Assembly (NCBI GenBank): GCA_023150915.1
Contig: JAKLKA010000004.1
Coordinates: forward strand, 1 to 64,000
Length of the DNA stretch: 64,000 nucleotides
Reading direction: 5' to 3'
From: Polyangiaceae bacterium
Lineage (GTDB): Bacteria > Myxococcota_A > Polyangia > Polyangiales > Polyangiaceae
The notes beneath the pieces are model-generated. The model had not been told where the DNA came from, did no database searches, and saw nothing but the letters and a program-made list of their open reading frames with translations. A program made the translations under genes and the position numbers. This document shows, piece after piece, positions 1 to 64,000 of this stretch. Numbering within the stretch: the stretch's first letter is position 1; each line of letters begins with the position of its first letter.

Positions 1-122
1 CGCCGGGCTTCCAGCCCCCACCCGGCTGGCAACCGCCCCCCGGGTGGACCCCCCCGGCGGGTGGGTGGACGCCGCCCGCCGCCGAGGGCGGGGCGCCACC
101 GCCTCCCACCAAAGAGAAGTAG
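1..122 (+). CDS. C-terminal end of a proline-rich protein (partial)
   Basis: The window opens inside a gene. The frame whose codons begin at base 3 stays open and ends at TAG 120-122. The visible 39 residues are almost all Pro, Gly and Trp, with repeats of the type PPPGW/PPAGGW, and finish with PTKEK. This looks like a disordered proline-rich tail, like the Pro/Gly/Tyr tracts of the envelope protein at 5430-6395. Nothing of the functional domain is visible, so no function can be given. The intrinsic terminator just downstream supports this as the true gene end. Confidence 0.6.
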   Translation, partial: PGFQPPPGWQPPPGWTPPAGGWTPPAAEGGAPPPPTKEK

Positions 123-142
123 GCGCCGGTCGCTGGTGATCG

Positions 143-170
143 AAGCCCGGAGGCTCTCCTCCGGGCTTTT
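143..170 (+). terminator. Intrinsic terminator after the proline-rich gene
   Basis: An 11-bp perfect inverted repeat (AAGCCCGGAGG at 143-153, CCTCCGGGCTT at 158-168) with a CTCT loop ends in a short T run (167-170). It lies 20 bases after the stop codon at 122. It separates that gene from the sahR-metH promoter. Confidence 0.8.
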
Positions 171-183
171 CTCATTGGCGTGC

Positions 184-212
184 TTGACCGCGCCGGAGCC
201 GGCTCCTAGCAT
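184..212 (+). promoter_or_regulatory. Putative sigma-70 promoter of sahR-metH
   Basis: TTGACC (184-189, 5 of 6 to consensus) is followed after 17 bases by TAGCAT (207-212, 4 of 6). The -10 ends exactly where the palindromic operator (213-240) begins. Predicted transcription would start near 219, inside the operator and about 20 bases before the ATG. No Shine-Dalgarno sequence is obvious before the ATG. Confidence 0.5.
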
Positions 213-240
213 CTATCCGGTCATCAGGATGAACGGATAG
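213..240 (+). promoter_or_regulatory. 28-bp near-perfect palindrome, putative SahR operator
   Basis: CTATCCG (213-219) pairs with CGGATAG (234-240), and the core TCATC-AG-GATGA (221-232) is itself palindromic. Only the 220/233 pair and the central two bases break the symmetry. It lies between the -10 and the ATG at 241, where a bound repressor would block transcription. The second sahR gene (47096) has a related palindrome with the same CTAT...TCAT...ATGA...ATAG elements, which supports a shared operator for the two ArsR-type proteins. Confidence 0.75.
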
Positions 241-1181
241 ATGCCCACCGTCGATTCGACCGTCGAGCTGCTGCACCTGTTCGGGGACGCCACCCGGGTG
301 CGGCTCTTGGCGCTCTTGGCCGACGAAGAGCTGAGCGTGGCGGAGCTCACCTCGATCACCGAGCTGCCGCAATCGCGGGTGTCGACCCACCTGGGTCGCC
401 TGCGCGAGGCGGGCCTGCTCCGCGATCGCAAGATTGGTGCTTCCACCAAGTATGCGGTCAACGACGTGTCCATGCCCGGAGACGCGCGCCGGGTCTGGGA
501 GCTGGTGCGCGCGGATCTCGACGACACGCTGCTCCAGGCCGACCGCGCACGTCGGCAGCGGCTACGAGCCGCCGGCCCGGAGCCCTGGCCCGACTTCATC
601 GCTGGGCAGATGGACCGCCACTATTCGCCCGGGCGCACGTGGGAAGCCACCGCGCGCGGCCTGTTCGGCTTCGTGCGCCTCGGCGACGTGCTCGACGTGG
701 GTTCGGGGGACGGCGCCATCGCCGACCTGCTCGCGCAGCGCGCGCGAAGCATCACTTGCATCGACCGCAGCGAGCGCGTGGTTCAAGCGGCGCGCGAGCG
801 TCTCGCCCGTCACCCCAACGTGCGGGTCGAGGTCGGCGACATGCACGCTCTCGAGATCGCCGACGCGAGCTTCGATCAGGTGCTGATGCTGAGCGCGCTG
901 ACCTATGCCGAGCGCCCCGAGCGGGCTCTGGGGGAAGCCGCTCGCGTGCTGCGTCCCGGGGGAACGCTGGCGCTGGTGACGCTTGCTGCGCACTCTCACC
1001 GCGACGTGACCGCCGCGTATGGCCACGTTCAGCCCGGCTTCGACCCCGAGGCGCTGCGCGCCCTCTTGGCCAGCGTCGGCCTCGAGGTGCTCGAATGCCG
1101 GGTCACGTCCCGCGAGCGCACCAAGCCCTACTTCGAAGTCGTCACCGCCTTTGCCGAGAAGAAGCCCAGGAAGCTCGCGAA

Positions 1182-1185
<4 letters not shown>
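241..1185 (+). CDS. sahR: ArsR-family regulator fused to a SAM-methyltransferase-like domain (SahR type)
   Basis: A 314-residue protein. Residues about 5-80 form an ArsR winged helix ([30 protein letters not shown]). The classical metal-binding ELCVCD motif is absent; the position reads ELSVAEL. Residues about 145-260 are a class I methyltransferase fold with motif [13 protein letters not shown] and [10 protein letters not shown]. This architecture is that of SahR, a known repressor in Proteobacteria that senses S-adenosylhomocysteine through its methyltransferase-like domain and controls SAM-cycle genes. The start is the ATG directly after the palindrome at 213-240. Its stop overlaps the metH start (ATGA), so the two are translationally coupled. 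The function is inferred from architecture, neighbour and operator; a methyltransferase activity cannot be excluded. Confidence 0.85.
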
Positions 1186-4891
<3,706 letters not shown>

Positions 4892-4895
<4 letters not shown>

Positions 4896-5371
4896 GTCTC
4901 GAGGAACTGCTTCGGGTCCTTCCGGAACCGGTTCACGCAACCTTCGCAACAGAAGTGGTACGTCTTGCCCAGGTGGTCGGCCTTGGGCGAGTCGGTCTTC
5001 ACCACGAACACCGAGTTGGTGACCGGGCAGCGCGTGCGATCGCCGAGCTTCGCCTGGGACGCGGGGACCACGGGCTTGTCGGCACTGCCGGTGTCGTGCC
5101 CCGCGCAGCCGCAGCCGCCGGGCGCTTCGGCCTTGGCTTGACCGCACCCGCCCGCTTGCTCGGGGTGACCCTCGCCCATGCCGCAGCCACCGGCCTTGGC
5201 GTTGGCCACCGGCGCGGGAGCCGCGGGCGCTGCGGCGGCCGGGCCCTGGGGAGCGGCGGCGGCCGGCTTGGCCGGTTCGGGCTTGGGTGCCTCGTCGTTC
5301 TCGCAACCGAGCACGACACAGGCGAAGACGGCGATCGCGGGGAGGGCCAAGAGCGATGACGGTCGAGCCAT
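4892..5371 (-). CDS. Cys-rich lipoprotein with a C-terminal YHS/TRASH-like metal-binding domain
   Basis: A 159-residue protein. It has a hydrophobic leader ending in VVLGC (lipobox), an Ala/Pro linker (about 25-60), a Gly/Cys segment (about 60-95: [23 protein letters not shown]), then a YHS-type domain (about 105-159). The YHS domain shows [17 protein letters not shown] and FRKDPKQFL. The spaced Cys residues of YHS/TRASH domains usually bind copper, zinc or other metals, and the Gly-Cys-His segment would add ligands. It is probably an outer-envelope metal binder; the metal is unknown. It converges on metH and overlaps its stop by four bases. The start is the ATG before the only signal sequence. 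Confidence 0.8.
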
Positions 5372-5429
5372 GGGAGGCGGTTTCCTAGCACTGCCCGACG
5401 CGCCGTTCGAGCCCAGAAAACGGCGCGGC

Positions 5430-6395
5430 TCAGCGAACTGCGCGAGATTCCGGGTATTTTGCCGGGGGGTGGTTGAAGCCCCAGCCCAGCTGGAAGGCCG
5501 CGAAGAACGCTGGCGCCGCAGGTCGATCGAGCTCCTGTTCGTCGCCCGGCGTGCATGGGTCGAAGTCGCAGCGCGCGGTGATCTTCCCGCCGAACGCGCG
5601 CCCGATGTCGATCTCGAAACCGAAGCGCGTCCCGTCGTCGGTGACCCACTCGAAAGGCATCGAGAGCGTCAGCATCGAGCCATAGTCGCTCACGTTGGTC
5701 GTGTGGAAGGCCACGCCTGGAGCGAACACGAAGTTGCGACGCACGACCGGCGCGACCCCGACGGCGCCGCCGAAGAGAACCACCGGCCGGTCCGATTCGA
5801 CGCCCACGTAGCCGTTGGGCAGCGTGTCGTCGGCGCCGTACGAACCTTCGTAGGCCATGTCGTCCTGCGGTTCGGTGGTGAAGAGCAGCGCGCGGGCCAC
5901 CACTCGGAAGCGAGCGCCGAGATACGCGCCGCCTTGAACACCGACCGTGAAGAAGTGGTCGTAGCGCTTGTCGGCCGCCACGCCCGCCACCAAGACGTCG
6001 ATGAACGGCGTGGTCAGGGCGGCGGCGTCTTCCGGGTACTCGGGTTTGGGCTTCGGCGGCGGCGGCCCCCAACCGTACCCTGGCGGTGGGTAGTAGTAGC
6101 CCGGCGGCGGATACCCGTAGCCGAACCCCGGGGGTGGATACTGGCCGTATCCGCTGGGCGGCGCGTAGCCGGGCGGCGGGTAACCCGGCGCGGGCTGCCC
6201 CGTCGCGGGTGCGGGTGGGCTGGGAGCGGGCGCGGGTGCGGCGGAGCCCGGCGGCGCCGCGGGTTGGGGTGGAAGTGCGCCCGTGGCGCTGCCGGTGGGG
6301 CTTGGAGGTGTCCCCCCCTGAGCCGCGACCAGCGCCGGACACAGCGCGCACACACCCAGCGATGCCCAAGCTGCCGCCGAAAAGCGCATGCGCAC
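5430..6395 (-). CDS. Secreted Pro/Gly/Tyr-repeat protein with a C-terminal beta-rich domain
   Basis: A 321-residue protein. A signal peptide (LGVCALCPALVAAQ, about 1-26) is followed by a long low-complexity segment (about 27-130) of PPPGY/PPSGY/PPPGF repeats ending in PPPPKPK. A C-terminal domain (about 135-321) has alternating hydrophobic and polar stretches resembling strands of a small outer-membrane barrel (TVGVQGGAYLGARFRVVARALLF; GFEIDIGRAFGG). It ends FFAAFQLGWGFNHPP, compatible with a barrel-type C-terminus but followed by a polar tail. This is a common layout for uncharacterised myxobacterial envelope proteins. No enzyme motif is visible. Confidence 0.7.
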   Translation of the reverse strand: MRMRFSAAAWASLGVCALCPALVAAQGGTPPSPTGSATGALPPQPAAPPGSAAPAPAPSPPAPATGQPAPGYPPPGYAPPSGYGQYPPPGFGYGYPPPGYYYPPPGYGWGPPPPKPKPEYPEDAAALTTPFIDVLVAGVAADKRYDHFFTVGVQGGAYLGARFRVVARALLFTTEPQDDMAYEGSYGADDTLPNGYVGVESDRPVVLFGGAVGVAPVVRRNFVFAPGVAFHTTNVSDYGSMLTLSMPFEWVTDDGTRFGFEIDIGRAFGGKITARCDFDPCTPGDEQELDRPAAPAFFAAFQLGWGFNHPPAKYPESRAVR

Positions 6396-6470
6396 AGAAT
6401 AGGCCGTTTGGGCGTGTCAGGACGAAATGACAGAGATGTGGCTGTAACCTGACGGCCCATTTCCTACCAA

Positions 6471-7373
6471 TTGCGGATGGGAATTGCTGGCAGCGGGTAC
6501 ACGCGCGGGGCGGATGAGCGGGTCAGTTGGGTGAAGTCGGTCCCGTTCTTCTTGATGCACGTGATGCCGCTGGGCATCGTCTGGACCGGCTTCGGCTGGA
6601 AGGAAGCGGTGCTCGCGCTCGCGCTCTACGTGAGCCGCATGTTCTTCATCACCGCCGGCTATCACCGCTACTTCGCGCACCGTGCTTTCAAGACCGGGCG
6701 GGTGATGCAGTTCGTGCTGGCGTTCGGCGGCGGCACCGCAGCGCAGAAGGGGGTCTTGTGGTGGGCGGGTCACCATCGCCACCACCACAAGCACTCGGAC
6801 CTGCCTTCCGACATCCACTCGCCGAAGCGCGGATTCTGGTGGAGCCACATGGGCTGGATCTTGTGCGAGAAGTACGACGCGACTCCGACTCAGCAGATCA
6901 AGGACTTCGCGAGGTACCCCGAGCTGGTGTGGCTCGATCGCTGGCACCTGGTGCCGTCGGTCGCGCTCGGCGCCGCGTGTCTGCTCTTGGGAGGGCCGAG
7001 CGCTTTGTTCGGTGGCTTCTTCCTCTCGACGGCGCTGCTCTACCACGGCACCTTCGTGATCAACTCGGTCACGCACGTCTTCGGGCGCAGGCGCTATGCC
7101 ACCCGGGACACCAGCAAGAACTCACTCTTGCTCGCCCTCGTCACCCTGGGTGAGGGCTGGCACAACAACCATCACTATTACCAGTCGACGGCCAACCAGG
7201 GCTTCTTCTGGTGGGAAATCGACCTCAGCTACTACGCGCTTCGGGTGATGAGCTGGCTCGGGCTCGTGTGGGACTTGCGCACGCCCTCGCAGAAGGTCCG
7301 CATGTCGAACTGGGAGGCGCCCCCGGCCGAGCTGCCTGCTCCGCGCGCGTCCGAGCGACCGGCGCCGGCGTGA
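6471..7373 (+). CDS. Acyl-CoA/fatty-acid delta-9-type desaturase
   Basis: An integral-membrane desaturase of about 300 residues that introduces a cis double bond into acyl chains. All three histidine boxes of the family are present: HRYFAH, HHRHHHKHSD (HxxHH type) and HNNHH. They coordinate the di-iron centre. Hydrophobic segments flank the boxes (about 24-60, 85-95, 158-190). The longest frame starts at TTG 6471, but ATG 6477 gives the same protein less two residues and is equally likely; no strong ribosome site decides it. It is convergent with the PilT-like gene, with 9 bases between stops, and a short GC hairpin (7365-7380) spans the stop codon. It probably tunes membrane fluidity; an electron donor is not in the window. 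Confidence 0.93.
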   Translation: MRMGIAGSGYTRGADERVSWVKSVPFFLMHVMPLGIVWTGFGWKEAVLALALYVSRMFFITAGYHRYFAHRAFKTGRVMQFVLAFGGGTAAQKGVLWWAGHHRHHHKHSDLPSDIHSPKRGFWWSHMGWILCEKYDATPTQQIKDFARYPELVWLDRWHLVPSVALGAACLLLGGPSALFGGFFLSTALLYHGTFVINSVTHVFGRRRYATRDTSKNSLLLALVTLGEGWHNNHHYYQSTANQGFFWWEIDLSYYALRVMSWLGLVWDLRTPSQKVRMSNWEAPPAELPAPRASERPAPA

Positions 7374-7382
7374 GCGCCGGGG

Positions 7383-8873
7383 TCAGTCCAGCTTCACGCC
7401 GGCCTTGCTCAACAGCTCCTTGAACGTCTGCTTGTCGTTCGACTTCATGTAGGCCTCTTTCGGCTCGACCAACCCGTTTTTCACGTGCGAAAGCAGGTGG
7501 TCGTTCATGGTCTGCATGCCCAGCGCCCGACCGGTCTGGAGCAAGCTGGCGATCTGATAGGTCTTGCCTTCGCGGATCAGGTTCGAGACTGCGGGGGTGG
7601 TCACCAGGATCTCGTAGGCCGCCACCCGGCCCCCGCCCTTCTTCTTGCACAGCACCTGGGCGATGACGCCGCGGAGTGACTCGCTGAGCATGGTGCGGAT
7701 CTGTGCCTGCTGCTCCGGCGGAAACTGATCGATGATTCGGTCGATGGTGCTGGTGGCGCTGGTGGTGTGCAGCGTGCCGAACACCAGGTGTCCGGTCTCG
7801 GCCGTCTCGACCGCGATGGCGATGGTCTCGAGGTCGCGCATCTCGCCCACCAGCACGATGTCCGGGTCTTCGCGGAGCGCCGCGCGCAGGGCGGCCTTGA
7901 AAGTCTTGGTGTGAACCCCGACCTCGCGCTGATTCACCAGGCAGCGCTTGTTGGGGTGCACGAACTCGATGGGGTCCTCGATGGTGATGATGTGGTCGGC
8001 GCGGTTCTGGTTGACGTAGTCGATCAGCGTGGCCAAGGTGGTGCTCTTGCCGCTGCCGGTGGGGCCGGTGACCAGCACCAGGCCCTTGGTGAGCCAGCAC
8101 AGGTCGAGCACCTTCGACGGCAGCCCCAGGCGCTCGACTGGAACCAGCTCGAAGGGGATCTGACGAAAGACTGCGCCCGGCCCGTTCGAGTCCATGAAGT
8201 AATTGGCGCGGAACCGCGCCACCCCCGGGATGGGATGCGCGAAGTCGGTGTCCCACGTCTCTTCGAACTGCGTTCGGTTTCGCGCCGGCAATATCTCGAA
8301 GAGCAGCGTGCGCAGTTGGTCGGCCGTGAGCTTGCCGTGCTTCTCGAGCGTGGTCATGGCACCGCTCAGGCGCAGCATGGGCTCGACGCCGGTGGCCAGG
8401 TGCAGGTCGCTGGCGCCCAGACGGACCATTTCTCGCAGAAACACGTTGATGCGGGGCTCGCCCGGCGTGGTGTTGACCGGCGGCGGGACGATCGACCCGC
8501 GCACCTGCGGCACGCGCGGCATCGGTGGCTCGAGCATTGGGGGGCGCGGCGCCGCGGCCAGCGCGGCTTCGTCATCGCGCTTCGGCGACAGGCGGATGCG
8601 CCACTTGTCTTGGCGTTCCGTCTCGACCACCACGTCGACTTGCACGCCCTCGGCGTCGTGGGAAAACGAAACCTTGCCGTACTGCTTCAGGGACTGGATC
8701 TGCTCGGTGCTCATGCACTCTTGCAGCATGGTCACGAGCTGCTTGTGATCGACGCGGTTGGTGGTCAGGCGCTCGCCGGTCTCGAAACAGAAGCGGGCGA
8801 CCTGGTCGCTCTGGAGCTCGAGGGCCTGGGCCCCGTGGCGGAGCAGGTGGCGGACGTAGACGTCGATCTGCAT
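7383..8873 (-). CDS. pilT: PilT-like type IV pilus retraction ATPase with a duplicated N-terminal domain
   Basis: A 496-residue protein; ordinary PilT is about 340-370. Residues about 145-496 are a complete PilT: PAS-like N-domain (GASDLHLATG), Walker A GPTGSGKST (near 270), Asp box EDPIEF, Walker B DPDIVLVGEMRD and His box GHLVFGTLHT. Residues 1-97 look like a diverged second copy of the N-domain: ALELQSDQVARF aligns with SDLHLATGVEPM, and the following helix/DF region (QECMSTEQIQSLKQYGKVSFSH) matches ILPARNRTQFEETWDTDFAH. A Pro-rich linker (about 110-145) joins the two. It probably acts at the inner face of a type IV pilus. It starts 6 bases after the GH31 gene, so the two are likely cotranscribed. 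No other pilus gene is here, so it may be a paralogue rather than the main PilT. Confidence 0.88.
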   Translation of the reverse strand: MQIDVYVRHLLRHGAQALELQSDQVARFCFETGERLTTNRVDHKQLVTMLQECMSTEQIQSLKQYGKVSFSHDAEGVQVDVVVETERQDKWRIRLSPKRDDEAALAAAPRPPMLEPPMPRVPQVRGSIVPPPVNTTPGEPRINVFLREMVRLGASDLHLATGVEPMLRLSGAMTTLEKHGKLTADQLRTLLFEILPARNRTQFEETWDTDFAHPIPGVARFRANYFMDSNGPGAVFRQIPFELVPVERLGLPSKVLDLCWLTKGLVLVTGPTGSGKSTTLATLIDYVNQNRADHIITIEDPIEFVHPNKRCLVNQREVGVHTKTFKAALRAALREDPDIVLVGEMRDLETIAIAVETAETGHLVFGTLHTTSATSTIDRIIDQFPPEQQAQIRTMLSESLRGVIAQVLCKKKGGGRVAAYEILVTTPAVSNLIREGKTYQIASLLQTGRALGMQTMNDHLLSHVKNGLVEPKEAYMKSNDKQTFKELLSKAGVKLD

Positions 8874-8879
8874 GCGGCC

Positions 8880-11378
8880 TCAGTATTTCACTATCACGGT
8901 CCGGGGCCCACTCGGCACCTTGATCAGCAGCACGCCCTGTTCGAACGCCCAGCCCGACGCCGTGGCCTCGAGCGCCGCGAGGCTGCCGGCGTTCGTGAGG
9001 GGCTGCCCGCCCTCGGTCACGGCGCTGGGCGCCTTCGCCACGCCGACCTGTTCGAACACCACACCGTGCTTCAGCTCGCTGCCGTCGGTCTTGGCCAGGG
9101 AAAGGGTCGCGCCCTGGTCTTCTTGCTCGATCTCGGCGCCGTCGAACAGCGTGAACTTGCTGGCCGGGCCCGGGGCGATGCGGACCCAGAGCACGCCGGG
9201 GGTGGTGGCGTAGGAATCGACCGAGGCGTCGGTGGTCGGGCTCAGGGTGTCGATGGTCGGGCGTAGCAACGGCACGATGCCACCCTGCCTCAGGAACAAC
9301 GGCAGCGCATCGAGCGGTGCCGCCACGCTCACCGTCTTCCCACCGGTGAACGCCTTGCCCGTCCACCAGTCGACCCACTCCCCTTCCGGGAGCATCACGT
9401 CGCGAGTGGTCTTTCCGCGCAGAACCACCGGAGCCACCAGCAGGGAATCCCCCAGCAAGAAGGTGTCATCGGGGTGCTCGCCCAGCTCGGGGTGCGCGAG
9501 CCCCAGAGCGCGTTGAATCGGACGCCCGTCGATCTTCAGGCGCTGCGCGTAGGTCCAGATGTACGGAAAGAGCCTGAGGTGCAGCCGGGTGTACGTGCGG
9601 TACCAGCCGAGCATCTCTTGGTCGAAGCCGTTCTCGGCGGTGGGTTCCCAGGCGACGTCGTTGGTGCTGGTGCCGATCTGCATCACCGGCGAAAGCGCCG
9701 TGATCTGGAACCATCGCGTGAACAGCTCTTTGTCGGGGGGCGAGTGCCGGTACCCGCCGGTGTCCGAGCCGAAGAACGGGAAGCCCGAAGGGCCGAGCGA
9801 CAACCCGGCGATCAACGCGGCGGGGAGGCCGCCCACCGCGCCGGCCTTCTTGCCGTCGACGGTGATCTGCTCGCCGTGCTTGGCGAAGCTCGCGTCCAGA
9901 TCCCCGGGCCAGATCACCGAGACGTTCTTCTGGTCGCCGTACGTGCCGGCGCGGCACAGCAAGAACTGGCCTTCGTCTTCCAAAAGCTCGGCATACGCCG
10001 AGTGGTAGAACAGCGGGAAGCGCGCGTGCATCGTGCGCTCGTCGCTTCCGTCGGCAAACCGCCAGACGTTGCGCGCCCCGAAGATCCCCGGCACCACGTC
10101 TTCACCGTAGTCCAGCTTGAAGCCCTCGATCCCCATGTCGACGTACTTCTGGATCCAGCTCTGCCACCAGGCGAACGCCGCCGGGTTGGTCAGGTCGATG
10201 GGCTTGCCCCACTTGTTGAGCAAGATGCCGCTCTGCTCGGGGTAGTAGCCCTTGGCCTTGGCTTCGTCCCGCAGGCTCTGGGTGCTCGGATCTTTCTCGT
10301 CGAGATAGGGCGTGTGCCAGAGCGACACCCGGAAGCCCAGGGCCCGAGCCTTGGCCACCATCCCCTTCGCGTCGGGGAACTTCTTGGCATCGAAGTCGAA
10401 GGTATTCACTCCCGTGGCGTAGGGGCGATCGATCCAGATGGCGCTGGTCGCCAGATCCAGGCTGCGGATGGCCGCGAGATCCGCCTCGACCTGGGCCTGG
10501 TCGTCGTTCTCGTCACGCCACACCAGCGGCCCGAGACCCCAGCGGGCAGGCAGCCGCGGCTGGCCGGTGACGGCATAGTAGTGGCGTGTCACGTCCAGGG
10601 GGTGCGCGGCAGCGAACAGGTGGAACACCAGGCCCTCGCTGCTCGCCAGGCCCGTGCCGAAGGTCGCGACCACGCGATCGGGCTCGGCCTTGGCCACGTC
10701 GAACGCCGCCGGGTATGGGTTTTCGACGAACAACCCGAAGCCGCGCGTGCCGGTCACGAACGGGATCGGCACGTGCGCTTCGTTGTTCGTGCTCTCCAGC
10801 GCGCCGGTGGCCTCGAGCTGCATCGCACGGACCTTGCCGCGGTGGTTCACGCTGTCGAAGTACTCGCCGAGCCCGTAGAACGCCTCGTCGGCGCCGACCT
10901 GCGCAGACAACCCGAGGTACGCCAGCCGCTCGGCGGCGAGGGGGCGCAGCTCTGCACGGATCCGATCGTCGGCGGCGACCGCGAAGACCGCCTCCGACTC
11001 GAAGCCGCCGGTGTGCGCCACCCGCAACGTGACCGATGTCGCCGTGCTCTGCTGGACGAAGAGCCGACTCCCCGGGTGCCACGCGAGCCCCTCGGGCTCG
11101 TTCGCCGCCGGGTCGTGGTTCATCATCGGGGCCGGGTCGTAGTTCGCCGAATCGTCCACCTCGGCCACGCTCCCGAGCACGAAGGCGTCGGCGGGGAGCG
11201 TGAGAATGGCGACGTCGCCGCGCCGAAGCTCGACCGAACCCCGTCCGGTGTCGATGTCGAGGGTGGTCTCACCGGCGATCAGCGTGACCGTCTGCGGCCC
11301 GGGGCCGTCACCCTCTTCGCCATCCGAACAACCCGGGGCCGCGAGCGTGACGAAGGGAAGCAGAAGCCAGGAGCGCAC
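8880..11378 (-). CDS. Glycoside hydrolase family 31 (alpha-glucosidase/alpha-xylosidase type), exported
   Basis: An 832-residue exported glycosidase. The leader (SWLLLPFVTLAAPGCSD) ends in a cysteine that could be lipidated, though the lipobox is not classical. Next come the N-terminal beta domain (YGLGEYFDSVNHRG), then the GH31 barrel with nucleophile Asp in GFKLDYGED (near residue 420) and general acid in IWPGDLDASF (near 491). C-terminal beta domains follow (DDTFLLGDSLLVAPV; LPEGEWVDWWTG). It should cleave alpha-linked glucose or xylose from oligosaccharides outside the cytoplasm; the exact substrate cannot be read. It lies in the minus-strand run below the sigma factor, 24 bases after the AgmX-like gene and 6 before the PilT-like gene. 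Confidence 0.92.
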   Translation of the reverse strand: MRSWLLLPFVTLAAPGCSDGEEGDGPGPQTVTLIAGETTLDIDTGRGSVELRRGDVAILTLPADAFVLGSVAEVDDSANYDPAPMMNHDPAANEPEGLAWHPGSRLFVQQSTATSVTLRVAHTGGFESEAVFAVAADDRIRAELRPLAAERLAYLGLSAQVGADEAFYGLGEYFDSVNHRGKVRAMQLEATGALESTNNEAHVPIPFVTGTRGFGLFVENPYPAAFDVAKAEPDRVVATFGTGLASSEGLVFHLFAAAHPLDVTRHYYAVTGQPRLPARWGLGPLVWRDENDDQAQVEADLAAIRSLDLATSAIWIDRPYATGVNTFDFDAKKFPDAKGMVAKARALGFRVSLWHTPYLDEKDPSTQSLRDEAKAKGYYPEQSGILLNKWGKPIDLTNPAAFAWWQSWIQKYVDMGIEGFKLDYGEDVVPGIFGARNVWRFADGSDERTMHARFPLFYHSAYAELLEDEGQFLLCRAGTYGDQKNVSVIWPGDLDASFAKHGEQITVDGKKAGAVGGLPAALIAGLSLGPSGFPFFGSDTGGYRHSPPDKELFTRWFQITALSPVMQIGTSTNDVAWEPTAENGFDQEMLGWYRTYTRLHLRLFPYIWTYAQRLKIDGRPIQRALGLAHPELGEHPDDTFLLGDSLLVAPVVLRGKTTRDVMLPEGEWVDWWTGKAFTGGKTVSVAAPLDALPLFLRQGGIVPLLRPTIDTLSPTTDASVDSYATTPGVLWVRIAPGPASKFTLFDGAEIEQEDQGATLSLAKTDGSELKHGVVFEQVGVAKAPSAVTEGGQPLTNAGSLAALEATASGWAFEQGVLLIKVPSGPRTVIVKY

Positions 11379-11402
11379 GCGCCGAGCATAACTGAAACCC
11401 CC

Positions 11403-12134
11403 CTACAGGTCGTCGCACAGCGGATCGTCGACGGCGCAGCGCGCGGTCCGAGCTTTCGGCGGTGGCGGCAGCGCCGGCGCCGGTTCGGTCCGCGGGGCCG
11501 GCACACCGGCCAGCATTGCCGCCTCGAACCCCGGAGGCGGCGGCGGAGCCACGGCGTCGGCTTCGCGAAGCGCGTCCGGGCTGCTCGCGCCGTGTGGCGT
11601 GAAGAGGAACGGGTATCGGACCAGCACCTGACCGCCCCCGCGGGGGAACTGCAGCTCGAAGGCGCGTTCGAGCACGCAGCGGCGGACTTGCAGGCTGGGG
11701 AGCGTGCTCTCTGCCTCGCGGGCGAGGAAGACGGTGCCGTCCGAGGCGATCGCCAGCTCGACCACGATTCGCCCTTCCGCGTGCGGGGCGCGCCGGTAGC
11801 ACTCGCGAAAGCGACCCGCGCTCTTTCGCACGGTGTACCGCACGCTGTCGGCGGGCAGGCGCGCACCCCTGGGCGCGGCCGGGCTCGGGGCCAGCTCGCG
11901 GGTGAGCGCCGGAAGCGGGGCGAGCTCGGCCGGATCGGGCGCAGCGGGGGCGCTCGGGGGCGAGCTCACCGCCGCGCGGATGGCGGCGCGCAACGCTTCG
12001 TTCACCGCTGCGCGTGGCGCGTTCGATGGCGTCGTGGGACGAGCGGCCGGCGGAATCGGCGGCAGGCGCGCGGCCGGTGCGGCGCCGCAGCCCGCCGCCA
12101 GCACCGCCCCGACGGCTGCCCAAGAGTGTCGCAT
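11403..12134 (-). CDS. Lipoprotein with an AgmX/PglI-type (TonB-C-like) C-terminal domain
   Basis: A 243-residue protein. I chose the ATG at 12134 because it puts a signal peptide with lipobox VLAAGC at the N-terminus; the frame is open further upstream but only as overlap with the next gene. A Pro/Ala-rich linker (about 20-130) is followed by a compact domain (about 140-230) with RFRECYRRAP, GRIVVELAIASDGTV, VRRCVLERAFELQFP and VLVRYPFLFTP. That pattern is the C-terminal domain found in AgmX/PglI-like proteins of myxobacteria, related in fold to TonB C-termini and linked to gliding or envelope functions. The two cysteines (CYRR, RRC) may form a disulfide. Role in the cell unknown. Confidence 0.75.
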   Translation of the reverse strand: MRHSWAAVGAVLAAGCGAAPAARLPPIPPAARPTTPSNAPRAAVNEALRAAIRAAVSSPPSAPAAPDPAELAPLPALTRELAPSPAAPRGARLPADSVRYTVRKSAGRFRECYRRAPHAEGRIVVELAIASDGTVFLAREAESTLPSLQVRRCVLERAFELQFPRGGGQVLVRYPFLFTPHGASSPDALREADAVAPPPPPGFEAAMLAGVPAPRTEPAPALPPPPKARTARCAVDDPLCDDL

Positions 12135-12174
12135 CGAGCTCGGGCAGACACCGAACCACGGTCGCGAGTTCCCG

Positions 12175-12963
12175 TCAGGCCGGCAGGCGAGCGAGAAAAC
12201 CGCGCAGCGCACGATTGAATGCCGCAGGGTTCTCGACGCACGGCAGGTGGCCTGCGTCGGGGATCGACACCAGTTCCGAGCCCGCGATGGCGCACGCCAT
12301 GGCCTCGGCCTCGACCGGCGGCGTGAGCGCGTCGTCCGCGCCCACCATCACCAGCGTGGGGCAGGTGATGGTCGGCAGTGTGGGGCCGGAATCGGGTCGT
12401 GCCGCCATGGCGCGCTGGGCCGCCGCCACGCCCTCCACCGTTCCGTCTGCAATCCACGCGCGGACCCGGGCGGCCGTGGCGGCCGGCGCGCCGGGTCGCA
12501 GGAGCTTCGGGAGCATTTCGTCCGCGACCCAGCCCAGGCCCCGGTCGAGCGCGGTCTGCGCGAAGCGTTCGCGGCCCGCTCGGCCCTCGGCGCTGTCGGC
12601 GCCCGGGCGTGTGTCGCTCAGCACCAGGCCCTGGAACAGACCGGGCGCGCGCCGGTACAGCTCGAAGGCCACGTAGCCGCCCATCGACAGCCCCACCACC
12701 GCTGCGCGGTCGACGCCCAGCGCCGCGAGCAGCGCCCGTGCGTCTTCCGCCAGGCGCGCCATGCTGCAGGGCGCGGCGGCGGGCGAGCTCTGGCCCAGGC
12801 CGCGAGCGTCCGGCGCAATCACCCGGTGGTCTGCCAGCGCCGCGAGCTGGTCGGCCCACATCCCCGAATGGAGCGGAAAGGCGTGGAGCAGGAGCACGGC
12901 ACGCTCACCGCGCAGCGTGTCTTCGTAGTGAAGGGTCGTCCCGTCGATCTCGATGCGGGGCAT
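12175..12963 (-). CDS. Alpha/beta hydrolase, enol-lactonase/esterase-like
   Basis: A 262-residue cytoplasmic hydrolase of the alpha/beta fold. Catalytic Ser is in GLSMGGY (nucleophile elbow), the Asp in VMVGADDALTP and the His in DAGHLPCVENP. The oxyanion region is LLHAFPLHSGMW. The overall layout is closest to 3-oxoadipate enol-lactonase (PcaD) and related esterases, but no catabolic partner genes are nearby, so the substrate is open. It starts at the ATG 6 bases after the stop of the upstream lipoprotein gene and is followed after 40 bases by the AgmX-like gene, consistent with one transcript. Confidence 0.88.
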   Translation of the reverse strand: MPRIEIDGTTLHYEDTLRGERAVLLLHAFPLHSGMWADQLAALADHRVIAPDARGLGQSSPAAAPCSMARLAEDARALLAALGVDRAAVVGLSMGGYVAFELYRRAPGLFQGLVLSDTRPGADSAEGRAGRERFAQTALDRGLGWVADEMLPKLLRPGAPAATAARVRAWIADGTVEGVAAAQRAMAARPDSGPTLPTITCPTLVMVGADDALTPPVEAEAMACAIAGSELVSIPDAGHLPCVENPAAFNRALRGFLARLPA

Positions 12964-12969
12964 CGGCGG

Positions 12970-13398
12970 TCACTCGACCTTCACGCCCTTGCGCCATTCC
13001 CCGTACCACTCGTCGGCCTTGGCCTGGTCGAAGGGGCCCATCTCCTGCTTCACCTTCTTCCAGTAGTCGGTGGTGCACCTTTGGTACTCGATCGCCGTCG
13101 CCGGGGCGGGCGGGGCGGCGGGCACGGGCGTGCCGGCGCTTGCGTCGGCGCGGCCCGCATCGGCCTTGCCTGCGTCGGACGAGCCCCCGTCGCCCGTTTC
13201 TACCGGGCGAGCGCTGGTGGCCGAGGACTCGATGCGCAGCTTCTCACAGCGCACGTACTCGTCGCGATGCTTGTCGAGGACCTTCAGGAACTCGTCCTTG
13301 CTCTTGGGTTTGGGCGCCTCGGGCTCCGCGGGCTTCGACTTGCACGAAATGGCGAGCAGACCGGCGACACAGAGCGCGAGCAGAACGGGAGATTTCAT
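12970..13398 (-). CDS. Small lipoprotein of unknown function
   Basis: A 142-residue protein. A signal peptide ends in lipobox LLAISC. The mature part has a Lys/Pro/Glu stretch, a helical segment (KDEFLKVLDKHRDEYVRCEKLRI), an Ala/Gly/Asp low-complexity linker and a second helical segment (IEYQRCTTDYWKKVKQEMG) ending in WYGEWRKGVKVE. Three cysteines remain after the lipidated one is counted out or in, and the two in the helical parts could pair. I recognise no family. It sits between the sigma factor (36-base gap) and the hydrolase (6-base gap). Confidence 0.7.
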   Translation of the reverse strand: MKSPVLLALCVAGLLAISCKSKPAEPEAPKPKSKDEFLKVLDKHRDEYVRCEKLRIESSATSARPVETGDGGSSDAGKADAGRADASAGTPVPAAPPAPATAIEYQRCTTDYWKKVKQEMGPFDQAKADEWYGEWRKGVKVE

Positions 13399-13434
13399 CT
13401 TCGCCAGCCAGCCTGCAGCCGCCCGCGGCGCGGG

Positions 13435-14268
13435 TCAACGTTCGCCGGAGGCATCCAGCGCGGCCCGCATCTGGCGTGCGACCAGCTGCTTGATCTCGTC
13501 GGGCACCTCGGGCGCCGGGCACGACTGGCAGAGCGACAGCGCCCGCCGGAGCGAGTCACAGCGTGCCGAGCAGCGCGGGCACGCTGCCACGTGTGTCTCC
13601 ATCTCGTGGCAGAGCTCGGGGCTCACGTCGTCTTCCAGGTGGCGCGACAAGAGCTCGACCACGTCGGGGCAGCCCGCAAGCGGCGGTGCCTCGGCCTCGG
13701 GGGCGAACAGGGGCGCCAGCCGGTCGCGAACCTGCGCACGCGCCCGATGCAGCCGACTCTTGACCGCTTCGATGCTCAAGCCCAGCACCTTGCCCACCTC
13801 GGGCGCCGTCAGCCCCTCGACGTCGCGCAGGATCAACACCTCGCGGTACATGGGCTCGAGCGCATCGATGGCACGTTCGAGCTCGTTCTCGATCTCGCGC
13901 GCGGCCGCCTGCTCGTCGGGCGCCCGCGCGTCGATCAGCTGAGGCACGCCCTCGGCGCGAAGCTCGTGGAGGGGCTCCAGCGCGCTGGGTTCGCCCACGT
14001 TCTTGCGCCGGCGCTTGATGCAGAACGAGCGGGCAATGGTGTAGAGCCAGGTCGAGAGCGAGCTCTGCCCGCGGAAGTCGCTCAGGTTCTTGGCGGCGGC
14101 CAGCAAGGTGTCCTGCACGACCTCTTCGGCGTCGTGCTCGTGGCGGCACATCTTCATGCCGAAGCGATAGATGTTGGGCGAGTAGCGGTTGATGAGCTCG
14201 GTGAGCGCGGCCTGGTCCCCGCGCTGGGCGGCCTCGAGCAACGCGCGCTCGTTCGTGGGGTGACCCAT
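13435..14268 (-). CDS. ECF-type RNA polymerase sigma factor with a fused zinc-finger (anti-sigma-like) domain
   Basis: A 277-residue protein. Region 2 (about 10-80: DQAALTELINRYSPNIYRF, FRGQSSLSTWLYTIARSFC) and region 4 (about 135-195: LEPMYREVLILRDVEGLTAPEVGKVLGLSIEAVKSRLHRAR) define a group 4 sigma factor. After it comes a Cys/His segment (about 200-245) with CHEMETHVAACPRCSARC. This is the HxxxCxxC zinc-finger pattern of ZAS-type anti-sigma factors, normally a separate protein. The fusion suggests the sensor or inhibitor is built in. It heads a minus-strand run of six genes with gaps of 36, 6, 40, 24 and 6 bases. I see no clear ECF -35/-10 before it. The start is the ATG at 14268. Confidence 0.88.
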   Translation of the reverse strand: MGHPTNERALLEAAQRGDQAALTELINRYSPNIYRFGMKMCRHEHDAEEVVQDTLLAAAKNLSDFRGQSSLSTWLYTIARSFCIKRRRKNVGEPSALEPLHELRAEGVPQLIDARAPDEQAAAREIENELERAIDALEPMYREVLILRDVEGLTAPEVGKVLGLSIEAVKSRLHRARAQVRDRLAPLFAPEAEAPPLAGCPDVVELLSRHLEDDVSPELCHEMETHVAACPRCSARCDSLRRALSLCQSCPAPEVPDEIKQLVARQMRAALDASGER

Positions 14269-14288
14269 GGGCGGCGAAGCCTGCCAGC

Positions 14289-14316
14289 TTGACAGCCTCG
14301 GCGGAAGGGCGACGAT
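14289..14316 (+). promoter_or_regulatory. Possible promoter of nadE
   Basis: TTGACA (14289-14294) matches the -35 consensus exactly. The best -10 in register is weak: GACGAT (14311-14316) after 16 bases. It lies in the 59-base gap between the divergent sigma factor and nadE. Transcription would begin only a few bases before the nadE ATG. No palindromic NrtR site is evident in the gap. Confidence 0.35.
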
Positions 14317-14327
14317 GGGGCCCTGCC

Positions 14328-16322
14328 ATGCGCCTGGTCAAAGTCGCTGCCGCCACCCTGAATCAGACGCCGCTCGACTGGGAAGGCAACACGCGGAACA
14401 TCCTGACCGCGCTCGAGGCCGCGCGCGCGTCGGGCGTCGGGATCCTGTGCTTGCCCGAACTCTGCATCTCCGGGTACGGCTGCGAAGACATGTTCCTGTC
14501 GCCGTCGGTGCTCGCTACCAGTCTCGAGGTGCTGAGCGAGCTCGTGCCCCACACCCACGGTCTGGTGGCGAGCTTCGGCCTGCCGATCTTGCACAACAAG
14601 GCCGTGTTCAACGCCTGCGCCCTGGCGGCCGACGGTCAGCTCTTGGGCTTCGCTGCCAAGCGCGCGCTGGCCGGCGACGGCATCCACTACGAGCCGCGGT
14701 GGTTCAAGCCCTGGCCGCGTGGCAAGCGTGGCGTCACACGGGTGGGCGGGGCAGACCTGCCGATCGGCGACGTGCACTTCGACTGTGGTGGAATCAAGAT
14801 CGGCTTCGAGATCTGCGAAGACGCCTGGATTGCCCAGCGGCCGGGGGCCGAGCTGTCGCTGGATGCCGTGGACGTGATCCTGAACCCTTCGGCCAGCCAC
14901 TTTGCCTTCGGCAAGAAAGAGGTGCGCCGCCGGCTGGTGCTCGAGGGCTCGCGCGCGTTCGGCGTGACCTACGTGTACGCAAACCTGGTGGGCAACGAGG
15001 CGGGGCGCGCCATCTACGACGGAGACGCACTGATCGCCTCGGGCGGCCGGCTCTTGGCATCGTCCGCGCGCTTTTCCTTCGCGAATGCCTCGATGGTCTC
15101 GGCCACCGTCGACGTCGACTTGACTCGCAGCCGCCACGGCTGGCTGTCCAGCTTCCATCCGCAGGTCGACGCCGAGCCGGGCGAGTGCGTCGGCGTGGCG
15201 CACGACTTTCCGGCGGCCCGCGTCGAGGTCACGCGACTCACCGAGCCCGCCTGGGAGTCGGGGCCCGCGCTCAAAGAAGAAGAGTTCGCGCGGGCGGTGT
15301 CTCTGGCGCTGTTCGACTATCTGCGCAAGAGCCGCTCGCAGGGCTTCGTGGTCTCGCTTTCGGGCGGTGCCGATTCCAGCGCCGTGGCCTGCCTGGTGGC
15401 GATGGCCCTGGGTTTCGCGGCCGAGCAGCTGGGCCTGGACGGCGTTCACCAGAAGCTGGGCCACGTGACCGGGGTCACGGAATGCCACGACGTGCCCGGC
15501 TTGGTGCGGCGCCTGCTCACCACGGCGTATCAGGCCACGCGCAACAGCGGCCCCGTCACCCGCGCGGCAGCACGGACCGTGGCCGAGGCGCTGGGCGCGA
15601 AACACGTCGAGCTCGATGTCGACGCTCTGGTCGAAGGCTATCAGCGCCTGGCCGAAGGGGCGCTCGGCCGCGCGCTGACCTGGGAGCGCGATGACATCGC
15701 GCTGCAGAACATCCAGGCGAGGGTGCGCTCGCCCAGCGTGTGGCTCTTGGCGAACGTCACCGGCGCGCTCTTGCTGGCGACCAGCAATCGCTCGGAGGCT
15801 GCGGTGGGCTACGCCACCATGGACGGCGACACCTCGGGCGGGCTCAGCCCCATCGCGGGCATCGACAAGGCCTACCTGCGGCAGTGGCTGCGCTGGCTCG
15901 AGGCCGCGGGGCCCGACGGCCTTGGCCCGATCCCCGCGCTGTCGGTGGTGAACCAGCAGCAACCGACCGCCGAGCTTCGACCGGCGGCCCAGCACCAGAC
16001 CGACGAGGGCGATCTGATGCCTTATGTGCTGCTCGACGCCATCGAGCGCGCGGCCATTCGTGACAAGCGTTCGCCGCTCGAGGTCTGGGAGCTGATGCGC
16101 GCCGAATTCCCGGCCTACGAGGGGCCGCTGCTGGTGACCTGGATCCTGCGGTTCTTCCGGCTGTTCAGCCGGAACCAGTGGAAGCGCGAGCGCTACGCGC
16201 CGAGCTTTCACCTGGACGACGAGAGCCTGGACCCGAAGACCTGGTGTCGCTTCCCGATCTTGAGCGGCGGCTTCGAGCGCGAGCTGACCCAGCTGGCGGC
16301 CAAGGCGGGGAAGGGGCCGTGA
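14328..16322 (+). CDS. nadE: Glutamine-dependent NAD+ synthetase
   Basis: A 664-residue enzyme that amidates nicotinic acid adenine dinucleotide to NAD+ with ATP, using ammonia from glutamine. The N-terminal nitrilase-type glutaminase domain (about 1-280) shows the Glu in LPELCISGYG, the Lys in KRALAGDG and the Cys in GFEICEDAW. The C-terminal synthetase domain (about 325-664) carries the ATP-pyrophosphatase loop SLSGGADSS (near 344) and TSNRSEAAVGY. I chose ATG 14328 (MRLVKVAAATLNQ), since the family begins there; upstream codons in frame give no conserved residues. The stop overlaps the GTG start of the Nudix/NrtR gene (GTGA). Confidence 0.96.
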   Translation: MRLVKVAAATLNQTPLDWEGNTRNILTALEAARASGVGILCLPELCISGYGCEDMFLSPSVLATSLEVLSELVPHTHGLVASFGLPILHNKAVFNACALAADGQLLGFAAKRALAGDGIHYEPRWFKPWPRGKRGVTRVGGADLPIGDVHFDCGGIKIGFEICEDAWIAQRPGAELSLDAVDVILNPSASHFAFGKKEVRRRLVLEGSRAFGVTYVYANLVGNEAGRAIYDGDALIASGGRLLASSARFSFANASMVSATVDVDLTRSRHGWLSSFHPQVDAEPGECVGVAHDFPAARVEVTRLTEPAWESGPALKEEEFARAVSLALFDYLRKSRSQGFVVSLSGGADSSAVACLVAMALGFAAEQLGLDGVHQKLGHVTGVTECHDVPGLVRRLLTTAYQATRNSGPVTRAAARTVAEALGAKHVELDVDALVEGYQRLAEGALGRALTWERDDIALQNIQARVRSPSVWLLANVTGALLLATSNRSEAAVGYATMDGDTSGGLSPIAGIDKAYLRQWLRWLEAAGPDGLGPIPALSVVNQQQPTAELRPAAQHQTDEGDLMPYVLLDAIERAAIRDKRSPLEVWELMRAEFPAYEGPLLVTWILRFFRLFSRNQWKRERYAPSFHLDDESLDPKTWCRFPILSGGFERELTQLAAKAGKGP

Positions 16323-16996
16323 GCGACTACCCGCGGCCGGCTCTCGCCGCGGACGTCGTGGCGCTGGCTTTCGACGGCCGAGAGCTCTTCGTGCTGTTGA
16401 TCGAGCGCGGCAACGAGCCGTTCGCCGGTCAGTGGGCGCTGCCCGGCGGCTTCGTGGAGCCGCACGAGAGCGTCGAGCAGGCAGCGGTGCGCGAGCTGAC
16501 GGAAGAGACCGGCGTCACCGACATCTCGGTCGAGCAGCTCTACACCCTCAGCCAGCCCGGGCGCGACCCACGGGGCTGGGTGGTGAGCGTCGTGCACCTG
16601 GCGCTCTTGCGCATGGCCGCGCACGTTCCGGCGGCGGGAGACGACGCGCGCCGCGCGGAGTGGGTGCCAGTGAAGCGAGCCAAGGGGCTGGCGTTCGATC
16701 ACGGCGTTGCGCTCGAGCGTGCGCTGGCTCGCATTCGGGCCCGGGCCGAGCGCTTTCCCTTCGGTGCCGAGCTCTTGCCCGAGAAGTTCACCTTGCGTGA
16801 GCTCGAAGCGCTTCACCGGGCGGTGCTTGGCGAGTCGCTCGACCGACGCAACTTCCGAAAGCGCGTGCGCTCGTGGGTCCCTTTGATGCCGCTCGACGAG
16901 CGCGAGACCGGTGTGCGCCACCGTCGTGCCCGATACTTCCGCTTCGACGGTCGGCGCATGCGGCCGCTGTCGCGGGCGGAGACCGGCGAGCCTTGA
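16319..16996 (+). CDS. nrtR: NrtR-type Nudix regulator of NAD metabolism (or ADP-ribose pyrophosphatase)
   Basis: A 225-residue protein. The N-terminal Nudix domain (about 1-140) has a complete Nudix box: GGFVEPHE, then seven residues, then RELTEETGV. The C-terminal region (about 155-225) resembles the winged helix of NrtR: FTLRELEALHRAVLGESLDRRNFRKRV. In NrtR the Nudix part binds ADP-ribose and the winged helix binds DNA to repress NAD genes. Position directly after nadE with a GTGA overlap supports this. Because all Nudix catalytic Glu residues are present, it may also hydrolyse ADP-ribose. GTG 16319 is chosen over upstream codons, which lie deep inside nadE. Confidence 0.85.
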   Translation: MSDYPRPALAADVVALAFDGRELFVLLIERGNEPFAGQWALPGGFVEPHESVEQAAVRELTEETGVTDISVEQLYTLSQPGRDPRGWVVSVVHLALLRMAAHVPAAGDDARRAEWVPVKRAKGLAFDHGVALERALARIRARAERFPFGAELLPEKFTLRELEALHRAVLGESLDRRNFRKRVRSWVPLMPLDERETGVRHRRARYFRFDGRRMRPLSRAETGEP

Positions 16997-17655
16997 GCAT
17001 CGAGGGGCTCTGCGAGCGTGAGTTGCCCGGGCTGTTGGCCCAGGCGGCTGAGCGGTTCGACGACGATCCCGGTCACGACCTGCAGCACGCCCTTCGGGTG
17101 GCGCGCTGGACGTTGCGCTTGAGCGACGGCCAGGTGCCGCCGCGCCTGGCGCTGGCGGCGGCGGTGCTGCACGACATCGTGAACCTGCCCAAAGACTCGC
17201 CCGATCGCGCCCAGGCCAGCGAACGCTCGGCCGCCGTGGCCCGCGAGTGGCTGCCCCGGTGGGGGCTCTCCGGAGCGGAGATCGAGCTGGTTGCCGAAGC
17301 CATCCGCGATCACAGCTTCAGCCGCGGCGCGACGCCGCGCACGCCCTTGGGCCGCGCGCTGCAAGACGCCGACCGCCTCGAGGCCCTGGGCGCGCTCGGT
17401 CTGATGCGCTGTCTCTCGGCGGGGGCGCGCATGGGGGCCCGCTTCTTCCATCCCAGCGACCCGTGGGCCAGTGGCCGCCCCCTCGACGACCGGCAGTATT
17501 CGGTGGACCACCTGTTCACCAAGCTGCTGGGGCTGGCCCAGACCCTGTGCACCGAAGGCGGGCGGCTCGAGGCGCGCCGACGGATCGCCTTCTTGCGGTC
17601 GTTCCTCGCTGCTCTGGCCAGCGAGATCGAAGCCCCGCTCACGGATGAACGATGA
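16993..17655 (+). CDS. HD-domain metal-dependent phosphohydrolase
   Basis: A 220-residue HD-superfamily protein. Metal ligands expected for the family are visible: His in DPGHDLQHALRVA, the HD pair in AVLHDIVNL, His in AIRDHSFSRG and Asp in LQDADRLEALG. Proteins of this shape hydrolyse phosphate esters of nucleotides or similar molecules; the substrate is not known. The TTG start at 16993 overlaps the nrtR stop (TTGA), as in the other coupled pairs in this operon, so it probably works with NAD or nucleotide metabolism. It converges on the L,D-transpeptidase gene and overlaps its end by 17 bases. Confidence 0.82.
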   Translation: MSIEGLCERELPGLLAQAAERFDDDPGHDLQHALRVARWTLRLSDGQVPPRLALAAAVLHDIVNLPKDSPDRAQASERSAAVAREWLPRWGLSGAEIELVAEAIRDHSFSRGATPRTPLGRALQDADRLEALGALGLMRCLSAGARMGARFFHPSDPWASGRPLDDRQYSVDHLFTKLLGLAQTLCTEGGRLEARRRIAFLRSFLAALASEIEAPLTDER

Positions 17656-19174
17656 AGGTGGTGGCCGGCTCGACGTTGGGTCGCCAGCGCACCCCGTGCC
17701 ACCCCTCGGGCATCGGCGGCTCGGTGAACTCGAACAACCACTTGCCGTCGATCGGCGACACGTTCACGCACCCCCCGCTCTTGCGATCGCCCCAGTCGTC
17801 GTGCCAATACGCGCCATGGAGCGCGTGGGGGCCGCTGAAGTTCTGCGCCCACGGCACGTCGGAGTGCACATAGTCGCCGGGGGCGACCATGGTGGCGGTG
17901 GCGAACTTGCCGGTGATGGGGAAGACGCCCACCGGGGTGGCCGCCGTGTCGATCGCCGGGATGCCCCGGGCCGGCGTGCCGCCGCGCCCGGGTGCGATCA
18001 GCGTGGCGAAGACCGGGCGCGTGCCCTCGAAGGCGATCATCCACCCCTCCCACACGCTGGACTCGATCCAGGTGCGCCGCCCGGCGGGCCCTTGCTGGGT
18101 GTCCTCGCCGCCCACGGGGGCGCCCCAGGGCGTCTTTTCTTGCGGCACCGGCAGCACCGCGTCGGCCTTTTTCACCCAGATCCCCGGCTGCCGGGTCTCC
18201 AGATAGGTGGTTCCGTCTTGCTCGCGCTTTTCACCCGTGAGCTCGACGAACGACAGCCGAGCGAAGCGTTCGCCCAGCTCCACCAGCTTGCCGCCCTCGG
18301 CCTTGAACTTCGGTCGGTCTTTGCTGCGAAAGAAGGCGAGGGGCAGCTTGGCATCTTTTCCCAGGTGCACCCCCTGGAAGGTCACCTGCTTGTAGGGCAC
18401 GACTCGATCTTTCGGAACCCACAAGAGGTCTGCGCTGAGCAGCCACGTTCGATCTTCGCCCGCGGCTTCGGCGCTGTAGGCCACGGTCGACAGCGGCAAG
18501 AGGCGCTTGCGCGGCTCGTGCACGGTGGAAGGCAACTTGCCCAGCGAGAACGCCGGGCTGGTGGCGGGGGACAGATCGACGCCCACCAGTGACTCGTGGA
18601 CCTTCTCGCCGCGCCTTGCCGCGGCGACCCGATCGGTGTGCTCTTCCAGGTCCCACTCGCGCTGCCGTTGCTCCGTGCGCTTCGGGATCTCGGCGTATCG
18701 GTTCACGCCCCGCGATTCGCCATACTTGTGAGGCCACGGCGTCGACACGTTGGGCGCGTAGGGTCGGAGCGCGACCAGCGCCGGATCGCGCTCGTCCAAG
18801 GTGGCGCGCACGCCATCGACGCACACCCAACCCCGGGGCTCGATCGCATACCACTTCGAGCACCCCGGGCCGCTCTTCGGCCCCGGCTCCTTCAGCTTCA
18901 CCGAGCCGCCGAACCAGAGGAAGCCGATCCAGCCCTCGCTGCCCGGTTCGGGGTGGACCCAGACGAAGCGCGTCTTGGCCCACACCCGGGCCTCGCCGGG
19001 ACCTGCAGGCGGGGCCGGCGCGCTGGGCGCGCCCGGGACTGCCGCGGCGGGCTCGGCTGGCGGTGCGGCGCTGGGCTCGACGGCAGGCTCCTTCCCGCGA
19101 GCGGGCTCTGGCTCGCGACTGGCGCACCCCAGCAGCGCGACGGCGAGCCACAGGGGTGGAAGGGGCGAGCGCAT
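17639..19174 (-). CDS. L,D-transpeptidase (YkuD) lipoprotein
   Basis: A 511-residue protein. I chose ATG 19174 because it opens a signal peptide with lipobox ALLGC; the frame is open upstream only as a shadow of mutH. An Ala/Pro linker (about 20-60) is followed by a region with SH3-like character (TRFVWVHPEPGSEGWIGF; GWVCVDGVRATL). A C-terminal YkuD domain (about 395-511) has HGAYWHDDWGDRKSGGCVNVSP. The active-site motif is normally S-H-G-C; here it reads S-G-G-C, with the catalytic Cys kept. The family forms 3-3 crosslinks in peptidoglycan or anchors lipoproteins. It diverges from mutH, with 31 bases between starts. Confidence 0.87.
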   Translation of the reverse strand: MRSPLPPLWLAVALLGCASREPEPARGKEPAVEPSAAPPAEPAAAVPGAPSAPAPPAGPGEARVWAKTRFVWVHPEPGSEGWIGFLWFGGSVKLKEPGPKSGPGCSKWYAIEPRGWVCVDGVRATLDERDPALVALRPYAPNVSTPWPHKYGESRGVNRYAEIPKRTEQRQREWDLEEHTDRVAAARRGEKVHESLVGVDLSPATSPAFSLGKLPSTVHEPRKRLLPLSTVAYSAEAAGEDRTWLLSADLLWVPKDRVVPYKQVTFQGVHLGKDAKLPLAFFRSKDRPKFKAEGGKLVELGERFARLSFVELTGEKREQDGTTYLETRQPGIWVKKADAVLPVPQEKTPWGAPVGGEDTQQGPAGRRTWIESSVWEGWMIAFEGTRPVFATLIAPGRGGTPARGIPAIDTAATPVGVFPITGKFATATMVAPGDYVHSDVPWAQNFSGPHALHGAYWHDDWGDRKSGGCVNVSPIDGKWLFEFTEPPMPEGWHGVRWRPNVEPATTFIVHP

Positions 19175-19205
19175 CGGTCTTGGTCCGGATATCGTCGACG
19201 GCGCC

Positions 19206-19892
19206 GTGGCGCAACCTCTCCGCCCCCAGAGCGAAGCCGAGCTCGTGGCGCGGGCGCGGGCGCTCTCGGGCCGGCGCGTCGGTGAGCTGGCCAGCGAGCT
19301 CGGGCAGCCGTGTCCCCCGGATCTGCGGCGGGCGAAGGGTTTCGTGGGGGGGCTGGTCGAGCGGGCGCTGGGCGCCGACGCTGGTCCGCGAGCGTTGCCC
19401 GATTTTTCTCTGCTCGGCGTCGAGCTGAAGACACTGCCGGTCGACGCGCGCGGGCGACCCGTCGAGTCGACCTTCGTGTGCACCATTCCCCTCACCGAGG
19501 TGGCAAACCTGGAGTGGGAAGCGTCGCCGGTCTGGCGCAAGCTTCGCCGCGTGCTGTGGGTCGTGGTCGAGGGTCAGCGCAGCCTGCCGCCAGCGCAGCG
19601 GCGCATCGGCGAGCCGCTGCTCTGGAGCCCGAGCCCGGCGCAAGAGCGCGCCCTCCGCTTCGACTGGGAAGAGCTGGCGGGCTTGATCGGTCGAGGCGAC
19701 GTCGAGCGCATCACCGGCCACCTGGGGAATTGCCTGCAGGTGCGGCCGAAGGCTGCGACCTCCCGCTCGCGCCGCCGCGGCACCGACCGGGACGGCGCGT
19801 TCTTCGACGCGATGCCCAAGGGCTTCTACCTGCGGGCCACGTTCACCGCCACGCTGCTGGCCGAGCACTTCGTGGTATCGGCCGCGGGCTAG
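19206..19892 (+). CDS. mutH: MutH-type DNA mismatch repair endonuclease
   Basis: A 228-residue protein aligning end to end with E. coli MutH (229). It shares LGELA-like and RAKGFVGGLVE segments, DFSLLGVELKTLPVD, RPVESTFVC, KLRRVLWVVVEG, QRRIGEPLLWSPS, QVRPKAA and GFYLRATFTATLLAEHF. The catalytic residues Glu52, Asp66, Glu73 and Lys75 correspond to E. coli Glu56, Asp70, Glu77 and Lys79 at a constant offset of four. MutH nicks the unmethylated strand at hemimethylated GATC after activation by MutS-MutL. GTG 19206 is chosen because it gives the family length; the frame upstream is a shadow of the transpeptidase. No dam methylase or other mut gene is in the window. Confidence 0.93.
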   Translation: MAQPLRPQSEAELVARARALSGRRVGELASELGQPCPPDLRRAKGFVGGLVERALGADAGPRALPDFSLLGVELKTLPVDARGRPVESTFVCTIPLTEVANLEWEASPVWRKLRRVLWVVVEGQRSLPPAQRRIGEPLLWSPSPAQERALRFDWEELAGLIGRGDVERITGHLGNCLQVRPKAATSRSRRRGTDRDGAFFDAMPKGFYLRATFTATLLAEHFVVSAAG

Positions 19893-20323
19893 CCCGTCCG
19901 CATGGGTCGCGACTTCTGCGGATAGTGGCCGTCGAGGGCGCGAGCGAACAGGCGGCACACGTCGGTCAGGGTCAAGATGCCCGCCAGGCGGCCGTTGTGA
20001 TCGACCACGACCACCGAGCTCAGCTGGCGCTCGGCCATCTCGAGCAGCACGACGTCCAGCGGCTCTGCGGCCTCTGCAACGTAGGCCGGCATGTGGCAGA
20101 CTTCGCGGACCAGCAGCGCAGAGTCACGATCCGGAGCGAGCGCCCCCGCCACTTGGATGTCGCGGACGGTCACCACGCCCGCGATCTTCCCCTTGCTGGT
20201 CACCGGTAGGTGGTGGATGCCGTGCTCATCCATGAACACCCGGGCGGTGACCACGTCTTCGCCGATGTCGATGGAGTGAGGCAGCGGCGTCATCACGGTC
20301 CCCACTGAAGGCATGCCGCTCAT
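19889..20323 (-). CDS. Tandem CBS-domain protein
   Basis: A protein of about 144 residues made of two CBS motifs: TVMTPLPHSIDIGEDVVTAR with HHLPVTSKGKIAGVVTVRDI, and SSVVVVDHNGRLAGILTLTDV. CBS pairs usually bind adenosyl nucleotides and act as energy or redox sensors. There is no attached enzyme or channel domain. ATG 20323 and ATG 20314 are both possible starts; neither has a strong ribosome site. The open frame continues far upstream but that part is a shadow of the neighbouring gene. It converges on mutH, with stops overlapping by four bases. Confidence 0.8.
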   Translation of the reverse strand: MSGMPSVGTVMTPLPHSIDIGEDVVTARVFMDEHGIHHLPVTSKGKIAGVVTVRDIQVAGALAPDRDSALLVREVCHMPAYVAEAAEPLDVVLLEMAERQLSSVVVVDHNGRLAGILTLTDVCRLFARALDGHYPQKSRPMRTG

Positions 20324-20448
20324 GGGGAAGGGCCAGGTGCACGAGCCGTACCACTGGCTGGATTCCCGGGGGGAGCGCCGCAGATGCCCGCGGTTCGACC
20401 GCACGAGCTGCGCGCACCCCCGGTCTCGGCGAAAGACTTGCGGTCGAG

Positions 20449-21438
20449 CTAGGAAGCCAGCGGTCGCGGACGGTGCGCTCGGGGGCGGTGTTTCGCGGGC
20501 TTGGTCGGCTTCGGCTTGGCCTTCGGCTTGGGCTTCGCGGTCTTGGGCTCCAGCCGCGGCGGCGGGGGCTCTTCGGGTTCGACCGTGGGCTCGCCTTCGT
20601 CGGGCGCAGGGGGAGGCAGCTCCAGCTTCACCGGCGCCGCGGGCCGCTTCTTCGGAACAGCCTCCCACTTGGGCGCGTCGGTCGGAGCAATCGCCAGGTG
20701 CAGGTGGTTGGCGTGGTCCGAGTCGTAGTCTGGCGTCAGAAGCTCTTTGAACAGGCGCGTGGCCTTGAGTCGGCAGGCCAGCTGGTTCATCGGTGGGCTG
20801 GTCGGGGCGCAGCCATCGGCCAAGCCGCGCGAAAAATCGCGCTCTACCGAGTGCCAGGCCGCCCCGAAGCGGATCTCGTGCACGTCGAGCGCCAGGCCGT
20901 AGGCGTGCAGGCTGAGGCGACCGACGCGGCTCATGCGATACGAATACGCGCCCGAGAAGCGCACCGCGGTGACGCCCAGAACCGCCATCACCGGCGCCAC
21001 CCGATGGAGCGCGAGCACGAAGCGGCAGTCCGCGACCAGCGGCGAGCCGAAGTGGATGCCACCGATCTTGCCCGTGACTTCCACCGGCGTGGTGATGCCC
21101 CGCTTCTCGTCCAGACGATGATGGGTCACCGAGGTACGCGCCAGCTCTGCCAGGCAGGCATCGCCGCTCGGGATCTCGGAGCTCGACAGCTGGGGCACGT
21201 CGGGCCGGGACATCGGGGGCGGGGGCAGCGCCGCGGGCGCGACCACGCCCGCCATCGGCGGCGCCGCCAGCGCGGCGTAGTGCGGCTGAGCCGAGAGCGG
21301 CACGGCGCCGGGGGGGGGTGCGGCAAAGGCGTGCAGCGAGCCCGGCGCGTGACCCGCCTGGGGGGCCGCGGCGGGGAAGGTCTCGCGCGCGCAGCCCCCC
21401 CCACACAGAACGACGGCGAGCAGGCCGAGAGCGCGCAT
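20449..21438 (-). CDS. Extensin-like/M15-type peptidoglycan peptidase lipoprotein with a basic Pro-rich tail
   Basis: A 329-residue protein. A signal peptide ends in a Cys (VVLCGGGC). A Pro/Ala linker is followed by an extensin-like C-terminal domain (about 85-250). Zinc-ligand patterns of M15/LAS peptidases are visible: SLHAYGLALDVHE and SDHANHLHLAI, with RFSGAYSYR before them. It probably cleaves or binds peptidoglycan in the periplasm. The last 65 residues are Pro/Lys/Arg-rich (KPKPKAKPKPTKP) and may contact the wall or DNA-like polyanions. ATG 21438 was chosen for the signal peptide. Confidence 0.78.
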   Translation of the reverse strand: MRALGLLAVVLCGGGCARETFPAAAPQAGHAPGSLHAFAAPPPGAVPLSAQPHYAALAAPPMAGVVAPAALPPPPMSRPDVPQLSSSEIPSGDACLAELARTSVTHHRLDEKRGITTPVEVTGKIGGIHFGSPLVADCRFVLALHRVAPVMAVLGVTAVRFSGAYSYRMSRVGRLSLHAYGLALDVHEIRFGAAWHSVERDFSRGLADGCAPTSPPMNQLACRLKATRLFKELLTPDYDSDHANHLHLAIAPTDAPKWEAVPKKRPAAPVKLELPPPAPDEGEPTVEPEEPPPPRLEPKTAKPKPKAKPKPTKPAKHRPRAHRPRPLAS

Positions 21439-21573
21439 CACGCCGGCATCTTTTCCATGAGCGCGGGGTTTCGCCCAAGGTTTCGTCCAACTTTTTCTCG
21501 CAGGCACTGCACGCATGGCCCGAGTCGCTGGGCGCACGGGCGATCCAGCACTACCCTTGTTCAGGATCTCGGG

Positions 21574-22635
21574 ATGGCGAACCTCGGCTACATCCAGGTC
21601 GTCCGTCACTGCAATCACTTCTGTGGGTTCTGCTCCAACCCGAGCACGCCCTACGTCCACACCTTCGAGACCATGCGCGTGCTGGTCGACGACCTTGCTC
21701 GACGCGGGTACTTCGGGGTGATCTTGACCGGGGGCGAACCGACGCTTCACCCCGACCTTCCCCAGATCGCCCGTTATGCGCGCCAGCAGGGGTTGCACGT
21801 GCGGATGATCACCAACGGCTCGCGCCTGGCCGAGGTCGAGTTCGCCAGAGCCCTGGCCGCCGCCGGTGTCGAGCTGGCGCACGTCTCGGTCTACAGCGTG
21901 CGTGCCGACGTGGAGGCCGGCCTGCGCGGAGTGCCCGGCACACTCGCGCGGGCCTTCGGCGCCCTCGACGCGGCGCACGCCGCGGGAATCGAGCTTGCCG
22001 TCAACTGCGTGATCAACCGCGACAACGCCGACCACCTGGACGAAAACGTCCGCTGGTTCGTCGAGCACCACCCGTACGTGAGGCACTTCGTCTGGAATGC
22101 CCTGGACCCCTCCATGGGTCGCGCCGAGCACGACAAGGCGCGGTTCACGCCCCGGCTGGCCGACTTCGAGCTGTCGTTGCACCGCGCGCTTTCGATCCTC
22201 CAGCAGACCGGGCGCACGTTCCGCGTCGAGAAGGTTCCGCTCTGCTACATGGCCGACTTCGCCTGGGCCAGCACCGAGACCCGCAAGATCGTCAAGAGCG
22301 AGGAGCGCATCGTGCACTTCCTGGACGAGAAGCAGACCGTGCGGCAGACGGCGTGGGAGCACGTGTACTCGGACGCCTGCACGCCGTGCAGCCTTCGCGC
22401 CATCTGCGGCGGCCTGTTCGATCGCGGAAACGGCTACGACCCCGCCGAGCTTCACCCGGTGTTCGTGTCGAAGGCAGCGATCGTGAGCCGGATCGCTTCC
22501 GAGCCGGAGCACGTCCGGCCGATCGCCGACCCGGCGCCCCCGGCGGTGCCAGTGGGGCGCATCACGCTCGAAGGCGAGCGTCGCTTCGCGGCGCAGGCCC
22601 GCGCCGAGCAGCGGCGGGGGCCGAAGCCGACCTGA
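21574..22635 (+). CDS. Radical SAM protein with a C-terminal SPASM-like cysteine cluster
   Basis: A 353-residue protein. The radical SAM motif CNHFCGFC (CX3CX2C) lies at residues 13-20 and binds the [4Fe-4S] cluster that cleaves SAM. GGEPTLHPD and later strands complete the barrel. A second Cys group, CTPCSLRAICGG near residue 270, may hold an auxiliary cluster as in SPASM/twitch enzymes, which often modify peptides or proteins. No small precursor peptide is evident beside it. The nearest gene, the extensin-like peptidase, diverges. The start is ATG 21574 after AGGATC. Substrate unknown. Confidence 0.86.
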   Translation: MANLGYIQVVRHCNHFCGFCSNPSTPYVHTFETMRVLVDDLARRGYFGVILTGGEPTLHPDLPQIARYARQQGLHVRMITNGSRLAEVEFARALAAAGVELAHVSVYSVRADVEAGLRGVPGTLARAFGALDAAHAAGIELAVNCVINRDNADHLDENVRWFVEHHPYVRHFVWNALDPSMGRAEHDKARFTPRLADFELSLHRALSILQQTGRTFRVEKVPLCYMADFAWASTETRKIVKSEERIVHFLDEKQTVRQTAWEHVYSDACTPCSLRAICGGLFDRGNGYDPAELHPVFVSKAAIVSRIASEPEHVRPIADPAPPAVPVGRITLEGERRFAAQARAEQRRGPKPT

Positions 22636-22656
22636 GCCCCGCAAACGCGCTTCAGC

Positions 22657-24195
22657 TCACCCGGGCGCGAGCTTCTTCACCAGATCGGCGGCCTCGTCCC
22701 GATCCACTTCCAGCGCTTCGGCGGTCTCGAGGATCAGCTCGCGTTCGCTGGTGCGGATGATGCCGTCCGCCGCCGTGACCTGGATGGCCAGCGCCAGCGC
22801 CACCTTGCGCACCCCCGGCTCGGGCAGGCGAGCCTTGACCGCGTTGAGGCGAGCTTCACGGCCCTGGGCGTCGAGCTCGGTCTTGGCACGGGCCAAGAGA
22901 GCGTCCAGCTCGTCGCTCGAAAGGCGCGAGCTGGTCAACGACTCGAGGCTCTTCTTGAAGTGGGTCTGCTCTTCTTCGCTGAACTCGCCGTCGGAAGACG
23001 CTGCGAGGAACATGGTCTCGATCAGGGCTTCGAGCTTCGGCGGCGGGAGGTCGTGGGCGGCGGTCATGTCGAAGCGGCTCATGGGGGCGGGAACGATAGC
23101 GCGCGCCCGCGGGTCTGCCAACGGAGCGGGCTGGCCGTGCTGTCGCGGCGCGAAGAACGGCGCTCGCGTGAGCTCGCGCACCAGCTCGGTGGCGTAGCTG
23201 CCGGCGGGCAAGAAGAACGACAGCACCAGCTGCCCGGGTGTGGGCTCGGACACGCTCAGGTCCCCCGGGAAGACCGTGAGGTCGCGGCGTGTGCCGTCGG
23301 CGAACCGGCCCAGGGCCTCGAGCAGCTGCGGGTCGATGCCCGCTTCGGCCAGAGCCCGCTCCTCGAGGTCCAGCGCCGGCCCGGTGGCGCGGCGCATCTT
23401 GGGACCGGGCATGGGCCCAGTCAGGTGGATGTCGCGCGCTTCCAGGCGCGGCTGCTCGCGCGCCGGGTCGTCCACCACGAACACCGAGCCCGAGCCGTCC
23501 AGGCGGACCACCTCGCCGGCCATCAGTTGCCCCAGACCGAGCGCCGAGCGCAGCGTCAGGTAGCGGTTGAAGATCTCGGATTGGATCACACTGGGGTAGA
23601 GCTTGGTATAGAACCGCCCGCGCTTTCGGTCGGCGCGCGCCCCCGAAGCGAGCCACTCGACGGCGCGCCCGAGGTTCGCGCCCTGAATGCCGAAGCGCTG
23701 CGCGCCGAAGTGGTTGGGCAGCCCGCGCTCTCGCAAGCGTGCGGCGATCGGCAGCGCGCGATCGGCCCCGCCGTCGGGGACGCCGACCAGCCGGATCGTG
23801 AAGCGGTTGCCCGCGAGCTGCCCGGTGCGCAGCTTGCGTGGGTGGCGTGCTGCCTCGACCACCCGCAGCGAGTCGGGCAGCTGCCAGGTGTCGGGGGCGG
23901 TGGCGCTGCCGGGCAGCGACAACCACTGGGTGGTGATCGCGTGCTTGTCCTTCATGCCCGCGCTGCCGACGTCGCGAGCCCGCACTCCGGCCGCGCGGGC
24001 GATGATCTCGATGGCGTCTTGGGTGTTGAGCAGGCGCTTCTCGATCCGCACCCAGAGGTGCTCGCCGGCGCCCTCGAGCGGCCAGTCCAAGATCTCGTCC
24101 ACGACGAAGTCCTCGGGGTGCTCCCCGATGGCGCCACCCACGGCGGGCAGATCGGCGCTGAAGAGCGGCGGCTCGTGGACGCGATGGAGGGTCAT
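22657..24195 (-). CDS. truD: TruD pseudouridine synthase fused to a TerB-like domain
   Basis: A 512-residue protein. Residues 1 to about 370 are TruD, which makes pseudouridine 13 in tRNA: EHPEDFVVDEI, GSAGMKDKHAITTQW with the catalytic Asp, NHFGAQRFG, and a C-terminal FFLPAGSYATELVRELT. E. coli TruD is 349 residues. The frame then runs without a stop into an acidic helical domain (about 375-512) typical of TerB: FLAASSDGEFSEEEQTHF, QVTAADGIIRTSERELI. TerB folds are usually separate proteins or parts of stress modules. An internal ATG at the junction (MSRFDM) could also give a free TerB. It is third in a run after TlpA-like and PP2C genes, three bases from the latter. Confidence 0.9.
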   Translation of the reverse strand: MTLHRVHEPPLFSADLPAVGGAIGEHPEDFVVDEILDWPLEGAGEHLWVRIEKRLLNTQDAIEIIARAAGVRARDVGSAGMKDKHAITTQWLSLPGSATAPDTWQLPDSLRVVEAARHPRKLRTGQLAGNRFTIRLVGVPDGGADRALPIAARLRERGLPNHFGAQRFGIQGANLGRAVEWLASGARADRKRGRFYTKLYPSVIQSEIFNRYLTLRSALGLGQLMAGEVVRLDGSGSVFVVDDPAREQPRLEARDIHLTGPMPGPKMRRATGPALDLEERALAEAGIDPQLLEALGRFADGTRRDLTVFPGDLSVSEPTPGQLVLSFFLPAGSYATELVRELTRAPFFAPRQHGQPAPLADPRARAIVPAPMSRFDMTAAHDLPPPKLEALIETMFLAASSDGEFSEEEQTHFKKSLESLTSSRLSSDELDALLARAKTELDAQGREARLNAVKARLPEPGVRKVALALAIQVTAADGIIRTSERELILETAEALEVDRDEAADLVKKLAPG

Positions 24196-24198
24196 CTT

Positions 24199-25158
24199 TC
24201 ACTTCCGGAGCAGGCGCTCGAGGACGGAACCGAGCTCGTCGACCTCGGCGCCCACGATCTCGTCCAGGGGTACCTCTTCGATGCCCAGCAAGAGCAGCTC
24301 TGGCCCCGACGCCTGATCGTCGCCGTGCCAATCGATGCTCGAGCGATCGTACACCGGAACGGCGGCGCGGCGCGGGCCATGGCAATCGATCACGACCGCG
24401 GTCACGTTGTCGGGCGCGCCCTCGCTCTTGGCGAGATCGATGAGCGCCACCACGGTTTCGGCCGGGGGGTCGCGCCGCGTCAGGGCGGTCGCCAGGGCCT
24501 CGGGCGTGACCTCGGCCGAGAGGCCGTCGCTGCACAAGAGGAAGCGGTCGCCGTCGACCACCTGATGCGAGGCCAGCGGGACGCGCAGTCGGTCTTCCAT
24601 CCCCAGCGCGCGAGTGACCGCGTGCTGGGGCAGGCTCGAGAGCACGTCGTCGTCGAGATCGGGCCGCTGCTCGATCACGTCGTTGATCATCGAGTGGTCG
24701 ACGGTCAACTGCTCCAGGTTGCCCGCGCGCAGCCGGTAGCAACGGCTGTCGCCGGCGTGCACCACGTGGACCAGGCTCGAGCGCTTCGAGAACAGCAGCG
24801 CCACCACGGTGGTGCCCATCCCGCGCTTGCTCTTGGCGGCCCGCGCGATGTCGCTCACGGCTCGGTTCGCCCGGTGCACCGCCGTGGCCAGCCGCCGCCC
24901 GTCCACGGCAATGCCGAACGGATCGAGGTCGGGCTGCTCGCGGGCTTCGGCTTCGGTCTCGGCGATGTGCTTCTGCACGCTGCGCGCCGCCGCTGCCGCC
25001 GCGATGTCTCCCGCGTCGTGGCCGCCAGCGCCGTCGAACACGGCGTACAGGCCCAGGTCGTCGCGCACGACCATCACGTCTTCGTTGCCCTTGCGCACGA
25101 GCCCGATGTCGCTCAGCCCGAACACCTCGAGCGTCAGGCTGGCTGGGGGGGCGATCAT
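24199..25158 (-). CDS. PP2C-family Ser/Thr protein phosphatase
   Basis: A 319-residue cytoplasmic phosphatase. Motifs: GLVRKGNEDV (first metal Asp), DGAGGHDAGD, GTTVVALL, HAGDSRCYR, LLCSDGLS and GAPDNVTAVVID. These hold the two catalytic metal ions. A C-terminal extension (about 250-319) carries acidic helices of unknown role. I chose ATG 25158, seven bases after the TlpA gene stop; a longer frame would overlap that gene by 120 bases. It could reverse phosphorylation by the Ser/Thr kinases of this genome, such as the one at 57708, but nothing links them directly. Confidence 0.92.
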   Translation of the reverse strand: MIAPPASLTLEVFGLSDIGLVRKGNEDVMVVRDDLGLYAVFDGAGGHDAGDIAAAAAARSVQKHIAETEAEAREQPDLDPFGIAVDGRRLATAVHRANRAVSDIARAAKSKRGMGTTVVALLFSKRSSLVHVVHAGDSRCYRLRAGNLEQLTVDHSMINDVIEQRPDLDDDVLSSLPQHAVTRALGMEDRLRVPLASHQVVDGDRFLLCSDGLSAEVTPEALATALTRRDPPAETVVALIDLAKSEGAPDNVTAVVIDCHGPRRAAVPVYDRSSIDWHGDDQASGPELLLLGIEEVPLDEIVGAEVDELGSVLERLLRK

Positions 25159-25165
25159 CGTCCGA

Positions 25166-25789
25166 TCATAGATCAGCCGGCTCTGCGGCTGGGGCACCGA
25201 GAAAGGGTGGGGCATCCCGCGGCATGCGTACCGCGAGCTCGATGGCGGCTGCCAGGCGAGATCCGTGGCTGGCGGCATAGCCGACCTGGTAGTCGACCAG
25301 GTAGCCGTTCCTCCCGATCACCGCCACGGCGGGGACGGTCTCCAGCGGATCGTAGGCGCTGGAGAACCGTGGGAAGCTGGTCCCGCGCACCAGCGGTTGC
25401 GTGAGCCGGAAACGCTGCAAGAACCCCGGCACGCCCTGCCAGGTGTCGGCGTCGTCCAGCGACACCAGCAACACCGGCAGGTCCGGGTGGGGGGCGAGAG
25501 CCTGGCTCACCAGCGGCAGCACCAGCTCGCACACTCGACACCAGGTGGCGAAGAAGACCACCACGAAAGGCTCCTTGCCGACCCAGGTGCTCGACTCGAA
25601 CCAGCGCCGGTCCACCGAGGCGACACGGAAAGCAGGGACGCGCTCGCTGGGCGAGAGTGTGCGAAACGGAAACGACTCGGGTTCTGGCTCGGGTGGCGGC
25701 AGGGTGGCAACGCCTGCGGCGCGCGCTGGGCCGGGCGGTGCCGCGCAGGCCGCCAGGCACAAGCAGAGCAGGGCGGGGGCGGCGCGCAC
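25166..25789 (-). CDS. TlpA/ResA-like thioredoxin-fold lipoprotein
   Basis: A 207-residue protein. The leader ends in LCLAAC (lipobox). A Pro/Glu linker is followed by a thioredoxin fold (about 60-185) with active site WCRVC in VVVFFATWCRVCELV and the cis-Pro region ETVPAVAVIGRNG. It should act as a membrane-tethered thiol-disulfide oxidoreductase in the periplasm. The WCxxC middle residues (Arg-Val) differ from the usual Gly-Pro or Glu-Pro. The start is GTG 25789. First gene of a run with PP2C and truD. Confidence 0.85.
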   Translation of the reverse strand: MRAAPALLCLCLAACAAPPGPARAAGVATLPPPEPEPESFPFRTLSPSERVPAFRVASVDRRWFESSTWVGKEPFVVVFFATWCRVCELVLPLVSQALAPHPDLPVLLVSLDDADTWQGVPGFLQRFRLTQPLVRGTSFPRFSSAYDPLETVPAVAVIGRNGYLVDYQVGYAASHGSRLAAAIELAVRMPRDAPPFLGAPAAEPADL

Positions 25790-25833
25790 GGTCCGAGCCT
25801 AGCGCAGTTCGACGGTGCTACGATGGAAGACCG

Positions 25834-26115
25834 ATGTCGAAACGTCTCGCGGGAGTCTGCCTTGCGGCGCTCGTCGGGCTCTTGTGCTTTGGTGGCTCGG
25901 GCTGCGGCGAATGCGCCGAAGGCGCCTGCGAGTGCTCCGACGGCACGACGATCCGGGTGGCTTCGGCTCCCTGCGAGTGTCGCGCGGCCTGTGAGTCGCA
26001 CGGCGGCGTGTGTCGCGACGACTTCGCGGGGTGCCCCCTCGACGCCGGCGACGCGGGCGATGCCGGCACCGAGACCGACGGCTGGCCCTGGCCGTGGGAC
26101 GGCAGCGCAGGGTGA
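25834..26115 (+). CDS. Small cysteine-rich lipoprotein
   Basis: A 93-residue protein. The signal peptide (LAALVGLLCFGGSGC) leads into a segment with nine cysteines in about 45 residues: CGECAEGACECSDG, CECRAACESHGGVC, GC. It ends in an Asp/Gly/Trp tail (DGWPWPWDG). The Cys spacing suggests a disulfide-knotted fold, but I recognise no family. GGAAGA upstream of ATG 25834 is an acceptable ribosome site. It diverges from the TlpA-like gene, and the patatin gene follows after 46 bases. Confidence 0.65.
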   Translation: MSKRLAGVCLAALVGLLCFGGSGCGECAEGACECSDGTTIRVASAPCECRAACESHGGVCRDDFAGCPLDAGDAGDAGTETDGWPWPWDGSAG

Positions 26116-26161
26116 GCACAAACTCAGCCCGGCGCCAGGGCCTGGGCTAGAGTGCGGGGCC

Positions 26162-27397
26162 TTGTCCAGTCGTGCAAAAACCCCGGGGATCGTGCTCTCG
26201 GGCGGGGGCATGCGCGGGGCCTACGAAGCGGGGGTCGTGGCCGGAGTGATGGAGGTGTTGCGGCGCAAGCCCGAGCAGCCGCCCCTCTTCCGGGTGATGA
26301 GCGGCACCTCGGTGGGGGCCATCAACGCCGCCTTCTTGGCCGCCGCTGCCGATCGCGGTGACCACGCCGTGGAAGACCTGCTCGGCGTGTGGCGCAGCTT
26401 GCGCCTCGAGAGTCACGCGAAGTTGCGGCTGCTCGGGTTGATGCGCTGGCCACGGCGCGTGGCCGAGCTCTTTCGTTCGGGCCCGCAGAGCATTCCCCCG
26501 GGCACCAGCTTGCTCGACACCCGTGAGCTCGAGAAGCTGGTGGAACGATCGGTGGACTTCGCCAAGTTGCGCGACAACGTGCGAGAGGGCCGCGTGCATG
26601 CGCTGCTGATCGCGGCGCTGCACGTGGTGTCGGGTCGGACCACGGTGTTTGCCGAGGTCTCGCCCCACGTGCGCTACGCGCCCACCACGTCGGGCACCCG
26701 CATTGCGCGGGTCGAGCCCATCGGCATCGACCACGTGCTGGCCTCGGCGGCGATACCCCTCTTGTTTCCCACGCGGAAGGTGGGCGAACGTTTCTATTGC
26801 GACGGCGGGTTGCGCTTCAACACCCCGATCGCCCCCGCAATTCGCGCGGGCGCAGACCCGCTGCTCGTGATCTCGGTGAGTCATCGCGTGAGCGACGCCG
26901 AGGCGAAGGCTCGGGAGCTCGAGCAGGTCGAGGTCGAAGGCATGGATCTCGGTCCCATGTTCCTGGTCGGCAAGCTGCTCAACGCGCTGTTGCTCGACCC
27001 GGTGAAGCACGACCTGCAGGTGCTCGAACGCCTGAACGGACTGGTCGAGGTGCTCGAGGGCACCCTGACCGAAGAAGAGTACCAGCGCGTGCAGGAGGTG
27101 CTGGTGAAGAGCCGGGGGGCGGGCTATCGCCGGCTGCAGACCCTGGTGTTCACGCCGTCCGAGGACATCGGCGTGCTCGCCGGGGACTACCTGCGAGGCA
27201 TGCGTCGCAGCGCCGATCTCAACCCCGTGCTCGAGCGCTTCCTGGCCCGGGCTTCCGTGGAAGGCATGAGCCAGGAAGCGGACTGGGCGAGCTACCTCTT
27301 GTTCGACGGCGGCTTTGCCGAGCGCCTGATCGATCTCGGGCTCAGGGATGCGCGCGCCCGGGCCGACGAGATCGTCGCGACCTTCGCTGGCTGCTGA
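26162..27397 (+). CDS. Patatin-like phospholipase
   Basis: A 411-residue lipid acyl hydrolase. Patatin motifs are intact: oxyanion loop SGGGMRGAYEAGV, nucleophile Ser in SGTSVGAINA and the catalytic Asp in CDGGLRFNTPI. The C-terminal 150 residues are helical and not part of the core. I assign TTG 26162 because the conserved region begins nine codons later and no ATG or GTG is available; this is tentative. There is no signal peptide, so it probably works on inner-membrane lipids from the cytoplasm or is released another way. Its TGA and the TGA of the convergent DUF4846 gene together form TGATCA. Confidence 0.88.
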   Translation: MSSRAKTPGIVLSGGGMRGAYEAGVVAGVMEVLRRKPEQPPLFRVMSGTSVGAINAAFLAAAADRGDHAVEDLLGVWRSLRLESHAKLRLLGLMRWPRRVAELFRSGPQSIPPGTSLLDTRELEKLVERSVDFAKLRDNVREGRVHALLIAALHVVSGRTTVFAEVSPHVRYAPTTSGTRIARVEPIGIDHVLASAAIPLLFPTRKVGERFYCDGGLRFNTPIAPAIRAGADPLLVISVSHRVSDAEAKARELEQVEVEGMDLGPMFLVGKLLNALLLDPVKHDLQVLERLNGLVEVLEGTLTEEEYQRVQEVLVKSRGAGYRRLQTLVFTPSEDIGVLAGDYLRGMRRSADLNPVLERFLARASVEGMSQEADWASYLLFDGGFAERLIDLGLRDARARADEIVATFAGC

Positions 27398-28378
27398 TCA
27401 CTCCACGGGCTTCGGCCTGTCGAGCCGCCGAAGGCCGTCCCAGGTGAACTCTTTGGTGTGCGGCGTGATGACCGGCTCGCCGGGCCGCAGGCTGAACCAG
27501 GCCGTGGCCCGCCCCGCTTGCAGCACGTGGACGTTCTGCGACGGGTTCAGCCCCTGGGCGAGCAGCGCCAGCAGCTTGCCGTCGTCTTTCTTGGCGAGAT
27601 CGAGCACCACCAGTGCGTGGCCCGGCGAGCCCGTGTGCAAGAAGAAGTCTCCGGGCACGAGTCTCTCGGCCTCGACGGGCTCCGACTGCTGCGCCAGCGA
27701 CGTGCTGTTCGCCCAGGTGAAGACGCCGTTCAGGTACTGCCGGAACTCGGCGTGGTCGACCTCGGCCGGTCGGCCCTTGGTGAGCCAGATCACGCTCGCA
27801 CCCTGGGTCTCGAGCCGTTCGCCCCGGGCCCAGCGCGCAAGCGGCATGTCGAGCCCGGTGGCCGATCGATAGCTGATGTTCTTGTCGCCCTGAGCCCAGA
27901 GCCACTCGGCGTGTAGACGGATGACGACGTCGGGGCTCTGCTGCAGATCGATCTTGCCGTAGTCGATGGCGACCACTGCCCCCAGGTATTGGTCGTCTCC
28001 GGGGTGGACGACCGCGCCCTTCACGCTCTGCACCGGGGTCTTGGCTGCCGCGAGCGGCAAGTGGCGCAGCCAGTGCCCGAACGAGCCCGGCTCGACCTTC
28101 ACCCGCTCGTAGCTGGGCGGCGTCGGGAAGCGCGCCAGCAGCGTGTCGACGGCGGGTGGCGACTCGACCGACTTGTCGCCGAGCCAGGTGTATTGCTTCG
28201 GGTCGGGCCCGCTCGGGGCCGGGGCCGCCGGCGGTGGCGCGCTGGCAGAGGGCGTCGGCGGCGCGGCGGATGCCGTCGGCTCGGCGCTGACCGAAGTCGC
28301 GGCGGGTGGTCCCGCCGGGGGAGATTTGCACGCTGACAGCGCGAGCGCGCACCCCGTCGCCATCCAGCTCCGCCGCAT
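27398..28378 (-). CDS. DUF4846-family lipoprotein
   Basis: A 326-residue protein. The lipobox is ALSAC. An Ala/Pro/Ser linker (about 20-65) is followed by a DUF4846 domain: FGHWLRHLPL, AVVAIDYGKIDLQQ, VIRLHAEWLWAQ, FRQYLNGVFTWANS, LVPGDFFLHTGSPGHALVVLDLA and LLAQGLNPSQNVHVLQ. The family is secreted and has no settled function. The GDFF...GSPGHA pattern recalls NlpC-like or related folds, but I cannot assign a catalytic triad. It lies 48 bases downstream of the large lipoprotein gene on the same strand. Confidence 0.82.
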   Translation of the reverse strand: MRRSWMATGCALALSACKSPPAGPPAATSVSAEPTASAAPPTPSASAPPPAAPAPSGPDPKQYTWLGDKSVESPPAVDTLLARFPTPPSYERVKVEPGSFGHWLRHLPLAAAKTPVQSVKGAVVHPGDDQYLGAVVAIDYGKIDLQQSPDVVIRLHAEWLWAQGDKNISYRSATGLDMPLARWARGERLETQGASVIWLTKGRPAEVDHAEFRQYLNGVFTWANSTSLAQQSEPVEAERLVPGDFFLHTGSPGHALVVLDLAKKDDGKLLALLAQGLNPSQNVHVLQAGRATAWFSLRPGEPVITPHTKEFTWDGLRRLDRPKPVE

Positions 28379-28426
28379 GGGCGGGATCCTATCGGCAGCG
28401 GGTCGCTCGAGGCGAACTCCTGACGA

Positions 28427-30691
28427 TCACTGCGGCACCACCAGGGTGCAAATCTCGTTGATGCACTTGAGCTTGGGGTCGCAGCAGTCGGCGCTGGTCG
28501 CGCACTTATCGAACTCTTTGCTGCATTGGTTCTGCTTCTTGCCGCAGGTCAGGGCACCCGTCTGCGGATCTTGCTGGCAGTAGCCGCCGCAGCACTCGTC
28601 GCCGCTCGAGCAGGTCGAGCCGTCGGCCTTGCAGGGGTCCATCACCCAGTAACCCCGAGCGTTCCCCGCCAAGAGCTCCTGGCCCGGCAGATAGAACGCG
28701 GGGTGGCTGGGATCCGAGCCCGCCGGCGCGGTGAGGTCGATGGCCGCCACCCACAGCTTCTTGGTGGTCACGTTCACGAACAGGTTGTGCTCGCGCGGAT
28801 CGCTGTACCAAGGGTCGATGGTCGCGACGTTGCCGTACATGCGTCGACTCAGGAACACGACCCAGGCGTAGCCGCCCGAAGCGACCGGGCCCACCGTGGG
28901 CTCGTAGTTGAGCAGCGTGTCGTCGGCATGGTTGCCCGGGCCCGCGGGCAGGTACGACACGCCGGCCTCTTTGCCGTTGGCGCGATCGAGTCGGGCGGCC
29001 GTTCCGGTGGCGGCATCGGTCCACCACAGCTCGCCCTGCGCGCCGTAGCGCGTGGCGAAGAACTCGCCCGAGCCGTTCGCCTTCACCTCGGTCTGGAAGA
29101 CCAGTGATTCGCCCGACGGCAGGAATGACGGCCAACCCGGCCGCTGCGCGCCGGAATACACCAGCTTGGGGTTCGAGAACGCCTTGCTGGTGGGGTCGAA
29201 GCTCATGGTCACGAGCTTCTTGCCGTCGCCGGCGCCGATGGTGGCGTCGCCCGGACCCGCGTAGAACATGAACGCCACCCGTTTGGTGTCGTGAGAGAAC
29301 GCCGGCATGCCCGCGTGGGTCACGAAGGTCGAGAGCCCGGTGGTGGCGATCGGGCCGCCGGTGGTCATGTCGTAGAGCGCCGTCGTGGCACCGCTGTTGG
29401 CACCGCCGGGCAACGGCGCCGCGTTGCCGAGCCCCATCGCGCCGTCCGGGCTCATGCCGATCCACCCGAGCTTGGTGTTGGTGCTCGCGGGGTAGGGGCT
29501 CTCCGGATAGCCGGCGGTCAGCGCGTAGCTCGAGCTGACCGAATAGGCGTCCCCGTGCTGGGCGATCATGCGCGTGCCGTCGCTGGCCACGGTGTGGCAG
29601 ACGCGGCACGCCGAGTGATTGCCGTTGCCCCCCGCGACCAACGTCGGGTCGGTCGCGCCGGGCTTGATCGCCAGGGTCGCGCCGCCGAACATGCCGTCGC
29701 CGCCCACGGCACCACCGTAGTTCTTGGCGAGCTTGGTGCCGTACGATTGGTAGTAGACCGTGCCCTTGAGTCGACCCTTGGCGATCGTCCAGGTCTCGGT
29801 CATCGGGCCGTAGGCGACGCCGCCCTTCGCGACGACCACGCTCAGGTTCAGCTTGCCGCCCGCCGCCGAGAGCGTGGCCGAGTCCCAGGCGGACTGCGGA
29901 ATGGGGTGACGCACGAACGGCGCGCCGGGGGCCAGCGGCTTGGGCCGCGCAAAGAAGCCCTTGTAGTCGTAGTTCGGCGCCGTCAGGTGGATGTACACGC
30001 CGTCGGCCACTGCCATCGAGCCCGCCGCCCACTGCACGAGCGGCGACAAGAGGCCGAGCGGCCAGACCGTCTTGTCGTAGGGGTAGAGCAACTTCAGGCT
30101 CGCATCTGCCGTGGGCGTGCCCGAGAAGAGCGCCTTCAACGTCGAATCGATCGGCCCGCCTTCGCCTTCGCCGCCCACGCCGCCCACTCCCCCACCGGTC
30201 GTGCCGCCGTCGCTCTCGATGCCGCCGTTCTGTTCGCACTCGAGCTTGACGGTGACCGTGGTGCTGACCTTCTGCGTCCCGACGGTTGCCTCTACCGTGA
30301 CCTGACCGCCGGCCTTGCCCGACGCGGTGAACAGCCCATTCTTGTCGATGGTGCCGAGCTCGGCCTTGTCGACCAGCCAGAGTGCGCTGGTCTTGGTGGC
30401 GCCGTCGTAGGCGTCCAGCTGAACGCTGGGCGGGGGCGCATCGCACTTCGCGATCAGCACCGGGTTGTCCGGCTTGATGGACGCCGAGCTCGAGGTGTCG
30501 TTGTTCACGTCGAGCTGCAGACCGCCGCTGCCGCTCGAGGCGCCGGTGCTCGAGGCGCCGGTGCCGCTCGAAGCGCCGGTGCCCGAGCCGCCGTTGTCGG
30601 CCGTCCCGCCGTCGTCGCTGCCGCAGGCTCCGGCCACCGCGCTTGCGACCACTGCCAGCCAGACCCATGAAACCCATCGCATGGCCCGCAT
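28427..30691 (-). CDS. Large lipoprotein with Ig-like domain, c-type heme motif and C-terminal cystine-rich modules
   Basis: A protein of about 754 residues. The start is ATG 30691 or 30682; both open the signal peptide with AVAGAC. A Gly/Ser/Thr linker (about 25-60) is followed by a bacterial Ig-like region (IDKNGLFTASGKAGGQVTVEATVGTQKV). A beta-rich body resembles TolB-like propeller blades (PAFSHDTKRVAFMFY). One CxxCH heme motif (SACRVCHTVASDG) lies near residue 365. The last 65 residues hold two Cys modules of the form C-x6-C-x5-CC (CSKEFDKCATSADCC). One heme motif plus propeller suggests a surface redox or binding protein, but no family function is known. Confidence 0.75.
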   Translation of the reverse strand: MRAMRWVSWVWLAVVASAVAGACGSDDGGTADNGGSGTGASSGTGASSTGASSGSGGLQLDVNNDTSSSASIKPDNPVLIAKCDAPPPSVQLDAYDGATKTSALWLVDKAELGTIDKNGLFTASGKAGGQVTVEATVGTQKVSTTVTVKLECEQNGGIESDGGTTGGGVGGVGGEGEGGPIDSTLKALFSGTPTADASLKLLYPYDKTVWPLGLLSPLVQWAAGSMAVADGVYIHLTAPNYDYKGFFARPKPLAPGAPFVRHPIPQSAWDSATLSAAGGKLNLSVVVAKGGVAYGPMTETWTIAKGRLKGTVYYQSYGTKLAKNYGGAVGGDGMFGGATLAIKPGATDPTLVAGGNGNHSACRVCHTVASDGTRMIAQHGDAYSVSSSYALTAGYPESPYPASTNTKLGWIGMSPDGAMGLGNAAPLPGGANSGATTALYDMTTGGPIATTGLSTFVTHAGMPAFSHDTKRVAFMFYAGPGDATIGAGDGKKLVTMSFDPTSKAFSNPKLVYSGAQRPGWPSFLPSGESLVFQTEVKANGSGEFFATRYGAQGELWWTDAATGTAARLDRANGKEAGVSYLPAGPGNHADDTLLNYEPTVGPVASGGYAWVVFLSRRMYGNVATIDPWYSDPREHNLFVNVTTKKLWVAAIDLTAPAGSDPSHPAFYLPGQELLAGNARGYWVMDPCKADGSTCSSGDECCGGYCQQDPQTGALTCGKKQNQCSKEFDKCATSADCCDPKLKCINEICTLVVPQ

Positions 30692-30800
30692 GGCGCAGAG
30701 TGTAGCCGATCCGTTCGTTTCTGCCTGCGCAACGGTGCGTTCCAATCATTCAAATGGCGTGAATGCTGAGCGGGCCCCAGGCTTGGGGTGAGGAGAACCG

Positions 30801-31403
30801 ATGCTTCGACGCTTCTTGATCTCGAGTTGGGTGCTGGTGGGGGTCGCGTGTGGCGGCGAGACCATGAACGACGGCAACCCGCCCGGTGGCGGCGGGACCG
30901 TGGCGGCAGGCGGCAGCGCGACCAGCGGTGGCACGGGCGGCAGCGCCGGCAGCGCGCCGGGCGGCGCGGGGGGCGCCAGCGGCGCGGGGGGCGGGGAATG
31001 CGTGCAGAAGGGCGACGGCTGGCCCACGGGGACCGAGGCGACCTGCTCCGACCTGTCCGTCCTCGCGGTGGACAGCCCGGTGATCAGCGACGCCGGCGGT
31101 GATGGCGTGGTCTCACCCGGCGAAGCCTTCGACTTGCAGGTGGTGTTGCGCGAAGTGGCTGGCATCGGCTTCGGCTGGTACCCGGGGGTGAAGTTCGACT
31201 CGAGTCACGCCGGAGTGACCCTCAGCGAAACCGACTGGTTCTACGGCATCTTCGGCTGCCAGAGCTACGACGTGGGCGCCCAAGGCAAGGTGGACGCGAG
31301 CGTGAAGCCCGGCACCGTGGTCATGCTGACCGCCCGCGCCGCCATGCTGAACACCGAGTGCCCGGCGGCACCGGCCCTGCAGGTGACGCTCACGGTGAAG
31401 TGA
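30801..31403 (+). CDS. Gly-rich-linker lipoprotein with a C-terminal beta domain
   Basis: A 200-residue protein with ribosome site GAGGAGA before ATG 30801. Lipobox VGVAC; linker (about 25-70) of Gly/Ala/Ser repeats; then a beta-sandwich-like domain (about 75-200) with DAGGDGVVSPGEAFDLQVVLREV and VMLTARAAMLNTECPAAPALQVTLTV. The pattern of a Gly-rich tether and one small adhesive-looking domain repeats at 35136-37124 and 45737-47032. Function unknown. It converges on the QEGLA-motif gene and overlaps its end by 14 bases. Confidence 0.7.
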   Translation: MLRRFLISSWVLVGVACGGETMNDGNPPGGGGTVAAGGSATSGGTGGSAGSAPGGAGGASGAGGGECVQKGDGWPTGTEATCSDLSVLAVDSPVISDAGGDGVVSPGEAFDLQVVLREVAGIGFGWYPGVKFDSSHAGVTLSETDWFYGIFGCQSYDVGAQGKVDASVKPGTVVMLTARAAMLNTECPAAPALQVTLTVK

Positions 31404-32712
31404 GCCCACGACGGGGGGCGCCGACCACCATTCGTCCCCAGAACGTGCTCACCCCGAGCCAGATCGCGATGCCGTTCAGGTCGCGGAACATCGGTGGCAG
31501 GTACTTGGGTGCCGTCACCACGCCCTCGTGGGCGCGCTCGGCCAAGATCGGGATGTCGTCCAGGTGCACCTTGCCCGCGAACAGCCACGGGATCAGGGCC
31601 GGCTTCGCCGAGGCGATGGTCTTCCGCAGAAAGTCGAAGTTCTCGACGATGCCCTTCGTGTAGACGATGTCCTTGGTGAAGGGCGCACCGCCGCCGAGCA
31701 CGCCGCCGCGGAACACGCGCTGCGTGTTCCAGAAGCACGTCTCCTCGTCGTAGCCCTCGGTGCGGAACCACTCGAACACGTCGAGGAAGCTCGCGCCGTC
31801 TTCGGCCTTGTCCACCGCGATCACCCGATCGTTCAGGCGGCGTGCGCGCGACGGATGGCTCGAGAGGGTCAGCACCTCGAGCAACGCGGCGAGCCCCTCT
31901 TGCGTCGCCGCGGTGCGCGGCGGGCCCTTCGCCAGCCAGCGTGCCACCGGCTGGCGCTGGCCGTTGAGGCTGGTGGCCACGTGGGCCCAGCCCTCGTGCA
32001 CCTCGAGCACCTGGATGTCCCGCTCGCTGAAGAACGCAGCGCGCCGCAGCTTGATGTAGTCGCTGCCGGCAGAGGCGTCCGCCACGATGCCGTCATCGAG
32101 CCGGACCCGCACCGTACCGTCGCCGAAGTAGGCGCTCAGCCGCGCGTTCAGGCGCTCGACCGCGTCCGCCGCCGGGATGTCGCGCACTGGCCGCGGACCG
32201 AGATCGGCCTCGTCCAGGTGGGTGAGCAGTTCGTACATTTCCCGCGCGACCTCGGCCACGCTGCGACCGTCGTCGGTGACGATGTCCTTGGCCGAGCCGT
32301 ACAGCCGGCGACTCAGCTCCGAGAAGCGCGGCGTGCCCCGCTTCACCAGCATCTCCACCACCTCGGCGTATTCGCGGGCCGAGTCGGCCACGATTCGGCC
32401 CACCTCGTCGCCAACGCCCAGCTCGCGACCGACGTCGCGTTCGAGCTCTCGCAGCTCGTCGAGCTTGGCCTGGGGATCGAAGCCCAGCGGAACCTTCTCG
32501 TAGTCTTCGACCCCGACCTGGGGCAGCTCGCGGTACCCGCCGTGTCGGAAACGCGTCAGCACCTCGGCGGGCCACTTCACCGAGTTGAGCACGCGGATCG
32601 GCTTCTGTGCGTCCACCAGGCGCTGCGCCAGCTCGGCCAGCTTCTCTTTGTACGAGCGCCACGGGCGCGCTTGCTCGGCGGGGCGCGGCGCGGAGCGTTC
32701 AGCCTCGGACAT
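31390..32712 (-). CDS. QEGLA-motif (TIGR02421/DUF1704) metallohydrolase-like protein
   Basis: A 440-residue protein. The family signatures are clear: LGFDPQAKLDELRELERDV, ARGTPxFSELSRRLYGS (here KRGTPRFSELSRRLYGS), VHEGWAHVATSLNG and the name-giving TQEGLAALLE. The HEGWAH and QEGLAALLE pair resembles the metal site of a zinc peptidase. Members were named for modulating flavohemoglobin expression and often lie beside glutathione-like synthesis genes, which are absent here. ATG 32712 opens the conserved part; the frame runs further upstream only as shadow of the divergent gene. Confidence 0.85.
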   Translation of the reverse strand: MSEAERSAPRPAEQARPWRSYKEKLAELAQRLVDAQKPIRVLNSVKWPAEVLTRFRHGGYRELPQVGVEDYEKVPLGFDPQAKLDELRELERDVGRELGVGDEVGRIVADSAREYAEVVEMLVKRGTPRFSELSRRLYGSAKDIVTDDGRSVAEVAREMYELLTHLDEADLGPRPVRDIPAADAVERLNARLSAYFGDGTVRVRLDDGIVADASAGSDYIKLRRAAFFSERDIQVLEVHEGWAHVATSLNGQRQPVARWLAKGPPRTAATQEGLAALLEVLTLSSHPSRARRLNDRVIAVDKAEDGASFLDVFEWFRTEGYDEETCFWNTQRVFRGGVLGGGAPFTKDIVYTKGIVENFDFLRKTIASAKPALIPWLFAGKVHLDDIPILAERAHEGVVTAPKYLPPMFRDLNGIAIWLGVSTFWGRMVVGAPRRGLTSP

Positions 32713-32785
32713 CGCGAAGATTGTGCGGGCGAGGCCGGCGGCGGCGCAAGCCCCGAGCCCGTTGCGCCCGCGACCGAGTGCCCGC

Positions 32786-33778
32786 ATGCTCGGCGCCGCC
32801 ATGGCCGATTGGAACGCCGTCCGCTTCGATCCAAACCAGTGCGTCGACCACGTCGAGAGCCTGTACCTCAAGCTGAACGAGCCGGGCGGGAAGCGCGCAC
32901 TCTGGGTCAAGACCACCATCCTTGCCGGCGCGGGCCGCACGCCCGTGGCCGAGGCCTGGGCCATTGCCTTCGATCGCGACGCCGGGCACGTCGCGGCCAA
33001 GCAGGTCGTGCCCTTCGCCGACGCCAGCTTCTCGCGCACCGGCCTGGACGTGAAGGTCGCCGGGGTTTCGCTCACGGCCGGCCGCACCCGCGGCCAGCTC
33101 GAGTCGGGCGGCGCGCGCATCGAGTGGGACCTCGAGTTCGACACGCGTGGCGACCCGCTCGTGCCCTACCCGTACCCCAAGATGTACGAAGGCGGGTTCC
33201 CCAGTCAGAAGACCGTCACCCGGTTTCCGGACACTCGGTTCTCGGGAAGCTATCGCGTGGGCGGTCGCGAGGTTCGGGTGGACGGCTGGAAGGGCATGCA
33301 GAGCCACAACTGGGGCAAGCGCCACACCGAGCTCTACGCCTGGGCGCACGTGAATCAGTGGGACAACGCCGACGACCTGATGCTCGAGGGCTTCACGGGG
33401 CGTCTCAAGCTGGGCCCGCTCCTGGCGCCGCCGCTGACCGTGCTCTGCGTCTGGCACGCCGGGCGGCGTTACGCGTTCAACGACGTGCGCACACTGCTCC
33501 GGAACAAGGGTGTGATCACCCTGCGGTCATGGCGGTTCGAGGCGGAAAGCCCCCAGGCCCGCGTGCGCGGCGAGCTGGCGGCCGACACCGACGAGATGGT
33601 CGGCCTGCACTACGAAAACCCGAATGGCGAGATGACGTACTGCCTGAACTCGAAGATCGCCTGGGCGCTGCTCGAGCTCGAGCCCAAAGACGGGCCGCGG
33701 GTCCACGCCTCGAGCAACGCGGCTGCGCTCGAGATCGGGACCAAAGACCCGAAGCACGGCGTGCGGATGATGGCCTGA
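32786..33778 (+). CDS. Lipocalin-like AttH/CrtC-type protein (tentative)
   Basis: A protein of about 330 residues (start ATG 32786, or ATG 32801 giving MADWNAVRF). It has no signal peptide. Long beta-rich stretches and GYRVGGREVRVDGWKG-like strands with SHNWGKRHTELYAW recall the paired lipocalin-like domains of AttH, tocopherol cyclase and CrtC carotenoid hydratase, where a conserved W-G-R/K motif lines the pocket. No carotenoid gene is close. I hold this as a fold-level guess. It diverges from the QEGLA gene. Confidence 0.55.
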   Translation: MLGAAMADWNAVRFDPNQCVDHVESLYLKLNEPGGKRALWVKTTILAGAGRTPVAEAWAIAFDRDAGHVAAKQVVPFADASFSRTGLDVKVAGVSLTAGRTRGQLESGGARIEWDLEFDTRGDPLVPYPYPKMYEGGFPSQKTVTRFPDTRFSGSYRVGGREVRVDGWKGMQSHNWGKRHTELYAWAHVNQWDNADDLMLEGFTGRLKLGPLLAPPLTVLCVWHAGRRYAFNDVRTLLRNKGVITLRSWRFEAESPQARVRGELAADTDEMVGLHYENPNGEMTYCLNSKIAWALLELEPKDGPRVHASSNAAALEIGTKDPKHGVRMMA

Positions 33779-33781
33779 AGA

Positions 33782-35059
33782 TCAGCTCTGTGCCACGTGC
33801 TCCACGGTGCGATCCACCGCGGTCAGGAACGCGCGGATTGCCTGATCGAGAGCGGGCCCGGGCGAGTCCTCGATCCGCGTGTGGGAGATCCCGGGGGACG
33901 ACTGCGCGAAGACCATGGCCGTGGGAACCACCCCGGCCATCTCCGAGGCGTCGTGGAGTGGGCCCGAGGGCAGCTCGGGTGCGTCGCCGGCCACGGCCTT
34001 CACCGCCTGCTTCACGAAGCCCGTCAGGGTCTCGTCGAAGATGCGCGGGGTGATGGTGATGAGCGGGCTCCAGCTGACGCTCACGCGGTACTTCTTCGCG
34101 GCGATGTGGGCGGCCTTCCGCGCGCCCGCGAGCATCTTGGCCAGGACCTTCGCGTCGAGCGCTCGCAGGTCGATGCTGATCTCAGCCGCCCCGGGCACCG
34201 CGGTCACGAAGTTGGGCTCGACCTTGACCACGCCGCAGGTGGCGACCACCCGCGTCTTCGGGGTCTTTCCGCTGAGTGCCAGGCCGAGCTCATTGCACGC
34301 CACGGCGAAGGCGGCGGCGGCCAGAAAAGCGTCTTGCCGCAGGTGCAGGGGGGCGGCCCCCGAGTGAGCGGCCTGGCCGGTGAAGCGCAGCTGATGACGC
34401 TCGACGCCCATGGTGCCGAGGACCACGCCCACGTTCTTCTTCATCGACTCGAGCACCGGGCCTTGCTCGATGTGAAGCTCGAGGTAGGCCGCCGCGCGGA
34501 GCGCGCGGAACTCCTGGTGGGCCTTCTTCATCCGGTCGAGCCGGATGCCGTTTTCTTTCAGGGCGTCGGGCAGCTTCACCCCGGACCGGTCGACCAGGTG
34601 TGCGAGCTCGCGCTTCGGGTTCAGCGTGCCGGCCGAAGCGGCAGAGCCCATCAGGCTGCGTCCGAAGCGGGCGCCTTCTTCGTCGGCCCAGTCGACCAGG
34701 TGGAGCGTGACGGGGGGCGGTGAGCCCGCAAGAGCCCAGCGCCGCATCACCTCGAGCCCGCCCAGCACGCCCAGGCAGCCGTCGAGCCAACCGCCACCGG
34801 GCACCGAGTCCAGGTGGCTCCCGACGATCACGCTGGCCTTGGTGCGACCTGGCAAGCTGGCCCAGAGGCTGCCTGCGCTGTCGCGGGTCACAGAGAGCCC
34901 TGCCTCGTTCTCGGCCTTCTTCACGAACCAGTCGCGGGCCTTGCGCCAGGTCGGCCCCCAGGCAACGCGCTGTGCGCCGCGCGCGTCCTCGGTCAGCTTG
35001 CGCAGCTCGCGCAGGTCAGAGAGCACACGTTTGGACGACGGCGGGGGAAGTCGGGTCAT
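33782..35059 (-). CDS. M20-family hydantoinase/carbamoylase-type amidase
   Basis: A 425-residue metal-dependent amidohydrolase. Metal ligands and family motifs: GSHLDSVPGGGWLDGCLGVLGGLEV, VDWADEEGARFGRSLMGS, YLELHIEQGPVLE, FTGQAAHSGAAPL (dimerisation/lid domain) and PSGPLHDASEMAGVVPTAMVF. This set is typical of N-carbamoyl-L-amino-acid hydrolase, allantoate amidohydrolase and beta-ureidopropionase. Which substrate is used cannot be told. No signal peptide, so cytoplasmic. ATG 35059 was chosen; the longer frame upstream is a shadow of the transglutaminase gene, which ends 76 bases away. Confidence 0.9.
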   Translation of the reverse strand: MTRLPPPSSKRVLSDLRELRKLTEDARGAQRVAWGPTWRKARDWFVKKAENEAGLSVTRDSAGSLWASLPGRTKASVIVGSHLDSVPGGGWLDGCLGVLGGLEVMRRWALAGSPPPVTLHLVDWADEEGARFGRSLMGSAASAGTLNPKRELAHLVDRSGVKLPDALKENGIRLDRMKKAHQEFRALRAAAYLELHIEQGPVLESMKKNVGVVLGTMGVERHQLRFTGQAAHSGAAPLHLRQDAFLAAAAFAVACNELGLALSGKTPKTRVVATCGVVKVEPNFVTAVPGAAEISIDLRALDAKVLAKMLAGARKAAHIAAKKYRVSVSWSPLITITPRIFDETLTGFVKQAVKAVAGDAPELPSGPLHDASEMAGVVPTAMVFAQSSPGISHTRIEDSPGPALDQAIRAFLTAVDRTVEHVAQS

Positions 35060-35135
35060 GGCGCAGCTCAGCAGACCGCGACTGGCCGCGCCGGGCAAGC
35101 CCTCAAGAGCTGTCGGAATTTGGACTCGACGGGCC

Positions 35136-37124
35136 TCAGCTGCCGCAGACGCTGGTCTTGTTCGTGCAGCAGTCGCCGTAGGTGGCGCAGGTCGCATCGC
35201 AGTAGCAGGCCTTGCCGGTGCCGACGTCCTTGCTGCTGGTCGAGGTGCCGCACAGCGCGGCGGTGCAGCCCGGGAACGCCGACCCTCCGCCGGTGCCACC
35301 CGCGGCCGATCCGCCGGTCCCGCTCGCGCCGCCGGTGCCGCCCGCCCCGCCCGCGCCGCCGTCCACGGTCCCGCCGCAGGCCGTCTGGAGATCCGCGCAG
35401 CAGTCGCCATACTTCGCGCAGTTCGCGTCGCACCAGCACCCGCCCGCGGCCTTCTTGCCGCAGTTGCCCAGGCAGCTCTGGGGGCCGCCCGCCGCGCCGC
35501 TGTCGGTGGTCGTTCCACCGTCCGTGGCAGCCCCGCCGCTGCCCCCGGCGCCGCTCGTCCCTCCGGCGCCGCCGGTGCCCGGGTTCACCGCGGGCTTCGC
35601 GCAGGTCGACTTGTCGTTGGCGCACTTCGCCAGCATCTTGACCTTCGAGTACGACACGAACGGGTTGTCGTCGTCGCCGCCCAGATCGTCGGGGCTCTCG
35701 CCGTATCCGTCGTTGCGGACCGCCATCCAGAAGAAGTCGGGGTGGAGCTTCTTGTTGTCCTCGCCCCAGGTGGTGGAAGGCGACTGGATCCACTCGCCGC
35801 CCAGGATGGTGCCTCCGTCGTTCAGCTCGAGCACGTAGTTGAGCTCGGTCTCGTGGGGCGACGTGCCGCGCAGGTAAGCGTTCTTCAGCATCTCGCCGTC
35901 ACCCACGCCGTCCGACACCATCCAGTACTTGAGCTTGACGCGGACGAACTTGGTGGCCTCCGCATTCCACACGTACTCGCGGGCCGCCGATGCCACCAGC
36001 TTGGCAGCGTCCTCTTTGCTGACCTCTTGCTGCTCCAGCACCTGGTATTTGACCAGGGGGAAGTTCCACACTTCCCAGTCCCAGTTGTGGTCGATGACGA
36101 ACGGCGGCTTGCCCGGCCGGTTGTCGTTCAAGTAAGTCGCCCCGCGCGACAAGAGGCCGGTGACCCCGATGTGGAACGAGCCGGGGTTCAGATCGCGGCA
36201 CTCGCTCTGCTTCGGCCGGCCGTGCTCGTCGCGCTCGATCTTGTCCGGGTCCACGTTGCAGCGCCGGCCCGCGAAGGTGGCTTTGTCGCTGAAATACAGC
36301 TCGGTGAACAGCGCCTCGATGTCACCCATGCGGAACAGCGTGCAATCGGCCTCGCCGGCGTCGCACTCGTAGATCTTTCCGCTCGGGTCCAGCTTGACGC
36401 GGATGTCGCGAGCCGGCGCCGGCTCGGTCTCGAGCGTGGCGTACGACGACCAGCCGTTGCAGTGGCCCCACCACGAGTCGGGGTGGGCGAAGGTCTGGTA
36501 CAGGCCGTGGTTCTCGAGCTCCCACTTGGTCGCGGGCCCCGCGACCGTGACCGCCTCGTGCTTGTGTTTGGTGCCGCGCTCGGCCTCGGGCTTGGCGAGC
36601 TCGCGCGCCTCCCAGTGCTCCACGGCGGCAACCTGCTTCTGCTGCCCAGGGTGGAACAGCACGTCGTACTTCTCGACGGGCGCAAGGTTCTCGGTGTCTG
36701 CCAGCTTGCTTCGGTCTTGCTCACCACCGGTCCATCGCTTCGCGATGCCGTCGTTCGACTGCGCCCACCAGCTCGACGGGAAGACTTTGAAGTCCGTCTC
36801 GCCCTGGGTCAGGCTGGGGTCGTACTTCTGATACTCGGCCTCACCCAGCTTGGGGTGCAGGCGGCTCGGCCGGTTGGCGTCGTCGATCTTGTCCGCCTTG
36901 TCGCGGTCGACCGGAACGATCACCTCGTGGGCACCGCCGGTGAGGCTGCGGGTCGACGCCGGGTCCGACGCGAGCACGTAGCGGTAGACGCCGGCCGATT
37001 GCGGCAACGTGCCCGAGCCGGGCTCGCCCGGTTCGCTCGCCGAGCCGCCGGCCGCAGAGCACGCGACCGCACCCAGGACGATCAGGGACCACGAAGATTG
37101 GCGGACCAGGCTGCGAAGCTTCAT
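35136..37124 (-). CDS. Secreted transglutaminase-elicitor-like protein with two somatomedin-B-like domains
   Basis: A 662-residue lipoprotein (lipobox VLGAVAC). Residues about 60-510 resemble the transglutaminase elicitor family: catalytic-type Cys in WWGHCNGWSSYA and His in VIDHNWDWEVWNFPL. Two Cys modules follow in Gly/Ala/Ser linkers. Module 1 has spacing C-x3-C-x7-C-x-C-x3-C-x5-CC-x6-C, and module 2 the same core after C-x4-C-x14. That eight-Cys pattern with CxCDxxCxxxxDCC is the somatomedin-B signature, mostly known from animals. The protein may crosslink or cleave Gln/Lys sites outside the cell while binding a partner through these modules. A perfect inverted repeat covers its start codon. 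Confidence 0.82.
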   Translation of the reverse strand: MKLRSLVRQSSWSLIVLGAVACSAAGGSASEPGEPGSGTLPQSAGVYRYVLASDPASTRSLTGGAHEVIVPVDRDKADKIDDANRPSRLHPKLGEAEYQKYDPSLTQGETDFKVFPSSWWAQSNDGIAKRWTGGEQDRSKLADTENLAPVEKYDVLFHPGQQKQVAAVEHWEARELAKPEAERGTKHKHEAVTVAGPATKWELENHGLYQTFAHPDSWWGHCNGWSSYATLETEPAPARDIRVKLDPSGKIYECDAGEADCTLFRMGDIEALFTELYFSDKATFAGRRCNVDPDKIERDEHGRPKQSECRDLNPGSFHIGVTGLLSRGATYLNDNRPGKPPFVIDHNWDWEVWNFPLVKYQVLEQQEVSKEDAAKLVASAAREYVWNAEATKFVRVKLKYWMVSDGVGDGEMLKNAYLRGTSPHETELNYVLELNDGGTILGGEWIQSPSTTWGEDNKKLHPDFFWMAVRNDGYGESPDDLGGDDDNPFVSYSKVKMLAKCANDKSTCAKPAVNPGTGGAGGTSGAGGSGGAATDGGTTTDSGAAGGPQSCLGNCGKKAAGGCWCDANCAKYGDCCADLQTACGGTVDGGAGGAGGTGGASGTGGSAAGGTGGGSAFPGCTAALCGTSTSSKDVGTGKACYCDATCATYGDCCTNKTSVCGS

Positions 37125-37152
37125 GTCGCCTGATGTAGCATGTCAGGCGACA
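37124..37152 (-). promoter_or_regulatory. Perfect 10-bp inverted repeat over the transglutaminase start codon
   Basis: On the plus strand TGTCGCCTGA (37124-37133) and TCAGGCGACA (37143-37152) are exact reverse complements with a 9-base spacer. The first base of the repeat is the A of the ATG on the minus strand. It could be an operator, or an mRNA hairpin that hides the ribosome site and start codon. The bases further upstream (about 37160-37200) are AT-rich for this genome and may hold the promoter. Confidence 0.6.
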
Positions 37153-37220
37153 GGTTCAACACATAAACCTACATTGTGGTCACGGGTGCGCTGTCAGGGC
37201 AAAATTCCTGAAAATCGCGA

Positions 37221-38351
37221 TCAAGGCTCGAAGTCCGCAAGGGCGGTCTTCGGAGCCGACCCGCGGGGCCGAGCCTTGGCGGGCTCCTTGGCGAGCGCCT
37301 TCGCGGGCTCCTTGGCCTTCGCGGCGTCCGCCTGCTTGGCGGCGGGCTTGGCGGGCTTGGCGGGCTCGGGGGCCGGGGCGGCCGGAGCAGGCTCCTCGAT
37401 GCTGGCTGACGCGACCGTCTCGAGCTTGTCGACCATCAGGCTGGCCTTCTTTCCGACCTCGTCGGCCCGGGACTCCATCAGCTCGATGAGCGCTCGTGCG
37501 TCCGCGAGGTTCTTCTTCACCTCGCTGGCCTTGGCGCGTGACTTCTTGAACGCCGCATCCGCGTTGGCCTCGAGCGCCGCACCGATGGACGCGAGCTTCG
37601 CGAGCTTCTTCTTCGCCGCCTGCATGTCGGCGACGACCTCCGCTTCGCCCTTGGCGGTCTTCTCGACCCAACGGGCGAGCTTGTCTCCGTCGGCGTTGTC
37701 GCCACGGGTCAGCATCTTGGTCTTGGTCGACTCGCCCCGTTCCACCGTGAGCTTCATCTCGAAGCCCAGCTTCTCGGAGCGCTCTTTGACCGCCTTGGCG
37801 ATCAGGGGCGCGCTCGGTGCCTTCGGCTCTTTCTTCTTTGCAGTGGCTGGCGTCGGGGCTTCTTGCGCGGGTGTGGCCGCCGCGCCGGCCGCCTGGAACT
37901 GCCCCACGCTCTGCTTGACCTGCTTGACCTGCGCCAGGATCGAGTTGACTGCTGCCCCGCCCGGGACCGCGTTGATGGCACTCTGCTCGAGTTGCGCCTT
38001 GTAGGCGTCGGTGGCCGACGGCGCTTCCGGCGTGGCGGGCGCACTGGGGGTGGGCGCGGGCGCCGGCGTGGCAGCCTCTTCCTCGACCTCCGGTTCGACG
38101 CCCAGCTCCTTCGCGAGCGCCATCCGCAGCTGGCTCTCGGTCTTGGGGGCCGACGACATCTGGATCGACAGCTCGTGCACGTTCTCGAAGAACTGGTCGT
38201 AGGTCGCGTCGCCCGATTGGTAGCGCTGGCCTTGGGCCACCTCGGAGGGGCCGGCATGGCCGAGACAGCCGCCGGAGGTGGTCGCGAGGGCAAGCAGCAA
38301 CGGCAGCGCTGTGATCGAGATGGCTTTCTTCAGTAGTTTCGTGGTTTTCAT
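37221..38351 (-). CDS. Lipoprotein with Ala/Lys-rich helical domain
   Basis: A 376-residue protein. The signal peptide ends at TTSGGC. A short segment (YQSGDATYDQFFENVHELSIQM) is followed by Pro/Ala linkers and long Ala/Lys/Glu helices (about 215-320: AKKKLAKLASIGAALEANADAAFKK). The C-terminus is Lys/Ala/Pro repeats (AAKQADAAKAKEPAK) that resemble histone-H1-like tails. It is exported, so the basic tail more likely touches envelope polymers than DNA. Family not recognised. ATG 38351 chosen for the signal peptide; the gene diverges from the one at 38436. Confidence 0.72.
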   Translation of the reverse strand: MKTTKLLKKAISITALPLLLALATTSGGCLGHAGPSEVAQGQRYQSGDATYDQFFENVHELSIQMSSAPKTESQLRMALAKELGVEPEVEEEAATPAPAPTPSAPATPEAPSATDAYKAQLEQSAINAVPGGAAVNSILAQVKQVKQSVGQFQAAGAAATPAQEAPTPATAKKKEPKAPSAPLIAKAVKERSEKLGFEMKLTVERGESTKTKMLTRGDNADGDKLARWVEKTAKGEAEVVADMQAAKKKLAKLASIGAALEANADAAFKKSRAKASEVKKNLADARALIELMESRADEVGKKASLMVDKLETVASASIEEPAPAAPAPEPAKPAKPAAKQADAAKAKEPAKALAKEPAKARPRGSAPKTALADFEP

Positions 38352-38435
38352 GGTGTCCCCGGCCTCGGCGGCGCCCCGCCAAGTGAGTCGTGCGTCGCGT
38401 CCTACGCAGGGTCGCACGCTATCTTCCCCGGCTCG

Positions 38436-39122
38436 ATGGGAAGAGGCCGACGCCCCCGGCAACGACGCGGTCGCAAGAAGCGGTCGGGCCAGGGCGTACC
38501 CCGCGGTCGCCAGATCGAGGTCTCGATCGACGAGCTCGAGGCAGCGCGGGCCCACGACGGCACCTTCCGGGGTGATGTCGAGCTCCGGCTCCTCGTCGGC
38601 GTGTACCACGTGCGCGCGGGGCGAGCGGCGCTGATCGGGCGCGCCGTCTGGCCCGTGGACGCGCCCGGGGCCGCGCCCTTTCGCATCGACGTCGACCACG
38701 GCCTGGTCAGCGCCCGGGTGTTCGCTGCCAGCAGTCAGCCGACCGAGGGCATGTTCGTCGTGCTGGTCCTCGCCCTGGAAGAGGACTCGGGGCGCGATGT
38801 TCAGTCTCTCTACGCCCAGCTCGAGCAGCCGGCAGACTGGTGCGTGTGGGACCTCGGCCGATCGCTGCCCGAGCCGCGTTCACTGGCCGAGCTGGCGGGG
38901 CTGGGGCCCAGCGAGCCACCCGTTCCGGAGCGGGTGCAGCTTCTGTTCGGAGCGGACCACGTGCCGGCCCGGCTGGAGAGCGACGAGCTGATCGGCGCGC
39001 TCCTGGTCCGCGTTCCCGAGAGCCGGGATCCAGGTCCGAGTGACTGGCGCTTCCACTTCCAGGCGCCGGACGGGCGAAACGACTGGACCGCGGTCCTGCG
39101 GATCGTCGTCGCCGGCGGGTGA
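38436..39122 (+). CDS. Hypothetical protein with a strongly basic N-terminus
   Basis: A 228-residue protein. The first 27 residues are dominated by Arg/Lys/Gly (GRGRRPRQRRGRKKRSG), then a beta-rich domain follows: FRGDVELRLLVGVYHVRAG, LVSARVFAASSQPTEGMFVVLVLAL, WCVWDLGRSLPEP, and it ends in GRNDWTAVLRIVVAGG. There is no signal peptide or membrane segment. I do not recognise the family. The basic leader could bind nucleic acid. The 150-base gap before the CreD-like gene holds its ribosome site but nothing else I can name. Confidence 0.6.
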   Translation: MGRGRRPRQRRGRKKRSGQGVPRGRQIEVSIDELEAARAHDGTFRGDVELRLLVGVYHVRAGRAALIGRAVWPVDAPGAAPFRIDVDHGLVSARVFAASSQPTEGMFVVLVLALEEDSGRDVQSLYAQLEQPADWCVWDLGRSLPEPRSLAELAGLGPSEPPVPERVQLLFGADHVPARLESDELIGALLVRVPESRDPGPSDWRFHFQAPDGRNDWTAVLRIVVAGG

Positions 39123-39272
39123 AGGCTGGTCCACGAAAAGGCGACTGGCCCGCCGCCAAGGGCCCGCGTGCAGATTGCGTGCAGGTCGCGCGGAGAATCG
39201 CGGTGCGGTCCAAGTTCGGGGAATCGTCGGTGGTCTTCGACCCGTTGGGCGGGGGCGACAGCGGGAGAACAC

Positions 39273-40514
39273 ATGCGACGACTGATTGCCATTGCTCTGG
39301 TTTGGCTGGGCTGCTCCCTGGCCTGGTTGATCCTCGGTTCCACGCTTCTGGTGCGTTCGGACGACAGCTCGGCGCGGATGGGGGACGGCGTGAACGCGCT
39401 GTGGGGTCCGGCGATGCGGCAGCTGCCGCCCCGCGCGACCCTGGCGGCCCCCGCCACGGCTGCGGGGGGAGCCGCCAAGCCTCCGAGCGACGTGCCCTTG
39501 GCGAGCTCGGCCATCGACGTGGCCCTCGATCTGGAGCATCGCAAGAAGGGCCTGGTCTGGTTCCCGACCTACTCCGTCGATTTCCGGGCGCGCTACGCCT
39601 TCGTGAACCCCGACCCCGAGCCGCGCGAAGTCAGCTTCGAGCTGCCCCTCGAGTCCGAGCACGCGCTCTACGACGGCTTCGCCGTGAGCGAGAACGACCG
39701 GCCGGTGGCCGCCGAGGTCACCCACGGCGTGGCGCGCTGGACGGCGCGACTCGGGCCGAGCGAGAAGAAGAGCTACGACGTGCGCTACCGCTCGCGGGGC
39801 ACCAGCCGCTGGCAGTACGATCTCACGGCCGGCACCGGCAGCGTGCGGGACTTCCGGCTGTCGCTCACCACCGACTTCGGCGAGGTGAGCTTCCTCCCCG
39901 GCACGCTCTCGCCTTCGAAACACCAGTCGACCGGCGCGGGGTGGAGCGGAAGCTGGGAGTTCTCGTCACTGGTCGCCAGCTCTCCAATCGGGCTCTCGCT
40001 CCCCGAGCGCCTCAACCCGGGCCCGCTGGCGTCGAAGATCACCTTCTTTGCTCCGGTCAGCCTGCTGTTCTTCTTCTTCGTGGTGGCGATCTTGGCGCAC
40101 GCACAGCGGCGGCAACTCCACCCGCTGCACTATCTGTTCCTCGGCTGCGCGTTCTTCGCGTTCCACCTGCTCTTCGCCTACCTGGTGGACCACGTCTCGA
40201 TCGCGCCGTCGTTCGCCATCGCCGCCGTGGTGTCGATCGCGCTGGTCGTGTCCTACGCTCGGCTGTTCGTGGGCTGGCGCTTCGCGCTGTGCGAGATGGG
40301 GCTCTCGCAGCTGATCTACCTGGTGCTGTTCTCGTTCAGCTTCTTCTTCTCGGGCTTCACCGGGCTGTCGATCACCATCGGTGCGATCCTGACGCTGTTC
40401 GTCTTGATGCAGATCACCGGCCGGCGCGACCTCTCGGAAGCGCCGCGGGATCCCAGGCCGGCTTGCGCGCAGCCTTACCGCTGTGCCGCGGCCGCCGACG
40501 GAGCCGTCACTTGA
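39273..40514 (+). CDS. CreD-like inner-membrane protein
   Basis: A 413-residue membrane protein with ribosome site GGGAGA before ATG 39273. One N-terminal membrane segment (about 4-26) is followed by a periplasmic beta domain (about 30-255: LWFPTYSVDFRARYAF-like strands, LGPSEKKSYDVRYRSRG). Five or six membrane segments follow (about 262-395: ITFFAPVSLLFFFFVVAIL, HPLHYLFLGCAFFAFHLLF). This layout matches CreD, induced by CreBC in enterobacteria and tied to envelope stress. No creBC genes are adjacent. It overlaps the end of the convergent GYF gene by 8 bases. Confidence 0.75.
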   Translation: MRRLIAIALVWLGCSLAWLILGSTLLVRSDDSSARMGDGVNALWGPAMRQLPPRATLAAPATAAGGAAKPPSDVPLASSAIDVALDLEHRKKGLVWFPTYSVDFRARYAFVNPDPEPREVSFELPLESEHALYDGFAVSENDRPVAAEVTHGVARWTARLGPSEKKSYDVRYRSRGTSRWQYDLTAGTGSVRDFRLSLTTDFGEVSFLPGTLSPSKHQSTGAGWSGSWEFSSLVASSPIGLSLPERLNPGPLASKITFFAPVSLLFFFFVVAILAHAQRRQLHPLHYLFLGCAFFAFHLLFAYLVDHVSIAPSFAIAAVVSIALVVSYARLFVGWRFALCEMGLSQLIYLVLFSFSFFFSGFTGLSITIGAILTLFVLMQITGRRDLSEAPRDPRPACAQPYRCAAAADGAVT

Positions 40515-42834
40515 TGGACAGGGCGGTGCCCCAGAGCTCGTAGCCCTTGTCGTTCTTCACCAGCTGCAGGGACACGGCCTTGCCCCCGGCTGCGGTGATC
40601 ACGCCCTGCCCGGCCTCTTTGCCGGGTGCCGACACCTTCAGCGCGTCGCCGATCGGCGCCAGATCCTTGTCGAGGATCTGCACGCGGACCACGCGCTCGC
40701 CGGCGCCGCCCTCGGTCCACTGCAAGAGCCAGCGACCCTCGGACAGGCCTGCCGCCACCGGAGCGATCGCGTCGCCGCCGGGGCCACCGGAGGGAACGGA
40801 GAACGCCTTGGCCGCGCTCGGGGTCTCGCCGTGCTTGGCGGTCGCGAGCTGTACGCTCCAGGGTGCGTCGTCGCCGGTCTTGGCGGCGAAGGCCACCAAG
40901 ATGCTCTGGTCGCCGGCGGCGACCGTCGGGGTGCCTGCGCGCCCGGCGACATCGACGTTGGCGAGATCGCTCTTCTTGCTGCCATTGGGCTTCAACCAGC
41001 CCACGCGGACCTTGCCCGCGCTGCGGAAGGTGACCGCGTGACCCACGCCTTCGACGCTGGCCACGCGCGCTTCGGTGGCCTTGTCGTTGGTGGCGTCGGG
41101 CCAGATCTCTTCGACGGCTCCGGCCTTGGGCTGGCGCACGTAGCCCTTGGCCGTGAAGCCCAGGGTGAAGGCGGGCTCGGCGTCGACGCTGTGGGGCAGC
41201 GCGAGCAGCCCACCCTCGCGATCGGCCACGAAACGGTCCTTCTCCGACGCCACCGGCACCACACCGATCACCTTCTTGCCGGGCGGGGCCGTGAACGCCT
41301 GCTCGACCTCGAGCGACTCGAGATCGACCACGATGCCAAGGCCCGACGCTTCGCCGTTGGCGAAGCCCACGGCGACCTTCCCGCCGCGGGGTGCCGCGTA
41401 GGGCGGCACGCCGAGCTGAATCGCCGGTGACAGACTGGTGGGTGCCTTGGCGATGGTGACGCTGGGTGCAGCGCTGGTGGCTGGCTTCGCCGACGCTGCG
41501 GCCGTGGCCGACGGTTTTGCCGTGGCGCTGGGGGCTGCGGCGCTCTCCCAGGGCTTGAAGTAGAACGCGGCGCCGGCCGCCAGCACGCCGAACAGGCCGA
41601 ACGCCCCGAGCCCGGCCACGAGCCACGGCAAGGCGCTCTTCTTCTTGGGCGGTGCATACGACGGGTAGGCGGCCGCGGGCGGCGGCGCGTACGAGGGTGC
41701 CGCCGCGGGGGCCATCGGGGTCTGCCACGCGGTGGGCTCGGGGGGCGCCGGCAACGGTGCAGGCCCCGGGTCGATGGCGAACGCCGGAAGTGGCTCGGCA
41801 TCGGGCCGAAGCGCCGCCGGGTGGATCTGCGTGGGCGCTTCGTTCTCGGGCTCGGAGACGGGAACGATGGCGTCCGCGGTTCGCGTGGGGCCTTCGTTCT
41901 CGGGCTCGGGCATCGGCGAGATCACCGGAGCCACCACCGGCGCTGCCGGCTTCACCGCTGCAGGCTTCGAGATCGCGATCATCGGCGCGGGCTTCGGCCG
42001 CTTGGCCTCGACCATGGCCGCCAGGCCGTCCAGCGAGGGCGCCGAGGCCAGAGGCTTGTCCGCCTTCGGCGCCGAGCGCGTGCCGGCGGCGACCTCGAGG
42101 ATCTGGATTTCTTCGTCACCGAGCGTGCCGGTGACGGGCTCGTGGTGCGGGTTCGAGTCGACCGGCACGATGGGCTCGGCGCTCTTCGGCTTCGAGAGAT
42201 CGCTGACGGTCTTCTCGGGGGGCGCGGTCTTCGCCAGGGGCGCGACCTCGACCCAGCTCGCGGCCGGGGGCGCAGCCGGACGCGGTGGAGGCGTGCCGCG
42301 GCGTGACGGTGCGGGCGGCGCGCTGGCGCGGGACGGCGGCGGCGGCTGCACCGCCTGCAGCTCCGACCCGGTGAGCTCGATCTCTTGCATCACCAGCGTC
42401 CCCGGCCGGTCGTTCTCGGGGTTCGACGCCACCGGAATGATGGGCTCGAGCGAGGTCGAGACATTCACCGGAATGGGCGGCGGATGCGAAATGCGATCGG
42501 GATCGGGCTTCGGCACGATGATCGCGCCGCGCGCGACCGACGGCAACGCAGTGGACAGCTCGGCGACCTGACCCGCGGCCACCCACTCGGCCCAGCCTTG
42601 GCGCCACACCAGGCTCTTGCCGTTCAGCGAGCCCTGCTTCAGCCCCGACAGCAGCTCGTCGCGGTCGACCGTCTTGAGCGAACCGTCGGGGTTCGCGCAG
42701 AACCAGAAATCGGTACCTTCTTCTGACAAGTCGGCGTCTCCCTGGGGGGCCGCTCTACCATCCATCGCGCCGCTCGGCGACGGCCAGCGCATGGGATTCA
42801 CGGGTTCCGGCGAAGTGGTAGGGCTCGAGTGCAT
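40507..42834 (-). CDS. GYF_2-domain membrane protein with a large external domain
   Basis: A protein of about 775 residues. Residues near 35-80 form a GYF_2 domain (FWFCANPDGSLKTVDRDELLSGLKQG, VWRQGWAEWVAAGQV). A long Pro/Ala/Glu linker (about 85-395) repeats EPIIPV/ENDRPGTL-like elements. One membrane span (about 398-421: LPWLVAGLGAFGLFGVLAAGAAFYF) leads to a C-terminal domain of repeated beta motifs (about 460-775), propeller-like (DQSILVAFAAKTGDD; GRWLLQWTEGG). GYF_2 domains are frequent in myxobacterial signalling and motility proteins. ATG 42834 has GGAAC upstream; ATG 42765 is an alternative. Confidence 0.72.
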   Translation of the reverse strand: MHSSPTTSPEPVNPMRWPSPSGAMDGRAAPQGDADLSEEGTDFWFCANPDGSLKTVDRDELLSGLKQGSLNGKSLVWRQGWAEWVAAGQVAELSTALPSVARGAIIVPKPDPDRISHPPPIPVNVSTSLEPIIPVASNPENDRPGTLVMQEIELTGSELQAVQPPPPSRASAPPAPSRRGTPPPRPAAPPAASWVEVAPLAKTAPPEKTVSDLSKPKSAEPIVPVDSNPHHEPVTGTLGDEEIQILEVAAGTRSAPKADKPLASAPSLDGLAAMVEAKRPKPAPMIAISKPAAVKPAAPVVAPVISPMPEPENEGPTRTADAIVPVSEPENEAPTQIHPAALRPDAEPLPAFAIDPGPAPLPAPPEPTAWQTPMAPAAAPSYAPPPAAAYPSYAPPKKKSALPWLVAGLGAFGLFGVLAAGAAFYFKPWESAAAPSATAKPSATAAASAKPATSAAPSVTIAKAPTSLSPAIQLGVPPYAAPRGGKVAVGFANGEASGLGIVVDLESLEVEQAFTAPPGKKVIGVVPVASEKDRFVADREGGLLALPHSVDAEPAFTLGFTAKGYVRQPKAGAVEEIWPDATNDKATEARVASVEGVGHAVTFRSAGKVRVGWLKPNGSKKSDLANVDVAGRAGTPTVAAGDQSILVAFAAKTGDDAPWSVQLATAKHGETPSAAKAFSVPSGGPGGDAIAPVAAGLSEGRWLLQWTEGGAGERVVRVQILDKDLAPIGDALKVSAPGKEAGQGVITAAGGKAVSLQLVKNDKGYELWGTALSIK

Positions 42835-42871
42835 GGTGGTGTTCCGTCCCGCGCCTGGTACGCCGCTCCGT

Positions 42872-43429
42872 TCACCAGTCTTCCCGCCGCCGGGCCCAGA
42901 GCCCCGCGCGGCCCCCGCCCTCGACGGCGCGCAGGCGCTCGAGCCCGGGCAGATCATGAGTCAGCTCGCCGCGTTCCAAGCGGAAGCGCGGGCTCGGGTG
43001 GGGCTCGGGGAAGTCCCGCGTGAACGTGGCGATCACCGCCGACCCGCCCGGCGCCAGCAGGGAAGCCAGGCGCGCGAACAGCCCGCGGTCCAGGAAGTTC
43101 ACCACCACCACCAGCTGTGCGCCCGGCGCTCCTGGCGGCAACTGCGCCAGATCGACCACGCGCGTGCCGATCTCCAGGCCCCGCTCCCGCGCGCGCTCGC
43201 AGAGCTGTGCCAGCGCCTCGGCGCTCACGTCCCACGCCTCGACCGCCCAGCCGCGCTCGGCGAGCGCCAACGCGTGGCGCCCCGTGCCGCAGGCCAGGTC
43301 GATGGCGAATCGGCCCCCGCCCGGACCCAGCTCGTCGAGCACCTGCACCACGAACGGATCGGGGGGCCGCAGGGTCTGCCCGGCCGCCGCGGCATGGCGC
43401 GCATTCCAGCGCTCGCGATCGCTCGGCAT
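42872..43429 (-). CDS. Class I SAM-dependent methyltransferase
   Basis: A protein of about 185 residues. Motif I is FAIDLACGTGRHALAL, the acidic residue at the end of strand 2 is in VEAWDVS, and GGSAVIATF marks a later strand. The size and LACGTGRHA resemble TehB-like small methyltransferases. The substrate is unknown. ATG 43429 (MPSDRERW) is preferred; GTG 43441 in the same frame is possible. It lies 37 bases upstream of the GYF gene and diverges from the AIM24 cluster. Confidence 0.85.
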   Translation of the reverse strand: MPSDRERWNARHAAAAGQTLRPPDPFVVQVLDELGPGGGRFAIDLACGTGRHALALAERGWAVEAWDVSAEALAQLCERARERGLEIGTRVVDLAQLPPGAPGAQLVVVVNFLDRGLFARLASLLAPGGSAVIATFTRDFPEPHPSPRFRLERGELTHDLPGLERLRAVEGGGRAGLWARRREDW

Positions 43430-43509
43430 GACCTCGATCACGAGTATAGCGGTTGAGCCCGACCGCGAGACCGACTATCGCCGACGCTCGGACGCGAGAG
43501 GGAGAACGC

Positions 43510-44280
43510 ATGCAACAGATGCCACACGGACAGCCCGCACCCGCCGGGCCGCCCATGGGTCACGCCCCGCCCGCCATGGCCGGCGCGGCGCAGCACGAGA
43601 TCACGCACGGGCCGTCGTTCGCGATGCTGCGCGTCGATCTCGCGCCCGGGCAAACCCTGGTGGCGGAAGCGGGCTCGATGGTGGCGCGCAATCAGCACGT
43701 GCAGATGGCGGTGAAGCTCAACGCCTCGCCCTCGGCGGGGTTCATCGCGACGCTCAAGGCCATCGTCATCGCCCTGATCCGCAAGTTCATCGGTGGCGAG
43801 ACCTTCATCGTCAACCACTTCAGCGCGCCGCAACCCGGCCGTGTCTGGCTCGCGCCGGCGATGTCGGGGCACATCGCCCACCGCCGCATGAACGGCGAGA
43901 AGCTGATTCTCTCCACCGGCGCGTACCTGGCGCATGTCGGCAACCTCGACATCGCCATGAAGTTCGGCGGGCTCAAGGGCATCTTGGCCAAAGAAGGCGC
44001 CTTCTGGCTCGAGGTCAGCGGCGTGGGGGACCTGTGGTTCACCAGCTACGGCGGCATCGAGGTGGTCGACATCACGCAGCCCTTCATGATCGATAACGGT
44101 CACATCGTCGGCTACGAAGGCCAGCTGAACATGAGCGTGAAGCGCCCGGGTGGCGGCATGATGGGCCTGATCGCCTCGGGTGAGGGCCTGGTCTGCGAAT
44201 TCACCGGCCAGGGTCGCGTGTACCTGCAGAGTCGCAACCTGAGCTCGCTGGTCAGCTGGCTCTCACCGCTTCTGCCTTGA
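43510..44280 (+). CDS. AIM24-family protein, copy 1 (with a Pro/His N-terminal extension)
   Basis: A 256-residue protein; ribosome site GGGAGA before ATG 43510. After a Pro/Gly/His leader of about 35 residues (MGHAPPAMAGAA) comes an AIM24 domain: LRVDLAPGQTLVAEAGSMVA, GGETFIVNHFSA, GAYLAHVGNLDIAMKFGG, LWFTSYGGIEVVDI and GEGLVCEFTGQGRVYLQSRN. It is a beta-rich fold named from the yeast mitochondrial protein; bacterial roles are unclear. It lacks an enzyme motif. First of three tandem copies, with gaps of 15 and 10 bases. Confidence 0.88.
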   Translation: MQQMPHGQPAPAGPPMGHAPPAMAGAAQHEITHGPSFAMLRVDLAPGQTLVAEAGSMVARNQHVQMAVKLNASPSAGFIATLKAIVIALIRKFIGGETFIVNHFSAPQPGRVWLAPAMSGHIAHRRMNGEKLILSTGAYLAHVGNLDIAMKFGGLKGILAKEGAFWLEVSGVGDLWFTSYGGIEVVDITQPFMIDNGHIVGYEGQLNMSVKRPGGGMMGLIASGEGLVCEFTGQGRVYLQSRNLSSLVSWLSPLLP

Positions 44281-44295
44281 GAGGAGGACCGAGCG

Positions 44296-44970
44296 ATGAA
44301 CTTCGACATCCAGTACCGGCCCGCGCACTCGCTGGCCAGGGTCAGCCTCCAGCCGGGCGAGGCGGTGATTGCCGAGAGCGGCGCCATGGTCGGCATGAGC
44401 ACCAACGTGCAAATGCAGACCCAGAGCGGCGGCCTGATGAGCGGTCTCAAGCGCATGTTCGGGGGCGAGAGCTTCTTCCGCAACACCTTCACCGCCGCCA
44501 ATGGCCCGGGTGAGGTGCTGCTGGCCCACGCCCTGTGCGGCGACATGGTCGTGCTCGACATGACCCAGCCGGGGTACTTGATCCAGAGCTCGAGCTTCAT
44601 CGCCTCGACCCCCAACGTGAACATCGAGACCAAGGTCGGCGGCTTCAAGAGCTTCTTCGCGGGTGAGGGCGTGTTCGTGCTCAGCGCCACCTGCCAGGGC
44701 CCCGGGCAAGTCTTGGTCGGCGCCTTCGGCGGCATTCAGGAGCTCGTGTGCGATGGCAGCCTGGTGATCGACACCGGTCACCTGGTGGCTTGGGACTCGA
44801 CGCTCACTTACACCGTCGGCAAGAGCGGCAGCGGCTGGATCGCGTCGTTCCTCTCGGGCGAAGGCCTGGTCTGCCACTTCCAAGGGCAAGGGCGGATCTG
44901 GATCCAGACGCGCAACCCCGCGGGCTACGGGCAAGCGATCGGCGCGCTCTTGCCGCCGCGTTCCGGCTGA
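44296..44970 (+). CDS. AIM24-family protein, copy 2
   Basis: A 224-residue protein; strong ribosome site GAGAGGAGG before ATG 44296. The AIM24 fold has no extension: VSLQPGEAVIAESGAMVGMSTNVQMQTQS, FGGESFFRNTFTA, STPNVNIETKVGG, VLVGAFGGIQEL, VIDTGHLVAWDSTLTYTVG and GLVCHFQGQGRIWIQTRNP. It is closer in sequence to copy 3 than to copy 1 by eye, for example GGES-FRNTFTA versus GGESVFQNTFTA. Likely cotranscribed with both neighbours. Confidence 0.9.
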   Translation: MNFDIQYRPAHSLARVSLQPGEAVIAESGAMVGMSTNVQMQTQSGGLMSGLKRMFGGESFFRNTFTAANGPGEVLLAHALCGDMVVLDMTQPGYLIQSSSFIASTPNVNIETKVGGFKSFFAGEGVFVLSATCQGPGQVLVGAFGGIQELVCDGSLVIDTGHLVAWDSTLTYTVGKSGSGWIASFLSGEGLVCHFQGQGRIWIQTRNPAGYGQAIGALLPPRSG

Positions 44971-44980
44971 GAGGGAGACC

Positions 44981-45661
44981 ATGCACTACGACATTCTCGA
45001 GAAACCGGACTTCAGCCTGGTGCGCGTGGCCTTCCATCAGCCGGGCGAGTCTCTCTTGGTCGAGGCGGCGGCCATGGTCGCCAAGGACAGTGCGCTCGAG
45101 ATGCGCACCCAAATGCAGGGCGGGCTGCTCGGGGCCGCCAAGCGCAAGCTGCTCGGCGGCGAGAGCGTGTTCCAGAACACCTTCACCGCGACGGCGCCGG
45201 GCCAACAGCTGTGGTTCGCTCCTGGCCCCGAAGGCGACCTCGAGGTCGTCGAAATGGACGGCCGCACCCCCATCTTCTTGTCCTCGGGGGCGTTCCTGGC
45301 CAGCGCCCCCACGGTGCAGCTCGACACCAAGTGGGGCGGCGCCAAGGGGTTCTTCAGCGGCACCGGCATGTTCCTCTTGGTGGCCCAGGGCACCGGCCCG
45401 CTGTTCTTCTGCGCCTATGGCGGCATCCACGCCGTGGACGTCGGTCCGGCCGGCTACATCTGCGACACCTCGCACATCGTCGGCTTCACCGGGGGCCTGC
45501 AGTACACGGTGAACAAGGTCGGCGGCATGAAGAGCCTGTTCTTCAGCGGCGAGGGTCTGGTCTGCACCTTCCACGGCCAGGGCCGCCTGTGGATCAGCAC
45601 CCGCAACCCTTCCGGCCTGGTCAGCTTCGTTCACCCGTTCCGCCGCGTGCAGAGCGGGTAG
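44981..45661 (+). CDS. AIM24-family protein, copy 3
   Basis: A 226-residue protein; ribosome site GAGAGGGAG before ATG 44981. AIM24 fold: VAFHQPGESLLVEAAAMVAKDSALEMRTQMQGG, LLGGESVFQNTFTATAPG, GAFLASAPTVQLDTKWGG, GPLFFCAYGGIHAVDV and GEGLVCTFHGQGRLWISTRNPSG. It ends in FVHPFRRVQSG. The three copies keep length and domain boundaries but differ at most surface positions, which suggests hetero-assembly or separate ligands. Confidence 0.9.
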   Translation: MHYDILEKPDFSLVRVAFHQPGESLLVEAAAMVAKDSALEMRTQMQGGLLGAAKRKLLGGESVFQNTFTATAPGQQLWFAPGPEGDLEVVEMDGRTPIFLSSGAFLASAPTVQLDTKWGGAKGFFSGTGMFLLVAQGTGPLFFCAYGGIHAVDVGPAGYICDTSHIVGFTGGLQYTVNKVGGMKSLFFSGEGLVCTFHGQGRLWISTRNPSGLVSFVHPFRRVQSG

Positions 45662-45699
45662 GCGGCCGTCGGCGTCCCCCGCTCGGGCCCGCCGCGATC

Positions 45700-45715
45700 C
45701 CCGGGCGTACCCGGG
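45700..45715 (+). terminator. Possible terminator hairpin after the AIM24 cluster
   Basis: CCCGGG (45700-45705) and CCCGGG (45710-45715) are self-complementary with loop CGTA. There is no T run, so this would have to act with Rho or as a weak stop. It lies in the 75-base gap before the next gene. Confidence 0.3.
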
Positions 45716-45736
45716 CCTGCTATCCTCCAGAGTGGC

Positions 45737-47032
45737 ATGAGCAAAGCTCTCGGTTGGTTGGGTGTGGTCCTGGTGGGCTCGGGCGTCGTCGTCGCGTGCA
45801 GCTCCGAGGACAAGGCGGGCAAGGTGTGCGAGCCCGGAGCGACTGCGGCCTGCAAGGGCACGGGCGACTGCGACGGCACGTGGTCTTGCGTCAAGAACGG
45901 GCTCGCCTGGGGCCCGTGCCAGTGCGGGTCGAACACCGGCGGCGCGGCGGGCAGCGGCGGCGCGGGTGCCGCCGGGGGCCTCGGGGGCTCGTCGACCGGC
46001 GGCACGGGTGCCGTGCCGGCGTGCAGCCCGACCGGCAAGGACGCCGACGGTGACTGCTTCGGCGACGGTGATGGCGACTGCAAGGACGACGACGCGAACG
46101 TCAACCCGGGGGCCATCGACTATCCCGGCAACGGCGTGGACGACGACTGCTCGGGGACGGCCGACGACTATGCGCCGTGCGACGAGGCCATCACCAATCT
46201 TGGCGATCCCGATCCCCTGAACGGCGCCCGGGCGCTCGGCCTGTGTCAGCTCACCACCAAAGAAGAGAAGAAATGGGGCGTGATTCAGGCCAAGTGGGTG
46301 ATGGCCGACGGCAAGACCGGAATGAACGAGAAGTCCCACGGGCTCTTGCCGAGCTTCGGGGCCAACCTGCTGCCGCGCGAGGGCAAGCGCTTGCTGGCGC
46401 TGTCGAGTGGCACTGCGCGTGAACCCGGCGATGGCGACTACAAGCCGGTGTCTGGCGCGGACATGGGGACCGACGGGCTCGCTCCCACGGGTTTCCCCAT
46501 CGACTCGCCCTCGTGCAAGGTCGTCACCGAGAAGGACAAGGCGACGCACGATCCGGCGGCGCTCGAAGTGTCGCTCCGTGTTCCCAGCAACGCCAAGAGC
46601 TTCTTGATCGACTTCAACTACTACACCTACGAGTTTCCGACCTACGTGTGCACGAAGTACAACGACTTCTTCGTCGCGCTGCAGTTCCCCGCGCCGAAGA
46701 ACGCCCAGTCGGGCAACATCGCGTTCGACGGCGAGGGCAACCCGGTCAGTGTGAACAATGCGTACCTTCGCGCGTGCAAGCCGCAGACCGCGGGCAACAA
46801 GGCGTTCGACTGCCCGCTCGGCGTCGGCCTCTTGGACCAAACCGGTTTCGACAACAGCGCCGCCACGGGTTGGCTCGTCACCCAGTCACCGATCACCCCG
46901 CGGGGGCTGATCACCCTGCGCTTCGCGATCTGGGACATGGGCGACTCGGTGCTCGATTCGACGGTGCTCCTCGACGCCCTGCGGTTTTCTCCCGACGAGG
47001 TCCCCCAGGCGGGCACCAGCCCCGCACAATGA
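45737..47032 (+). CDS. MopE-type/choice-of-anchor lipoprotein
   Basis: A 431-residue lipoprotein (lipobox VVVAC). A Cys-containing head (about 25-75) and a Gly/Ala/Ser linker precede an Asp-rich repeat region (about 100-140: DADGDCFGDGDGDCKDDDANVNPG, YPGNGVDDDCSG) typical of the MopE putative metal-binding motif, here probably calcium. The C-terminal beta domain (about 230-420) shows FNYYTYEFPTYVCTKYNDFFVAL and LRFAIWDMGDSVLDSTVLLDALRF, which resembles choice-of-anchor-L domains. Probably surface-attached and calcium-stabilised. Function unknown. Confidence 0.75.
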   Translation: MSKALGWLGVVLVGSGVVVACSSEDKAGKVCEPGATAACKGTGDCDGTWSCVKNGLAWGPCQCGSNTGGAAGSGGAGAAGGLGGSSTGGTGAVPACSPTGKDADGDCFGDGDGDCKDDDANVNPGAIDYPGNGVDDDCSGTADDYAPCDEAITNLGDPDPLNGARALGLCQLTTKEEKKWGVIQAKWVMADGKTGMNEKSHGLLPSFGANLLPREGKRLLALSSGTAREPGDGDYKPVSGADMGTDGLAPTGFPIDSPSCKVVTEKDKATHDPAALEVSLRVPSNAKSFLIDFNYYTYEFPTYVCTKYNDFFVALQFPAPKNAQSGNIAFDGEGNPVSVNNAYLRACKPQTAGNKAFDCPLGVGLLDQTGFDNSAATGWLVTQSPITPRGLITLRFAIWDMGDSVLDSTVLLDALRFSPDEVPQAGTSPAQ

Positions 47033-47055
47033 GCGGGTTTTCAGTGTTTTCTGCT

Positions 47056-47087
47056 CTATTGCATTCATGCGCATGAAGGCATATAGA
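47056..47087 (+). promoter_or_regulatory. Putative SahR operator inside the promoter of sahR2-ahcY
   Basis: A perfect 14-bp palindrome TTCATGCGCATGAA (47064-47077) is flanked by CTAT (47056-47059) and ATAG (47083-47086), the same outer elements as the operator at 213-240 but offset by one base. A candidate promoter has -35 TTGCAT (47059-47064, weak) and -10 TATAGA (47082-47087) with 17-base spacing, so the palindrome fills the spacer. Transcription would start about two bases before ATG 47096, giving an almost leaderless message. Confidence 0.65.
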
Positions 47088-47095
47088 TCCCGGGC

Positions 47096-48100
47096 ATGCA
47101 GTCCTTGCCCGGCAGCGAGACCCGCTGGCAGCTCTACCGGCTGCTGAGCGATCCCGTCCGCCTCCGCCTGCTGGCGCTGGCCGCGGAAGAGGAACTGTCG
47201 GTGGGGGAGCTGGCCGAGCTCTTGGGCGAGGCCCAGCCCAACGTGTCGCGGCACGCGGCGCCGCTGCGGCAAGCGGGCCTGCTCTGCGACCGCCGCCAGG
47301 GCACGCGCACGCTGGTCCGCTTGTCCGACGAGGCGGCGCGCGACGCGGTGGTGGTCGATGCGCTCGCGGCGGGCCGCCAGCTGTGCGCGGCCGAGGGCAG
47401 CCTGGCGAAGGTCGCCGAAGTGGTGGCGTCGCGCGACGCCCGGACGCGTGAGTTCTTCTCGCAACCCGGGGACGGCGAGGTGGGGCTCTCGCCAGAGCTG
47501 CCGCTCTATCTTTCGGCCTTCGCACGGTTGATCGCCGATCGCGGGCTCGCGGTGGACGCAGGCACCGGCGACGGTGTGCTGCTCGATCTCTTGGCACCGG
47601 TCTACGATCGCGTGGTCGCCATCGACCGCAGCACCGCCCAGCTCGAACGAGCCCGCCAGCGGGTGCGGGCGCATGGCTACACCAACGTGACGTTGATCGA
47701 AGATCAGATCGACGGCGACCGGGTGCGCGCGGCAGTGGGTGGCGGCGCCGACCTGGTGCTGGCCGTGCGCGTCTTGCACCACGCCCCGCGGCCGAAGGCG
47801 GCGCTGAAAGACCTGACCGAGCTCGCGCGGCCGGGCGGCAAGATCCTGGTAATCGACTATGCCCGTCACGACGACGAACGCATGAGCGAACAGCAGGCGG
47901 ACGTCTGGCTGGGCTTCTCGGAGCAAGAGCTCTCGAGCTTTGCTGCGGCGGCCCGGCTCGAGCAGGTGAGCGTCGGCCCCGCGCCTCTGCGCCTGCCCCG
48001 CGTCGGCGTCGATGCACACCTTCCGTGCCTGACACTGCTCGGCACTCGCCCCGAAACTCCGACGAGCCCCCGGGCGCGTCGCCAACCGATCACCGATTGA
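47096..48100 (+). CDS. sahR: ArsR-family regulator fused to a SAM-methyltransferase-like domain, second copy (SahR type)
   Basis: A 334-residue protein of the same architecture as the one at 241-1185. The ArsR winged helix (about 8-80) reads [48 protein letters not shown], with no metal-binding Cys. The methyltransferase-like domain (about 145-270) has motif [17 protein letters not shown] and [13 protein letters not shown]. The copies are clearly related but differ in the ligand region (AGTGDG versus GSGDG). It precedes ahcY by 17 bases on the same strand. SahR is known to respond to S-adenosylhomocysteine, the substrate of AhcY. No ribosome site precedes the ATG. Confidence 0.85.
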
Positions 48101-48117
48101 AAGAAGCAGGAGACACC

Positions 48118-49557
48118 ATGACTCAGAGCGTCAGCGTCAGCACCACCGGCAAGACCACCGGCAAGGATTACCTCGTCAAGGACCTCGGGTTGGCCGATTG
48201 GGGCCGCAAGGAAATCACCGTCGCCGAGCACGAGATGCCCGGGCTGATGGCAACCCGGGAGAAGTATGGGCCGCAGAAGCCGCTGGCCGGGGTGCGCGTT
48301 GCGGGGTCGTTGCACATGACCATCCAGACGGCCGTGCTGATCGAGACCTTGAAAGAGGTCGGCGCAGACGTGCGTTGGGCTTCGTGCAACATTTTCTCGA
48401 CGCAAGATCACGCCGCTGCTGCCATCGCCGCTGCGGGCACGCCCGTCTTTGCCTTCAAGGGCGAGAGCCTGGAAGAGTATTGGGACTTCACCTACCGCGC
48501 GCTCACCTGGCCCGACGGCAAGGGCCCGCAGCTGATCGTGGACGACGGCGGCGACGCCACGCTCTTGATCCACCGCGGCTACTACGCCGAGAAGAACCCG
48601 GCGCTGCTCGACGAGCCGACCGACAACCACGAGCTTCAGATCATCAACAAGCTGCTCAAGAAGGTGGCCAAGGAAGATCCCAAGCACTGGCACCGCGTCG
48701 TGGCCGATCTGGTGGGCGTCTCTGAAGAGACCACCACCGGCGTGCATCGCCTCTACCAGATGCAGGAAAAGGGCGAGTTGCTCGTGCCGGCCATCAACGT
48801 CAACGACTCGGTGACCAAGAGCAAGTTCGACAACGTCTACGGTTGCCGTGAGTCACTGGTGGACGGCATCAAGCGTGCTACGGACGTGATGGTCGCCGGA
48901 AAGGTCGCGATGGTGTGCGGCTTTGGTGACGTGGGCAAGGGCTGCGCCGAGGCGCTGCGTGGGCACCGCGCCCAGGTGTGGGTGAGCGAGATCGACCCGA
49001 TCTGTGCGCTTCAGGCCTGCATGGCCGGCTACAAGGTGGCGCCGGTCGAAGACTCGCTGGCGCACGTCGACATCTTCGTCACCGCCACCGGCTGCTGCGA
49101 CATCATCACCGCCGAGCACATGGCGAAGATGAAAGACCAAGCCATCGTCTGCAACATCGGCCACTTCGACGACGAGATCCAGGTCGCCAAGCTGATGGCG
49201 TACCCCGGTGTGAAGCGCACCAACATCAAGCCGCAGGTGGACATGTTCACCTTCCCCGACGGGCACTCGATCTACCTGCTCGCCGAAGGGCGACTGGTGA
49301 ACCTGGGCTGCGCCACCGGCCACCCGAGCTTCGTGATGAGCAACTCGTTCACCAACCAGACGCTCGCCCAGATCGATCTCTGGACCAACAAGCGCCAGGT
49401 GGGGGTGTACACCCTGCCCAAGAAGCTGGACGAAGAGGTCGCGCGGCTTCATCTGGAGAAGCTCGGGGCCAAGCTGACCACGCTGAGCGAAAAACAGTCC
49501 GAGTACCTGGGCATTCCGGCAGACGGGCCGTTCAAGTCGGATCTGTATCGGTACTGA
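48118..49557 (+). CDS. ahcY: Adenosylhomocysteinase
   Basis: A 479-residue enzyme that splits S-adenosylhomocysteine into homocysteine and adenosine, relieving product inhibition of methyltransferases. Family motifs: [37 protein letters not shown]-binding [23 protein letters not shown] and [21 protein letters not shown]. The C-terminus FKSDLYRY matches the family. Start ATG 48118 with GCAGGAGA upstream. Its partner in the cycle, metH, is at 1182, also after a SahR-type gene. Confidence 0.97.
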
Positions 49558-49615
49558 AGGCCTGGCGGTCCGGGCACGGTGGCGCACTGGCGAGGGCCGG
49601 TGCGCCGCCGGTGGC

Positions 49616-49645
49616 TACGAGTACGAGTACGAGTACGAGCACGAG
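49616..49645. repeat. Hexanucleotide tandem repeat (TACGAG)4-CACGAG
   Basis: Four perfect TACGAG units (49616-49639) followed by CACGAG (49640-49645). It lies in the 285-base convergent gap between ahcY and the FHA gene, where slippage would not break a gene. Confidence 0.85.
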
Positions 49646-49656
49646 CACAGCCCGGG

Positions 49657-49705
49657 CGTCGGGCTTGCCGCTCGGCCGAAGGCCGAGCCCCGGGGGCGCC
49701 CGACG
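49657..49705. other. Nested inverted repeat in the ahcY/FHA convergent gap
   Basis: Outer arms CGTCGGGC (49657-49664) and GCCCGACG (49698-49705) enclose inner arms CTCGGCC (49671-49677) and GGCCGAG (49681-49687) with a GAA loop. Both pairs are perfect. Without a T run it is not a classical terminator, but it is placed to end transcription from both sides. The rest of 49558-49842 shows nothing I can name. Confidence 0.55.
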
Positions 49706-49842
49706 AGTCTTGGCAAGATCAGATCACGATCGTCCACCGAGACCGGAGCACGAGGAACCCGGCGACGACAGGCGCCGGCTGTTTCGCCGATCGCGAGCGT
49801 CGCAGCGCGTGGCGTCGTCCGCGGAGCGAGAACGGTCACTCT

Positions 49843-50637
49843 TCACTGGCGCGCAAAACGCAATGTGTGACCCGCGAGAATGATCACGTCGCCGTCGTAG
49901 ATCACCTTCCGCTCGACGCGCCGGCCCTGAAACTGGATGCCGTTGGTCGAGCCCATGTCGACGATGTGATAGTGCCCCCGCAGCCACTCGACCGCGGCGT
50001 GCTGGCGCGACACGTTGGAGTCGTTGATCGCGAAGTCCGAGGCGTTGCGGCTGCGACCGATGATGAACCGCGGCTGCATGATCTGCGCGCGCTCGCCTTC
50101 GCAGTACAAGAAGATGGGGTACGACGGTGGACCGTCGCTCATGGGTTGCCCGCCCGGCGGGCCGGGGTGGGGCGGCGCCGCCGGGAACGGCGGCGGTTGT
50201 GCCGCCTGCGCGCCGTAGGGCCGACCGTAGCCACCGGGAGCGGGCGGCGTCACCGTGGACGGGTGCATGGGCGGTGGCATGGGCGGCGGCGGCGCGCCGT
50301 ACGCAGGGGGCGGCATCGGGCTTGCGCCGTATGCCGGCGGCGGCGGCGCGTGGGCGGCGGGCGGCGGCGGGGGAGGGGGATAGTGGCCGGGCGGTGGCGC
50401 CGCCGAGGGGGCGCGCACCGGCGGAGCCGGCGGCCCATGACCCGAGACCATGGTCGGGGGGTAGCCCGGTGGTCCCGGCGCCACTGGCGGCGGGGCAGCG
50501 GTCAGCGACCCCTGGGTGAATCGACGAATCGCTTCGCTGACCACGTCGTCCACCGGACGCCCGCTTTGCCACGCCATGCGCTCGCAGGCCGCCCACAGCT
50601 CGTCGGGGCAAACGAAGGAACGGGGCCTGCCGGACAT
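49843..50637 (-). CDS. FHA-domain protein with a Pro-rich linker
   Basis: A 264-residue protein. The N-terminal 45 residues (SGRPRSFVCPDELWAACERMAWQSGRPVDDVVSEAIRRF) look like a small helical, possibly ribbon-helix-helix-type, domain. A linker (about 50-165) is mostly Pro/Gly/Ala/Tyr. The C-terminal FHA domain (about 175-264) has FIIGRSRNASDF, NVSRQHAAVEW, DMGSTNGIQFQGRRV and DGDVIILAGHTLRF, the set that binds phosphothreonine. It probably reads the output of Ser/Thr kinases. ATG 50637 chosen; the longer frame is a shadow. Confidence 0.88.
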   Translation of the reverse strand: MSGRPRSFVCPDELWAACERMAWQSGRPVDDVVSEAIRRFTQGSLTAAPPPVAPGPPGYPPTMVSGHGPPAPPVRAPSAAPPPGHYPPPPPPPAAHAPPPPAYGASPMPPPAYGAPPPPMPPPMHPSTVTPPAPGGYGRPYGAQAAQPPPFPAAPPHPGPPGGQPMSDGPPSYPIFLYCEGERAQIMQPRFIIGRSRNASDFAINDSNVSRQHAAVEWLRGHYHIVDMGSTNGIQFQGRRVERKVIYDGDVIILAGHTLRFARQ

Positions 50638-50689
50638 TTCGCGGCCGCCATCATACAGCCCCGGCCGGGCAGAGCGCAGCTTTCGGCGA

Positions 50690-52273
50690 TTACCGGCAGG
50701 TCTGGACGTTTCGTAGCTCTTTGGCCGGCTCGCAGGACAAGGTCGAGATCTCGCACTCGGCCAGCCAGCGGCCCTGCTCCCCACACCCCGGGCTCGCGCC
50801 CTGCCAGCCGGCGTCGGCCCAGCACTTGGTGGGGATGCCCAGGATGGTGCTCGACCGGCAGCCCCCGGCGACCAGGTCGTCCTTCTTCGCCCCCCGGCCG
50901 TCGCAGTCGTAGTCGAAGCTCCCGTCGCCGCGGTGCTGCTCGTAGTACCGCGCCTGCCCGGGGTGAGCTTCGGGGTTCTCGTCGTAGCAGTCGAGCGCGT
51001 TCGAGACGTGACCGGGGGGCTGCTTTCCGGCACGCAGGCTGACCTTCTTGTCACCATAGCCGTCGCGATCGAGGTCGCGGTACCAGAGAGGGTCGGCGCA
51101 GGGGAGCGCGTGGTCGTTGGCGAGCTCGGTCAGCCGCTCGTGGATCGGCGTGAGCACGTCGACCAGCACGCTGCGGAAGGTGTTGTCGGGCTCCGAGCTG
51201 CCCAGCACGGTACCCGCCAGGTTGCGGTTGGCGCACAGGCTGTTGTTCGGCTTGGGCAGCGCCAGCTGCCGCGCAGCGCCCTCGATCGCCTCGATGCTCT
51301 GGGCGAGCGTGCTCTTCTCGTTGTCACCGAAGGCCCCGTCGGCGCCGGCCGCTGCCGCTCGCAAGGGTGCTGCCAGCGTCGGGACTTCGTCCAGCGCTCG
51401 GCCGGACAGGGTGCGCAGGCCAATCTCGCGCAGGCCCGTGAGCACCCGGCGGCGAGCGCGTGCCGCGCGTACCTGACCGCACGTGCCGGCGCTGGAGAGC
51501 GCCGGCGCCGCCGACTCGAGCAGTGCGGCGACGTTCAGCTTCTCTTTCGCGCGCAGGGTGAGCGTCCACTTCGAGGACTTCTTCTGGTCGACGTGAAAAC
51601 CCGTGCCGGCTTGGCTGACGGCCAGCTCACGGCCTGACGCCGCGGTCGCCGAGAGCGTGATCACCGGCACCGCCGCCAGGACCTTTGCCGTGTAGACCAG
51701 CGGTGTTTTGCTGTCGCAGATCTGGCTGACGCAGGCTTCCAGGCTCTGGTGCGTGCTCGACTCTTCCGGGGCCCCGGCCAGCTCTTGACCCAGGATCTCG
51801 GCGACGCTCGACAGAACCCGCATCTCTGCGTCTTCGAGCGAGACGTCGATCGTGAGCTCGCGGTCGTCTTCGGCGTGTACGCGCACGCTGGGGGCCCAGG
51901 GGCCGAGAAACCCCAGATCGAGGCCCCCGCCGCGCGCGAGGCGCTGGCGTGACGAATGGCGAAAGCGCAGATCACCGACCGGCCGCACGTTCATTCGCAG
52001 GCGCGTGGCCGCGTCGCCGTTGCCGGCGAAGCAGGCGTTCACGAAGTCGCTGCGCTCGGGGTTGGCTCTGGGTCCGAAGAAGCCGGTGATCAGGAAGTTC
52101 GGAACCGACAGGCAAGCCAGGCCGCGCGTCTCGGGGCCGGCGAGGACGGCATCGACCGCGCTGCACCAGCCCTGGGGGGGCGCCGGTGCGCGCGCTGCCG
52201 GCGGCACCCCAGGTTCGACTCCGCCGCCACAACCCGCGACCGCGAACAGTACCCCGAGCCAACGTCGCGACAT
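50690..52273 (-). CDS. MopE-like lipoprotein with a C-terminal Asp/Cys-rich region
   Basis: A 527-residue lipoprotein (lipobox AVAGC). The body (about 40-380) has no family I recognise; it includes a Cys near CSAVDAVLAGPETRGLACL and a helix-rich middle. The end (about 395-527) has LWYRDLDRDGYGDKKVSL, ALDCYDENPEAHPGQ and FDYDCDGRGAKKDD, the Asp/Cys pattern of putative calcium-binding MopE-type motifs, then six more cysteines. It uses a TAA stop, rare in this GC-rich window. Probably a surface protein. Confidence 0.68.
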   Translation of the reverse strand: MSRRWLGVLFAVAGCGGGVEPGVPPAARAPAPPQGWCSAVDAVLAGPETRGLACLSVPNFLITGFFGPRANPERSDFVNACFAGNGDAATRLRMNVRPVGDLRFRHSSRQRLARGGGLDLGFLGPWAPSVRVHAEDDRELTIDVSLEDAEMRVLSSVAEILGQELAGAPEESSTHQSLEACVSQICDSKTPLVYTAKVLAAVPVITLSATAASGRELAVSQAGTGFHVDQKKSSKWTLTLRAKEKLNVAALLESAAPALSSAGTCGQVRAARARRRVLTGLREIGLRTLSGRALDEVPTLAAPLRAAAAGADGAFGDNEKSTLAQSIEAIEGAARQLALPKPNNSLCANRNLAGTVLGSSEPDNTFRSVLVDVLTPIHERLTELANDHALPCADPLWYRDLDRDGYGDKKVSLRAGKQPPGHVSNALDCYDENPEAHPGQARYYEQHRGDGSFDYDCDGRGAKKDDLVAGGCRSSTILGIPTKCWADAGWQGASPGCGEQGRWLAECEISTLSCEPAKELRNVQTCR

Positions 52274-52369
52274 GCTCTCGCCTCGGCACGATGGGCTGCC
52301 GCGCCGGCTCCGTCAAGCCGACCCGAAGCGCTTGATGCCCGCGCGCCGCTCTTCTACGGTCCGCGTCCC

Positions 52370-52690
52370 ATGGCAGAGCAAGTACGCGCCTCTCACATCC
52401 TCCTCATGTACGCGGGGTCGTCCCGTTCGACCGCGACGCGCACCCAAGCCGAGGCCCAGTCGCAGATCCAGACGCTGAAGACCCAGATCGACGGCGGCGC
52501 GGACTTTGCCGACCTCGCGCGCCAGCACTCGGACTGCCCTTCGGGCAAGAGTGGCGGCGACCTGGGCAGCTTCGGTCGCGGGCAGATGGTCGGCCCGTTC
52601 GAGCAGGCCGCCTTCGGTCTGCCGGTGGGCGGCATCAGCGGCGTGATCGAGACCCAGTTCGGCTATCACATCATCCGGCGCACCGGCTGA
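52370..52690 (+). CDS. Parvulin-type peptidyl-prolyl isomerase
   Basis: A 106-residue protein consisting of a single parvulin domain: VRASHILLMYAG, GADFADLARQHSDCPSGKSGGDLGSFGRGQMVGPFEQAAFGLPVGGISG and TQFGYHIIRRTG. There is no signal peptide, so it should work in the cytoplasm on proline bonds during folding. E. coli PpiC is 93 residues. ATG 52370 chosen; the longer frame overlaps the divergent lipoprotein gene. It is convergent with the next gene, with 3 bases between stops. Confidence 0.92.
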   Translation: MAEQVRASHILLMYAGSSRSTATRTQAEAQSQIQTLKTQIDGGADFADLARQHSDCPSGKSGGDLGSFGRGQMVGPFEQAAFGLPVGGISGVIETQFGYHIIRRTG

Positions 52691-52693
52691 GGG

Positions 52694-53050
52694 TCAGCGC
52701 TGCCATTGCTGGTACGCCTCGCGCAGCGCCCGCACCAGCTCGGCGCGCCCCAGTTGCGTGCTGGCCCGGTCGGTCTCGAGCGGGATCAACGCCGCGCGCA
52801 CGGTTCGGGCCAGCGCGATCATCTCGGACGGATCGAAGTCCAGCAGCTCGCGGGGAATGATCACGGCGAACGGCCGCAGCTCGGCGGCTCGGCTGGTGAC
52901 CGACGCCATGTCGCAGGTCTCGAGCCGCGCCCCCGCCGCGATGGCGGTGCTCTGACGGCAGAGCGTGGTCAGCTTCGAGTCCACGCCCACCAAGAGCGCG
53001 CACGGAACCACCCGATGCGGGGTGGTGGGGCCGAGAGGGGGCTTGCGCAC
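52694..53050 (-). CDS. Hypothetical protein, degenerate receiver-like
   Basis: A 118-residue protein (GTG start 53050). The pattern of alternating strands and helices (CALLVGVDSKLTTLCRQSTAIAAGARLETCDMASVTSRAAELRPFAVIIPRELLDF) recalls a response-regulator receiver that has lost the phosphorylated Asp and acidic pocket. This is a weak fold-level reading. It diverges from the lipoprotein at 53107. No partner kinase is visible. Confidence 0.5.
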   Translation of the reverse strand: MRKPPLGPTTPHRVVPCALLVGVDSKLTTLCRQSTAIAAGARLETCDMASVTSRAAELRPFAVIIPRELLDFDPSEMIALARTVRAALIPLETDRASTQLGRAELVRALREAYQQWQR

Positions 53051-53106
53051 GACGGCGCGAGTCTACATCGATGCGTCGCCAGTCGCGCGAGTATACAGTA
53101 CGGCCC

Positions 53107-53553
53107 ATGCGCTTTCCGCAGACCGCCTTGGTGATCGCCGTGGGGCTCGCGCTGGTCGCGCCCATGGGGTGTGGCCCGCCCCGCGGCACGCCGCGCGACG
53201 CCGCCGAGATTGCGCGGCAAGAGGCCGCCCGCCGCTTGGTCGGCGAGTGGTTGCTGATCTCGTATCAACCCGAGACGGCTCTCGAGCCGATGTTTGCCGG
53301 CTTGCTCGCAGCGCAGATGGGCACGCTGGTGGCTCGGTTCGACGGGCAGCAGATGACCGCGACGGGCACGGGAGTGGGGACCACGCGGCGGTATCGTGTG
53401 ACGCAAGCGAATGGCGACCGCCTCACCGTGGTCACCTACGACGAAAGCGGAATCGCCTACGACGCGGTGGGTGAGCTCAGGGGGAACGAGCTGTGGTTCG
53501 CCTCACTCACCATCCCGTGGCGTGGGCGAGGCCTGCTGCGGCGCATTCGCTGA
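53107..53553 (+). CDS. Small lipocalin-like lipoprotein
   Basis: A 148-residue protein. Lipobox VAPMGC. After a short helix (ARRLVGEWLLISYQPE) it is beta-rich: GTLVARFDGQQMTATGTG, RRYRVTQANGDRLTVVTYDESG and ELRGNELWFASL. The opening LVGEWLL and alternating strands resemble lipocalin-like META/DUF folds that bind small hydrophobic ligands. Function unknown. ATG 53107 chosen for the signal peptide. Confidence 0.68.
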   Translation: MRFPQTALVIAVGLALVAPMGCGPPRGTPRDAAEIARQEAARRLVGEWLLISYQPETALEPMFAGLLAAQMGTLVARFDGQQMTATGTGVGTTRRYRVTQANGDRLTVVTYDESGIAYDAVGELRGNELWFASLTIPWRGRGLLRRIR

Positions 53554-53563
53554 GAAGCAGGCG

Positions 53564-53908
53564 CTACTTCTGAAGGCGTGCGATGCCGTCTTTGGCCAAG
53601 CCCGCCAGCGCCTTGTCGAGCTCTGCCACCGGTTGCTCGAACTCGACGGCCACGCGATGCGGCCAGATCCCCTCGGGGTCGTGCAGGTTCTTCTCGACCC
53701 GAACCACTCGCCCCGAGACCTTCTTCTCTTCGCTGCCCTCGGGCGGCAACTGCACCACGATGTTGACCTGCGCGCCGACCTCGAGCGTGGTGGCGGTCAC
53801 CAGGAGCATGCCCAGGCCACTGGCGTTGTGGCTGATGGCCATGCCCTCCTCCAGCTCGGCCACCTGCACGGGGAGCCAGACGGTATATCGAGGCGCGCGG
53901 CGCTCCAC
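53564..53908 (-). CDS. PilZ-domain protein
   Basis: A 114-residue single-domain PilZ protein (GTG start 53908). The c-di-GMP motifs are present in near form: RRAPR at residues 3-7 (RxxxR) and HNASGLGM (usual D/NxSxxG). The body VNIVVQLPPEG, VSGRVVRVEKN and HRVAVEFEQP fits the PilZ barrel. It may sense c-di-GMP in motility or polymer control. It follows the nucleotidase gene on the same strand after 34 bases. Confidence 0.82.
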   Translation of the reverse strand: MERRAPRYTVWLPVQVAELEEGMAISHNASGLGMLLVTATTLEVGAQVNIVVQLPPEGSEEKKVSGRVVRVEKNLHDPEGIWPHRVAVEFEQPVAELDKALAGLAKDGIARLQK

Positions 53909-53942
53909 AGTGGATCGATGATAGCCGAACTCTTCCGCTGAG

Positions 53943-55367
53943 TCAGGCGTCGTCGTGGGGCAGGCTCACCCGGGGGGCGCGTAGGTAGACGTAGGGCGTG
54001 TACGCGAGGAAGTTGGAGACCCGGGAGGTGTACGCGTCGGCGTACCGCTCGAGCTGGCGGGCCAGGTAGCTCTTGTCGAGGCCGGCCCGCATCAGCAGCC
54101 CCCAACGGGGATTGAACAGCGCACCCGCCTCTTCCGCCAGCGGCGCGATCTGGGCGTCGAGCGCGCCGAGGCGGGCCTTGCTTTGCCCCATTTGCTCGCG
54201 CAGGGGCGCCGGGTCGCCGGCGGTGGCCTTCCGCTCGATCCGCTCTGCGGCCAGGCGCAGGGTCGAATACAGGTGCTCTTCGCGCTCCTTGTCGGCCATC
54301 AGGCGGCTGAGCTCGGCCTGCTTCGGGCGGAAGCCCTCGACGTCGATGATCTCTTTCTCGAGGTCGCGGACCACCAGCGCGGTGCGCCAGCGAAGCAGGT
54401 CCTTGGTGACATGGACGTCCGAGTACAGATGGTCGCCGACGTACAAGATCTCCTCCGGCGACAGCCCGAGGTGTGCTTCCAGAATGCGCGCGTTGCCTCC
54501 CAGGTACGCTCGCCCGGGCTGCATGCCCTCTTCCACCGGGCGCAACAGGCCCGACTCGTCGACCACCTCGAAGATCGGATTCTGAGCGGTGAAAAAGTCG
54601 GGCTTGCGGGCGCGTACCAGGCTCACGTCGAACAGATCGCGCCAGGTCGTGCCCGGGGGCAGATAGGGATCGAATGCGTAGCGCATCATCGCGCACGTGT
54701 AGCCCCACTCGGAGTTGGTCACGAGCAGCAGCTTCTTCCCCGAGCCCTTGAGGTCGAGCAAGCAGGTCGGCAGCTCGGGGTCGAGCTCGACGAACTCGGC
54801 GGGCGCCTTGATGATCTCTGCCTTCAGATCGCCCTCGGCATGCGTCCGGTCGATTGCGCCACGGACGATCTTGTAGAGCTCGGCGTAGCCGATGCCCGGC
54901 GCCAGCTTGCCGCCATCCAAGAGGTCGACGCACTGCGCATAGAGCAAGGCTTCGGACAGCGAAAACAGCGTGTTGAGGAACACCCAGCGGGGCTCGCGCA
55001 GGTCCACCACCACTCGCGAATAGGTGGCGCGCTGCTGGTCGAACTCGAGCGTCCGGGTGCCGTGCAGGGCGCGGGTCACGTAGCCGAAGCGGCTGGCTTT
55101 GATCAGATTGCCCAGCTCCAGATCGACGATCAGGCCCAGGATGACGAAGCTTGCATCGAACTCGAGCTCGGCCACGGGCCAACCGCGGTCTGCGAGGCGC
55201 GCGCGGGCGCGCTCCCACGCGCGGCGCTCCCACACCTCGGTCCGATAGTGGACCAGCGTGTAGTCCATGTCGAAGCCGACCGCGCGGATCGCCCGCAGGT
55301 TCAGCGTGCGGTTGCAGAAGATCCTCCGCTCCGGAGCCGGCGGGGCGACGCTCGCGGGCAAGGACAT
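53943..55367 (-). CDS. HAD-family 5'-nucleotidase of the cN-II/NT5DC type
   Basis: A 474-residue cytoplasmic enzyme. HAD motifs: FDMDYTL (nucleophile Asp and acid Asp), LLVTNSEW (motif II), ARKPDFF (Lys region) and YVGDHLYSDV (metal Asp pair). Flanking segments (VHYRTEVWE, GTTWRDLFDV) match the IMP/GMP-specific nucleotidase family that is common in eukaryotes and scattered in bacteria. A helical tail (about 350-450) is present as in that family. ATG 55367 (TGATG with the pseudokinase stop) indicates translational coupling; GTG 55370 is one codon earlier. Confidence 0.9.
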   Translation of the reverse strand: MSLPASVAPPAPERRIFCNRTLNLRAIRAVGFDMDYTLVHYRTEVWERRAWERARARLADRGWPVAELEFDASFVILGLIVDLELGNLIKASRFGYVTRALHGTRTLEFDQQRATYSRVVVDLREPRWVFLNTLFSLSEALLYAQCVDLLDGGKLAPGIGYAELYKIVRGAIDRTHAEGDLKAEIIKAPAEFVELDPELPTCLLDLKGSGKKLLLVTNSEWGYTCAMMRYAFDPYLPPGTTWRDLFDVSLVRARKPDFFTAQNPIFEVVDESGLLRPVEEGMQPGRAYLGGNARILEAHLGLSPEEILYVGDHLYSDVHVTKDLLRWRTALVVRDLEKEIIDVEGFRPKQAELSRLMADKEREEHLYSTLRLAAERIERKATAGDPAPLREQMGQSKARLGALDAQIAPLAEEAGALFNPRWGLLMRAGLDKSYLARQLERYADAYTSRVSNFLAYTPYVYLRAPRVSLPHDDA

Positions 55368-57460
55368 CACGTGGGGATGCGGCCCGCGGCACGCTCGAGA
55401 AACGCGATCAGCACTCCGCGCGCATGCTTCGTGGGCCGCTGCAGATAATTGTAGGGGCGAGGGGTGCCGGCTCGGAACAAGCAGAGCACCGACTCTTCAT
55501 AGGCCACGGCGCGTGCCTCGGCCGTGGCCTTGGCCTGCGGCGTGCGGGTCAGATCGTCGAGGGCCGCGCCGAGCTGCTGGCACTCGCCCGGCGTGGTCGG
55601 CAAGTTGGGCATGGCAGTCCCCGCTGGGCAGCACGCCCTGCGAACCACGGCCGTCGCGGCCAGCTCGAACCAGCCCAGGGCCGACCACTCACGCATCCCC
55701 GGCGTGACCTTCCCGGCGCCGGCGACCACCAGCCGGCGGTGAACTTGCGAGTTGATGCCGCGGAAGTCTTTGTCGTCGCACAAGAACCCGAAGTCTTCGC
55801 TGCCCCGCAGCGTCTCGCCTTCGAAGTGCGAGGCCACGCAGCGTGCGCGCTGTTCCGGGGTCGAGGGCGCCACCGGCGCCACCGGCGGGGCGGCGCTGGG
55901 GATGGGCGGCTCGGCCTGCGGGGCGCTCGTTTCGGGGGGCGTCACCGCGGCCGCCGATGCGACCCGCGCGGGCGCCGCGCTGGGGCGCGGGGTCGGCGCC
56001 TCGGTGATGATCCCGCGGCTGTTCAGGAACAACAGCACGCCCACGCCGATCGCGACCAAGATCACCAGGCCGATGATCACCAGGATGGGCCGGCGGCTGG
56101 CGCGGCGGATCTGGAGCTCGTCGTCGTTCGGCAGGGCGATGCCGGTGGGTGGTGGCCCGGGGATGGACGGGGGAAAGGCGGAGATCGGCGGGGGAAAGGC
56201 CGAGCCCGGCGGCGGAAAGCCGTGGCTGGGCGCCGGCGCGGGCGCCGGCGCCATGGGCATGGGGGCGGGCGGGGGCGGCGTTGCGTCGAAGGGGCTCCCG
56301 GGCATCTGCGGCGGGTGGTGGACCGGCGGGGCCTTGGGCGGGACCACGGGCAGATCCAGCGCCGGCGGCTCGCTGGGAGCGGCCAGCGGCCGACGGATGT
56401 CCTCGATCGGCGCCGAGCCCATCACCGTGGTCTGGTCTTCTTCGTCGTCGTACGGGCTCGGCATCGCCTCGGGCGCCGGCTCGGACTCGACCGCTGCGGG
56501 CGGCGGCGGCGGCGGCGGCGGGGGCGGCGCCGGGGCGGGCTCGGCTTCCGCTTCGACCGGAACCGGCGGAATGCTGGGCATCGGCACCGGTCGGTCGTCG
56601 CGCATCGCCCGAGCGATGTCTTCGGTGCTGGTCGCCACCACCGTCGCGACGTCTTCCCACTCCGACGCCCCCTCGCTGCGCGGCTCCCAGCGCTCGAGGG
56701 CTTCGATCATCTGCTCTGCCGTGCCGCGCCGGCGGGCGGTGTTCGCGACCAACCCCAGCGACAACAGCTCTTGCAGACCCTCGTCGTTCACTCCCAGATC
56801 TTTCAAGCGCTGCAGCTGACCGCTGGCGATGCTCTTCAAGAGCTGGTCTTTGGTATCGCCGCGGAACGGCGGGCTGCCGGTCAGCGCCGAGAACAGCGTG
56901 GAATGCAGCGCCCACGTGTCGTCGGCGCCGCTCGGGCCTCGCCCCTGCAAGCGCTCAGGCGCACAATAGGCACCGCTGGTGGGTGCGAGCAGCTGCGTCA
57001 GAATCGGGCCCTGCCGCCCGCCCGCTGGCTCGATCACGATCGAGCGCGGCGAGATCGCGCCGTGGGCGCCGCCTGCGGCGTGGAGCGCCGCCACCCCCTG
57101 GCACAAGCGGATCCACAGGGTGATCGCTTCGGCCGGCGTGAGCCGCGCGGTCTTCAGCGCCTGGTGCAGTGTCTTGCCGCCCACGTGCTCGGCGACGATC
57201 ACAGCCCCACTCGCTGGCGCCCCGTCGGGCACCGCTTCCGCCGACGGGTTGTCGACGACCTCGATGATCCCCGCCAGGTGCGCGTGCTTCAACCCGACCA
57301 CGCCCATGAGCGCGGCGACGCGTGCCGTCGGTAAGACCGACGCGACCACGTCCTTCCCGGTACTTTCGTCCTCGGCAAGCCAGGTGGGGGCCTTCGTCCC
57401 AGCGTCGAGCCGGGACTTGAAGCGGTAGCGCCCGCTGAGGGGTGCGGTCGGTGCCTGCAT
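55367..57460 (-). CDS. Membrane pseudokinase with an external C-terminal domain
   Basis: A 697-residue protein with a protein-kinase fold that lacks catalytic residues. The Gly loop reads LDAGTKAPTWLAE, the strand-3 Lys is absent (DVVASVLP), the HRD loop is HGAISPRSIVIE and the DFG triad is gone; APE-like CAPERLQ and DDTWALHSTLFSALTGSPPF remain. A long Pro/Ala linker (about 295-450) precedes a membrane span (about 457-478: ILVIIGLVILVAIGVGVLLF) and a 215-residue outer domain. It probably scaffolds or senses rather than phosphorylates. It is coupled to the nucleotidase gene and diverges from the active kinase at 57708. Confidence 0.85.
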   Translation of the reverse strand: MQAPTAPLSGRYRFKSRLDAGTKAPTWLAEDESTGKDVVASVLPTARVAALMGVVGLKHAHLAGIIEVVDNPSAEAVPDGAPASGAVIVAEHVGGKTLHQALKTARLTPAEAITLWIRLCQGVAALHAAGGAHGAISPRSIVIEPAGGRQGPILTQLLAPTSGAYCAPERLQGRGPSGADDTWALHSTLFSALTGSPPFRGDTKDQLLKSIASGQLQRLKDLGVNDEGLQELLSLGLVANTARRRGTAEQMIEALERWEPRSEGASEWEDVATVVATSTEDIARAMRDDRPVPMPSIPPVPVEAEAEPAPAPPPPPPPPPPAAVESEPAPEAMPSPYDDEEDQTTVMGSAPIEDIRRPLAAPSEPPALDLPVVPPKAPPVHHPPQMPGSPFDATPPPPAPMPMAPAPAPAPSHGFPPPGSAFPPPISAFPPSIPGPPPTGIALPNDDELQIRRASRRPILVIIGLVILVAIGVGVLLFLNSRGIITEAPTPRPSAAPARVASAAAVTPPETSAPQAEPPIPSAAPPVAPVAPSTPEQRARCVASHFEGETLRGSEDFGFLCDDKDFRGINSQVHRRLVVAGAGKVTPGMREWSALGWFELAATAVVRRACCPAGTAMPNLPTTPGECQQLGAALDDLTRTPQAKATAEARAVAYEESVLCLFRAGTPRPYNYLQRPTKHARGVLIAFLERAAGRIPT

Positions 57461-57707
57461 GCGTGAGCTCGGTCGGCAGCCACTTTACATCAGGCCATCG
57501 AGGCAACCCCACCATTTGGCGGGATGCAGACTTAGCGAAGCGTGGGTTCCAGAAACGAAACGCCGTGCTCCGGCTTCCGCACATTACCCGACCCAGAGGA
57601 AATTCCGGCCGATCGCGCGGTCCACCGGCCGAATCGGCGCGGGCCACTCGAGCCGCTCTTGCCCCGAACCGGGCTTGATAGGAAGATCACGCATTGCGGT
57701 TCATCGA
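57461..57707. promoter_or_regulatory. Divergent intergenic region between pseudokinase and kinase
   Basis: 247 bases with no open gene, slightly less GC-rich than its flanks. It must hold the promoters of both kinase-fold genes. I see no confident -35/-10 pair and no strong palindrome. Confidence 0.5.
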
Positions 57708-58982
57708 ATGAGCACACCAGGTGCACAGCGCGGGTCCGGGCACGACGACCCCCCGTCGGGGGTGACCGCGTCGGCAGGGCCGTATCGGCCCGGCGAGATC
57801 GTCGACGAGAAGTACATCCTGATCCGCAAGATCGGCGAAGGCGGGATGGGTACGGTGTGGGTGGCGCACAACAGCGTGCTCGACGTGCATTGCGCCCTGA
57901 AGATGATCGAGGCCGGCTCGAAGCAGGTGGCTGATCGCTTGCTCGACGAGGCGCGCGCCGCTGCGCGATTGGGGCACCCGGCCATCGTGCGGGTGCTCGA
58001 CTATGGCGAGACCGGCCGCGGTGACCCGTTCATCGCCATGGAGCTGCTCGACGGCGAAGACCTTGCTCAGCTGATGGAACGCCAGGGCCGCATGCCGGAA
58101 GTCGAGGCGGTGCAGATGCTCTTGCCCATTGCCCACGCCCTGGCGGCGGCCCACGCGAAGGGCATCGTGCACAGGGACGTCAAGCCCGAGAACATCTTCT
58201 TGGCGAAGGACGACGTGGCGACCACCCAGCCCAAGCTGCTCGATTTCGGGATCGTGAAGGTCGAGCACTCGAACCGCCGACTCACCATCGATGGCTCCGT
58301 GCTGGGCACCCCGGACTACATGTCACCCGAGCAGGCCAAGGGTGAAGAGATCAACGGCCAGACGGACCTGTGGGCCTTTGGCGTGGTGCTCTACGAGCTG
58401 GTCGCCGGCAGGCGCCCGTTCGACGGTGACAACTACAACGCGCTGATGTTTGCCATCATCAACGCCGAACCGAAGAGCCTGTCCGAGTACGGCGTGGCTG
58501 ACGCGGAGCTGAGCGCCATCGTGCAGCGCGCGCTCCGCAAAGATCAGGCTGAGCGCTGGCCCAGCATGCGCGACCTGGGCGAAGAGCTGGCTCTCTGGCT
58601 CGAAAGCAAAGGGGTCAGCGAGGACATCACTGGCACGTCGCTGCGCCGCAGTTGGCTGGCGGACACCGAGAGCAAGCGCATCGAGCTGCCGCCCTACGTC
58701 CGCGACTCGCTGCGGGCGGCCGCCGGCGAGCGGCCGATCTCTCGCGAGGTCAGCAAGGTGCGCGCGCTGCCCACCGAGGCCAACGCAGAGCTCGCTGGCG
58801 GCAAGCAGATCAGCGAGCAAAGCCTGGTGGCCATCGCCCAGCTGCACGCCATCGGCGATCCGGAAGAGCTGCTCCGCAAAGCATCACGACGCCGCAACGT
58901 GGCCGTGGTGCTCGGCCTGGTGGCGGTGGTGGTGGCGGGTGTGGCCGGCGTGTTGATCGGGACCGGAATCATCGCGATCTGA
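57708..58982 (+). CDS. Serine/threonine protein kinase with a C-terminal membrane anchor
   Basis: A 424-residue kinase. All catalytic parts are intact: IGEGGMGTVWVA, CALKMIEAG (Lys), IVHRDVKPENIF, LLDFGIVK, GTPDYMSPEQ and DLWAFGVVLYELVAGRRPF. A juxtamembrane segment (about 290-395) links to a membrane span at the extreme C-terminus (about 402-423: VAVVLGLVAVVVAGVAGVLIG) with no outer sensor domain. So the kinase is cytoplasmic and tail-anchored. ATG 57708 (MSTPGAQ) was chosen. The divergent pseudokinase gene may be its partner; that is an inference from position only. Confidence 0.93.
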   Translation: MSTPGAQRGSGHDDPPSGVTASAGPYRPGEIVDEKYILIRKIGEGGMGTVWVAHNSVLDVHCALKMIEAGSKQVADRLLDEARAAARLGHPAIVRVLDYGETGRGDPFIAMELLDGEDLAQLMERQGRMPEVEAVQMLLPIAHALAAAHAKGIVHRDVKPENIFLAKDDVATTQPKLLDFGIVKVEHSNRRLTIDGSVLGTPDYMSPEQAKGEEINGQTDLWAFGVVLYELVAGRRPFDGDNYNALMFAIINAEPKSLSEYGVADAELSAIVQRALRKDQAERWPSMRDLGEELALWLESKGVSEDITGTSLRRSWLADTESKRIELPPYVRDSLRAAAGERPISREVSKVRALPTEANAELAGGKQISEQSLVAIAQLHAIGDPEELLRKASRRRNVAVVLGLVAVVVAGVAGVLIGTGIIAI

Positions 58983-59008
58983 CCGGCGGCCCCGAGGCGG
59001 GCGCCTGG

Positions 59009-60598
59009 CTAGACGGCCTGCTCTTTGGTCTTGGCGAAGCGCACGTCGGGCCACTCTTTCTGCGTGGTCTCGAGGTGCCAGTTGTTGCGCGCCAAGAACA
59101 CCGGCGCGCCGGTGTGGTCTTCCGCCAAAGCCGAGCGATTGGCTTCCATGAAGCGTTTCATGACCTGCACGTCGGCGGCGTCGACCCAGCGCGCGGTGTG
59201 AAGCTGCGTCCCCTCGAAGTGAACCGGGATGTCGTACTCGGTGCGGATCCGATCCGCGAGCACGTCGAACTGCAGCGCCCCGACCACACCCACGATGAAG
59301 TTGGAGCCGAAGTGGGGCTTGAAGACCCGGGCGGCGCCCTCTTCGGCCAATTGCTCGAGGGCCCGGGTCAGGTGCTTGGTGCGCATCGGGTCCGCCGGGC
59401 GCACCGACTGCAAGAGCTCGGGCGCGAAGCTGGGGATGCCGGTGAATTGCAACGGCTCGCCTTCGGTCAACGCGTCGCCGATGCGGAGCGTGCCGTGGTT
59501 GGGGATGCCGATGATGTCACCGGGAAAGGCCTCTTCGGCCAGCTCGCGATCGCGGGCCAAGAACAGCACCGGATTGTGCAGCGTCATCTGCTTGCCCGAG
59601 CGGACGTGGAGCAGCTTCATGCCGCGCTGAAAGTGGCCCGAGCACAGCCGGAAGAACGCGATCCGGTCCCGGTGCTTCGGGTCCATGTTCGCCTGGATCT
59701 TGAAGACGAAGCCCGAGACCGCGTTCTCGGTCGGCTCGACCAGACGCACCGTGGTCTTCTGCGGCCGCGGGCACGGGGCCAGGCGCAGAAGTCCGTCGAG
59801 CAGCTCGCGCACCCCGAAGTTGTTGAGCGCGCTGCCGAAGAACACCGGCGTCATGTGTCCGCCGCGGTAAGCCTCGAGATCGAAGCTGGGGCACAGGCCG
59901 CGGGCCATCTCGACCTCTTCCCTCAGCGCCTTCACCTCGCGCTCGGGCAGCTCGCGGTCGATCAACGGGTCGTCCAGACCGCGGCACTCTTTCACGTCGC
60001 CACCAGCGCGCTCTGCACCCCGCTCCACCAGCAGCAGACGCTCTTGGAACAGGTCGTAGCAGCCCAAGAAGTCGCGCCCCATGCCGATTGGCCAGGTGGC
60101 GGGGGTCACGTCGAGCGCCAGCCGCTCTTCGATCTCGCTCATCAGCTCGAATGGGTCGCGGCCGTCGCGGTCCATCTTGTTGATGAAGGTGATGATGGGG
60201 ACGTCGCGCAAGCGGCACACTTCGAACAACTTCAGCGTCTGCGCCTCGATGCCCTTCGCGGCGTCGATCACCATCACCGCCGAGTCCACGGCCGTCAGCG
60301 TGCGATACGTGTCTTCGCTGAAGTCCTGGTGGCCGGGCGTGTCCAGCAGGTTGAAGTTGCCGGCGCGGTAGTCGAACGTCATGGCCGAGACGGTCACCGA
60401 GATGCCACGCTCTTGCTCGACCTTCATCCAGTCCGAGTGCGCGCGCCGCTGCTCGCCACGGGCCTTGACCGCGCCGGCGAGCTGAATCGCACCGCCGAAC
60501 AAGAGCAGCTTCTCGGTCAGCGTGGTCTTGCCCGCGTCGGGGTGCGAGATGATGGCGAACGTGCGCCGCCGGGCGACTTCGGTGGACAGGTCGGACAC
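59009..60598 (-). CDS. prfC: Peptide chain release factor 3
   Basis: A 529-residue GTPase that recycles RF1/RF2 from the ribosome. G motifs: SHPDAGKTTL (P-loop), ERGISVTVSAM (switch I), DTPGHQDF (switch II) and FINKMDRDGRDP. Domains 2 and 3 follow, with PVFFGSALNNFGV and FEGTQLHTARWVD. The length matches E. coli RF3 (529). Start GTG 60598 gives the family N-terminus (SDLSTEVARRRTFAIISHPDAG); no clear ribosome site precedes it. It converges on the kinase gene, with 26 bases between. Confidence 0.96.
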   Translation of the reverse strand: MSDLSTEVARRRTFAIISHPDAGKTTLTEKLLLFGGAIQLAGAVKARGEQRRAHSDWMKVEQERGISVTVSAMTFDYRAGNFNLLDTPGHQDFSEDTYRTLTAVDSAVMVIDAAKGIEAQTLKLFEVCRLRDVPIITFINKMDRDGRDPFELMSEIEERLALDVTPATWPIGMGRDFLGCYDLFQERLLLVERGAERAGGDVKECRGLDDPLIDRELPEREVKALREEVEMARGLCPSFDLEAYRGGHMTPVFFGSALNNFGVRELLDGLLRLAPCPRPQKTTVRLVEPTENAVSGFVFKIQANMDPKHRDRIAFFRLCSGHFQRGMKLLHVRSGKQMTLHNPVLFLARDRELAEEAFPGDIIGIPNHGTLRIGDALTEGEPLQFTGIPSFAPELLQSVRPADPMRTKHLTRALEQLAEEGAARVFKPHFGSNFIVGVVGALQFDVLADRIRTEYDIPVHFEGTQLHTARWVDAADVQVMKRFMEANRSALAEDHTGAPVFLARNNWHLETTQKEWPDVRFAKTKEQAV

Positions 60599-60721
60599 TT
60601 TTCGGCCGCGGACTATGAAGGAGAACCGCCGCCCCGGCCAGGCGATCGTTCACACTATTTCACGCTCCGGATCGAACGGCCGCAACATGCGCGCCCCATC
60701 CTGACCCCTGAAACGGAGGTC

Positions 60722-61213
60722 ATGATGTTCGGATTTCTGCTGGGAACGGCCTGCCTCGTCGGGCTGATCTGGGTCGTCAAAGGCCCGCGGCACCCCGCCT
60801 GCGGGCGCTGGGGCTCGCCCCACTTCCGCGACCACGACGAGCGCCGGAGCTTCGGCGCTCGCGCCTTCTCGCGCTGGCTGTTCGAGCGACTCGACACCAC
60901 GCCCGGCCAGGAACGCGTGCTGCGTGCTGCGCTGGACGACCTGATGGACGGTCTGCACGCGGCGCGCCGCGATCTGGAGGATTCACGCAAGGACCTGGCG
61001 CGGGCGCTGCGCGCCGAGGCGTTCGACGCCGAGGCCATGGGCGAGGTGTTCGCGCGGCACGACGCCGCGCTGGCGGCGCTGCGCCGCACCGCCATGGACG
61101 GTCTGGGGCGCACCCACGAGGTGCTCGACGACAAGCAGCGACAGCGGCTGGCCGACCTGATCGAGTCCGAGCGCGGTCGGCGCTGGCACGGACCGTATCG
61201 AACTCACGGCTGA
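60722..61213 (+). CDS. Spy/CpxP-like envelope stress protein with a membrane anchor
   Basis: A 163-residue protein with ribosome site GGAGG (60715-60719). A hydrophobic N-terminal segment (MFGFLLGTACLVGLIWVV) is followed by helices with LDTTPGQERVLRAALDDLMDGL, SRKDLARALRAEAFDAEAMGEVFARHDAAL and LDDKQRQRLADLIE. That is the LTxxQ-type helical repeat of Spy/CpxP/ZraP chaperones, which in enterobacteria inhibit the CpxA sensor. It heads an operon with a small lipoprotein and a CpxAR-like pair. ATG 60725 is one codon further on. Confidence 0.82.
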   Translation: MMFGFLLGTACLVGLIWVVKGPRHPACGRWGSPHFRDHDERRSFGARAFSRWLFERLDTTPGQERVLRAALDDLMDGLHAARRDLEDSRKDLARALRAEAFDAEAMGEVFARHDAALAALRRTAMDGLGRTHEVLDDKQRQRLADLIESERGRRWHGPYRTHG

Positions 61214-61228
61214 AGGGAGAATCGAGTC

Positions 61229-61417
61229 ATGCGAAGGAAGTTCCTGATTGGGGCCTTGGCCCTGGGCACCTTGCTGGGCTACGGCGGCTGCGCCGCCCGC
61301 GCAGTACACCACCGGGCCGGGCACGGCGCGGGGGGTGGGCGGCGTGCGAGCTTCGAGCGTCACGTGGCGCAGATCTGTGCCGACGCCGCGCTGCGAGCGA
61401 ACGCCGCGCCCCGCTGA
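61229..61417 (+). CDS. 62-residue lipoprotein in the two-component operon
   Basis: Ribosome site GAAGGGAGA precedes ATG 61229. The leader (LIGALALGTLLGYGGC) ends in a lipid-type cysteine. The mature part is basic and His-containing (AVHHRAGHGAGGGRRASFERHVAQICADAALRANAAP). The histidines could bind metal. The gaps to the Spy-like gene (15 bases) and to the regulator gene (13 bases) place it in the operon. No family recognised. Confidence 0.65.
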   Translation: MRRKFLIGALALGTLLGYGGCAARAVHHRAGHGAGGGRRASFERHVAQICADAALRANAAPR

Positions 61418-61430
61418 TAGAGTCGAGCTC

Positions 61431-62117
61431 ATGGCGCTGCGGGTCCTGCTCATCGACGACGACGCCCGGCTCGCGGAGCTGCTCTCGGGCTACCTGGCTC
61501 AGCACGACGTGGTGCTGGGCCACGCCCGGGACGGCGTGACCGGTCTGGCCCGGCTCGATGCAGACGCCTTCGACGCCGTGCTGCTCGACGTGATGATGCC
61601 GGGCGTGGACGGGCTGGAGGTGCTGCGGCGCTTGCGACACAAGAGCCGATTGCCCGTGATCATGCTGACGGCGCGCGGTGACGAGTCCGATCGAGTGGTC
61701 GGTCTCGAGCTGGGTGCGGACGACTACATCGCGAAGCCGTTCAGCCCGCGCGAGCTCTTGGCGCGCGTGCGCGCGGTGCTGCGCCGCGCCCAGCCCGATC
61801 TGGCCGGCGAGCGCGTGTTTGCTCAAGACCTGGTGCTCGACGTGGGCTCGCGTCGCGCCACGGTCGCCGGGCGCGAGCTCGAGCTGACCGGGATCGAGTT
61901 CGACATCTTGGTGGCCCTGGTGCGGCGTGCCGGACGCGTGGTGCCGCGAGGGGCGCTCTTGGGCGAGGCGGGGCGCGGCGACGTGGCGGTCGGCGAGCGC
62001 ACGGTCGACGTGCACATCTCGCGCTTGCGCAAGAAGATCGGCGACGACCCCAAGAACCCCCAACGCATCAAGACCGTGCGCGGCATCGGCTACGTGCTGC
62101 CCCGCGAGGCGCCGTGA
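61431..62117 (+). CDS. OmpR/CpxR-type response regulator
   Basis: A 228-residue protein. Receiver domain: LLIDDDARLAELL acidic pair, phosphorylated Asp in VLLDVMMPGVDG, Thr in MLTARGDE and Lys in YIAKPFSP. The C-terminal winged helix (about 130-228) is ELTGIEFDILVALVRRAGRVVPRGALL and TVDVHISRLRKKIGDDP..KTVRGIGYVL. ATG 61431. Its stop overlaps the GTG of the kinase gene (GTGA). The Spy/CpxP-like gene at the head suggests envelope-stress control. Confidence 0.94.
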   Translation: MALRVLLIDDDARLAELLSGYLAQHDVVLGHARDGVTGLARLDADAFDAVLLDVMMPGVDGLEVLRRLRHKSRLPVIMLTARGDESDRVVGLELGADDYIAKPFSPRELLARVRAVLRRAQPDLAGERVFAQDLVLDVGSRRATVAGRELELTGIEFDILVALVRRAGRVVPRGALLGEAGRGDVAVGERTVDVHISRLRKKIGDDPKNPQRIKTVRGIGYVLPREAP

Positions 62118-63367
62118 GGGGCTTTCGGCACTATGTTCGTTCGCGCCTGCACCGCCGCCTGTTCCTGTGGTTCGGCGCATCGATCATCGTGACCGGGGCG
62201 GTGGTCGCCGTCGCGGCCCACCTGGTCTTCGGCGGCGCCGATGGCGGCTGGCGGCGCAGCCTGGAGCGCGGCAAGACCTTCGTCGAGCATCAGCTCGCCG
62301 ACAGCTGGGACGACCCGTCGCGCCGCGATGCGTTTGCGCGCGGGCTGTCGCGGGATCTGGGCCTGAGCGTCGTGCTCGAAGGTCCGCGGGGCGAGCTGGT
62401 CGGCGCCTTCGGCCCCCTGTGCCTGCACCCCGACGTGGTCACGCCGGTTCGGCGCGACGAGCGACTGCTGGGCACCGCGAAGCTGTGCCTCGCGAAGCGC
62501 GAGCGCCGAGCAGGCTTCGCGTTCTTCGCGCTGCTGGGGCTGGCGGCTGCCATGCTCTGGGGTGCCTCGGGGGTGATTGCCCGCCGCCTGGTGCGGCCGC
62601 TGGGCGAGCTGGTGCGGGTCGCCGACGAAATCGGTCGTGGCAACCTGGACGCGCGGGTCACGCTGCATCGCACCAAGGTCGGTGAGATCGGCGAGCTGGC
62701 CGACGCGATCAACGACATGGCGGACCGCATTCAGCGCCAGATGGCCGATCAGCGCGAGCTCTTGGCGGGGGTGAGCCACGAGATCCGCTCGCCGCTGGCG
62801 CGGCTCAGGGTTCTGGCCGAGATGGCCCGAGAGCAAGAGGGCAAGGTCGGCGAAGACATCGAGCGCGAGGTGCTCGAGATTGATTCGCTGGTGGGTGAGC
62901 TGCTCGCCAGCTCGCGGCTCGATTTCGGCGCGTTCGAGCGCCGGGCCGTCGACGCGCGGGAGCTCGGTGAGCGCTGTCTGGAGCGCTGCGGCGTCGATCC
63001 GTCGGCGCTGGACTTCGCGCCCCAGGCCACCCGGGTCTGGGGCGACCCGACCTTGCTGGCCCGGGCGCTGACCAACCTGCTCGAGAACGCCAAGCAGCAC
63101 GCCGGACAGGTCTCGAAGCTCTGTGTGACGCGGGAGGGCGACACCTTGGTGTTCGCGGTCGAGGACCGCGGGCCTGGGTTCTCGGAGCAGGATCTGTCAC
63201 GTGCCTTCGAGAAGTTCGTGCGCGGTGAGAAGAGCGCGGGGTCGTCCCTGGGGCTCGGCCTGTCGCTGGTCCGCCGAATCGCCGAGGCGCACGGCGGGCG
63301 CGCCTGGGCCGAGAACCGCGCCGGCGGGGGCGCCCGCGTGGCGTTCAGTGTCCCGGTGAGTGCCTGA
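62114..63367 (+). CDS. Sensor histidine kinase (CpxA-like)
   Basis: A 417-residue membrane kinase. Two membrane spans (about 18-40 and 133-155) bound a periplasmic segment of about 90 residues. HAMP (about 155-210: RRLVRPLGELVRVADEIGRGNLDARV), H-box GVSHEIRSPLARLRVLAE with the phosphorylated His, N-box LLENAKQH and G motifs DRGPGFSE and GLGLSLVRRI. Starts at GTG 62114, coupled to the regulator. Partner of the regulator at 61431, probably restrained by the Spy-like protein as CpxA is by CpxP. Confidence 0.94.
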   Translation: MRGFRHYVRSRLHRRLFLWFGASIIVTGAVVAVAAHLVFGGADGGWRRSLERGKTFVEHQLADSWDDPSRRDAFARGLSRDLGLSVVLEGPRGELVGAFGPLCLHPDVVTPVRRDERLLGTAKLCLAKRERRAGFAFFALLGLAAAMLWGASGVIARRLVRPLGELVRVADEIGRGNLDARVTLHRTKVGEIGELADAINDMADRIQRQMADQRELLAGVSHEIRSPLARLRVLAEMAREQEGKVGEDIEREVLEIDSLVGELLASSRLDFGAFERRAVDARELGERCLERCGVDPSALDFAPQATRVWGDPTLLARALTNLLENAKQHAGQVSKLCVTREGDTLVFAVEDRGPGFSEQDLSRAFEKFVRGEKSAGSSLGLGLSLVRRIAEAHGGRAWAENRAGGGARVAFSVPVSA

Positions 63368-63758
63368 CGCCCAGATCGCGCAACTCGGGCTCGAGATCGT
63401 CCACCAGCTTCACGGTGAACCCTGCAAGCTGCAGCGCCATGGTGGCCACACCCACGCCCATCTTCACCATCTTGGCTTGGGGCGAGAAGGCGATCACGAT
63501 GCGCTCGGTGCGGGCTCGTACCGCCAGCCCCCAGTTGGTCATCAGCGTGCGCGCTTCGGGGGTGTACGAGCGCAGCGCGCGCCAGTCGTGAAGGTAGATG
63601 GCGCGCTCGTCGCCCTGCCGCCGCTGGTCCAGGGCAACACTGGCGCGGACCGAAAGAAAGCGCGCGACCTCGGCATCGGCGTCCACCTGCTCCCCGACCT
63701 GAGTCAGCATGCCGAAGGGCTGAAGAAACCAGACCCGGAAGCCCGAATCCGGATGCAC
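63345..63758 (-). CDS. Conserved hypothetical protein
   Basis: About 137 residues from GTG 63758 (HPDSGFRVWFLQPFGML). The frame is open to 63908, but that part would cover the promoter of the divergent gene at 63887 and looks non-conserved. Features: VWFLQPFGMLTQVGEQVDADAEVARFLSVRASVALDQRRQG split over strands and helices, AIYLHDWRALRSYTPEAR and a hydrophobic helix (VKMGVGVATMALQLAGFTVKLV). It resembles short myxobacterial proteins of unknown role that contain an FLHDW-type motif. It converges on the kinase gene and overlaps it by 23 bases. Confidence 0.6.
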   Translation of the reverse strand: MHPDSGFRVWFLQPFGMLTQVGEQVDADAEVARFLSVRASVALDQRRQGDERAIYLHDWRALRSYTPEARTLMTNWGLAVRARTERIVIAFSPQAKMVKMGVGVATMALQLAGFTVKLVDDLEPELRDLGVRHSPGH

Positions 63759-63886
63759 CAGATCCGGGGCGTGACCATCGAAGTGGCCGTCGGAGAGTCG
63801 TCGCGCAGCGATGCATCGAGCGTAGCCAGCTCGACGGTCGCTGCCAATCGGCGGGTTTTCGCCTATGCTCGGGGTCGCTGGCGCAC

Positions 63887-64000
63887 ATGATGCCGAAGGA
63901 CGATCCATCGGATACCGAGATCACCCGCGTGAAGCCGTCGCGCGAGTCTCTCGAGCCGCACCCGCCCGCGCCCGGGGCTTCGCCTCGCCCGGCATCCATT
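63887..64000 (+). CDS. Start of a gene running off the window (partial)
   Basis: ATG ATG at 63887 opens 38 codons that reach the window edge: acidic and then Pro/Ser-rich (KDDPSDTEITRVKPSRE, LEPHPPAPGASP). This kind of leader often precedes kinase or FHA domains in myxobacteria, but no domain is visible. It diverges from the gene ending at 63345. Confidence 0.5.
   Translation, partial: MMPKDDPSDTEITRVKPSRESLEPHPPAPGASPRPASI

Follow-up and report, generated by a model that had tools for sequence, protein, structure and literature searches.

The closest described relative of the enzyme reported here is GP42 of Phytophthora sojae, a transglutaminase of the TGase_elicitor family (PF16683) with a papain-like fold, in which the His has been relocated to the residue directly following the Cys, forming a CH motif (PMC10318531). 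The family also occurs in Vibrio, according to the title of the paper on the GP42 structure that the same article cites (PMC10318531). The closest described relatives of its C-terminal modules are the Somatomedin_B (SMB) domains of animal proteins (vitronectin, ENPP1-3 and an EndoU-type endoribonuclease), and SMB is regarded as an animal matrix module. In the literature searched, we found no paper joining somatomedin B with myxobacteria or Myxococcota, or dealing with bacterial SMB domains; at the level of titles and abstracts, work on the somatomedin B domain and bacteria concerns vitronectin recruitment, venom or medicine only. Both domain families are known; the bacterial SMB-transglutaminase architecture and the enzyme branch to which it belongs are apparently undescribed.

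We identified a gene that joins the two families in the window, the whole stretch of 64,000 nucleotides of Polyangiaceae DNA that was analysed (Table 1). The gene is real and its product is a probable secreted lipoprotein; the ORF starts with ATG, codes for 662 aa and has a host-like GC3 (0.92). The reading that we prefer, at a probability of roughly one half, is that the product is secreted, probably anchored in the outer membrane as a lipoprotein, and would act through Cys222 as a transamidase or deamidase of extracellular Gln, with the two SMB domains as a docking tail.

Table 1. Features of the SMB-transglutaminase gene, in window coordinates.
Feature	Position	Strand	Basis
Whole gene: TGase_elicitor + 2 x Somatomedin_B, 662 aa	35136..37124	-	ORF list, Pfam, GC3 0.92
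Putative signal peptide, lipobox-like end ...LIVLGAVA, then C22, S	37059..37124	-	Read by eye
Transglutaminase-elicitor (GP42-type, papain-like) catalytic domain, residues 78-506	35607..36893	-	Pfam, AF2, 3tw5 match
Active-site signature W218-W-G-H221-C222-N223-G-W225	36450..36473	-	Invariant in 30-sequence alignment; aligned to GP42
Asp345, invariant, candidate catalytic residue, core-strand end (342-345 in model)	36090..36092	-	Role inferred
Gly/Thr/Ser-rich linker 1, residues 507-549	35478..35606	-	Sequence; same-genus indels; pLDDT mostly <50
Somatomedin_B 1 (SMB1), C551-C583, eight Cys	35376..35474	-	Pfam, Cys spacing, AF2, Foldseek
Gly-rich linker 2, residues 584-619	35268..35375	-	Sequence; orthologue indels
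Somatomedin_B 2 (SMB2), C620-C660, eight Cys, longer C2-C3 loop	35145..35267	-	Pfam, Cys spacing

The N-terminus resembles a lipoprotein signal (MKLRSLVRQSSWSLIVLGAVAC-S), as judged by eye and from orthologues, whose leaders end in LLLAGAC, LAAVGC and LLALGC. A crude hydrophobicity script for the lipobox placed the protein below its cut-off and passed the orthologue L101. More broadly, a crude lipobox test is passed by 30 of 56 SMB proteins versus 6 of the 47 window genes (Fisher p 1.3e-5). The outer membrane is the expected location because the residue at lipoprotein position +2 is not Asp. Eight-Cys modules require oxidising, extracytoplasmic surroundings.

Membership in an operon was considered and rejected, as the neighbours (an M20 peptidase, a MATCAP-like protein and an ORF without Pfam matches) have no common theme. 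Gene order around the gene is conserved solely within the genus, and we saw no clue to substrate or pathway among the genomic neighbours. A scan for promoters and terminators at the gene returned nothing informative, and an NCBIfam search with the protein gave no match. The MATCAP-like protein (31393-33144, minus strand) matches PF08014 with E=3.5e-124; this family is named for eukaryotic microtubule tyrosine carboxypeptidases.

An earlier, sequence-only reading of this DNA had proposed a transglutaminase-elicitor domain, and both profile and structure bear this out. PF16683 matches residues 108-468 with E=1.1e-33 and 116.9 bits (cut-off 25), and comparison with GP42 gives E=1.9e-19 pairwise and 6.4e-97 by profile. 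The AF2 model of the core (pLDDT mostly >85) matches GP42 (3tw5_A) with a Z of 28.0 over 307/344 residues (rmsd 2.6), and Foldseek finds the same structure at E 2.1e-16. GP42 is the sole strong match of the core model among solved proteins; the next structural neighbours are IdeS/Mac-1 cysteine proteases (Z 6.0-6.3). The position of the Cys is shared with GP42, as are D345, W353 and the HPD block at 461-463. Unlike GP42, the protein has insertions around the motif, a lipoprotein-like leader and the SMB tail. In same-genus comparisons the dN/dS of the catalytic core is 0.09-0.13. A Vibrio owensii plasmid (NZ_CP025798.1:70966-71658) also carries a distant homologue of the catalytic domain; the gene is annotated as encoding a ricin-type beta-trefoil lectin domain protein, which speaks for the docking reading.

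The same reading had Cys and His in place at the active site, which holds for the Cys and fails for a GP42-like Cys-His pair. C222 aligns with the GP42 site, where the letters of the crystal construct are WFGISHAW (Ser at the Cys position). The His that follows the Cys in the CH motif is replaced by Asn223 in all members of the type found here, and His221 precedes the Cys, so that GHC222NGW in this protein and its close relatives (HCN type) stands against GxCH[GA]W in GP42-type proteins (CH type). No substitution of H221, C222, N223 or D345 occurs in 30 aligned sequences, a set that took in Planctomycetota and Bdellovibrio-group proteins at 24-27% identity; His318 is conserved in close relatives only. 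Among the relatives found by profile, the PF16683 matches comprise 11 CH and 8 HCN proteins, with no intermediates. We used this set for the count because a motif-seeded contig search, with patterns containing WWGHCNG and NGIAxRW, is biased toward HCN. We class the protein as a PF16683 homologue and not as one with a GP42-type active site. Transglutaminase activity is not transferable from GP42, because the His after the Cys is Asn here. A working enzyme is nevertheless expected, since H221-C222-N223 and D345 persist even at 24-27% identity, and the enzyme is probably active with a rearranged site. The widespread HCN signature marks a large, apparently uncharacterised branch of GP42 enzymes.

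The signature could also mark a separate activity, in which case the GP42 fold of the protein would house a different papain-fold enzyme, either a cysteine protease or a pure glutamine deamidase. We consider this somewhat unlikely. The two signatures are strict and non-overlapping, the papain fold hosts many enzyme activities (PMC10318531), and a protease is possible, as IdeS/Mac-1 proteases follow GP42 in the structural comparison. However, Pfam and structure place the core firmly with GP42 (the Z of 28.0 compares with about 6 for the next family), and the other GP42 core positions (W353, D345, HPD 461-463) are kept.

Two SMB modules with animal-type Cys spacing, tethered by Gly-rich linkers, had likewise been proposed, and all of these elements were recovered at the C-terminus. 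Somatomedin_B (PF01033) matches the protein in two stretches (E=2.2e-10, 41.1 bits), and in the genome search the single copies score 31.9 and 26.2 bits (the latter SMB2), both above the family cut-off of 23.1. The Cys spacing is 3-7-1-3-5-0-6 in SMB1 and 4-14-1-3-5-0-6 in SMB2; the core C-x-C-x3-C-x5-CC-x6-C is exact in both copies, which vary solely in the first two loops, C1-C2 and C2-C3. In same-genus orthologues the SMBs keep all 16 Cys and have no indels, unlike the linkers, where indels occur; this excludes a chance Cys-rich tail. Values of dN/dS for the SMBs, drawn from 35-43 codons, are noisy.

In the full-length AF2 model the SMB tail is mostly at pLDDT <50, with few tailed rows in the alignment, and SMB1 was therefore modelled alone on 18 aligned SMBs (pLDDT 89). 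The top Foldseek matches of this model are the SMBs of ENPP1, vitronectin, ENPP3 and autotaxin (probability up to 1.00, TM 0.73). In a second structure search, all 50 matches listed were SMB-bearing entries (best VIA Z 4.5 over 36 residues). Profile matches are to ENPP1/2/3, vitronectin and the EndoU-type endoribonuclease. The bacterial modules thus resemble animal SMBs in the frame of eight Cys, the CxCDxxC motif and the fold, and differ from them in a conserved Gly-Asp before the CC pair. The ligand residues of the vitronectin SMB are only partly present (the Asp after C4 and one Tyr are kept), which weighs against the docking reading; the equivalents of Leu24 and Tyr27 are not kept in SMB1.

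The tail varies on a common enzyme. Four tails were identified by Pfam on one catalytic core among the named orthologues: two SMBs (L100-L106, L087 in genome G001 and L226 in genome G096), one PPC with one SMB (L107), two PPC (L108-L113) and none (Sorangium and Polyangium). PPC (PF04151) is a different Pfam family that takes the same C-terminal position as the SMB tail, replacing or accompanying SMB in other lineages. Because the two-PPC proteins are nested within a group (support 100/98) that includes the two-SMB protein L105, the two kinds of tail look interchangeable, and one was probably swapped for the other. The tandem SMB tail is conserved across several genera, and the linkers of two-SMB orthologues vary from Gly-rich to Pro-rich or short as the SMB Cys are kept. 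The four genomes of L102-L105 (G382-G385) have no SMBs apart from the enzyme's own two, so the pairing persists even where no other protein uses SMB. At the L107 locus (5788-10073, plus strand) the enzyme is duplicated in tandem, each copy having PPC and one SMB, and these are the only SMBs of that genome.

The modules had been taken for an unusual case of an animal-like domain in a bacterium, and this does not hold for the phylum. At least one SMB was found in 73 of 282 sampled Myxococcota genomes, several of which have at least 25, and in 28/108 genomes of the host's family. The count was 0/199 in the phylum sample of a Planctomycetota genome and 0/144 in that of a Bacteriovoracaceae genome, and SMB was found in none of 14 control genomes. 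A profile search of the host genome, a draft assembly of 295 contigs, identified 14 SMB domains, a number that may be low because the repeated linkers probably break assembly. Three host contigs (C175, C146 and C15) start within coding sequence for Gly-rich linker or SMB. The 116 distinct bacterial copies share one Cys frame, with the consensus CxCDxxCxx[YF]GDCC.

SMB is also fused to other enzymes. We identified fusions with protein-arginine deiminase (PAD) in four genomes (the host, on contig C175, and G001, G022 and G282), with one or two N-terminal SMBs and Gly-rich linkers. The loci are host C175:3-1895 (L018:3-1895), L179, L189 and L192, and the PAD match has E=7.7e-86. Among solved structures, those of animal PADs are the closest (E down to 3.7e-47 against human PADs). 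As in the SMB-transglutaminase, a side-chain-modifying enzyme of an animal-like family is joined to SMB via a Gly-rich linker, but the catalytic family is different and the SMB is N-terminal. Two SMBs are also present on a GP42-type (CH) transglutaminase of genome G282 (L194:4153-5868, minus strand); on its motif, this is a separate joining from the HCN type. A further partner is a PPDK_N-bearing protein, and partners elsewhere include LTD, Dicty_CTDC, laminin-G, collagen, TSP_3 and FG-GAP proteins. The host has a second TGase_elicitor gene on contig C14 (L029:3700-5424, minus strand), with the CH motif and a PPC-like domain inside the catalytic region.

The exchange with PPC, the CH transglutaminase fusion and the PAD fusions all suggest that the tail is used by enzymes that modify proteins outside the cell. 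The presence of SMB on PADs and on members of another transglutaminase subfamily indirectly favours a surface protein-modifying role for the SMB-transglutaminase. The tail could instead be a disulfide-stapled stabiliser, or an export or processing tail, as PPC domains often are, and not a binding module. In secreted proteases, PPC domains, with which SMB exchanges, commonly sit at the C-terminus and are cleaved off during maturation. Most SMB proteins of the host's family carry SMB at the C-terminus, and the Sorangium and Polyangium orthologues lack a tail. Such a role is nonetheless improbable: SMB also occurs N-terminal of PAD, and mid-protein in large multi-domain proteins that bear laminin-G, TSP_3, collagen or FG-GAP repeats, positions that better fit adhesion than processing. 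A chance Cys-rich tail or contamination, suggested by the small size of the domain (40 residues) and the draft assembly, can practically be dismissed, given two copies above the Pfam cut-off, a match to the SMB fold, the shared Cys frame of the bacterial copies, host-like GC3 and same-genus synteny.

In the docking reading that we prefer, the enzyme would be secreted and then probably anchored in the outer membrane as a lipoprotein. Cys222, the candidate nucleophile of the papain-fold domain, would attack Gln side chains of extracellular proteins, and the outcome may be crosslinking, amine attachment or deamidation. The two C-terminal SMBs on their flexible linkers would dock the enzyme to a protein or polysaccharide, whether on the cell surface, within the matrix, on other cells or on prey. 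The involvement in predation that had been suggested is a guess.

More generally, SMB is an expanded and freely shuffled module in a bacterial phylum, repeatedly fused to members of protein-crosslinking and protein-deiminating enzyme families. Should the tails anchor such enzymes on matrix or prey, these bacteria would offer a tractable system for the building or attack of extracellular protein networks. It is possible, but unlikely, that SMB is a shared surface-docking tag in part of the Myxococcota, taking secreted side-chain-modifying enzymes (the two transglutaminase subfamilies and PAD) and adhesive multi-domain proteins to one extracellular partner. This would be a bacterial counterpart to animal matrix assembly.

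Genomes of a distant Myxococcota family (f24; e.g., G103, G125, G139 and G297) have at least 25 SMBs each, many of them in large Cys-rich multi-domain proteins. SMB partners outside the host's family repeatedly include Dictyostelium CTDC repeats and lamin-tail domains. Host contig C14 also encodes a lipoprotein-like protein (L029:15000-16313, minus strand) with repeated Cys-rich units that score to Dickkopf_N and conotoxin models, and a terminal SMB.
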